This document shows, one piece after another, positions 1 through 32,281 of a DNA stretch of 32,281 nucleotides. Location: contig CAILKE010000032.1 in the NCBI GenBank assembly GCA_903834765.1, forward strand, positions 1 through 32,281, in the 5' to 3' direction. The notes beneath the pieces were generated by a model that saw only the letters and a list, made by a program, of their open reading frames with translations, was not told where the DNA came from and did not search any database. A program made the translations under genes and the position numbers. The stretch's first letter is position 1. The number at the start of each line of letters is the position of its first letter. The stretch is from an uncultured Bacteroidota bacterium. Lineage in GTDB: Bacteria; Bacteroidota; Bacteroidia; B-17B0; Aurantibacillaceae.

Positions 1-141
1 GTGTTTGGGCTCAGTGTGAAAGCTCGAACTGACAGAGGTTTCGATTGTCACATCGAGCGCAGTCGAGATGTGTTTGGGCTCAGTGTGAAAGCTCGAACTG
101 ACAGAGGTTTCGATTGTCACATCGAGCGCAGTCGAGATGTA
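1..141. repeat. Two tandem 69-bp intergenic repeats
   Basis: Two nearly identical copies of a 69-bp unit run head to tail (1-69 and 70-138). Each contains the imperfect inverted motif CACATCGA...TCGAGATGTG and the block CTCGAACTGACAGAGGTTTC. The length is a multiple of three, so open frames run through the array and give spurious repetitive peptides. The same family recurs at 575-800 and 2041-2340. From memory, repeats of this look are common between genes in Flavobacteriia and relatives; no function is shown here. Confidence 0.9.
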
Positions 142-173
142 AAACTGATCAACTTCTTTGCACTAAAATTTAT

Positions 174-181
174 TAGATTTG
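174..181 (+). promoter_or_regulatory. Candidate -7 element for the GIY-YIG gene
   Basis: TAGATTTG fits the Bacteroidota -7 consensus TAnnTTTG and ends four bases before the ATG at 186. Transcription would therefore begin at about the start codon, giving a leaderless mRNA. A TTTG at 157-160 sits only 13 bases upstream, so the -33 element is not well placed. Confidence 0.4.
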
Positions 182-185
182 TAAA

Positions 186-548
186 ATGAAGACAGTTAAG
201 TTTCTTTATGTTTATATTTTACATTGCTCTGATAATTCTTTTTATACTGGAATTACCAATAATCCTGAACGAAGATTTAAACAACATCTTTTAGGTATAA
301 ATAAAGAATCGTACACTTATAGTCGACGACCAATAGAATTAGTTTATTGTGAATTGTTCACTGATTTTAATATAGCATTAGAATGGGAGGCTAGAATAAA
401 AAAATGGAGCAGAGCAAAGAAAGAAGCTTTGATTGCTGGTAACTGGAAAAAGTTAAGTGAATTGGCAGCTTGCAAAAATGTTACTAGTCATTTAAATGAA
501 TTTCGCAGGCAAACGGAGATATTGCAAAAGCTGGAAGATAAAACATAG
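186..548 (+). CDS. GIY-YIG nuclease domain protein
   Basis: A 120-aa protein of the short, stand-alone GIY-YIG family (UPF0213/YhbQ-like). The N-terminus reads YVYILHCSDNSFYTGITNN, which holds the YIL and YTGIT signature, followed by an R-rich helix (NPERRFKQH) with the usual catalytic Arg. The expected acidic residue lies in EWEARIKKW around residue 77, and the length is normal for the family. Such proteins are presumed to cut or bind structured DNA, but the role of the small bacterial members is not settled. The gene stands alone between arrays of 69-bp repeats. The ATG is supported by a promoter-like element just before it. Confidence 0.9.
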   Translation: MKTVKFLYVYILHCSDNSFYTGITNNPERRFKQHLLGINKESYTYSRRPIELVYCELFTDFNIALEWEARIKKWSRAKKEALIAGNWKKLSELAACKNVTSHLNEFRRQTEILQKLEDKT

Positions 549-574
549 TTTTAGGGTATAACCTAATAGTTCTC

Positions 575-800
575 GACTGCCACTTCGACTACGCTCAGTG
601 TGACAGCTCGAACTGACAAAGGTTTCGACTGCCACATCGCGAACAGACAGTGGTTTCGATTGTCACATCGAGCGCAGTCGAGATGTGTTCGGGCTTATTG
701 TTCTCGACTGCGCTCGAACTGACAAAGGTTTCGATTGTCACATCGAGCGCAGTCGAGATGTGTTCTGGCTCAGTGTGACAGCTCGAACTGACAAAGGTTT
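575..800. repeat. Degenerate cluster of the 69-bp repeat family
   Basis: Several partial copies of the same family occur here in mixed forms: CACTTCGACTACGCTCAGTG, CACATCGAGCGCAGTCGAG (twice, 75 bp apart), and a truncated copy carrying CTCGACTGCGCTCGAACTG. The cluster fills the space between the convergent GIY-YIG and AAA ATPase genes. Confidence 0.85.
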
Positions 801-818
801 ACATGAAAACTATTTCAT

Positions 819-1979
819 TTAAAAATCTTGCGTCATCAAACTCCTCCAATTCAACGTTTCTCTTCCGATACTTCTTTTTTGATTTTGTGAACCAGCATAC
901 AACAAAATTGATTTTTTAACTTTACTCAAATCACTCCAATAATCCATGTTTTTAAAAAACTCTGTATTAATTGTTTTACCCGATTTAATTTCAATAGGCA
1001 GCAGTTTGCCAGCATTATCAACTATAATATCAATTTCGTGTCCTGTTTTATCTCGCCAATAAAATAAATTAATTGGTAAGCCTGCGTTAGTTCGTTTTTT
1101 TATTAATTCAGTAACAACCATGCCTTCAAAAATTGCTCCTCGTAGTGGATGTGTTTGCAATTGAGAGTTATCTCGAATTCCGAGCAAATAGCATACAATA
1201 GCGGTATCATAAAAATAAACCTTGGGTCTTTTTACAATCGTTTTATTAAAATTTTTATGATGTGGTTTTAGAAGATAAATAATATAACTGCTCTCCAAAA
1301 TTCCTATCCACGACTGAATTGTTTTTACATCTACACCTGTTTCTACAGCTAAAGCACTATTATTTAATTCCTGTCCCGATCGTCCCGCCAACAGTTTGAT
1401 AAATCGCTCGAACACAATTAAATCAGTTATATTTTTAATTTGTCTTACATCTTTTTCAATGTAGGTTCTAATATAATTAGGACACCAATCTGCTGGTGGA
1501 ATTTCCTGATCATAAATTGGCGGATAAAAGCCATTTAGCATTAAAGTATCATCATCATTTGGTAATAGTTTTGCTTTTTTTAATTCTGAAATAGAAAATG
1601 GCAATAAATTAATATAACCAACCCTACCTGCCAAAGTTTGAGAAATAGTTTGTTGCAATAAAAAATTGTTTGAGCCAGAAAGAATAAATAAACCTTTAAC
1701 TTTTGAATTATCTAAAACCTCCTGCAAATAAGAAAACAAAATAGGAACACGCTGTACTTCATCTAAAATAGCACCATTTGGATAAGTTTCCAAAAATCCA
1801 CGAGGATCTTCTAATGCAAAATTACGAGTGTCAGGATTTTCTAAAGACACGTATGGTTTACTTTTAAACACTTGTTTTACTAAGGTTGTTTTGCCTGTTT
1901 GCCTAGCTCCAGTTACAGCAACAGTTTTAAATTTAGAAGCTAAATCTATTAATTTATGTTTTGCAATACGTTGAATCAT
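819..1979 (-). CDS. AAA family ATPase with DUF4143 domain
   Basis: A 386-aa protein of the AAA_14 + DUF4143 type. Walker A is GARQTGKTT at residues 24-32, Walker B is AILDEVQ near residue 72, and a sensor-like LSGSNNFLL follows near 100. The C-terminal half is the DUF4143 part, with a winged-helix-like stretch (SALAVETGVDVKTIQSW) and a PD-(D/E)XK-like core (EIDIIVD...LPIEIKSG). Family members are widespread, patchily distributed ATPases of unclear function, sometimes grouped with mobile or defence genes. The gene is single, next to repeat clusters, and has a large palindrome directly upstream. The ATG at 1979 is preceded by a TATATTTG element. Confidence 0.92.
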   Translation of the reverse strand: MIQRIAKHKLIDLASKFKTVAVTGARQTGKTTLVKQVFKSKPYVSLENPDTRNFALEDPRGFLETYPNGAILDEVQRVPILFSYLQEVLDNSKVKGLFILSGSNNFLLQQTISQTLAGRVGYINLLPFSISELKKAKLLPNDDDTLMLNGFYPPIYDQEIPPADWCPNYIRTYIEKDVRQIKNITDLIVFERFIKLLAGRSGQELNNSALAVETGVDVKTIQSWIGILESSYIIYLLKPHHKNFNKTIVKRPKVYFYDTAIVCYLLGIRDNSQLQTHPLRGAIFEGMVVTELIKKRTNAGLPINLFYWRDKTGHEIDIIVDNAGKLLPIEIKSGKTINTEFFKNMDYWSDLSKVKKSILLYAGSQNQKRSIGRETLNWRSLMTQDF

Positions 1980-1983
1980 AGAT

Positions 1984-1991
1984 CAAATATA
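1984..1991 (-). promoter_or_regulatory. Candidate -7 element for the AAA/DUF4143 gene
   Basis: Read on the minus strand this is TATATTTG, a match to TAnnTTTG, ending four bases before the ATG. The spacing equals that seen at 174-181 and 27093-27100 and implies a leaderless transcript. No TTTG lies exactly 18-19 bases upstream; the large palindrome occupies that place. Confidence 0.45.
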
Positions 1992-2026
1992 TGGAATTTT
2001 TTGGAATTGAATTCCAAAAAATTCCA
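1992..2026. promoter_or_regulatory. Perfect 35-bp palindrome upstream of the AAA/DUF4143 gene
   Basis: Two 17-base arms (left arm TGGAATTTTTTGGAATT) are perfectly inverted around one central G. The element abuts the -7 candidate of the ATPase gene and covers its -33 region. That position fits an operator for a dimeric or tetrameric repressor, or a cruciform. Confidence 0.6.
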
Positions 2027-2040
2027 CTTTTTTTAGTCAC

Positions 2041-2341
2041 TTCGCTCAGGGCAAGAGTGCAAGGAACGAGCGTATCGAGAAGGGCTTTGCGTGTTCTCGA
2101 TACAGCGCAAAAGGCGCGCTTACTCGAACTGACAGAGGTTTCGATACAGCGCAAAGTTTTTGAGTGCCACTTCGACTTCGCTCAGTGTGACAGCTCGAAC
2201 TGACAGAGGTTTTGAGTGTCACATCGAGCGCAGTCGAGATGTGCTCTGGCTCAGTGTGACAGCTCGAACTGACAAAGGTTTCGATTGTCACATCGAGCGC
2301 AGTCGAGATGTGTTCGGGCTCAGTGTGACAGCTCGGGATAA
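2041..2341. repeat. Third cluster of the intergenic repeat family
   Basis: The left half (2041-2160) holds related GC-richer sequence (CTCGATACAGCGCAAA twice). The right half has two CACATCGAGCGCAGTCGAG units exactly 69 bp apart (2220 and 2289) plus one CACTTCGACTTCGCTCAGTG variant. Predicted peptides in any frame here (HIERSRDV-type) are repeat translations, not genes. Confidence 0.88.
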
Positions 2342-2360
2342 TTGAATTTGTATATAAATA

Positions 2361-2397
2361 AAAAGGAGTCATAAACTATGACTCCTTTTGTTTTTTA
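2361..2397 (+). terminator. Strong hairpin with T-run
   Basis: AAAAGGAGTCATA and TATGACTCCTTTT form a 13-bp perfect stem with a 3-base loop, followed by GTTTTTT. It is a good intrinsic terminator on the plus strand. The A-run on its left also makes it usable on the minus strand. Confidence 0.75.
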
Positions 2398-2476
2398 ATA
2401 AACTACATTATTATATACAAAGAACGTACTCAAAAATAAATAAAGGATACGCGACAAAAAAAAAATAATGAAAATT

Positions 2477-2491
2477 TTCCACAGTTTGGAA
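2477..2491. promoter_or_regulatory. TTCCA-N5-TGGAA site, copy 1
   Basis: Inverted arms TTCCA and TGGAA with spacer CAGTT, extended by matching T and A bases outside. It is the first of three such sites within 2.1 kb. Confidence 0.4.
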
Positions 2492-2506
2492 AAAATAAAT
2501 AAGTGC

Positions 2507-2617
2507 ATGATTTTTTTTAAACATCAAGTCATGTATAAAACCATTAATTTTAGTATTAATAAGAGCCTCTATTTGTTGCTACAGAGCTTGCTTGCAGCAC
2601 TATTGGCTAAAAAATAA
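2507..2617 (+). CDS. Possible 36-aa hydrophobic peptide
   Basis: An ATG-initiated frame of 36 codons, from MIFFKHQV at its start to SLLAALLAKK at its end. The second half is strongly hydrophobic and leucine/alanine rich with a lysine tail, as in small membrane or toxin-like peptides. It follows the TTCCA-N5-TGGAA site by 15 bases, and its stop codon is the first arm of a hairpin. No family is recognised, and a chance ORF of this size is quite possible. Confidence 0.22.
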   Translation: MIFFKHQVMYKTINFSINKSLYLLLQSLLAALLAKK

Positions 2618-2645
2618 CGAGAGCTACTACAGCAACTCTCGTTAT
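2614..2645 (+). terminator. Hairpin, possible terminator
   Basis: ATAACGAGAG and CTCTCGTTAT form a 10-bp perfect stem around a 12-base loop, followed by a T-rich but interrupted stretch (ATCACTTTT). It overlaps the stop codon of the possible 36-aa peptide. Confidence 0.45.
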
Positions 2646-2792
2646 ATCACTTTTATTACATTCAAAAAATGTAACTTAAACTAAACATAATAAAATTAAA
2701 ATATAATAAAACACAAATTAAAAAAATCGAAAAATTTTCCAAGAAATGGAAACGAAGATGTAGCTTACATTTTAAACTCGTTTACAAAATGA
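2646..2792. other. AT-rich spacer with one inverted-repeat site
   Basis: No open frame of interest. Apart from the TTCCA-N5-TGGAA site at 2737-2751 nothing stands out. The stretch lies downstream of the LamG-like gene. Confidence 0.5.
2737..2751. promoter_or_regulatory. TTCCA-N5-TGGAA site, copy 2
   Basis: TTCCAAGAAATGGAA differs at one base from the copy at 4507-4521, and the flanking TTTT and AACG bases are also shared. Confidence 0.4.
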
Positions 2793-3515
2793 TTATTCGG
2801 CGCTTAAATATATTTTATTTATTTCCTCTGCGCTTAATGCAACATCCCAAATACCAATGTCATCCAAATCACCAGTAAGATAAGAATTTTTAACGGGTGT
2901 ATTAGTTCCAATTTTAAATACAGCACCAAATACTAATGACAATGAAGAAGGCAGTATTGCATCGGTAATTAAATTTGTTGCAACAAATTTTCCATTAATG
3001 TACACTAAAACAAAACCGTTTTTAAAAACACAAACTATATTAGTCCATTTATTAAAATGATTGCTAAAGCTTATTAAATTATTAGTGTCAAAATTTTCTT
3101 TATTGATATATAAATCTTGTTCATTAGAACAAACTAAAGAATATTCGTTAGACGATTTATCACCTTTAGAAAAAATAACTTGAGAATTATTTAGGTTGAA
3201 TTTTAAATTAGCCCAAACAGAAATTGTAAAATTATTTTTTAATTGCAAGGTATTGTTTTGAATTTCAACTTCAATATGGCTATAAATCCCATCAAAACTA
3301 TATGCTTTATTTTGTACACCAAATCGATCAGTAGTTAATTTGCATCCATGATTAATTGCATAATTGCCATTCATACTTTCGTCATCGGTATTACCATTAA
3401 AAGGCCACCAAGCAACCAAGCCTTTAGTGGGAAGGTAATTAGGAGTTGTTTGAGAACTAACTGAAATAATACATGTAACGTTTAGTAAAAGTATAAGTGT
3501 TATTGTTTTCATCAA
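2793..3515 (-). CDS. Secreted LamG-like (concanavalin-fold) protein
   Basis: A 240-aa protein with a signal peptide (about residues 1-21, hydrophobic core ITLILLLNVTCIISV). After a short linker comes GLVAWWPFNGNTDDESMNG, the typical opening of a LamG-like jelly-roll domain, then YSFDG, the block FTISVWANL near residue 100 and the closing DDIGIWDVALSAEEI. This fold binds sugars or mediates adhesion in many Bacteroidota surface proteins. There is no C-terminal sorting domain, and a LamG domain without a catalytic partner suggests a periplasmic or outer-membrane binding role, which is inference. It lies 77 bases downstream of the Usp gene on the same strand, so the two may be cotranscribed. Confidence 0.85.
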   Translation of the reverse strand: MMKTITLILLLNVTCIISVSSQTTPNYLPTKGLVAWWPFNGNTDDESMNGNYAINHGCKLTTDRFGVQNKAYSFDGIYSHIEVEIQNNTLQLKNNFTISVWANLKFNLNNSQVIFSKGDKSSNEYSLVCSNEQDLYINKENFDTNNLISFSNHFNKWTNIVCVFKNGFVLVYINGKFVATNLITDAILPSSLSLVFGAVFKIGTNTPVKNSYLTGDLDDIGIWDVALSAEEINKIYLSAE

Positions 3516-3592
3516 ATTGGTTTTATATAAATCTTTGTATGGTGTACTAATTTTATTTTTATAATACTAAAAAGAATTATTAAATATACTCA

Positions 3593-4417
3593 TTAATGAA
3601 TTCCACTACTAATACTTTCTCGCTTCATTGGATTGACAGATAGCACAGGTATAGCACTATTTTGTACAATCTTATTAGTTAATGTGCCGAAAAGCATTTC
3701 TTTTAAACTTAGATTTTGTTTATTCATTTGCACAATAAGATCACAGTTATTATTTATTGCATAATTTAAAATAGAATCAGATAAATCATTGCTACATATT
3801 GATTTATTAGAACAACTCACACCTTGGCTTTTAATATATTTTTTTACTTGATTGATGTAAGGCAATAAATCATTTTCGTATTTTTCATTGTTAGGAGGAA
3901 AAACAGAAATGATACTAACAGAAGAATTAAATATTTTAGCTAACTGAATAACAACACCCACTTTTTCTCTACTCTCGGCACTTAAATCAATTTGCATAAG
4001 TATATTTTTACAGACAGATCTATTATCTATTTCACGGATAGTAAAAACCGGACAGGGTGCTTTTTTTAAAAATTTATAAATTTCAGCTGGACTATAAAAA
4101 GGTTGCAATTTCACATCTGTATTTAAATCAACAACAATTAAACTAGATTCAATTTCAATTGCTTTTTGAATAATTGATTTAAAAATATTTCCAGAAATAT
4201 AAACACTATCAACCTCCAAACCTGATTCATTTTTAGTTATGTCAGTAATTTCGATAAGCTCATTTGTTTTTGTATTTTCAGCTTCTAACCCAACGCACAT
4301 AAGCGTTATTTTTGCATTTAATGACTTAGCTAAAGTATATGTTTGTTTAATTGCATTAATTGATTTATTTGTAAAATCAATTACTATAATAATCGAAGCA
4401 TTTCTTTTAAGTATCAT
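3593..4417 (-). CDS. Universal stress protein, tandem UspA domains
   Basis: A 274-aa cytoplasmic protein made of two Usp-like halves (about 1-130 and 135-265). The first begins with the beta-strand IIIVIDFTNKS and ends with CPVFTIRE. The second begins NILMQIDLSAES and ends with EMLFGTLTNKIVQNSAIPVLSV. The nucleotide-binding G-x2-G-x9-G-S/T motif is degenerate in the second half, and I cannot see a complete copy in either, so ATP binding is uncertain. The length is normal for tandem Usp proteins. A TTCCA-N5-TGGAA site lies 90 bases upstream. Confidence 0.88.
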   Translation of the reverse strand: MILKRNASIIIVIDFTNKSINAIKQTYTLAKSLNAKITLMCVGLEAENTKTNELIEITDITKNESGLEVDSVYISGNIFKSIIQKAIEIESSLIVVDLNTDVKLQPFYSPAEIYKFLKKAPCPVFTIREIDNRSVCKNILMQIDLSAESREKVGVVIQLAKIFNSSVSIISVFPPNNEKYENDLLPYINQVKKYIKSQGVSCSNKSICSNDLSDSILNYAINNNCDLIVQMNKQNLSLKEMLFGTLTNKIVQNSAIPVLSVNPMKRESISSGIH

Positions 4418-4506
4418 AACAATATATTTTATAGGTTAATTAATGAAACTAAAGCCTTACTAAATTTATGTCATAAAAACTACAATTATTTTAATTTCAC
4501 CATTTT

Positions 4507-4521
4507 TTCCAAGTAATGGAA
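4507..4521. promoter_or_regulatory. TTCCA-N5-TGGAA site, copy 3
   Basis: TTCCAAGTAATGGAA lies about 90 bases before the Usp start on the upstream side. Its position suits an operator for the Usp-LamG pair. Confidence 0.45.
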
Positions 4522-4684
4522 TAAACGGTGAAATGAATTTTGGAATTTGACCACGTTCTTTAAAAATAAAAAAATAATTAATGGTAAGTGTGTTTGTTTT
4601 TCACTCTCCCACTCTGCTGCATTTGGAGTTTTTATAATTAAAGCTTGAAATTAACTTTTTGAAGGTCGACTAAATAACAAAAAT

Positions 4685-4718
4685 AAAAAATCCTAAACGA
4701 AATCGTTTAGGATTTTTT
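4685..4718 (-). terminator. Intrinsic terminator after tRNA-Ala
   Basis: TCCTAAACGA and TCGTTTAGGA pair perfectly. A-runs and T-runs on the two outer sides make the hairpin usable in both directions. It lies just downstream of the minus-strand tRNA. Confidence 0.8.
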
Positions 4719-4727
4719 ATTTTATTG

Positions 4728-4801
4728 TGGAGAATACCGGATTCGAACCGGTCGCCTCTTCACTGCCAGCGAAGCGCTCTAGCCAAATGAGCTAATCCCC
4801 C
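4728..4801 (-). tRNA. tRNA-Ala (anticodon GGC)
   Basis: A 74-nt cloverleaf on the minus strand. Acceptor GGGGGAT pairs with ATTCTCC with two G-T pairs and discriminator A. The anticodon loop is CTGGCAG, closed by CTTCG/TGAAG, and the T arm contains GGTTCGAATCC. The CCA end is not encoded. It sits after infB on the same strand, 83 bases away. Confidence 0.95.
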
Positions 4802-4884
4802 TTTTTTGAAATTAAAAATGTGAAATTAAAAATTTTAAATAATTACTAATAATTTAAAATCTAACATTTATCATTTAAAATTAT

Positions 4885-7764
4885 TTAAAGCTTAGCTTTA
4901 ATCTCAACCATATCGTATCCTTCAATGATGTCATCAACTTTAATATCGTTAAATCCATCAATATTTAATCCACACTCATAACCAGTAGTTACTTCTTTAA
5001 CATCGTCTTTAAAGCGTTTTAAAGAACCAAGGCCACCAGTATGAATAACAATACCATCACGGATAATTCGAATTTTTGTATTGCGCATTACTTTACCGTC
5101 TAATACATAACATCCTGCAATTGTACCAACTTTAGTAATGTTAAATACTTCTCTAATAATAATGTTACATACAATTTTTTCTTCAAATTCAGGTGCCAAC
5201 ATACCTTCCATCGCAGCCTTAATTTCGTTGATGGCATCGTAAATAATAGAATATAAACGAATATCAATTTCTTCTGTTTCAGCTAATTTACGGGCAGTTA
5301 CAGAAGGACGAACTTGGAAACCAACGATAATAGCATTTGAAGCACTCGCTAACATTACATCTGTTTCACTAATAGCACCAACCGATTTATGAATGATGTT
5401 TACTTGTATTTTTTCAGTAGATAATTTTAATAACGAGTCAGATAAGGCTTCAATAGAACCATCCACATCACCTTTTACAATTAAGTTTAATTCTTTGAAA
5501 TCACCTATTGCTAAACGTCTTCCAATCTCATCTAATGTAATATGTTTTTGAGTACGAATACCTTGTTCGCGTTGCAATTGTAAGCGTTTATTAGCTAATT
5601 CACGAGCTTCACGTTCATCAGACATCACATTAAATTTATCACCTGCTGTAGGGGCTCCATTTAATCCTAGTAATTGAACTGGCATAGATGGGCCAGCTTC
5701 TTTTACATTAATACCATGTTCGTTGGTCATCGCTTTAACTCTGCCACTGTAACAACCTGCTACAACAATATCACCAACACGCATTGTACCTTTTTGAACG
5801 ATAATATCAACGACGTGACCTCTTCCTTTATCTAATTTTGCTTCGATAACAGAGCCCGATGCACGAGATTTTGGATTAGCTTTTAAATCTAATAATTCAG
5901 CTTCTAAAACAACTTTCTCTAACAATAAATCGATGTTTTTACCCATTTTTGCTGATATTTCCTGACACTGTACTTTTCCACCCCATTCTTCTACTAAAAT
6001 ATTCATAGCAGACAAAGCTTCACGTATTTTATCAGGGTTAGCTCCTGGTTTATCAATTTTATTGATTGCTATAATCATTGGAACACCTGCAGCTTGAGCA
6101 TGATTAATTGCTTCTTTCGTTTGAGGCATTACGCTATCATCTGCTGCCACAACAATAATAACAACGTCAGTTACTTTAGCACCACGGGCACGCATAGCGG
6201 TAAACGCCTCGTGACCTGGTGTATCTAAGAACGTGATAGATTTACCACTTTCCATTTTTACATTATAACTTCCAATATGTTGAGTAATTCCGCCTGCTTC
6301 TCCAGCTAATACATTTGATTTACGAACATAATCTAATAAAGATGTTTTACCATGATCAACGTGTCCCATTATGGTAACAATTGGTGGACGTTCTAATAGG
6401 TCTTCTGGGTTTTCAGATTCTTGTTCTTCAATAGCTTCTTGTACTTCTACACTTACAAATTCTGTTTTAAATCCAAACTCTTCTGCTACAATTGCTAATG
6501 TTTCTGCGTCTAATCGTTGATTGATTGAAACAAATAAACCTAAGCTCATACAAGTAGAAATAATTTGAGTAACGGAAACATCCATCATTTGAGCTAATTG
6601 ATTAGCCGAAACGAATTCAGTTACTTGTAATGTTTTCTTTTCTAAATCAGTTTGCTCTTGAGCTTCAACCATTTTATCCCTCACATCATCACGTTTATCA
6701 CGACGATATTTAGATGTTTTAGATTTAGAACCTTTATTACTTAAACGAGCAAGTGTTTCTTTAATTTGTGTTTGAATTTCTTCATCAGTTAAAGCTGGTC
6801 TAGCTTCACGTGGAGTATTTACAGGCTTTCTAGCTCTTGGATCACCATATTTTTCTTTGGCTTTATCCTTTGCTATTTGAGCTTGTTCAGTACCTACTTT
6901 TTTGATTTCTTCAGGGCTTAGTACTCCTTTACGAATACGCTTGCGTTTTTTCTTATCAGCTAAAGAGCCACCAGCAGGAGCACCAGGTCCTTTTTTAACT
7001 TCTTTAATTACAGGTAATTCTATTTTACCCATAATTTTTGGTCCTTCTAATTTTTGATAAACAGTTTCGTGAAATACTTCTTTCTGTTCTTCAGTATTTA
7101 CGGACTCATCATTAACTTGACTTTCAACAGCAACTGAAGAAACAACTTCTTCAACTATCTCTTCTTTTTTCTTTTTACCTTTTGTTGCTTTTGCTTCGTT
7201 ATCAGCTTTTTCTTCAGCTTTTTTCTCGTCTTCTTTTTCCTTTTTTGTTTTTTTATCAGGCTTTGTTTTTTGATTTAAAGTACTTAAATCAACTTTTCCT
7301 AAAACTTTAGGGCCCGATATGGTATTAGTTACATCTTTAGCTTCTTCAACAATTTCAGTTGCAGCAGCAACTTCTGTGGCTTTTTTTGAAGCAGCAATTG
7401 CATCTGATTTTTTCTTTTCCTCAGCAATTTTTAATTCCTCTGCGGCTTTAGCAGATGCTATGGCAGCATCTTTCAAGCGTTGCTCTTCAGCTTCACGTGC
7501 TTTTATGCTTTTAATATCCTCAACAATAAAAGTTTCACGTTTTATTTTAGTTAAGTTTAAGCCAACATGTTGAGCTTCTTCTTTAGCAGATTTATCTCCA
7601 GAAAACTCTTTTGATAATAAAGCATATTCTTCATCACCAATTTTAGCATTTGGATTGTTTTCTACTGGACGACCTTTAGCAGCAAGGAATTCAGCAATTT
7701 TACCCAACGATAAGTTGAATTCTTTTGCTACTTTGCTTAATCGCATTTGTTTTACGTCTGACAT
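4885..7764 (-). CDS. infB: Translation initiation factor IF-2
   Basis: A 959-aa GTPase that places initiator tRNA on the 30S subunit and promotes subunit joining. A short IF2_N-like helix opens the protein ([20 protein letters not shown]). A long, low-complexity Lys/Glu/Ala-rich region runs to about residue 380, followed by a second IF2_N-type segment ([20 protein letters not shown]). The G domain has G1 GHVDHGKT near 466, G3 DTPGHE near 512 and G4 NKID near 568. Domains II to IV and the C-terminal fMet-tRNA-binding part follow. It is the last gene of rimP-nusA-infB, 120 bases after nusA. The extended N-terminus is common in Bacteroidota. Confidence 0.98.
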
Positions 7765-7884
7765 ATTTCTTTAGTTTCCTTGTCTTTTTTTAGTGTTTTA
7801 AATAAATTGAAACACAGTAATAATAGTTCAAATATGCCTTTTATCTTTGTAAAAGAAGGCTAACTTTTTATGCTTAACAATTTA

Positions 7885-9147
7885 TTAATCCTCAAATTCA
7901 GATTGTAATACTTGTTTCACATCATCAATTACATCTTCTGTTAAGCCTGTACGACGAGATAATTCAGTAACATCTAATTCTAACACAGACTTAGCTGTAT
8001 CGCATCCAATAGCTTGTAACGCTTTAATAACAGACGATTCAATTTCATCAGAAAATTCTATTAAATCAACATCATCAATATCTGCAGTCGTTTCATCACT
8101 ATCACGGAATACATCTATTTCGTAACCAGTTAATTTTCCTGCTAGTTTTATATTAAATCCACCTTTTCCGATAGCTAATGATATTTGATCAGGTTTCAAA
8201 AATACTTCAGCACGTTTGGTATCTTCATTTAATTTAACTGATGTTACTTTTGCTGGGCTTAAAGCACGTTGTATTAATAATTCAGAATTAGAAGTATAAT
8301 TAATTACATCTATGTTCTCATTTTTCAATTCACGAACAATACCATGTATACGCGAACCTTTCATACCAACACAAGCTCCAACTGGATCAATACGATCGTC
8401 ATAAGATTCAACAGCTACTTTAGCTCTTTCTCCTGGTTCACGTACAATTTTTTTGATGGTAATTAATCCGTCAAAAACTTCAGGAACTTCCATTTCAAAT
8501 AAACGCTCCAAGAAGGTTGGTGCAGTTCGAGACATGATGATGGAAGGTGTTCCATTTTTTAATTCTACTTTATAAACAACCGCTTTTACGCTATCGCCTT
8601 TTTTGAAGAAATCAGAAGGGATTTGCTCAGTTTTTGGTAATAATAATTCGTTGCCTTCATCATCCAACAACATAATTTCTTTTTTCCAAACTTGGTAAAC
8701 CTCAGCGTTGATGATATCTCCAATACGTTCTTTGTATTTATTGTAAATGCCTGCTTTTTCTAATTCAAGAATTTTTTGAACTAAATTTTGACGAACTGAT
8801 AATACATTGCGGCGTCCGATTTCATCTAATTTTACTAATTCAGTAACCTCTTCGCCAATTTCAAAATCAGGTTCAATTTTATGAGCATCAGTTAAACTAA
8901 TGTGTTTGTTTTCATCAAAATCAAATGAATCTTCAGCAAACTCATCGTCAACAATTGTTCTGTTTTTATAAATTTCTATATCTCCTTTATCAGGGTTTAC
9001 GATAATATCAAAGTTTTTGTCCGAACCATATTTTTTGATTAGCATCGTACGAAATACATCCTCAATAATGCTCATTAACGTTGCTCTATCGATGTTTTTG
9101 TCTTCTTTGAATAACGAGAATGACTCAATTAAATTTACACTTTCCAT
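7885..9147 (-). CDS. nusA: Transcription termination/antitermination protein NusA
   Basis: A 420-aa RNA polymerase-binding factor affecting pausing, termination and antitermination. The N-terminal domain covers about residues 1-125. The S1 domain (GDIINAEVYQVWKKEIMLL) lies near 143-205, and two KH domains follow, with the motifs VGACVGMKGSRIHGIV and IGKGGFNIKLAGKLTG. A helix-hairpin-helix-like acidic tail (IGCDTAKSVLELDVTEL...) ends the protein. This length with one short C-terminal repeat is usual in Bacteroidota. It starts 11 bases after rimP ends, so the two are almost certainly cotranscribed. Confidence 0.98.
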   Translation of the reverse strand: MESVNLIESFSLFKEDKNIDRATLMSIIEDVFRTMLIKKYGSDKNFDIIVNPDKGDIEIYKNRTIVDDEFAEDSFDFDENKHISLTDAHKIEPDFEIGEEVTELVKLDEIGRRNVLSVRQNLVQKILELEKAGIYNKYKERIGDIINAEVYQVWKKEIMLLDDEGNELLLPKTEQIPSDFFKKGDSVKAVVYKVELKNGTPSIIMSRTAPTFLERLFEMEVPEVFDGLITIKKIVREPGERAKVAVESYDDRIDPVGACVGMKGSRIHGIVRELKNENIDVINYTSNSELLIQRALSPAKVTSVKLNEDTKRAEVFLKPDQISLAIGKGGFNIKLAGKLTGYEIDVFRDSDETTADIDDVDLIEFSDEIESSVIKALQAIGCDTAKSVLELDVTELSRRTGLTEDVIDDVKQVLQSEFED

Positions 9148-9158
9148 TGTTTTGTTTT

Positions 9159-9623
9159 TTAAAATGGTAATACTGATTTTGTTTCTTTTGTTTGTTTATA
9201 TGTTAAAGTAATGTTTTCTGTTACAGTGTGATTGCCTTTTCCAACTGCTTTTTTCTCTCTTCGCGTTTCTTCAATCACAAATTCATTTTCATTAGCACTC
9301 ATTAAAATACCTTCGTGTTTTAAACCTTCTATAGTTTTTACAGATACTTTAGTTCCAATGTATTTTTTATATTGAGCTAAAACTTTAAAACTTTCTGTAG
9401 CACCTGGCGAAGACACTTGTAATTCATAATCTTCTTTTTCTCTATCTAAGTTTTCCTCTATAAATCTGCTTAATGCTACGCAATCAGCTATTACTATATG
9501 TTTTGGAGCATCAATATATACTTCAATTTTATTTCCAGCTAGCACTTTTATGTCTACAATAAATTTATCTGTGCCTTCAAAATGGCTTTCAATTAAATCT
9601 ATAATCGTTTGTTTCTTAATCAT
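9159..9623 (-). CDS. rimP: Ribosome maturation factor RimP
   Basis: A 154-aa cytoplasmic factor for 30S subunit maturation, of normal family length. Recognisable parts are the N-terminal alpha/beta domain with VDIKVLAGNKIEVYIDA, the DCVALSRFIEENLD helix, and the conserved YELQVSSPG, followed by an SH3-like C-terminal half (KKYIGTKVSVKT...GILMSANENEFVI). It is the first gene of rimP-nusA-infB. The promoter and a hairpin lie directly upstream. Confidence 0.95.
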   Translation of the reverse strand: MIKKQTIIDLIESHFEGTDKFIVDIKVLAGNKIEVYIDAPKHIVIADCVALSRFIEENLDREKEDYELQVSSPGATESFKVLAQYKKYIGTKVSVKTIEGLKHEGILMSANENEFVIEETRREKKAVGKGNHTVTENITLTYKQTKETKSVLPF

Positions 9624-9634
9624 AATTTAGTAAA

Positions 9635-9661
9635 ATAAAAAAGGGACTTATTCGGCCCCTT
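9635..9661 (-). promoter_or_regulatory. Terminator-like hairpin in the rimP-nusA-infB leader
   Basis: Read on the minus strand, AAGGGGC pairs with GTCCCTT (7 bp, one G-T pair, 7-base loop) and runs straight into TTTTTTA. It lies between the promoter and the rimP start, so it would be transcribed in the leader rather than end an upstream gene. This makes it a candidate attenuator for the operon that encodes NusA. Confidence 0.55.
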
Positions 9662-9681
9662 CAATTTTCTATTTTCGATGA

Positions 9682-9712
9682 CAAATGTAAGCCTTTTATT
9701 TATAAATACAAA
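9682..9712 (-). promoter_or_regulatory. Promoter of rimP-nusA-infB
   Basis: On the minus strand a TTTG (9709-9712) is followed after 19 bases by TACATTTG (9682-9689), the Bacteroidota -33/-7 arrangement. The predicted transcript start is near 9675, giving a leader of about 50 bases. Confidence 0.75.
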
Positions 9713-10251
9713 TTAAATTTTAGGTAACTAACTTTTTGATAAGGCGTCTAAATTATTAAGGAGTATCCACAAAGTAAGTTTAATTGCTTTAAAATCTTAA
9801 TAATTGCTAAAAATAGATTGACAAAGCATCATATTTATTACTAAGAAAACTATAGCACAAATATTTCGAAGAGGAAATTTATTAGATTAAGTTTATTTTT
9901 TGCTTTTTACTTAATAAACAAGCTAAAAGCAAGTAAAAGGCTCATCGATGAAAACAAAAAATCAGTCGAAGGAGATGGAATTACTAGTATTTACATTATC
10001 GGCTGAATTTTTTGTTTCGGAATACGTGGGTACTTTAAAGTTGATAAGACTGCTAAACATTCTAAAATGGAAAGCGAAGCAAAACATTTTATCAGAAATC
10101 GCACTTCAAAAAAATCAACATCGAATAATAAAATAAAGATCATGATTTTTTGTTTCTTTAATTTACGTTGAAAATCGTTTTTTATTAACCACTAAAAATC
10201 GTTTTTTGTTTAATTATTTGATAAACAGTTAATTACTTCAATCCTTTTTTT
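9713..10251. other. 540-bp region between divergent core operons
   Basis: No convincing gene. A 62-codon frame at 9948-10136 has no recognisable family and poor codon character. The region holds the 13-base direct repeats AAAATCGTTTTTT at 10171 and 10195 and leads into the acpP promoter. Confidence 0.5.
10171..10207 (+). repeat. Two direct repeats upstream of acpP
   Basis: AAAATCGTTTTTT occurs at 10171-10183 and again at 10195-10207, 24 bases apart start to start. The pair ends about 45 bases before the -33 element of the acpP promoter. Confidence 0.5.
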
Positions 10252-10281
10252 TTTGATATTTGGTTGATACAGTTATCTTTG
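10252..10281 (+). promoter_or_regulatory. Promoter of acpP-fabF-rnc
   Basis: TTTG at 10252-10255, an 18-base spacer, then TATCTTTG at 10274-10281. The ATG of acpP follows 25 bases later. Confidence 0.78.
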
Positions 10282-10306
10282 TTGCGAATTTTAAAACCAA
10301 AACAAA

Positions 10307-10546
10307 ATGTCAGACATTTCAACAAAAGTAATATCTATTATCGTAGATAAATTAGGTGTAGAAGAAAAAGAAGTAACTCCAGCAGCAAGTTTCACTAATG
10401 ATTTAGGTGCAGACTCATTGGATACAGTAGAATTAATTATGGAATTTGAAAAAGAATTTAATATTGCTATTCCAGATGATCAAGCTGAAAAGATTGCTAC
10501 AGTAGGAGATGCTATTTCTTATATTGAAGCAAACGCAAAAAACTAA
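10307..10546 (+). CDS. acpP: Acyl carrier protein
   Basis: A 79-aa acidic carrier of growing fatty acyl chains. The phosphopantetheine attachment motif DSLD is present with Ser37 ([18 protein letters not shown]), and the protein is a single four-helix domain of normal length. It is first in acpP-fabF-rnc, 29 bases before fabF, a classic arrangement for fatty-acid synthesis. It acts in the cytoplasm after 4'-phosphopantetheine loading. Confidence 0.98.
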
Positions 10547-10575
10547 GAACTTACTTTTAATCAAATTTATTTTTT

Positions 10576-11829
10576 ATGCAATTTAAGCGCGTAGTAGTTA
10601 CGGGACTTGGTGCTGTTACACCATTGGGCAGTAATATTAACGATTATTGGACCAATTTAATTAATGGCGTATCAGGTGCCGCACCTATTACACGTTTTGA
10701 TGCATCTAAATTTAAAACTCAATTTGCTTGTGAAGTTAAAGGCTTTAAATTAGAAGATTATTTTGATAGAAAAGAATCTCAACGTTTAGATGCTTTCTCT
10801 CATTACGGAATTGCTGCTTCTGTGCAAGCGGTTGCTGATTCCGGAATTGATAAAGAAGGTATTGATAAAAATGAAATTGGTGTAATTTGGGGTTCTGGTA
10901 TTGGCGGTTTAGATACTTTTCAAACAGAAACCTTTAATTTCGCTAAAGGAGATGGGACACCTCGTTTCAATCCATTCTTTATTCCAAAAATGATTGCTGA
11001 TATTTGTTCAGGACATATATCAATTCGTTTTGGCTTTAGAGGACCAAATTTCACTACTGTATCGGCTTGCGCCTCTTCTACTACTGCTTTAATTGACGCA
11101 TTTACCTATATTCGATTAGGTAGAGCAAACGCTATTATTGCAGGTGGTTCTGAAGCTGCCATTAACGAGAGTGGTATAGGCGGCTTTAATGCTTGTCAAG
11201 CTATGAGCATGCGCAATGAAAGCCCTGCAACAGCATCCCGCCCTTATGATAAGGACCGTGATGGTTTTGTGTTAGGTGAAGGTGGCGCTTGTTTAGTATT
11301 GGAAGAATTAGAACACGCATTAGCTCGTGGTGCTAAAATTTATGCTGAGGTTATTGGAGGTGGTATGAGCGGAGATGCTCATCATATTACAGCACCTCAT
11401 CCTGAAGGATTAGGAGCAACGCTTGTTATGCAGCGTGCTTTGAAAGATGCTGAAATATCTCCAAATGATGTTGATTATATTAACACACATGGTACTAGTA
11501 CTCCATTAGGGGATACAGCTGAGTTGAAAGCGATTGCCAATGTTTTTGGTGAACAAGCATATAAAATGAACATTAGTTCTACTAAATCTATGACAGGACA
11601 TTTATTAGGTGCTGCTGGAGCTATAGAAGCTATTGCTACAGTATTAGCGGTGCAAAATAATATTGTACCTCCTACAATTAATAATGTTACTCCTGATCCA
11701 GATATTGATCCGAAATTAAATTTGACTTTTAATAAAGCTCAAAAACGTGAAATCAATGTTGCTATTAGTAACACCTTTGGCTTTGGTGGACATAATGCTG
11801 CTGTGGTCATAAAAAAATACACCGCTTAA
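10576..11829 (+). CDS. fabF: Beta-ketoacyl-ACP synthase II
   Basis: A 417-aa condensing enzyme that elongates acyl-ACP with malonyl-ACP. The catalytic triad is visible: the nucleophilic Cys in VSACASSTTALIDA (about residue 166), His in NTHGTSTPLGD (about 305) and His in MTGHLLGAAGAIEA (about 341). The C-terminal NTFGFGGHNAAVV is also typical. The start RVVVTGLGAVTPLG directly after the first four residues supports the chosen ATG. Its stop lies 9 bases before the start of rnc. Confidence 0.98.
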   Translation: MQFKRVVVTGLGAVTPLGSNINDYWTNLINGVSGAAPITRFDASKFKTQFACEVKGFKLEDYFDRKESQRLDAFSHYGIAASVQAVADSGIDKEGIDKNEIGVIWGSGIGGLDTFQTETFNFAKGDGTPRFNPFFIPKMIADICSGHISIRFGFRGPNFTTVSACASSTTALIDAFTYIRLGRANAIIAGGSEAAINESGIGGFNACQAMSMRNESPATASRPYDKDRDGFVLGEGGACLVLEELEHALARGAKIYAEVIGGGMSGDAHHITAPHPEGLGATLVMQRALKDAEISPNDVDYINTHGTSTPLGDTAELKAIANVFGEQAYKMNISSTKSMTGHLLGAAGAIEAIATVLAVQNNIVPPTINNVTPDPDIDPKLNLTFNKAQKREINVAISNTFGFGGHNAAVVIKKYTA

Positions 11830-11838
11830 TTTATTGTT

Positions 11839-12579
11839 TTGGTAAAGCTTTTATCTGTTTTCGCCTCCATATCTAAGGAAGACAAAGAGTTTAAACAAAA
11901 GCTTAAAAATATTTTAGGATTTTCTCCTAGTAATTTAGCATTGTATAAACAAGCTTTTAGGCATAGTAGTTCAAAAAAGGAAATTACTGAACACATCCAA
12001 AGTAACGAGCGTTTAGAGTTTTTAGGCGATTCCATTTTAGGCGCTGTTGTAGCTGAACATTTATTCAAATTATTTCCTACAAGAGACGAAGGATTTCTTA
12101 CTCAAATGAGAAGTCGCATTGTGAATGGTCAGCATTTATTAGTATTAGCCAGAAAATTTGGATTAGATGTTTTATTACAATCGCGTTTAACGAAAAAAGA
12201 AAAAGTTGATTCATCTGCATATGGAGACGTGTTTGAAGCTTTTATAGGTGCCATATACTTAGATAAAGGTTATATTTTAACCAAAAAATTCATATTAAAT
12301 GATGTTATTAGAAATCATTTAGATATTAATGAGCTATTGCAAAATAACACTGATTATAAAACGCAGTTTCAAATTTTGATGCAACGACAAAAAAACACCT
12401 TTGCATATACTATTATTAAAGAAGGAAATAGTGGCAGAGAAAAAACATATACAATTGAATTATCTATTAACGGTGAGCCACAAGCAACTTTTGAACATAA
12501 GTCGAAAAAAGTAGCAGAACAGAAGGTTGCTCAAGTTGTTTTAGAGCAGTTGGGAGAACAGAAAATAATTGCTAATTAA
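11839..12579 (+). CDS. rnc: Ribonuclease III
   Basis: A 246-aa double-stranded-RNA endonuclease that processes rRNA precursors. The signature is NERLEFLGDSILGAVVAEHLF near residue 55, and the second acidic site is DVFEAFIGAIYLD near 130. A C-terminal dsRNA-binding domain begins at DYKTQFQILMQ and ends KKVAEQKVAQVVLEQL. No ATG is available before the conserved N-terminal stretch KEDKEFKQKLKNILGFSPSN, so TTG at 11839 is the best start. It fits the family length and leaves a 9-base gap from fabF. Confidence 0.95.
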   Translation: MVKLLSVFASISKEDKEFKQKLKNILGFSPSNLALYKQAFRHSSSKKEITEHIQSNERLEFLGDSILGAVVAEHLFKLFPTRDEGFLTQMRSRIVNGQHLLVLARKFGLDVLLQSRLTKKEKVDSSAYGDVFEAFIGAIYLDKGYILTKKFILNDVIRNHLDINELLQNNTDYKTQFQILMQRQKNTFAYTIIKEGNSGREKTYTIELSINGEPQATFEHKSKKVAEQKVAQVVLEQLGEQKIIAN

Positions 12580-12623
12580 TAATTTTATTAAAGGAAAAAA
12601 CTTTTATTTTTTTATAAAAAAAT

Positions 12624-12653
12624 TTTGTCAAACTAAAAAAACAGTTACCTTTG
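12624..12653 (+). promoter_or_regulatory. Promoter of the tRNA-Gly/tRNA-Leu unit
   Basis: TTTG at 12624-12627, an 18-base spacer and TACCTTTG at 12646-12653 match the Bacteroidota promoter. The first tRNA begins 45 bases downstream. Confidence 0.75.
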
Positions 12654-12697
12654 CATCCCACTTAAAAAGTTGGAAGTTCATTAATATAATATTTCAA

Positions 12698-12770
12698 GCG
12701 AAAGTAGCTCAGTTGGTAGAGCGTAACCTTGCCAAGGTTAAGGTCGCGGGTTCGAGACCCGTCTTTCGCT
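12698..12770 (+). tRNA. tRNA-Gly (anticodon GCC)
   Basis: A 73-nt cloverleaf: acceptor GCGAAAG/CTTTCGC, D arm GCTC...GAGC, anticodon loop TTGCCAA, T arm GCGGGTTCGAGACCCGT and discriminator T. It is the first gene of a two-tRNA transcript. Confidence 0.96.
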
Positions 12771-12789
12771 CAATGCTTAACTAATAAAT

Positions 12790-12873
12790 GCCCTGGTGGT
12801 GGAATTGGTAGACACGCAGGACTTAAAATCCTGTGTCTTCGCGGACGTACGGGTTCAAGTCCCGTCTGGGGTA
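12790..12873 (+). tRNA. tRNA-Leu (anticodon TAA)
   Basis: An 84-nt tRNA with a long variable arm (class II). The acceptor is GCCCTGG/CTGGGGT with wobble pairs, the anticodon loop carries TAA after CT, and the T arm is ACGGGTTCAAGTCCCGT. It lies 19 bases after tRNA-Gly. Confidence 0.95.
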
Positions 12874-12911
12874 CTACTTCAAAGTACCAATGTTAGTAAA
12901 GCAGAAACAAG

Positions 12912-12941
12912 AAAGCCTCTCAGAAATGAGAGGCTTTTTTT
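12912..12941 (+). terminator. Terminator after the tRNA pair
   Basis: AAAGCCTCTC and GAGAGGCTTT form a 10-bp stem with a 6-base loop, followed by a T-run. It can also serve the convergent minus-strand series ending at 12958. Confidence 0.88.
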
Positions 12942-12957
12942 ATGTTTTATAATACTT

Positions 12958-13509
12958 TTATAATTGTTTTTTTATTACAGACAAAATTTTAATAGCATCT
13001 TCATCAGGTAGCTGCATCCCAAATTTAATGAGTTTACCTTGACAAATAAATTCGATACGCTCACCCCCTTTTACCCAAAATGTTTGGCTAAAATAATCAG
13101 CTATGTTGGCTTGTTCAACTTTTATGACATCCCAATCTGATATTAAATTTAAATCGAATTCTTTTATTTTACCGCGTCCATTGATGTTTTGTTGATAATG
13201 CAATACCCCTTTTTTGACCCATAACTTTTCTTTTCCGAATCGTTTCCACATATAAACACGAATAATCTTAAATTCATAATAAGCCCAAAAGCCTAACCAA
13301 ATAATAATCATCAATTTTGCATTATCATTGGTGAGCTTAAAATAATTAATGAGAATAATGAAACCACTTACTGACCAAGCAAAAAGCCATAAGAACAATA
13401 AACTGGTCTTCTTTTTTTCGGCTGTAGGTAAAATAACTAAACTAAACACGTTATCTTTTATATAAATTGAAGAACGTTTACCTATAACTTGTACATTTTC
13501 TTTTGACAT
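12958..13509 (-). CDS. Hypothetical membrane protein
   Basis: A 183-aa protein of unrecognised family. Two membrane segments are visible (FLWLFAWSVSGFIILINYF near 38-56 and LMIIIWLGFWAYYEF near 66-80). After them comes a soluble beta-rich part with WVKKGVLHYQQNINGRG and DAIKILSVIKKQL at the end. The topology, with a short cytosolic N-terminus, a TM hairpin and a C-terminal domain, resembles small PH-like membrane proteins, but that is only an impression. It is the last gene of the minus-strand series, 43 bases after comB. Confidence 0.75.
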   Translation of the reverse strand: MSKENVQVIGKRSSIYIKDNVFSLVILPTAEKKKTSLLFLWLFAWSVSGFIILINYFKLTNDNAKLMIIIWLGFWAYYEFKIIRVYMWKRFGKEKLWVKKGVLHYQQNINGRGKIKEFDLNLISDWDVIKVEQANIADYFSQTFWVKGGERIEFICQGKLIKFGMQLPDEDAIKILSVIKKQL

Positions 13510-13552
13510 GTATAACCTGTTTTAAATTTATTTAATTTGAAGAAAACCAATA

Positions 13553-14260
13553 TTACATTTTAACAAGATATTTTCCTTCCATTACAGGTATAATAGGGCA
13601 CAAATTTAAAGAGAGGCAATATTTAATATCCCGTTCCAAATCTAATTTCGCTAAACGATTTCGATGAGATGAATTTGATAAGAATTCATACATATCATCC
13701 TTTGCTATATTATACAGGTGTTTTGAAGCAATCGCAGAATCGCAATCAATTTGAAAATCAGATTCTGATGTTAATTTATTTACTACAGCACCTGCGAATA
13801 AAGTATCTTCCAAATTAAATTTATTTTTCCAACCAGCACATACTAAAATCACATCTTTTTTTTGCGCTACTAAATAATCACAAACAACATCTAAATTTAA
13901 AAAACTACCAATAATAATTTTTGATGCCTTACGACTCGATTCAATAGCTTGTGTTCCATTAGTAGTTGAGATAGCGATAGTTTTTCCTTTAATTTTGAAA
14001 TTCATATAACCAAATGGACTATTTCCCAATTCAAACCCTTCTATCATTTCTCCATCACGCTCTGCAGCAGCCATAAAACCATTAGCCTGATAATCTTTTG
14101 CTTCCTGAACTGTAGCAACTGGTATCATTTTGCTAACGCCATTATAAAATGCCGTTACAATAGCTGATGTAGCTCTGAATACATCTATCACAACTACAAC
14201 AGCTTCATCTTTATGAAACAAATTATATGCTTGTGGTGTATAGCAAACTTCGATTTTCAT
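13553..14260 (-). CDS. comB: 2-phosphosulfolactate phosphatase family protein
   Basis: A 235-aa ComB-family phosphatase. Conserved blocks are VVVVIDVFRATSAIVTAFYNG near the N-terminus, the acidic AAERDGEMIEGFELGNSPF, and KTIAISTTNGTQAI. In archaea ComB removes phosphate from 2-phosphosulfolactate on the way to coenzyme M, while in Bacteroidota sulfolactate/sulfonate metabolism is the usual guess and the true substrate is unknown. Mg-dependent catalysis through the Asp/Glu residues is expected from the family. It starts 13 bases after gcvT ends. Confidence 0.88.
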   Translation of the reverse strand: MKIEVCYTPQAYNLFHKDEAVVVVIDVFRATSAIVTAFYNGVSKMIPVATVQEAKDYQANGFMAAAERDGEMIEGFELGNSPFGYMNFKIKGKTIAISTTNGTQAIESSRKASKIIIGSFLNLDVVCDYLVAQKKDVILVCAGWKNKFNLEDTLFAGAVVNKLTSESDFQIDCDSAIASKHLYNIAKDDMYEFLSNSSHRNRLAKLDLERDIKYCLSLNLCPIIPVMEGKYLVKM

Positions 14261-14273
14261 GGTAGAGTTAAAA

Positions 14274-15356
14274 TTATTTTTTCAAAAATGGCAACTTCGT
14301 TACTTTAGCTTTAATTGCTTTATCTCTAATTATAATAAAAATTTCTGTATCCGATTTCGAAAAATCTTTATTAACGTATCCCATACCAATAGCAATATTC
14401 AACGTTGGTGACTGAGTACCTGAAGTTACTTTACCAATAATATTTCCTTGAGCATCTGCAATTTGATAATCGTGACGAGGAATACCTCTATCAATCATTT
14501 CAAAACCAACTAATTTTTTTGAAACACCATCTGTTTTTTGTTTTTCAATAGCTGCACGATTTGTGAAATCTTTTGTAAATTTAGTAATCCATCCTAAACC
14601 AGCTTCAATAGGTGATGTTGTGTCATCAATATCATTTCCATATAAGCAGAAGCCCATTTCTAAACGCAACGTATCGCGAGCGCCTAATCCAATTGGCTTG
14701 ATATCAAATTCTTTACCTGCATCAAAAATAGAATCCCACATATCAATTGCATGTTCGTTTTCGAAATAAATTTCAAATCCTCCAGCACCAGTATACCCAG
14801 TATTAGATACAACTACGTTGTCAATACCATTAAATTTTCCTTTTACAAAAGCATAATATGGTATCTCTGCTAAATTTATATCCGTTAATTTTTGTAACGT
14901 AGCCATTGCATTTGGGCCTTGAATAGCAAGCAACGACGTCTTTTCAGAAATGTTTTGCATATCAACACCAAAAGTGTCGTGTTGTTTAATCCAATTCCAA
15001 TCTTTATCAATATTAGAAGCATTCACTACTAACATATAGGTCTTTGCATCTATGCGGTAAACAATTAAGTCATCCACAATTCCACCATCGTTGTTAGGAA
15101 GGCAAGAATATTGTGCTTTTCCATCAACTAAAACAGAAGCATCGTTACTTGTTACTTTTTGAATCAACGCTAAGGCGTTATCTCCTTTTAAAATGAACTC
15201 ACCCATGTGGCTTACATCAAAAACACCAACACTATTTCGAACTGTAGCATGTTCATCGTTTAATCCAGTATATGAAACAGGCATATTATAACCTGCAAAT
15301 GGTACCATTTTAGCTCCAAGAGCAATGTGTTTTTGAGAAAGGGCTGTGTTTTTCAT
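14274..15356 (-). CDS. gcvT: Aminomethyltransferase, glycine cleavage T protein
   Basis: A 360-aa protein that transfers the methylene group from the aminomethyl-lipoyl H protein to tetrahydrofolate. Typical parts are [15 protein letters not shown] near the N-terminus, [12 protein letters not shown], the folate-binding [13 protein letters not shown] and the C-terminal [21 protein letters not shown]. The frame stays open upstream to an ATG at 15425, but the extra 23 residues are Lys-rich, unconserved and overlap the preceding gene. [17 protein letters not shown] at 15356 is the family-like start. No other gcv genes are in this window. Confidence 0.96.
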
Positions 15357-15384
15357 TTGAGTTTTTTTTACGAATGTATGTTTT

Positions 15385-15861
15385 TTATGATTTATTTTTC
15401 CTTTTAATTTTTTCAAGTTCTTCAATATCTAACTTATCTTTTAATCGATTAGTTGCTTTTTTGGAATCAATTAACTGATTAATATGAAAAAATCGAACAG
15501 AGATATTTTCAATAATTGCCTCATTTGAATTTAAAAAACAATCATCAAATTTTTCTTGTTCAAAGCCTGTTAAAAAGGTCATGATGTCAAGTTCAAAACC
15601 AGAAGGTAAATTTATAGAAGACCAACCTGGCACAAAATCAATATTTTCAATATTTGGCAATGAACTTAATCCTATTTCAAGCAATGATTTTTGTAAAGCT
15701 AATCGATTTTCTTTATTGTCTTTAATCCAAATATCGATATCAGATGTTAGTCGATTATACCCATTTAAAATCGAAGCAAAGCCTCCAACCATAATATACT
15801 GCAATTTATTTTTTTCAAATGAACGCCATAAATTAATTAATTCATCATCTAAAATATCCAT
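15385..15861 (-). CDS. Nucleotidyltransferase-fold protein
   Basis: A 158-aa protein with a minimal nucleotidyltransferase core: [22 protein letters not shown] at residues about 24-45 gives the GG(F)-x9-12-DxD motif, and a third acidic residue is likely in GFELDIMTF near 91. The family includes AbiEii-like and MNT-type enzymes that modify tRNA or proteins, often as parts of toxin-antitoxin pairs; the target here is unknown. It lies two bases after a 44-aa gene and 28 bases before gcvT, so it is embedded in an operon of unrelated genes. Confidence 0.82.
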
Positions 15862-15863
15862 TA

Positions 15864-15998
15864 TTATTTTTGGTTAGAATGAGAAATAATTTTTGCTTGA
15901 GATAGCATTTTAGAAATACGAACTAAACGAATAAAATTCTTATAACGTTCTATATAAATATTATTTGGTGTGCTATCTTTTTTTAGCTTTGAGTCCAT
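15864..15998 (-). CDS. 44-aa basic peptide before the nucleotidyltransferase
   Basis: A small ATG-initiated gene encoding MDSKLKKDSTPNNIYIERYK at its start and MLSQAKIISHSNQK at its end. It is basic and probably helical (YKNFIRLVRISKML). Its stop codon is two bases before the nucleotidyltransferase ATG and its start is 12 bases after the glycosyltransferase stop, which supports translation in the operon. No family is recognised. The pairing with a small nucleotidyltransferase resembles two-gene toxin-antitoxin layouts, but the role is inference. Confidence 0.6.
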   Translation of the reverse strand: MDSKLKKDSTPNNIYIERYKNFIRLVRISKMLSQAKIISHSNQK

Positions 15999-16010
15999 GG
16001 TATAAATTTA

Positions 16011-17114
16011 CTATTTTATCAGCGAATTCAAAACCGCTAAATATTTTTCTTTATTCGCTTCTACCGAATAATATTGAGAAACCGTCTCTCTTCCCATGTT
16101 ACCAATGCGTTGACGTAGTTCTGAACTTTCTATCAACAGCGATAGACAATCTATCCACTCCTGTTCATTACTAGCTAAATAGCCATTAACACCATGTTTT
16201 ATAATATCATTATTAACACCAACTGGCGACATAACAGTGGCTACTCCACAAGCCATATAAGACAAACCTTTTAAACCGCACTTTCCTTTCGCCCATTCGT
16301 CATTAGGAATGGGCATAATGCCAATATCAAATTGATTAATATCATCCACTTCCGTTTGGGCACTCCAAGATTTACTGACAACATCAATTTCCGAATTAGA
16401 ATAAGCTTCTTGTCCGATGACATGAATTGCAATTTGATTAGGATATTTTTTTTGAAGAATTTTTAATACTGGAAGGGCCATTTCAAAATGCTTGATCGTA
16501 CTGATACTTCCACTCCATCCGATAACTATTTTTCTGTCAGTTTGAGCGGAATCGAAAACCTTGTTTCTTAATTCAGGTTTGGGTTTATGAAAATTAGTAT
16601 CGATTGTTGTTGGAATAATAACCGTGTTATTATTATACTGTTTGGCGTAATCGGCTAAATAAGCGTTTCCGGCTATAACAGTATGTGCATGTTGAATGTT
16701 AATTTTAGTTTTATTCGGATTTTTTAAAAAATCAAATTTTTTATTTTCAGGAGAAGTATCTAATAGCCATATACTATCATCAAAATCAAAAATAACGTTA
16801 CTTCGTTTACTCAATTGTTTTTCGAAATACGATGAACCTATTAATAAGGCTTCGCGCTGAATAAAAACCACATCAACGTGTTTAGCGCGTCGCAAATCTT
16901 TAAACCGAATTAAAAACGATTTTAAAATAATCCCAACTTTTTTAACATAATTTCCAGGCTTATAAAAAATAGAATCGTCTTTTTCAGTAATGATTTCAGA
17001 TAATTCCCAATCCAATCCATTTGATTTAAAATACTCTAAATATTGCTCAAAGCGATATCTTTGGCTTGGAGAGCGGTTTAAACGATGATCGACTATAAAT
17101 AAAATTTTTTTCAA
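16011..17114 (-). CDS. Glycosyltransferase, GT4-like
   Basis: A 367-aa GT-B-fold sugar transferase. The N-terminal domain opens KKILFIVDHRLNRSPSQRYR, and IVIGWSGSISTIKHF starts the nucleotide-sugar half. The conserved acceptor/donor region is KCGLKGLSYMACGVATVMSPVG followed by HGVNGYLA, the usual GT4 C-terminal motif, and the tail ESSELRQRIGNMGRETV is also typical. The donor and acceptor cannot be read from the sequence. It begins four bases after the stop of the GH18-like gene, so the two are one transcript, which is unusual for a cell-wall or surface-glycan transferase. Confidence 0.9.
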   Translation of the reverse strand: MKKILFIVDHRLNRSPSQRYRFEQYLEYFKSNGLDWELSEIITEKDDSIFYKPGNYVKKVGIILKSFLIRFKDLRRAKHVDVVFIQREALLIGSSYFEKQLSKRSNVIFDFDDSIWLLDTSPENKKFDFLKNPNKTKINIQHAHTVIAGNAYLADYAKQYNNNTVIIPTTIDTNFHKPKPELRNKVFDSAQTDRKIVIGWSGSISTIKHFEMALPVLKILQKKYPNQIAIHVIGQEAYSNSEIDVVSKSWSAQTEVDDINQFDIGIMPIPNDEWAKGKCGLKGLSYMACGVATVMSPVGVNNDIIKHGVNGYLASNEQEWIDCLSLLIESSELRQRIGNMGRETVSQYYSVEANKEKYLAVLNSLIK

Positions 17115-17118
17115 AGCA

Positions 17119-20118
17119 CTATTCTACTATCATTTTCTTAGTAACCACTTTTCCGTTAGTAGAAATATTTATAAAATATATACCCTTGCTTAAATGAAGG
17201 GATTTCACATCTATGACTAAACTGTTAATGCCAGTGTTTATTATATATTCCTTTTGTTCTATTAATTTTCCAACGGCATCTGTTAAACTATAGTGTACCT
17301 TTTCATTTTTAGAACTAATAATACTAATAGTCGTTTTATCATTCGTTGGATTAGGATAAACAGTCAATTCATTCAGAGCGAAATTATCTGCTATGCCAGT
17401 CGTTAACAAATATAACACACCGTCACTCACTGTACTATCACTTACCAAACCTGCTCCATTCATAGCTTTCACCATCGTGTAATATTTTTGACCAGAAACT
17501 AAACTCAATCCTGTTTCTGAAGCGCTCAAGTTTAAGGCATTTGCTGTCCAAGCAATTGTATTTTGCCAACCAGCTGTTGTACCAATGGCATAGTAATACG
17601 TTGTTACGCCTGAATTTGTGTCTTTTGCTGCAGTATAATTCAAATCCAGTTGAGTACCAATATAAGTTGTATCAATATCAGTTGAAGTACCATCTTTCAT
17701 AACAGTTGGTTTTACAGGCTTTGTCCAGTCTATGTCAACATCTTGAAAGCTGATTCCCGAAATATTATCTGCATTATCTTTTGTAATACTACTTATTTTT
17801 CCAGCCGAAATGGATGGTGATGGGTTTTCATTTCTAAGATCATTCGTAGCTGCAGCACCTACTAATATAGTAGCTGAGGCTGCTCTTGAACGAAACACTT
17901 TGAAATCATCAATTTTAAAATTACAATTAGCTGCGCGTAAAGACACTGCACTGCCAGTGGCTATAGGTGTTGCATCAATCCAGGAAGTTACAAATGCATT
18001 ATTGATCCATAGTTTTAATTCTCCTAAAATACGATCACAAGTAATTTTATAATCGTAAGTAGTACCGATAGCGAGTGTGTATGAAACTGTCTTCACTAAG
18101 TTTAAAGTATTAGTAGTTACTTCATATAATTCCACACTTGATTGATCGGGGCGAAAGATTAATAAATAATTGTTTCCTCTATTTGTTTGGGAAGGCGCAT
18201 CACACATCACATGGATACCTGCTCTTCGGTTAGTTCCTGTCCCAGTAATAGTGCCTTTAAAATTATATAAATAGCGATTTGATAAAGATTGAGTTACCGA
18301 AGCATACAAATTAGTATTAGCATTCGTTTGATCTGTTTGAACCAACGCATTAGCATTGATACTCCAAGTGCCAACAGCATTTGTCCAATCACTACTTAAG
18401 GTTGCCGAATTAAAATCGTCATTAAAAAAGCCTCTATTGCCATTAGCTCTCCATTCTAAACCATTGAAGTAACTAGACTGATAAAAACTTTTCTCAATAC
18501 CTGTTCCGCCCAAATTATCTGCATCAGTGTATGTTGTTACAAAATCTTGTGTTATCCAACCTGCTGGTGCAGTAACTTGAGTCGTTGGGCTTGTTCCATC
18601 TTGTATACAATTCCAAATTGCTCTATAACCTCCTTTATTAGTGGCGCCATCTGATTTAAATTTTACTGTGATAGATGAGCCTGTTGAGTTAATGATGCCT
18701 GGAACAACTGAACCAGAATAAGCGCCTAACAATGGCGATGAAGTTGTTGGGCCGTCAAACAAATACAAAGAATCAAAACCTGTTTCCAAATCCATTTGAC
18801 TAAACGTTAAACGCACCTTATTAGCGCCTGTTGGAGCGATTTTATAAGTATATGACTCATTATCATAATAATTCCTTCCTGGGCCACCCATATCGTAAAT
18901 ACTATCGGTACAAGCCACTATTGCGCAATTAGAAAATTTATTTTTAATGGCAGACCAAAAATCCTGATAGCCATCATCATAACCTAAGGCCCAAATACCA
19001 ATGCCTCCAAGCCCTCGTTGATTAACCATATCAAATTTGCGACTCATACTATACGCATCATCAATCCAGCACTGACGATTACTTCCACCAGTTAAATAAG
19101 AATAATAAGGATTAAAACTATTATTATCCCAATGTTTATTGGTGGCTGAATAAGTTGTAGGATTATTTCGTACATAAGCATAAGTGCGTGAGGATGTAAA
19201 ATTACCTGTAGTATTTGACGGAGCTGTAGCAGCAACCGTTTCCCATTCTCGGCCATACCAAGGTAAACCAAGCAACAACTTACTTGGTGTAGCTCCTTGT
19301 TTTAAATAATAGGTAATAGATTTTGATAAAGTGTAATTATAACTTGTTTGAAAATTATACAGGGGAGCTTCGGGACCCGCTTGTGCTGAACCAGAATAAT
19401 AATAATCATATCCCATAATAATGAAATTATCGACTACAGCATTTAAGGCCGGCATATCAAAAGAAGCACTCCAATCAACAGCATATAAAGCCATAGTTAC
19501 TTTATAATTTGGATTAGCAGCATGAACTTGATTACATAAATTTATCATAAATGTTTTAAATGGCACTTTATCACTTGAGCCCATGCCTTCAAAATCGATA
19601 TTAATACCTTTTCCACCGCGCGAATTCAATAAATTAATAGCATTCGTAATAAAGGTTTGTTGAGCCGTGCTACTTGCCCAAAATGTGGCGTGGCTAGCAA
19701 ATAGAGTTGCACAAAAATGCACATTAACACTATTACTTAATGCTGCTGTAACAGCCGCGCTCGTAGCCCATGCAAATGAGGTATTTGAGTTTTGTCCGGT
19801 AGATGGAGTAACCGAATAATCAAAATAACAAAACTCGCTTAGCATAGTCCAATCATAGTTATTATAAACAGTTCCATTCCAATACGGATGCCAACCATAT
19901 ACCTGCTTATTAAGCACACAAGCTGTGGTTGCCGTTCTTTCAGCAGATAAGGAAGTTAAGTTAGAACTATTGTTTTTTATGCAATTAATACTATCCCATT
20001 GAGCATCTATAGACGCGTGAATGTTTTTATAATAGTTACTTTGCTCTTGCATGATAGATTGATGCTGAGCAAAAAAAGTAACAGGAAGTAGAATTAAAAA
20101 AAGCAGTTTATATGTCAT
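17119..20118 (-). CDS. Secreted GH18-like chitinase with CUB-like and T9SS domains
   Basis: A 999-aa modular exported protein. A signal peptide (LLFLILLPVTFFA) is followed by a GH18 barrel (about 60-400) with GGKGINIDFEGMG, the chitinase active-site region that keeps the Asp and catalytic Glu near 175 but has Lys in place of the first Asp of DGxDxDxE. GLPWYGREWE and GIGIWALGYDDGYQDFW are typical of the YaaH-like branch. A CUB-like domain (about 405-505, CTDSIYDMGGPG...GGYRAIWNC) follows, then a concanavalin-like part (about 565-745) and a fibronectin-like stretch. A type IX sorting domain ends it (ELTVYPNPTNDKTTISI...GIYFINISTNG). A role in chitin or peptidoglycan-like polymer hydrolysis outside the cell is inferred. 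First gene of the minus-strand series. Confidence 0.9.
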   Translation of the reverse strand: MTYKLLFLILLPVTFFAQHQSIMQEQSNYYKNIHASIDAQWDSINCIKNNSSNLTSLSAERTATTACVLNKQVYGWHPYWNGTVYNNYDWTMLSEFCYFDYSVTPSTGQNSNTSFAWATSAAVTAALSNSVNVHFCATLFASHATFWASSTAQQTFITNAINLLNSRGGKGINIDFEGMGSSDKVPFKTFMINLCNQVHAANPNYKVTMALYAVDWSASFDMPALNAVVDNFIIMGYDYYYSGSAQAGPEAPLYNFQTSYNYTLSKSITYYLKQGATPSKLLLGLPWYGREWETVAATAPSNTTGNFTSSRTYAYVRNNPTTYSATNKHWDNNSFNPYYSYLTGGSNRQCWIDDAYSMSRKFDMVNQRGLGGIGIWALGYDDGYQDFWSAIKNKFSNCAIVACTDSIYDMGGPGRNYYDNESYTYKIAPTGANKVRLTFSQMDLETGFDSLYLFDGPTTSSPLLGAYSGSVVPGIINSTGSSITVKFKSDGATNKGGYRAIWNCIQDGTSPTTQVTAPAGWITQDFVTTYTDADNLGGTGIEKSFYQSSYFNGLEWRANGNRGFFNDDFNSATLSSDWTNAVGTWSINANALVQTDQTNANTNLYASVTQSLSNRYLYNFKGTITGTGTNRRAGIHVMCDAPSQTNRGNNYLLIFRPDQSSVELYEVTTNTLNLVKTVSYTLAIGTTYDYKITCDRILGELKLWINNAFVTSWIDATPIATGSAVSLRAANCNFKIDDFKVFRSRAASATILVGAAATNDLRNENPSPSISAGKISSITKDNADNISGISFQDVDIDWTKPVKPTVMKDGTSTDIDTTYIGTQLDLNYTAAKDTNSGVTTYYYAIGTTAGWQNTIAWTANALNLSASETGLSLVSGQKYYTMVKAMNGAGLVSDSTVSDGVLYLLTTGIADNFALNELTVYPNPTNDKTTISIISSKNEKVHYSLTDAVGKLIEQKEYIINTGINSLVIDVKSLHLSKGIYFINISTNGKVVTKKMIVE

Positions 20119-20147
20119 TATTGATGAGATATGATTAGTAAATATAA

Positions 20148-20178
20148 CAAAAAAGCCACCCGTTATTACAGGCAGCTT
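20148..20178 (-). terminator. Terminator after rpmH
   Basis: On the minus strand AAGCTGCCT pairs with GGGTGGCTT (9 bp including G-T pairs) around an 8-base loop, followed by TTTTTTG. It lies 36 bases after the rpmH stop and before the GH18-like gene. Confidence 0.7.
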
Positions 20179-20213
20179 AGATAAAAATATACTAAATTTC
20201 TTTAGGAGATTTA

Positions 20214-20369
20214 TTATTTATGAGTTTTTTCGCTAGATACAGTTAATTTTTTACGACCTCTCGCTCTACGAGATGCTAAAACTCTGCGCCCGTTTGGAGA
20301 AGACATACGCTCGCGAAATCCGTGTTTGTTTCTTCTTTTTCTTTGTGATGGTTGGAACGTACGTTTCAT
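20214..20369 (-). CDS. rpmH: 50S ribosomal protein L34
   Basis: A 51-aa, extremely basic ribosomal protein. The family signature [19 protein letters not shown] at the start and [19 protein letters not shown] in the middle leave no doubt. The length is a few residues above the usual 44-52 range limit seen in other phyla but normal for Bacteroidota. It has its own promoter and terminator. The usual partners rnpA and dnaA are not beside it. Confidence 0.97.
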
Positions 20370-20411
20370 GATATTAAATATTTAATGTTAACTATTTTAA
20401 ATTTTGGACTG

Positions 20412-20442
20412 CAAAGATATATGTTTTTTATAAAGGCGCAAA
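20412..20442 (-). promoter_or_regulatory. Promoter of rpmH
   Basis: On the minus strand TTTG (20439-20442), 19 bases, then TATCTTTG (20412-20419). The rpmH ATG follows 42 bases later. Confidence 0.75.
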
Positions 20443-20502
20443 TTTTTTATTGAATTAATGCTAAAATTATCTAAAATTATCTTTTAAGCCAAGCTAAAAC
20501 AC

Positions 20503-20510
20503 TACATTTG
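20503..20510 (+). promoter_or_regulatory. -7 element for the ABC transporter gene
   Basis: TACATTTG lies 19 bases before the ATG at 20530. A matching TTTG at the expected -33 distance is absent, only TTTT at 20482-20485. Confidence 0.5.
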
Positions 20511-20529
20511 CGCTCTAAATTACTAAAAA

Positions 20530-22359
20530 ATGGCAAAAGGTACTGGTGTTAAAGGCAAACCTACTGATGATCTTCCTAAAGCAAAATTATCGATTGAGAA
20601 TTTTAAAAAATCACTGGGGCTATTTAATTATTTGGGCCATCATAAATGGATGTTTGTTGTAGGAATGTTTTTTTTATTCGCTAGTGCAGGCATAGGATTA
20701 TATTTCCCAATGATTTCAGGAAAAATGTTTGGAGTATTTGGAGATTCTTCAAGTGCTAAGGATATTTTAGAGGAAAAGCTAAAATCAACTGGATTAATTA
20801 TGTTAGTTGTTTTAGTATTTCAAGGTCTTTTTTCATTTTTAAGAGTTTATTTTTTCACGAAAGTTTCCGAGAGTATTTTATTTGGTATTCGTAAGGATGC
20901 CTTTTCTAAACTCGTTCAAATGCCAATGAGCTTTTTTTCAAAAAATCAGGTCGCTGAGTTAAGCAGCAGAGTGGCTACAGATGTTGGGGTTATTTCAGAT
21001 GCATTCGCTATCAACATCGCTGAAGTTATAAGGCAGTCTATTGTAGGTATTGGAGGACTAGGTATTATTTTATTTAGCACACCGTGGGAAATTGCAAAAT
21101 GGTTCCTAATTATAATTCCACCTATATCTTTTATTACAATTTTTTATGCTCGAAAAATTCGTAATTTTTCTAAAAACATGCAAGATAAAATTTCCGAATC
21201 CAATATCATTGTTAGTGAATCTTTAATGGGAATTAATAGCGTGAAATCATTTACAAATGAAATATTTGAAATCACTAGATATATTGCTAAAATAGAAGAT
21301 GTAAAATTATTTGGGATTAAATATGGTAAACTAAGAGGAGTCTTTTTTACGTTTATTATTACTTGTCTTTTTGGTTCTATCTTTTTTATTTTATATCAAA
21401 TGATTCAATTGAAATTAGATAATAAAGTAACTGCTGAGCAGTTTGGAACATTTATGATGCTATCTTTTTTTGTAGCAGCATCACTTGGAGGCTTGCCTGA
21501 GCAAATAGCTTCTATACAAAGGGCTTTAGGAGCAACAGATCGTATATTTGAATTTATAAATGGTAAGACAGAGGCTATCAATTTACATTATGGAACTAAC
21601 TCAAATAGAAACAGAGTTAAAGGCGATTTGGAATTCAAAAATATTCAGTTTACCTACCCTACACGTCCCGATTTTCAGGTACTAAAAAACGTATCATTTA
21701 GTGCAAAAGCTGGAGACACTATTGCCTTAGTTGGCAGTAGCGGAAGTGGTAAATCTACCTTGGCATCCTTAGCATTACGTTTCTACGAGCCAAATTCAGG
21801 GCAATATACCATTGATGGAAAATTATCATCGGACTATGAATTAACGGAACTCCGCGATCAGATGGCAATTGTGCCACAAGATGTTTTATTATTTGGTGGA
21901 ACAATTCGAGAAAATATTTTATACGGAAAACCATCAGCTTCAAATGATGAAATTATTGAAGCAGCAAAACAAGCAAATGCTTACGATTTCATTATGAGTT
22001 TCCCAGATCAATTTGAAACGTTGGTTGGTGATAGAGGTATACAATTATCGGGTGGGCAACGTCAGCGCGTAGCAATTGCGCGAGCTGTATTAAAAAATCC
22101 TTCTATATTAATTTTAGATGAAGCCACTAGCAGCCTTGATAGTGAAAGCGAGCGTTTGGTGCAAGAAGCATTAGATAAATTGATGATTGGCAGAACGTCA
22201 ATTGTTATTGCTCATCGTTTATCTACCATCAGAAATGCAGATAAAATTGTAGTACTTCAAAAAGGTGAAGTACTAGAATCTGGTACGCATCAAGAATTAA
22301 TCACAAACGAAAGTGGCTTGTATTACAAATTAAGCAAAATGCAATTTGAGTTAAGTTAA
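20530..22359 (+). CDS. ABC exporter, MsbA-like half-transporter
   Basis: A 609-aa fusion of a membrane domain with about six helices (about 30-330) and one ATPase domain. Walker A is GSSGSGKST near 403-411, the ABC signature LSGGQRQRVAIARA near 507, Walker B ILILDEATSSLDS near 528, and the H-loop IVIAHRLST near 563. Half-transporters of this type work as dimers in the inner membrane; lipid flipping (MsbA) or drug export is the usual assignment, and the substrate cannot be read here. The start has an unusual basic, glycine-containing stretch (MAKGTGVKGKPTDDLPKAK). Convergent with proC. Confidence 0.93.
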   Translation: MAKGTGVKGKPTDDLPKAKLSIENFKKSLGLFNYLGHHKWMFVVGMFFLFASAGIGLYFPMISGKMFGVFGDSSSAKDILEEKLKSTGLIMLVVLVFQGLFSFLRVYFFTKVSESILFGIRKDAFSKLVQMPMSFFSKNQVAELSSRVATDVGVISDAFAINIAEVIRQSIVGIGGLGIILFSTPWEIAKWFLIIIPPISFITIFYARKIRNFSKNMQDKISESNIIVSESLMGINSVKSFTNEIFEITRYIAKIEDVKLFGIKYGKLRGVFFTFIITCLFGSIFFILYQMIQLKLDNKVTAEQFGTFMMLSFFVAASLGGLPEQIASIQRALGATDRIFEFINGKTEAINLHYGTNSNRNRVKGDLEFKNIQFTYPTRPDFQVLKNVSFSAKAGDTIALVGSSGSGKSTLASLALRFYEPNSGQYTIDGKLSSDYELTELRDQMAIVPQDVLLFGGTIRENILYGKPSASNDEIIEAAKQANAYDFIMSFPDQFETLVGDRGIQLSGGQRQRVAIARAVLKNPSILILDEATSSLDSESERLVQEALDKLMIGRTSIVIAHRLSTIRNADKIVVLQKGEVLESGTHQELITNESGLYYKLSKMQFELS

Positions 22360-22400
22360 GTTTTCCACTTCTTAATCTCTTGAAAGAATAAGAGTAAATT

Positions 22401-23207
22401 TTATTTAATAGACAACTCCTCGGCTCTTTGTTCGGCACTTAGCAGGGCTGTTACAATAACACTACCCATTTGATGTTCATTAAAAATTTTCAAAGCAGCT
22501 TCTGTAGTACCACCTTTTGACGTTACAGAAGCGATGTATTCGTCTAATGTTTTTTGTCCATTATTGATTAAATGAAATGACCCTAACATGGTTTGCTTTG
22601 CTAAAATAGAGGAAACGTGTTCATCTAAACCCATTGATATTCCTGCATCTACCAAGTATTTCATGAAATAAAAAAAGTAAGCCGGTCCGCTGCCGCTTAA
22701 AGCCGTTACTGCATTTAATTGTTTTTCTTCTTTTAAATAAAGAGTTCTGCCTGTGGTTGATAATAAATTTTCAACCAACATCATTTTATCGTGAGCGAGT
22801 TCGTTTGAGGCACTATATGCGGTCATTCCCATGCTTATTTCTACTGGTAAATTAGGCATGGCGCGCACTATTAATGGATGATTTAATTGTGCTTGTATAA
22901 ACGATATTTCGGTACCAGCCATGATGGAAAGTACCACACTATTTGGATTAATCACTTGTTTTAAATCCTGTGCTAAATCTTTGAAATCCTGAGGTTTTAC
23001 AGCCAATATCACAATATCACAATGTGATATTAATATATCAGTTACAGTTACAACTTTACCAATATTCATAGCCGATAAACTATTTTGCCTTTCTGTGTTT
23101 TTCTCTACAAGTAATAAATTTTCTTTGCTCGTTATTTTATATCTTAAAAACGAATTGGCATAAATTAAGCCCATATTACCACATCCTATAATTGCTATTT
23201 TTTTCAT
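22401..23207 (-). CDS. proC: Pyrroline-5-carboxylate reductase
   Basis: A 268-aa NAD(P)H enzyme making proline from pyrroline-5-carboxylate. The dinucleotide motif IIGCGNMG begins at residue 6. AVKPQDF (near 70), VRAMPNLP (near 115), ALSGSGPAYFFYFM (near 168) and VTSKGGTTEAAL (near 229) are all intact. The length is standard. It lies after the DUF2723 gene on the same strand, but a strong terminator separates them, so proC probably has its own promoter. Confidence 0.97.
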   Translation of the reverse strand: MKKIAIIGCGNMGLIYANSFLRYKITSKENLLLVEKNTERQNSLSAMNIGKVVTVTDILISHCDIVILAVKPQDFKDLAQDLKQVINPNSVVLSIMAGTEISFIQAQLNHPLIVRAMPNLPVEISMGMTAYSASNELAHDKMMLVENLLSTTGRTLYLKEEKQLNAVTALSGSGPAYFFYFMKYLVDAGISMGLDEHVSSILAKQTMLGSFHLINNGQKTLDEYIASVTSKGGTTEAALKIFNEHQMGSVIVTALLSAEQRAEELSIK

Positions 23208-23222
23208 TTTCTTTTTTTTATT

Positions 23223-23259
23223 ATAAAAAAAAGAGTGCTTATAATTACTATAAGCACTC
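23223..23259 (-). terminator. Terminator after the DUF2723 gene
   Basis: GAGTGCTTATA and TATAAGCACTC form an 11-bp perfect stem with a 5-base loop; on the minus strand it is followed by a long T-run. It lies between the DUF2723 stop and the proC start. Confidence 0.9.
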
Positions 23260-23285
23260 CTTTACATGTTAAGAGATGTAATTGA

Positions 23286-26200
23286 TTACATACCTCCTCC
23301 TGGTTGTGCAGATTGCCCTTGTTGTTGCTCCGGCGGCATTAATTCCTCCATGGGGACAGTATTGGTTAAACGTGTGGTTAATTTTTTAGCATAATCCGTT
23401 TGTTTAAACTGCTCAGCTAACATTACTAAACGACGCATAATTTCTTTTGCTTGATCTATCTCTCTACCAAATGCAGCGCGATGTGCAGATTTTTGAGAGC
23501 GATATACCTTATAGTCATTTTCGTAAATGTCAAATAATTTATCAGATAGGTCAGCTGCTTTTTTCATATTACCAATTTGATAATATCCAGCTATAACTGT
23601 GTAAAGCGTAGCTTCGTAACGAACATTAGCATCAGGAATTTTTTCTAAACATAAGTCTAATACCTTTTCTGCTTTTTGTTTTTGGCCTTTATTAATTAAA
23701 GCCCCTGCTAAAGTTGCCATTTGCATGCGCATGTTTGAAGCCATACGTGTGCAGTTTTCGTCAAGACTAACTCCTTCTTTATCTAAACCACCCCAAACAA
23801 ATTTATTCATGAGGTTATCATACATCACATCTGTATTTACACGACCACCTTGAGCCATTTCGTTTTCCGTATTTTTTATTGGCATTAAACGATACGCTAA
23901 ACCTTCCAATTGAAAATAATCTTCTAAACCTAAATATGCTTCTGCCCCAGTTGTTACAGCAAAGTAAATTGGGCGTTTCCAGTTATTGTGTGCAATTAAA
24001 TCTAACACCATTAAATCATTTTTAGTGATGTATTGACGATTTATTTCCCACTTGATATTTTTAACTAAACGAGCAGTATCTTTTACAGCAATTACTTTTT
24101 CACGCATCACTTGCATAGAATCTACAGGTATATAAAACGTTTTTGAAGGGAAATAATCGTAAGGTTTAGAACCATAATCCAATTTATTAGCAATGTCATC
24201 TGATTCAACAAACTCAATCGCTTTTTTCAAATTCATTGGCCCAGTTCCTTTGTCCATTAAATAAACTACTTCGCGTGTACCTTGTACTAATTTATCAGCA
24301 GGTATAGTAAATGGCACAGGTGCTGATTCGTAAGCAGCACGGCGTGCTTGAGCAATATACCAATCAGTTTGCAATAAACTTAAATTTACAACACGTACAT
24401 CTGTTCTGACGCCTTCTACCTCTTGAGCATACCATAAAGGGAAAGTATCGTTATCTCCATTAGTAAACAATACTGCATTTGGTGCACAAGAGTTTAAATA
24501 GTTCACCGCAAAATCACGACTCATGGTTCGTTTTGAACGATTATGATCGTCCCAGTTTTGCGAAGCCATAATGGTAGGAATTAATAATCCAACTATAATT
24601 CCGGCAATAGCTGCATTTTTAGCATTTGTTTTTTTACTTAAAAAATCGAAAATAAATAAAACACCAAAGCCAATCCAAATAGCAAAAGCATAGAACGATG
24701 CTACATAAGCATAATCACGCTCACGAGGTTGATATGGATATTGATTCAAATAGATTACAACAGCTAAACCATTTAATAAAAAGAATAAAGAAACAATCCA
24801 TAAATCTTTTTTATCACTTTGGTATAAAAAGATAAATCCAAATATTCCTAAAATAAAAGGTAAGGCATAATAAGAATTACTTGCTTTATTATTTGAAGTA
24901 GAATGTGGTTCAAAAGAAGTATCTGTATCCAAGCGCCAATCATCAAGCCCTTTAATACCTGTTTTCCAGTTGCCTTCCAAAGGATTACCTGTTAAGCCTT
25001 GAATATCATTTTGACGACCAATAAAATTCCAAGCAAAATAACGTAAATACATATAACCAACTTGATATCTTACAAAGTACGTTAAGTTAGCCATGAACGT
25101 AGGGATTTGAATTTCTTCCATTTGCCCTGATTGTTCGTTCATTTTAGTTTTAGTTCTGTGGTGAGCCTGAACATCTCCCCAATAGCGGTATGACGACTCA
25201 TGATTACCCTGCTGGCTCCACATACGAGGGAAAACCGTACAAAAATCTTTATCATAAGCAGGTATCGATTTTTTACGATCGTCGATTATCTTGTATTTTT
25301 TTGATTTTTCATCTTTTGCGTATACTGGCTCGCCATCTTTAAAATTAGAATTATCGGTAGGCGCATTATAATATTGCCCATAAGTTAAAGGCCAATCACC
25401 GTATTGCTCACGATTTAAGTATGACAACATAGTAATCGCATTTTCAGGATCATTTTCATCCATTGGCGTATTTGCCTGTGAACGAATAATTAAAATGAAA
25501 AATGAAGAGTAGCCGATTAACAAAGTAGCAAATGAAATTAAGATAACATTAAGCGTATTTCCACTTTTGCTTTTTAACACATGTATGCCATATAATAAAC
25601 CACCTAAAACCAAAACCCTTGTAAACATTGCTCCAGGGCCATTTCCAGAGATTACAACAATGATTGTAAATAAAATAGCCATATAAAAACCTAATTTATA
25701 AAATGATTCTTTTTTATTAACGGTATACATAATTAAAGACGTTAACGAAAAGAATAACAGAACAAAATATACCATAGAACCTATGTTGAAGCCCATTCCC
25801 ATTTTGTTTACAAAAAACACTTCATAATCCGCTGCAAATTTTACAATTTTTGGAATCATGATATTTTGTATACCTCCCAATAATATTAGGGAAATGATCC
25901 CTGTAATAAAAAAAGTTTTCCAAGTAAACGGATATTTTTTAAAATAATACACAAAGCAAATGGCAGGTATTACTAATAAATTTAATAAATGGACTCCGAT
26001 AGATAAACCCATTAAATAAGCAATAACAACTAACCAGCGCATAGCTCCAACTGGATTCGTACTATCTTCTTCATCCCATTTAAGAATTGCCCAAAAAACA
26101 ACTGCTGTAAAGAAAGAAGACATAGCGTAAACCTCGCCCTCAACTGCCGAAAACCAAAATGAATCGGTGAAAGTATAAGCTAAGGCGCCAACTGCGCCAG

Positions 26201-26567
26201 CACCTAATACAGCCCATTGTTTAGCTGATGTAAATTCTTCGCCTTTTTTAACGATAGCTTTCGTTCCTAAACGGGTGATGCTCCAAAATAAAAATAAAAT
26301 AGAAAATGAACTACATAGTGCAGACATAATATTGATCATTTTACCTGCTAATGCTGGATCGCCACCAGCCAACAATGCAAAAAAGCGACCAACTAATAAA
26401 AAGAAGGGTGCTCCTGGTGGGTGCCCAACTTCTAACTTATAAGCACAAGCGATGTATTCACCACAATCCCAAAAACTAGCTGTTGGCTCAATTGTAGATA
26501 CATACGTAAAGGTGGCGATGGCAAATACGATCCATCCAATGATGTTATTTTGTTTTTTAAACTGCAT
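23286..26567 (-). CDS. DUF2723 (GT117-like) multi-pass membrane protein
   Basis: A 1093-aa protein with an N-terminal membrane region of about a dozen helices up to residue 660 and a soluble C-terminal half with helical-repeat character (KGQKQKAEKVLDLCLEKIP, GYYQIGNMKKAADLSDKLF). The opening contains EPTASFWDCGEYIACAYKLE and GHPPGAPFFLLVGR, the conserved DUF2723 loop with acidic residues, as in GT-C-type transferases. The vertebrate relative TMEM260 is an O-mannosyltransferase, so protein O-glycosylation is a reasonable but unproven role. These large proteins are a hallmark of Bacteroidota. The tail is Gln/Gly/Pro-rich. Its upstream region is shared with tRNA-Gln. Confidence 0.92.
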   Translation of the reverse strand: MQFKKQNNIIGWIVFAIATFTYVSTIEPTASFWDCGEYIACAYKLEVGHPPGAPFFLLVGRFFALLAGGDPALAGKMINIMSALCSSFSILFLFWSITRLGTKAIVKKGEEFTSAKQWAVLGAGAVGALAYTFTDSFWFSAVEGEVYAMSSFFTAVVFWAILKWDEEDSTNPVGAMRWLVVIAYLMGLSIGVHLLNLLVIPAICFVYYFKKYPFTWKTFFITGIISLILLGGIQNIMIPKIVKFAADYEVFFVNKMGMGFNIGSMVYFVLLFFSLTSLIMYTVNKKESFYKLGFYMAILFTIIVVISGNGPGAMFTRVLVLGGLLYGIHVLKSKSGNTLNVILISFATLLIGYSSFFILIIRSQANTPMDENDPENAITMLSYLNREQYGDWPLTYGQYYNAPTDNSNFKDGEPVYAKDEKSKKYKIIDDRKKSIPAYDKDFCTVFPRMWSQQGNHESSYRYWGDVQAHHRTKTKMNEQSGQMEEIQIPTFMANLTYFVRYQVGYMYLRYFAWNFIGRQNDIQGLTGNPLEGNWKTGIKGLDDWRLDTDTSFEPHSTSNNKASNSYYALPFILGIFGFIFLYQSDKKDLWIVSLFFLLNGLAVVIYLNQYPYQPRERDYAYVASFYAFAIWIGFGVLFIFDFLSKKTNAKNAAIAGIIVGLLIPTIMASQNWDDHNRSKRTMSRDFAVNYLNSCAPNAVLFTNGDNDTFPLWYAQEVEGVRTDVRVVNLSLLQTDWYIAQARRAAYESAPVPFTIPADKLVQGTREVVYLMDKGTGPMNLKKAIEFVESDDIANKLDYGSKPYDYFPSKTFYIPVDSMQVMREKVIAVKDTARLVKNIKWEINRQYITKNDLMVLDLIAHNNWKRPIYFAVTTGAEAYLGLEDYFQLEGLAYRLMPIKNTENEMAQGGRVNTDVMYDNLMNKFVWGGLDKEGVSLDENCTRMASNMRMQMATLAGALINKGQKQKAEKVLDLCLEKIPDANVRYEATLYTVIAGYYQIGNMKKAADLSDKLFDIYENDYKVYRSQKSAHRAAFGREIDQAKEIMRRLVMLAEQFKQTDYAKKLTTRLTNTVPMEELMPPEQQQGQSAQPGGGM

Positions 26568-26647
26568 ATTATTTTTTAATAACTGTAAGTTGCGAATTTA
26601 GTCAAAAAAGATTCTTAAACATTAGTTAATTTATTTTTTATGATTTT

Positions 26648-26677
26648 TTTGTAAATGAAGATATTTTGCTATTTTTG
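26648..26677 (+). promoter_or_regulatory. Promoter of tRNA-Gln
   Basis: TTTG at 26648-26651, an 18-base spacer and TATTTTTG at 26670-26677. The tRNA begins 29 bases downstream. Confidence 0.7.
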
Positions 26678-26705
26678 TCGCCCGAACTTTTGTGGAAGTT
26701 TAAAT

Positions 26706-26778
26706 TGTCCGATGGTGTAACTGGCAACACGACTGATTTTGGTTCAGTAGAGTCTAGGTTCGAGCCCTAGTCGGACAA
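26706..26778 (+). tRNA. tRNA-Gln (anticodon TTG)
   Basis: A 73-nt cloverleaf with acceptor TGTCCGA/TCGGACA and discriminator A. The anticodon stem ACTGA/TCAGT encloses TTTTGGT (anticodon TTG), and the T arm is CTAGGTTCGAGCCCTAG. It is a single-gene unit with promoter and terminator. It marks the border between core genes and the accessory region on its right. Confidence 0.95.
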
Positions 26779-26793
26779 CAACAAAAATCAACT

Positions 26794-26828
26794 AAACCCT
26801 TGAAAATAAAGACTTTCAAGGGTTTTTT
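26794..26828 (+). terminator. Terminator after tRNA-Gln
   Basis: AAACCCTTGAAA and TTTCAAGGGTTT pair over 12 bp around an 8-base loop, with TTTTTTG on the right. Confidence 0.9.
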
Positions 26829-26905
26829 GTTTGCACATTGTTACAAGTTTGTTTTATCATTTAAATCTTAAAACCTATACGGTCACAATAGATAAAAGAA
26901 AATAA

Positions 26906-27088
26906 TCATTCATTTTTTATCTTCCTGTTCAATTGCAAAAAAAGCACTAACACTTTATATTTATCGCCAATCTTGCTCACAGCATCTTTTAAATCTTTAA
27001 GGTCGCAATTAATTTTGTCTGCCCAGTAGATTAAACCTTCATCACTTACATCAACTCTTCCGTCATTTAAAAATACATCTTCCTCCAT
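26906..27088 (-). CDS. DUF3606-like small protein
   Basis: A 60-aa acidic protein. The core RVDVSDEGLIYWADKINCDL followed by KDLKDAVSKIGDK matches my memory of DUF3606: an N-terminal strand, a W at the start of the first helix, then L-x2-A-V-x2-VG. Function of the family is unknown; members are small and often stress-associated. TACATTTG ends four bases before the ATG, suggesting a leaderless mRNA. The gene stands alone, divergent from the signalling module. Confidence 0.72.
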   Translation of the reverse strand: MEEDVFLNDGRVDVSDEGLIYWADKINCDLKDLKDAVSKIGDKYKVLVLFLQLNRKIKNE

Positions 27089-27092
27089 TTTG

Positions 27093-27100
27093 CAAATGTA
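27093..27100 (-). promoter_or_regulatory. Candidate -7 element for the DUF3606-like gene
   Basis: On the minus strand TACATTTG, then CAAA, then ATG. A TTTT-rich stretch rather than TTTG lies at the -33 distance. Confidence 0.5.
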
Positions 27101-27172
27101 AGTCCCTGCTTTTATAAAAAAAATCAGTATTAATACTTAATTTTCAGTATCAGTAATACAACTTAATTAACC

Positions 27173-27188
27173 TAAGTAGTACTACTTA
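27173..27188. promoter_or_regulatory. 16-bp palindrome, left edge of the signalling module
   Basis: TAAGTAGTACTACTTA is a perfect palindrome. A 15/16 match (TGAGTAGTACTACTTA) occurs at 30835-30850, after the response regulator. The size and symmetry suit a dimeric HTH regulator such as the module's own NarL/LuxR-type protein. Confidence 0.6.
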
Positions 27189-27202
27189 ATTTTAAATTGT
27201 AT

Positions 27203-27218
27203 ATACTTAGATAAGTAT
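27203..27218. promoter_or_regulatory. Second inverted repeat upstream of the 103-aa gene
   Basis: ATACTTA and TAAGTAT are inverted around GA. The half-site ACTTA is shared with the neighbouring palindrome. A near-consensus -7 element, TACGTTTT, lies at 27235-27242, so this site would overlap the -33 region. Confidence 0.4.
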
Positions 27219-27353
27219 CTGAATTTCCTCAACATACGTTTTAGTTGCGCCTTAAAATGATCATGTAATTAGTATAAATTATGAAATTATAAAATCTATG
27301 CCGACATAATTTGGCTTAATAAAATAATTATTAACCATTAAAAAACAAACCTT

Positions 27354-27665
27354 ATGGCTTTTACAGGCAATGAAGCGGGACAATTCCCATTAGACACAGC
27401 AGCAGCATGGACTGCTAATTACAGAAAATCAAACCCAAATGGAATCAAAGCCCATTTTTTCGGTATGAACATTATCAACGAAGTATTAGCACAACCAGGT
27501 TGTGTTGGTATCAGGTGCTATTATGCATTAGATGAAAAAGGTGTTCAACAAATGATTATAGTTGGAGCTGATAAAGATGAAAACGATTTATACAATGGTA
27601 TCATCGCCGAAATTTCATCTCCATGCCCTCCATACTGTGGTGGTGGCAGTCCTCTATTAGGCTAA
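27354..27665 (+). CDS. 103-aa protein with Cys/Gly-rich C-terminus, unknown function
   Basis: The protein starts MAFTGNEAGQFPLDTAAAW, has a compact middle (KAHFFGMNIINEVLAQPGC, GIRCYYALDEKGVQQMIIVG) and ends in PCPPYCGGGSPLLG. I recall similar proteins of about 100 aa as unnamed in many Bacteroidota, with the same Gly-Ile-Arg-x-Tyr-Tyr core and a CPxxCG tail; no function is known to me. There is no signal peptide or membrane segment. The CPxxC pair could bind metal or form a disulfide. It is the first gene of the signalling module and is separated from the sensors by a strong hairpin, so it may be the most abundant product and a target or partner of the two-component system. Confidence 0.8.
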   Translation: MAFTGNEAGQFPLDTAAAWTANYRKSNPNGIKAHFFGMNIINEVLAQPGCVGIRCYYALDEKGVQQMIIVGADKDENDLYNGIIAEISSPCPPYCGGGSPLLG

Positions 27666-27711
27666 TAAAATATACGGAAATGGAAGTTTTAGTACATTTC
27701 CGTATATTTAC
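27643..27711 (+). repeat. 69-bp direct repeat, copy 1
   Basis: This block holds the last codons of the 103-aa gene and the hairpin. It is repeated without any mismatch that I can find at 28556-28624, 913 bases downstream. The equal length to the intergenic repeats at the left end of the window is coincidence; the sequences are unrelated. Confidence 0.95.
27668..27709 (+). terminator. Strong hairpin after the 103-aa gene, copy 1
   Basis: AAATATACGGAAATG pairs perfectly with CATTTCCGTATATTT (15 bp) around a 12-base loop. There is no long T-run beyond the arm, so it may be a partial terminator or an mRNA-stabilising end that lowers expression of the sensor genes. It ends 8 bases before the next ATG. 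Confidence 0.65.
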
Positions 27712-27717
27712 TTCATC

Positions 27718-28377
27718 ATGTATGGTAATAGTAACTTTTATATTTTTTTAGGACAAATATCTGCAGTTTCTACACTTATTCCATTTGTAACAGCCTTTAT
27801 CCGAAAAAACAATCTTTCGAAAGAATTGAAAATATTATGGTTCCTAATTATATGCTCTATTATAACTGAAATAGCAGGACTTATTTTAGCTTTTGTATAT
27901 ATAGTCAATAATGCTCATATTTTTAATATTTATGTAATAATAGAAACGCTGCTCATTTCAAGCTTTTATTACTTTGTTATTCAAAACAGAATTTGGAAAC
28001 TAATTTGTATTTTTCTAGCCATAATGTTTTCTGTCTTTGCAATTATCCAATTGTTTTTAAACCCTGTCAAAACTTTAAATAATTTAACTCTAACAACAGA
28101 ATCATTGATGGTAATTATTTTTTCAGTTATAACTTTTCATTATCTTATAAAATACCCGAAGTATAAAAATATTCTTTCTACGCCAATTTTTTGGATTAAC
28201 TCAGCCTTTTTATTATATTTTTCTGGAAACCTATTCTTACACTTGTTCAGTCATTTTTTAACGGAGTATGCACAAAAAGCATTTTTGGAGTTATGGGGAT
28301 TTCACTCAGTTTTTAATATTATTTTTTACACATTAATCAGTATAGGATTTTGGAAAACCAAGACATCGCAAATTTAA
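27718..28377 (+). CDS. 7-TM sensor-like membrane protein A
   Basis: A 219-aa protein almost entirely made of about seven hydrophobic segments, for example FLGQISAVSTLIPFVTAFI, ILWFLIICSIITEIAGLILA, IFNIYVIIETLLISSFYYF, STPIFWINSAFLLYFSGNLF and FNIIFYTLISIGFW. There is no signal peptide and no enzymatic motif. It is paralogous to the protein at 28630, with roughly half of the residues identical overall and the last twenty residues fully identical. The stop overlaps the start of a kinase-type frame by 28 bases. A membrane sensor acting with the adjacent kinase is inferred from position. Confidence 0.82.
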   Translation: MYGNSNFYIFLGQISAVSTLIPFVTAFIRKNNLSKELKILWFLIICSIITEIAGLILAFVYIVNNAHIFNIYVIIETLLISSFYYFVIQNRIWKLICIFLAIMFSVFAIIQLFLNPVKTLNNLTLTTESLMVIIFSVITFHYLIKYPKYKNILSTPIFWINSAFLLYFSGNLFLHLFSHFLTEYAQKAFLELWGFHSVFNIIFYTLISIGFWKTKTSQI

Positions 28378-28551
28378 AATTATTAATCACTATAAGCATT
28401 CTAATAACCCTATCCTTAGCAAATGCTATTATTCTATGTAAGGGTTACTATCAGCATATAATGCTCATAAAAGAAGTGAGAATTAAGCTAATGGAGCAAG
28501 AAAAACAAATTGAATTATTTAAAGCATCCGTTGAAGCAGAAGAAAAACAAA
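28315..28551 (+). repeat. About 237-bp direct repeat, copy 1
   Basis: It aligns with 29230-29466 with about 15 mismatches by hand count, roughly 94% identity. It covers the end of the sensor gene and the start of the kinase gene. The roughly 600 bases to its left are far more diverged between the two copies. Confidence 0.9.
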
Positions 28552-28556
28552 GGTAG
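28350..28556 (+). pseudogene. Truncated histidine kinase N-terminus
   Basis: A TTG-started 68-codon frame reading LENQDIANLKLLITISILIT and on to KASVEAEEKQR. It matches the first 68 residues of the full kinase at 29265: one membrane helix and the start of the coiled coil. It stops at a TAG created where the sequence jumps into a copy of the tail of the 103-aa gene. The H-box and ATPase domain are missing, so it cannot phosphorylate. It may still be translated as a small membrane peptide able to pair with the full kinase through the coiled coil, which is speculation. Confidence 0.8.
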
Positions 28557-28624
28557 TGGCAGTCCTCTATTAGGCTAATAAAATATACGGAAATGGAAGT
28601 TTTAGTACATTTCCGTATATTTAC
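28556..28624 (+). repeat. 69-bp direct repeat, copy 2
   Basis: Identical to 27643-27711. Here the coding tail of the 103-aa gene is an orphan fragment, so its perfect conservation indicates a recent duplication or gene conversion. Confidence 0.95.
28581..28622 (+). terminator. Strong hairpin, copy 2
   Basis: The same 15-bp stem and 12-base loop as at 27668-27709, now between the truncated kinase and the second sensor gene. Confidence 0.65.
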
Positions 28625-28629
28625 AATAT

Positions 28630-29292
28630 ATGGCTGATTCAATAACTTTTAACTATTTTTTTGTCTATTTATCATCATTTTCAACTTTATTTCCTTTTAT
28701 TATAGCATTCATTAGAAGAAATTATTTACAACGTGAACATAAAACTCTTTGGTTACTTGTTTCTTGTGCGATACTTACTGAAATTGGAAGTTACATCTTA
28801 ATGTACATATTCAAAACTGATCCCATTTCTCTTTTTAACTTTTACATGATACTTGAAACTATTCTTATTTCTTTGTATTATTTTTTAACTATTAACAATA
28901 AAACATTTAAGATTTTTATATCAATTTTCAATCTATTGTTTATATTATATGCAGTAATAGAATTAATTACCATTCATAGTAAAACACTAAATAATGTTTT
29001 ACTCACATATCAATCATTAATGGTTATTGCATCTTCCATAGTTACTTTTAATTCCATTATTAAAGATCAAAAACATAATAATATACTCTCAGCCTCAATT
29101 TTTTGGATAAATTCTGCTTTTCTTATTTATTTTAGTGGAAATATGTTTTTACATTTATTTGATAATTATTTGCAAGAACATGCAATGTATGCATTATACG
29201 AATTATGGGGGCTTTGGCATTCCTCATTAAATATTATTTTTTACACATTAATCAGTATAGGATTTTGGAAAACCAAGACATCGCAAATTTAA
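28630..29292 (+). CDS. 7-TM sensor-like membrane protein B
   Basis: A 220-aa paralogue of the protein at 27718 with the same seven-segment plan (LSSFSTLFPFIIAFI, LWLLVSCAILTEIGSYILM, LFNFYMILETILISLYYFL, ASIFWINSAFLIYFSGNMF, NIIFYTLISIGFW). Conserved positions include TLxPF, TEI, ETxLIS, KTLNN, SLMV and NILS-x2-IFWINSAF; loops and membrane segments 2 and 4 differ most. It directly precedes, and by 28 bases overlaps, the intact kinase frame, so translational coupling is likely. Signal unknown. Confidence 0.83.
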   Translation: MADSITFNYFFVYLSSFSTLFPFIIAFIRRNYLQREHKTLWLLVSCAILTEIGSYILMYIFKTDPISLFNFYMILETILISLYYFLTINNKTFKIFISIFNLLFILYAVIELITIHSKTLNNVLLTYQSLMVIASSIVTFNSIIKDQKHNNILSASIFWINSAFLIYFSGNMFLHLFDNYLQEHAMYALYELWGLWHSSLNIIFYTLISIGFWKTKTSQI

Positions 29293-29466
29293 AATTACTA
29301 ATCACTATAGGCATTCTAATAACCCTATTCTTAGCTACTGCTATTATTCTATTTGTGGTTTACTATCAGCGTAAAATGATCCTAAAAGAAGTGAGAATTA
29401 AGATAATGGAGCAAGAAAAACAAATTGAATTATTTAAGGCATCCGTTGAAGCAGAAGAAAAACAAA
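29230..29466 (+). repeat. About 237-bp direct repeat, copy 2
   Basis: Partner of 28315-28551. In this copy the kinase frame continues into the H-box. Confidence 0.9.
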
Positions 29467-30092
29467 AAGAAAAAATTGCCCGGAATCTTCACGACGAAAT
29501 AAACCCTTTATTAAATTCTTTAAAATTTAATTTAAGTAAGTATCGTATTAAAGCTAAAAAAAATGAATTTGACCCTGATAGTATTATTCCCGACGAAAAA
29601 ACTTTGGATAAAGCCATTGAAGGTATTCGCACAGTTTGTTATGATTTAATCCCTTCCTTTTTTATGGAGTACGGTTTAATTCCAGCACTCGAAACCTATG
29701 TGAAAAATGTTAAAGTTTTTGGAGATATTTCAGGTGAATTTGAAAGCAAAGTTATAACCGAAGAAATGGAATCATTTAGTATTCAAGAACAATTAAATAT
29801 TTACAGAGTGTGCTTGGAAATATTAAACAATCTTTTTAAGCACTCTAATTGTACATTATATAAACTTTCAATGCTGAGTTTAAATCAAACCCTTGTGTTC
29901 GAAATAACCCATAATGGTATCGGAATCACTAACGAGGAGATGAATTCCTTTACTGAAAAATCAAAAGGATTAGGTTTAAAATCATTACAAGCAAGGTTGA
30001 TTTTATTAAGAGCTAAAATTAACTATCAAAAAAACAGCAATACATCTTCAATTACATTAGTAGTTCCATTAAACACTAATATACTTCGATAA
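29265..30092 (+). CDS. Sensor histidine kinase, HisKA_3 type
   Basis: A 275-aa kinase if started at TTG 29265; an upstream ATG at 29205 would lie deep inside the sensor gene. One membrane helix (LLITIGILITLFLATAIILFV, about 10-31) is followed by a Lys/Glu-rich coiled coil. The H-box is KIARNLHDEINPLLNSLKF with the phospho-accepting His near residue 76. The ATPase domain has N-box EILNNLFKHS (near 185-194), G1 HNGIG (216-220, with His where many kinases have Asp) and G2 GLGL (near 235). The His variant is familiar to me from Bacteroidota kinases of this type. It pairs with the response regulator that starts four bases downstream. Confidence 0.93.
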   Translation: MENQDIANLKLLITIGILITLFLATAIILFVVYYQRKMILKEVRIKIMEQEKQIELFKASVEAEEKQKEKIARNLHDEINPLLNSLKFNLSKYRIKAKKNEFDPDSIIPDEKTLDKAIEGIRTVCYDLIPSFFMEYGLIPALETYVKNVKVFGDISGEFESKVITEEMESFSIQEQLNIYRVCLEILNNLFKHSNCTLYKLSMLSLNQTLVFEITHNGIGITNEEMNSFTEKSKGLGLKSLQARLILLRAKINYQKNSNTSSITLVVPLNTNILR

Positions 30093-30096
30093 AATT

Positions 30097-30750
30097 ATGA
30101 AAAAGCCAATACACATAGCTATAGTTGACGATCATGTTATTGTACGACAAGGATTAATTTCTTTATTAGCAGAATATGAAGAAGTAAATATATTATTTGA
30201 TGCCAATAATGGAAAAGAATTAATGGATAATCTTAAATCCTCAAAGCCTGATATTGTATTATTGGATATTGCTATGCCAATTATGAATGGCAAAGAGGCT
30301 TTAGAAAAAATGCAATTAAAGTACCCGAAAATAAAGGTTATTGTGATGAGTCAGTATTTTCATGACGAACATATTATTGAATTTATTAAAGCAGGTGCTT
30401 CTGCTTTTTTGCCAAAAAATTGCGATATAGATAAACTACTCGATGCAATAAATTATGTATTTGAACATGGCTATTATTATGATAACAAAATTTCAGCTGT
30501 AATGGCTTCTTTGTTAAAGAAAACACCAATCGATAATAAAGTTGTTGCTGATACAGAGTTTACCAAACAAGAAATTAAAATTATGAAGTTAGTTTGTGTC
30601 AAAAAAACAAATGCCGAAATAGCCGACGAATTACACGTTAGTATTAGAACCATTGAAAGTCATCGATACAACATTTCTAAAAAAACCAATACAACAAAAA
30701 CAATAGATCTTATAGAATATGCCACCAAAAACGGTATTTTAAATCTATAA
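30097..30750 (+). CDS. Response regulator, NarL/LuxR type
   Basis: A 217-aa DNA-binding regulator. The receiver domain has Asp11/Asp12 (IVDDH), phospho-acceptor Asp57 (IVLLDIAMP), Ser85 and Lys107 (FLPKN). The C-terminal HTH (FTKQEIKIMKLVCVKKTNAE, then IADELHVSIRTIESHRYNI) is a complete LuxR-type helix-turn-helix. All key residues are present, so it should be active. It is the last gene of the module. Palindromes of about 16 bp with shared ACTACTTA half-sites lie both before the module and just after this gene, and they are candidate binding sites. Confidence 0.96.
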   Translation: MKKPIHIAIVDDHVIVRQGLISLLAEYEEVNILFDANNGKELMDNLKSSKPDIVLLDIAMPIMNGKEALEKMQLKYPKIKVIVMSQYFHDEHIIEFIKAGASAFLPKNCDIDKLLDAINYVFEHGYYYDNKISAVMASLLKKTPIDNKVVADTEFTKQEIKIMKLVCVKKTNAEIADELHVSIRTIESHRYNISKKTNTTKTIDLIEYATKNGILNL

Positions 30751-30806
30751 ATTATTATAAAGATCTAGCATTAATTCGATTGAAAAAATCGTCGCTTAAA
30801 TCTCAA

Positions 30807-30828
30807 ATCTAAGTACTACTACTTAGAT
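30807..30828. promoter_or_regulatory. Inverted repeat after the response regulator
   Basis: Nine-base arms ATCTAAGTA and TACTTAGAT surround CTAC. The right half contains ACTACTTA, the same half-site as in the 16-bp palindromes. Confidence 0.45.
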
Positions 30829-30834
30829 AAAAAT

Positions 30835-30850
30835 TGAGTAGTACTACTTA
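30835..30850. promoter_or_regulatory. 16-bp palindrome, right edge of the signalling module
   Basis: TGAGTAGTACTACTTA, one base different from 27173-27188. It ends directly before the -33 position of the TAACTTTG promoter at 30874-30881. Confidence 0.6.
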
Positions 30851-30873
30851 TTTACTTTCATATTTCTTAACTA

Positions 30874-30881
30874 TAACTTTG
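30874..30881 (+). promoter_or_regulatory. -7 element for the HNH unit
   Basis: TAACTTTG matches TAnnTTTG. The expected -33 place (about 30851-30854) reads TTTA. The adjacent palindrome puts this promoter under possible control of the response regulator. Confidence 0.5.
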
Positions 30882-30891
30882 GCACAACCAA

Positions 30892-31269
30892 ATAGTTTTA
30901 GAAATTACTAATTTTTCTGATAATATAATTAATCAAGTTTGGCAAAAAGGAATAGCAGTTGCTGGCTATAATGTCGAAAAATTTCGTCGAGATACATGCG
31001 GTGCTTGGATGCAAAAAGATAAATATGGAACTGAAGAAAATTTAGGTTGGGAAATAGATCACGTTTACCCAGTCTCAAAAGGTGGCACTGATGATTTGGC
31101 AAATCTCAGGCCAATGAACTGGCAAAATAACCGCAGTAAAAACGAAAATTACCCATCATATAAATGCGTCATCAAATCCAAGGACAATAAAAATGTTAAG
31201 TCTGAAGAAAGTCGAACAATAAATAAATCCCTTCAAGAAACACTTAAATCAAAATATAAAATTAAATAA
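30892..31269 (+). CDS. HNH endonuclease, start codon unclear
   Basis: The HNH core is GWEIDHVYPVSKGG followed by DDLANLRPMNWQNN, a complete metal-binding H-N-H arrangement. The first ATG is at 31009, giving 86 aa. The same frame stays open upstream to 30877 and encodes FSDNIINQVWQKG, then RRDTCGAW, which looks like the normal N-terminal part of this HNH family in Bacteroidota. No ATG, GTG or TTG exists in that extension; ATA at 30892 or ATT at 30904 are the only near-cognate choices. Either a rare start is used, the start was lost, or the shorter form is real. The tail is lysine-rich. The target is unknown; the next gene begins 4 bases later. Confidence 0.62.
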   Translation: MVLEITNFSDNIINQVWQKGIAVAGYNVEKFRRDTCGAWMQKDKYGTEENLGWEIDHVYPVSKGGTDDLANLRPMNWQNNRSKNENYPSYKCVIKSKDNKNVKSEESRTINKSLQETLKSKYKIK

Positions 31270-31273
31270 AACA

Positions 31274-31699
31274 TTGAGAACAATTCTAACCGTTTGGTAT
31301 AAAGCTGGGAAAGGCAAATCATCAACAATACGTGAATTTGCATTCGCATTAATAAACACTTTTCCTATTCACCAAATAATTTATTCCGACACAAATCCTT
31401 TTAATCCAACTGGCGATTTTCGTTTAATAATTAAAATTAATGGGAAAATAATTGCTATTGAAAGTAAAGGCAATACTTCAAGTGGATTAAAAGAAAGACT
31501 TGATGAAATTAGTAAAAAGTATAATCCGGATGTTATAGTATGCGCTTCCCGAACAAGCTTACAAACAGTAACGCATATCGATTCTTTTGCCGCCAAAAAC
31601 AACTACCAACAAATTTGGGCATCAACCTCCCTGATGGACAATCATGATGACCAAGTGAACAAATTAAAAGCAAAATTACAAAGTTTAAACCTTATTTAA
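31274..31699 (+). CDS. P-loop-like protein of unknown function
   Basis: A 141-aa protein starting at TTG (31274), with no earlier alternative after the HNH stop. The N-terminus TILTVWYKAGKGKSSTIREFA resembles a Walker A loop in the style of ParA-like or dethiobiotin-synthase-like NTPases (GKGKSS). KIIAIESKGNTSSGLKERLD and the strand DVIVCASRTSLQTVTHIDSF suggest a small Rossmann-like ATPase core. I recall similar unnamed proteins in Bacteroidota. It is tightly coupled to the HNH gene. Confidence 0.68.
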   Translation: MRTILTVWYKAGKGKSSTIREFAFALINTFPIHQIIYSDTNPFNPTGDFRLIIKINGKIIAIESKGNTSSGLKERLDEISKKYNPDVIVCASRTSLQTVTHIDSFAAKNNYQQIWASTSLMDNHDDQVNKLKAKLQSLNLI

Positions 31700-31785
31700 G
31701 ATAAGAGAGAATAAATTCGGGCAATTATAAAATTAAAATCAATACAAACTAATAAATATCAAAAAAGAAAAAAGTATAACACAGA

Positions 31786-32130
31786 ATGTCTATAACAAAA
31801 ATTTTAAAGGAAGATTGGTCGGATTATGAAAGTCGGAAAATAGCGAAGCATAAAAACTTAATAGATTGCAGAGTGCCTTGGGAAACAAATTATTTAATAA
31901 ACAAAATCAAACAAGTATATCCAAATTTATCGGATTCAATTATCATTGATGCATTCACGGCCTGCTGTTTGAGTATGGGAAGTCCATGTGAAAGAAAAAA
32001 ATTCATTGAATATATATCTAACAAGCTAGAAATAGCTCAGGGTTCTTATGAATCAATAAAGTTATATTCTTCAGCAGCCAAAAGAAAAAAACCTCGCCAA
32101 ATTACTGATAGCGATGATATAAATTTTTAA
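31786..32130 (+). CDS. 114-aa protein of unknown function
   Basis: The protein contains PWETNYLINKIKQVYPNLSD followed by SIIIDAFTACCLSMGSPCER and KKFIEYISNKLEIA. This block looks like a small helical family I have seen unnamed in Bacteroidota, with a Trp/Glu start, a CC pair and a basic end. There is no signal peptide or membrane helix, and the C-terminus is charged (KRKKPRQITDSDDINF). It follows the P-loop gene by 86 bases on the same strand and may belong to the same unit. Confidence 0.65.
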   Translation: MSITKILKEDWSDYESRKIAKHKNLIDCRVPWETNYLINKIKQVYPNLSDSIIIDAFTACCLSMGSPCERKKFIEYISNKLEIAQGSYESIKLYSSAAKRKKPRQITDSDDINF

Positions 32131-32281
32131 TTTTTTTAATTAGAGTAAAAAAGGGGCTCTGACTGGCATTCCATGAGGATGAAAAAATTAATTAGACACA
32201 ATACAAACTACAAACTAGACATTGAACCTACAAACTACTAGCCATAAAAAATAGAACTCCAAATAATGTCCATCAAAAAAA
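32131..32281. other. Right end of the window, no gene seen
   Basis: AT-rich sequence with the small direct repeat ACAAACTA (three times between 32207 and 32240). No start of a further gene can be supported before the window ends. Confidence 0.4.

What the first reader, a model, noticed from the sequence alone, without database searches (positions are those of the whole stretch)
27643..29466. Mosaic duplication of a sensor cassette in front of one histidine kinase
Seen: a 69-bp block (103-aa gene tail plus hairpin) is repeated without mismatch, and a roughly 237-bp block over the sensor end and kinase start is repeated with about 15 mismatches. The about 600 bp of sensor sequence between them differ strongly, with about half of the residues identical. 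A simple old or recent duplication would give even divergence. Inference: sensor halves have been exchanged by recombination within conserved borders, or borders are homogenised by gene conversion. Crossing over between the repeats would delete one sensor and could switch which one feeds the kinase and regulator. I know of no described system of this form.
Basis: partly seen in the sequence, partly recalled or inferred. Interest (0 to 1): 0.8.

Follow-up and report, generated by a model that had tools for sequence, protein, structure and literature searches.

The report
Swappable receptor cassette, caught in tandem
A bacterium of the Bacteroidota group carries two very different versions of a membrane receptor gene side by side in front of one signalling kinase, and its relatives show that this receptor is swapped between related species while the kinase stays the same, much as cell-to-cell signalling receptors are in other bacteria.

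Summary
Copy 1 (27639-28551) and copy 2 (28552-29466) share 73 bp at the left (1 mismatch) and 240 bp at the right (16 mismatches); the ~600 bp between, most of the receptor gene, are 58% identical, and the receptor proteins 53%. Receptor synonymous sites are saturated (dS 2.3) against 0.08 in the kinase-start border, so neither even ageing nor fast protein evolution explains it.

Relatives do. The locus is a conserved four-gene operon: small 103-aa protein, 7-TM receptor, single-TM kinase, LuxR-type regulator. In three other genomes the flanks are 94-100% identical on both sides (100-bp windows), yet the receptors are 25-37% identical; in another pair the receptor is shared (85%) while kinase core and regulator are ~80%. 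Receptor and kinase+regulator trees reject each other's clades. The receptor module is an exchanged allelic cassette; the window holds two alleles in tandem. Copy 1's kinase stub is decaying, so this looks like a merodiploid remnant or second receptor, not an active switch.

The window's small protein and receptors match no Pfam or NCBIfam family. The closest known analogues are polymorphic quorum-sensing loci (comQXPA, agr). That the small protein is the ligand is inferred only.

The parts
27174..27187 (.). Perfect palindrome AAGTAGTACTACTT 180 bp upstream of the 103-aa gene; candidate binding site of the LuxR-type regulator
   Evidence: 5 places in the 3.6-Mb genome match with 0-1 mismatch and 3 are in this locus (the 2-mismatch set, 38 sites, is below the reversed control, 72). 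Motif with <=2 mismatches at -177 to -230 in 8 of 8 loci of the close clade. Regulator binding is inferred.
27354..27665 (+). Conserved 103-aa protein (C-terminal CPPxC...PL tail); candidate ligand/partner of the receptor
   Evidence: ORF; relatives in 41 of 87 family genomes and 61 loci of genome contigs; no Pfam/NCBIfam family
27639..27711 (+). Left border repeat, copy 1 (end of 103-aa gene + hairpin)
   Evidence: (D2)
27668..27709 (+). Hairpin between 103-aa gene and receptor A
   Evidence: -18.2 kcal/mol, z -6.9
27718..28377 (+). Receptor A, 219 aa, intact
28312..28551 (+). Right border repeat, copy 1 (receptor end + kinase start), decaying
28350..28556 (+). Kinase stub of copy 1: 68 codons, stops at the junction
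28552..28624 (+). Left border repeat, copy 2 (tail of the 103-aa gene + hairpin); junction at 28551/28552
28581..28622 (+). Hairpin of copy 2
   Evidence: -18.2 kcal/mol, z -6.6
28630..29292 (+). Receptor B, 220 aa, predicted 7-TM protein, next to the intact kinase
29227..29466 (+). Right border repeat, copy 2
   Evidence: D1
29265..30092 (+). Intact histidine kinase: one TM segment (read from sequence), HATPase_c, weak HisKA_3; overlaps the end of receptor B (TTG start by analogy with G037; longest ORF from 29205)
30097..30750 (+). Response regulator: receiver + LuxR-type HTH (GerE)
30811..30824 (.). Palindrome, 1 mismatch
30836..30849 (.). Palindrome, 1 mismatch

Best explanation
The locus is a conserved four-gene signalling operon whose input half (all or the last part of the small protein, 7-TM receptor, start of the kinase gene) behaves as an exchangeable allelic cassette, while its output half (kinase core and regulator) is a stable unit. 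Foreign receptor alleles enter by homologous recombination through the conserved borders. In this genome two alleles, already far apart, stand in tandem in front of one kinase: a cassette-sized duplication with a non-homologous junction, either formed between two alleles or formed from one and followed by replacement of one receptor. After that the kinase stub of copy 1 has decayed without constraint, while receptor A has stayed open. Shown: cassette exchange in relatives, tandem of two divergent receptor genes, decay of the stub. Inferred: that the receptor passes its signal to the sensor-less kinase, that the regulator binds the palindromes and feeds back on the operon, that the small protein is the receptor's partner or ligand, and that receptor A is either a spare second input or a remnant on its way out.
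For: Even divergence is excluded: dS 2.26 in the receptors against 0.08 in the kinase-start border. Relatives: G005/G037/G015c54 have regulators 100% and kinase cores 98-99% identical (dS 0.01-0.03) but receptors 25-37% identical with dS 1.9-3.2. In 100-bp windows identity is 94-100% upstream (up to 1.2 kb for G005/G037, 0.45 kb for pairs with G015c54), falls to 32-68% across the cassette and is 95-100% again from about +1100, in 3 of 3 pairs. The reverse holds for G004/G037: receptor 85%, dS 0.71, while the kinase core has dS 2.15 and the regulator is saturated. AU tests: the receptor tree rejects G005+G037+G015c54 (p 7e-39) and G005+G037 (p 2e-4), though the three have 100/100 support for kinase core+regulator; the kinase core+regulator tree rejects G004+G037 (p 1.7e-5), which has 100/100 support for the receptor. 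Two modules across 43 loci: kinase core-regulator distances correlate at 0.97; small protein-receptor partial correlation 0.40 (p 0.0005), small protein-kinase core -0.05. Copy-1 decay: 13 of 16 border differences derived there; stub differences 12 nonsynonymous to 3 synonymous, 10 to 3 without the two derived in copy 2. Recurrence: 2 of 61 loci have several receptors before one kinase, Flavobacterium beibuense (3) and Larkinella knui (2).
Against: No strain genomes of this species and no reads were available, so the order of events and the junction in the population are untested. Receptors A and B are not recovered as sisters, but their union is not rejected (p 0.229), so the origin of either is open; no donor was found. 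Most comparison genomes are metagenome assemblies by their titles. G037 is placed in another genus and its contig may be mis-binned, although the mosaic lies within single contigs. The six outgroups are not independent: three are nearly identical over the later part, and a few of the 16 calls rest on 3-to-2 or 4-to-2 majorities. Intactness of receptor A is only weak evidence for function (neutral chance 0.09-0.14 at the observed divergence, up to 0.43 at lower rates). Small protein and regulator also keep a partial correlation (0.15, p 0.014), so the small protein is not linked to the receptor alone.
Confidence: 0.78

Rival explanations
1. Old tandem duplication within the genome; receptors diverged in place while the borders were homogenised by gene conversion.
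For: Borders are alike and the receptors differ, as conversion limited to the ends would give.
Against: The right border now differs at 16 sites, 13 of them derived in copy 1, so conversion has not acted lately. Relatives with a single copy at the locus have receptors just as different behind near-identical flanks, which conversion within one genome cannot produce.
Confidence: 0.12
2. Metagenome assembly joined two strain alleles into a false tandem.
For: The locus is polymorphic; in G015 two contigs share 133 identical bases and then carry different cassettes, so mixed strains may occur in such data.
Against: The junction links kinase start to the tail of the 103-aa gene with little or no shared sequence, which an assembler is unlikely to invent from overlaps. 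The decay of copy 1's stub (10-12 nonsynonymous to 3 synonymous) needs a real non-functional copy of some age.
Confidence: 0.05
3. Programmed switch: crossing over between repeats chooses which receptor feeds the kinase.
For: Direct repeats of 73 and 240 bp flank the receptors; deletion of 913-915 bp either way is possible in principle. An HNH endonuclease gene lies downstream (31009-31269), which could in principle provoke breaks.
Against: Deletion cannot be reversed; no third receptor copy in the genome; no site-specific recombinase among the 10 window proteins scanned; frequent crossing over in the right repeat would not let one copy decay.
Confidence: 0.05
4. Fast adaptive evolution of the receptor protein after a recent duplication.
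For: Receptors differ far more than neighbouring genes.
Against: Synonymous sites are saturated in the receptors and nearly unchanged in the border.
Confidence: 0.01

Closest known systems
comQXPA quorum-sensing locus of Bacillus (PMC4008528, passages seen)
   Same: Polymorphic membrane receptor part beside a conserved kinase core (PF07730, PF02518) and a conserved regulator; four adjacent genes on one strand, one of them small
   Different: Here the receptor is a separate 7-TM protein rather than the kinase's own N-terminus; no ComQ-like isoprenyl transferase; the small protein is larger and mostly conserved; a ligand is unproven
agr of Staphylococcus (abstracts; architecture and conserved regulator recalled)
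   Same: Groups defined by polymorphism of AgrB, AgrD and AgrC
   Different: No homology tested; gene order and regulator type differ (recalled)
Rap-Phr (PMC5199041, passages seen)
   Same: Specificity shifts by horizontal transfer of diverged alleles plus transient duplication within the locus
   Different: There the signal gene is duplicated, here the receptor; a different receptor type without a kinase (recalled)
Split sensor-kinase pairs such as UhpC-UhpB (recalled; NCBIfam UhpB hit 61.9 bits, cut-off 408)
   Same: Separate membrane sensor with a kinase lacking its own sensory domain
   Different: No relation of the receptor to a known family was found in the searches made; here it is hypervariable and exchanged

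Membership tests
Two-component system with HisKA_3-type kinase and LuxR-type regulator | HATPase_c domain in the kinase | tested here: met
   35 bits, cut-off 26.4
Two-component system with HisKA_3-type kinase and LuxR-type regulator | HisKA_3 dimerisation domain | tested here: inconclusive
   15.3 bits, below cut-off 24; NCBIfam models of MctS, UhpB, LiaS and NarX hit, all below their cut-offs
Two-component system with HisKA_3-type kinase and LuxR-type regulator | Receiver plus GerE HTH regulator | tested here: met
   Response_reg 89.3 bits, GerE 45.2 bits
Polymorphic signal-receptor locus (comQXPA/agr kind) | Receptor part hypervariable and exchanged beside conserved kinase core and regulator | tested here: met
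Polymorphic signal-receptor locus (comQXPA/agr kind) | Signal precursor encoded beside the receptor and covarying with it | tested here: inconclusive
   Small protein covaries with receptor (partial r 0.40, p 0.0005) and all or the last third of its gene is exchanged with it, but no processing, export or signalling shown; by reading, the window protein has no signal peptide
Polymorphic signal-receptor locus (comQXPA/agr kind) | Group-specific activation by a secreted signal | not testable with these tools
   needs experiment
comQXPA proper | ComQ isoprenyl transferase gene | tested here: not met
   None among the operon's ORFs; no such Pfam hit in the 10 window proteins scanned
7-TM rhodopsin/GPCR-like fold | Seven-helix bundle with significant structural match | tested here: inconclusive
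   Model pLDDT 94 with seven long helices; best Foldseek E 0.051, proteorhodopsin; VIA Z 13.6, rmsd 4.2 over 212 residues, LYCHOS, borderline for helical bundles

The most novel reading that the evidence does not exclude
A polymorphic cell-to-cell signalling (kin-type) locus of Bacteroidota: the small CPPxC protein is the signal or its precursor, a separate GPCR-shaped 7-TM protein is its receptor acting through a sensor-less kinase, and strains change signalling group by swapping the receptor cassette through tandem two-receptor intermediates like this one.
Probability: 0.3. Interest if true: 0.87.

Novelty: new variant of a known kind. Interest (0 to 1): 0.64.

Why it matters
It exposes an operon found across Bacteroidota and in some Gemmatimonadota MAGs whose small protein and receptor match no curated family reliably here, and shows that its receptor is exchanged like the specificity genes of known quorum-sensing loci. 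If the small protein is the ligand, this would be a polymorphic receptor-kinase communication system in a phylum for which the few searches made here brought no description, with a separate 7-TM receptor. The tandem offers a view of an intermediate in allele replacement.

Tried and rejected
Donor in the same genome: none; only the two receptor copies match at E <= 0.001. Donor among relatives: with receptor B as query, 100 relatives and all 20 genomes of the genus gave nothing closer than 48-49%; receptor A was compared only with loci that B or the small protein brought in, best 47%. Known families: no Pfam, NCBIfam or PADLOC family for the window's small protein or receptors. Among relatives, single weak Pfam hits only: Ceramidase, PTS_EIIC_2 and DUF3149 in one member each of 36 receptors (best E 0.0033), HisK_sensor in 1 of 41 small proteins (E 0.0013; member not identified; 10 small proteins scanned alone, 7 of them from that alignment, gave nothing at 0.1); NCBIfam none for 36 receptors. 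Solved structures by sequence: none for the receptor profile, chance-level hits for the small protein. Fold search of the small protein (pLDDT 87.6): best E 0.38, no usable match. Mobile context: no relative of the small protein in plasmids, phages or viral contigs at the thresholds used, although integrase, RteC and HTH_17 genes lie upstream in G015 (Pfam) and near-identical ORFs in G005. Tandem in G015: contig C5 ends inside a G037-like receptor and contig C54 begins with 133 bp identical to C5; mixed strains or a tandem, I could not tell. Palindrome: at 2 mismatches the genome-wide count (38) is below the reversed control (72), so only the 0-1 mismatch sites are used. Papers: seven searches listed no description of this operon, but the terms were narrow and the library lacks most subscription journals; passages of PMC5199041 and PMC4008528 were seen, otherwise only listings and starts of abstracts.
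Full report
Observation. The two units are real and sharply mosaic. Copy 1 runs 27639-28551 and copy 2 28552-29466. Identity is 72 of 73 in the left block (end of the 103-aa gene and hairpin), 349 of 599 in the middle, and 224 of 240 in the right block (receptor end and kinase start); 60-bp windows show sharp borders. The hairpin folds at -18.2 kcal/mol in both copies (z -6.9, -6.6). Copy 1's kinase is cut after 68 codons at the junction. Between receptors A and B dS is 2.26; in the kinase-start part of the right border it is 0.08. Sequence that diverged in place for equal time would not do this.

What the locus is. The order is 103-aa protein, ~220-aa membrane protein, histidine kinase, response regulator. 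The kinase has HATPase_c, a weak HisKA_3 match below its cut-off and, by reading its sequence, one TM segment and no sensory domain; the regulator is receiver plus GerE. Receptor B is predicted as seven long helices at pLDDT 94, with rhodopsin- or GPCR-like best matches that are only borderline (Foldseek E 0.051; Z 13.6, rmsd 4.2, 212 residues). The window's small protein and receptors hit no Pfam or NCBIfam family. The same order is found widely: of the 61 loci that the small protein brought in from genome contigs, 42 show all four genes in order under the criteria; the other 19 are cut by contig ends, fall outside the spacing criteria or lack a hit to one of my models. The 42 include Pontibacter, Flavobacterium, Larkinella, Niastella and two Gemmatimonadales MAGs. 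Within the window's own family 41 of 87 genomes have the small protein; of 100 genomes in the relatives set 25 have the receptor and 26 the small protein (own genome included).

The receptor is an exchanged cassette. Five close relatives have one complete cassette each (G004, G005, G006, G013, G037); G006 also has three distant receptor relatives elsewhere (24-26%), and G015 has two partial cassettes on contig ends. G005, G037 and G015c54 are identical in the regulator protein and 98-99% in the kinase core, yet their receptors are 37% (G005/G037), 29% (G005/G015c54) and 25% (G037/G015c54) identical. At DNA level, 100-bp windows are 94-100% upstream (up to 1.2 kb for G005/G037, 0.45 kb where G015c54's contig ends), 32-68% over the cassette, and 95-100% again from about +1100 after the small gene's start in all three pairs; the left border lies at the start of the small gene when G015c54 is involved, and in its last third for G005/G037. 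Synonymous rates agree: 0.01-0.03 in kinase core and regulator, 1.9-3.2 in receptors. The opposite mosaic is seen in G004/G037: receptor 85% with dS 0.71, kinase core dS 2.15, regulator saturated. G015c54's receptor lies with those of three genomes of other genera, G058, G031 and G023 (100/100; genus codes, tree), and like theirs it starts at the stop codon of the small gene, without the hairpin; the kinase core+regulator tree rejects that grouping (p 9e-10). AU tests further reject the G005+G037+G015c54 clade for the receptor (p 7e-39) and for the small protein (p 0.004), G005+G037 for the receptor (p 2e-4), and G004+G037 for kinase core+regulator (p 1.7e-5). So the input module moves separately from the output module.

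Two modules. Over 43 loci (42 plus the window), distances of kinase core and regulator correlate at 0.97; small protein and receptor keep a partial correlation of 0.40 (p 0.0005) after removing both, whereas small protein and kinase core keep none (-0.05); small protein and regulator keep 0.15 (p 0.014), receptor and kinase core 0.10 (p 0.049). In one distant member the small protein begins with a hydrophobic stretch ending in a cysteine, like a lipoprotein signal (L146, my reading). These points make the small protein a plausible partner or ligand of the receptor, but they do not show signalling.

History of the tandem. With six outgroups, 13 of the 16 differences in the right border are derived in copy 1 and 3 in copy 2; three of the outgroups are nearly identical over the later part and a few calls are narrow majorities. 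In the kinase stub the 15 differences are 12 nonsynonymous to 3 synonymous, or 10 to 3 without the two derived in copy 2, as expected without constraint and unlike the intact gene between species (about 12 to 30, rounded for G000B/G004; Fisher p 0.0008 and 0.003). So the borders were nearly identical when the tandem arose, the receptors were already far apart, and the stub has been decaying since. Receptor A is still open; under neutrality at the same rate this would happen in 9-14% of simulations, a weak hint that it is kept. By inference, deletion between the repeats would restore a single-receptor operon with B (left repeats) or A (right repeats), so the tandem can resolve by loss but is not a switch. 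Tandem receptors recur: Flavobacterium beibuense has three receptors (43-58% identical) and Larkinella knui two small protein-receptor pairs (receptors 27%) before one kinase, 2 of 61 loci.

Regulation. The palindrome AAGTAGTACTACTT occurs with 0-1 mismatch at five places in the genome, three of them here: upstream of the 103-aa gene and twice after the regulator. With up to 2 mismatches it is found at -177 to -230 in all 8 loci of the close clade, counting both G015 contigs (overall 17 of 83 loci examined, with several contigs held twice, so it is a feature of this clade, not of the whole family). Binding by the regulator and feedback on the operon are inferred.

Known or new. The kind is known: receptor polymorphism beside a conserved kinase core and regulator is described for comQXPA (passages of PMC4008528) and, by groups of AgrB, AgrD and AgrC, for agr (abstracts); transient duplication with horizontal transfer is described for Rap-Phr (passages of PMC5199041). 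New here are the protein family, the separate 7-TM receptor, the phylum, and a receptor rather than a signal gene in tandem. Seven literature searches listed no description of this operon; they were narrow and the library lacks most subscription journals.

Limits.

Noticed in passing
26706-26779: tRNA-Gln lies just upstream of the cassette, and small genes follow the cassette up to the contig end; this may be a genomic-island insertion site.
   Followed up: partly
31009-31269; L076:4141-4515; L079:16205-16579: An HNH endonuclease gene lies downstream of the cassette in the window and in G037 (Pfam), and a near-identical ORF in G015; whether it bears on cassette exchange is unknown.
   Followed up: no
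L123:5980-9817 (Flavobacterium beibuense): One small-protein gene followed by three tandem receptor genes, one kinase and one regulator.
   Followed up: partly
L145:4488-8677 (Larkinella knui): Two small protein-receptor pairs in tandem before one kinase-regulator pair.
   Followed up: partly
L028:1172-2166 (G056): Small protein-receptor pair with no kinase or regulator found in the 1.5 kb behind it: perhaps an orphan input module. A near copy on another contig (L044) has a receptor ORF of only 114 aa.
   Followed up: no
L080:14976-18941 and L077:5564-9528: Tyrosine integrase, RteC, HTH_17 and ATPase-like genes directly upstream of the cassette in G015 and near-identical ORFs in G005, so the operon may ride on a mobilisable element there.
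   Followed up: partly
L076:4904-5563, L077:12630-13286: A second, paralogous LuxR-type regulator downstream; sequence matching the window's palindrome region lies just in front of it.
   Followed up: partly
L079 end / L080 end (G015): Two contigs share 133 identical bases and then carry different cassettes: mixed strains or another tandem.
   Followed up: partly
L146:5836-6336: A small-protein relative with an N-terminal lipoprotein-like signal, suggesting that the domain can act outside the cytoplasm.
   Followed up: no
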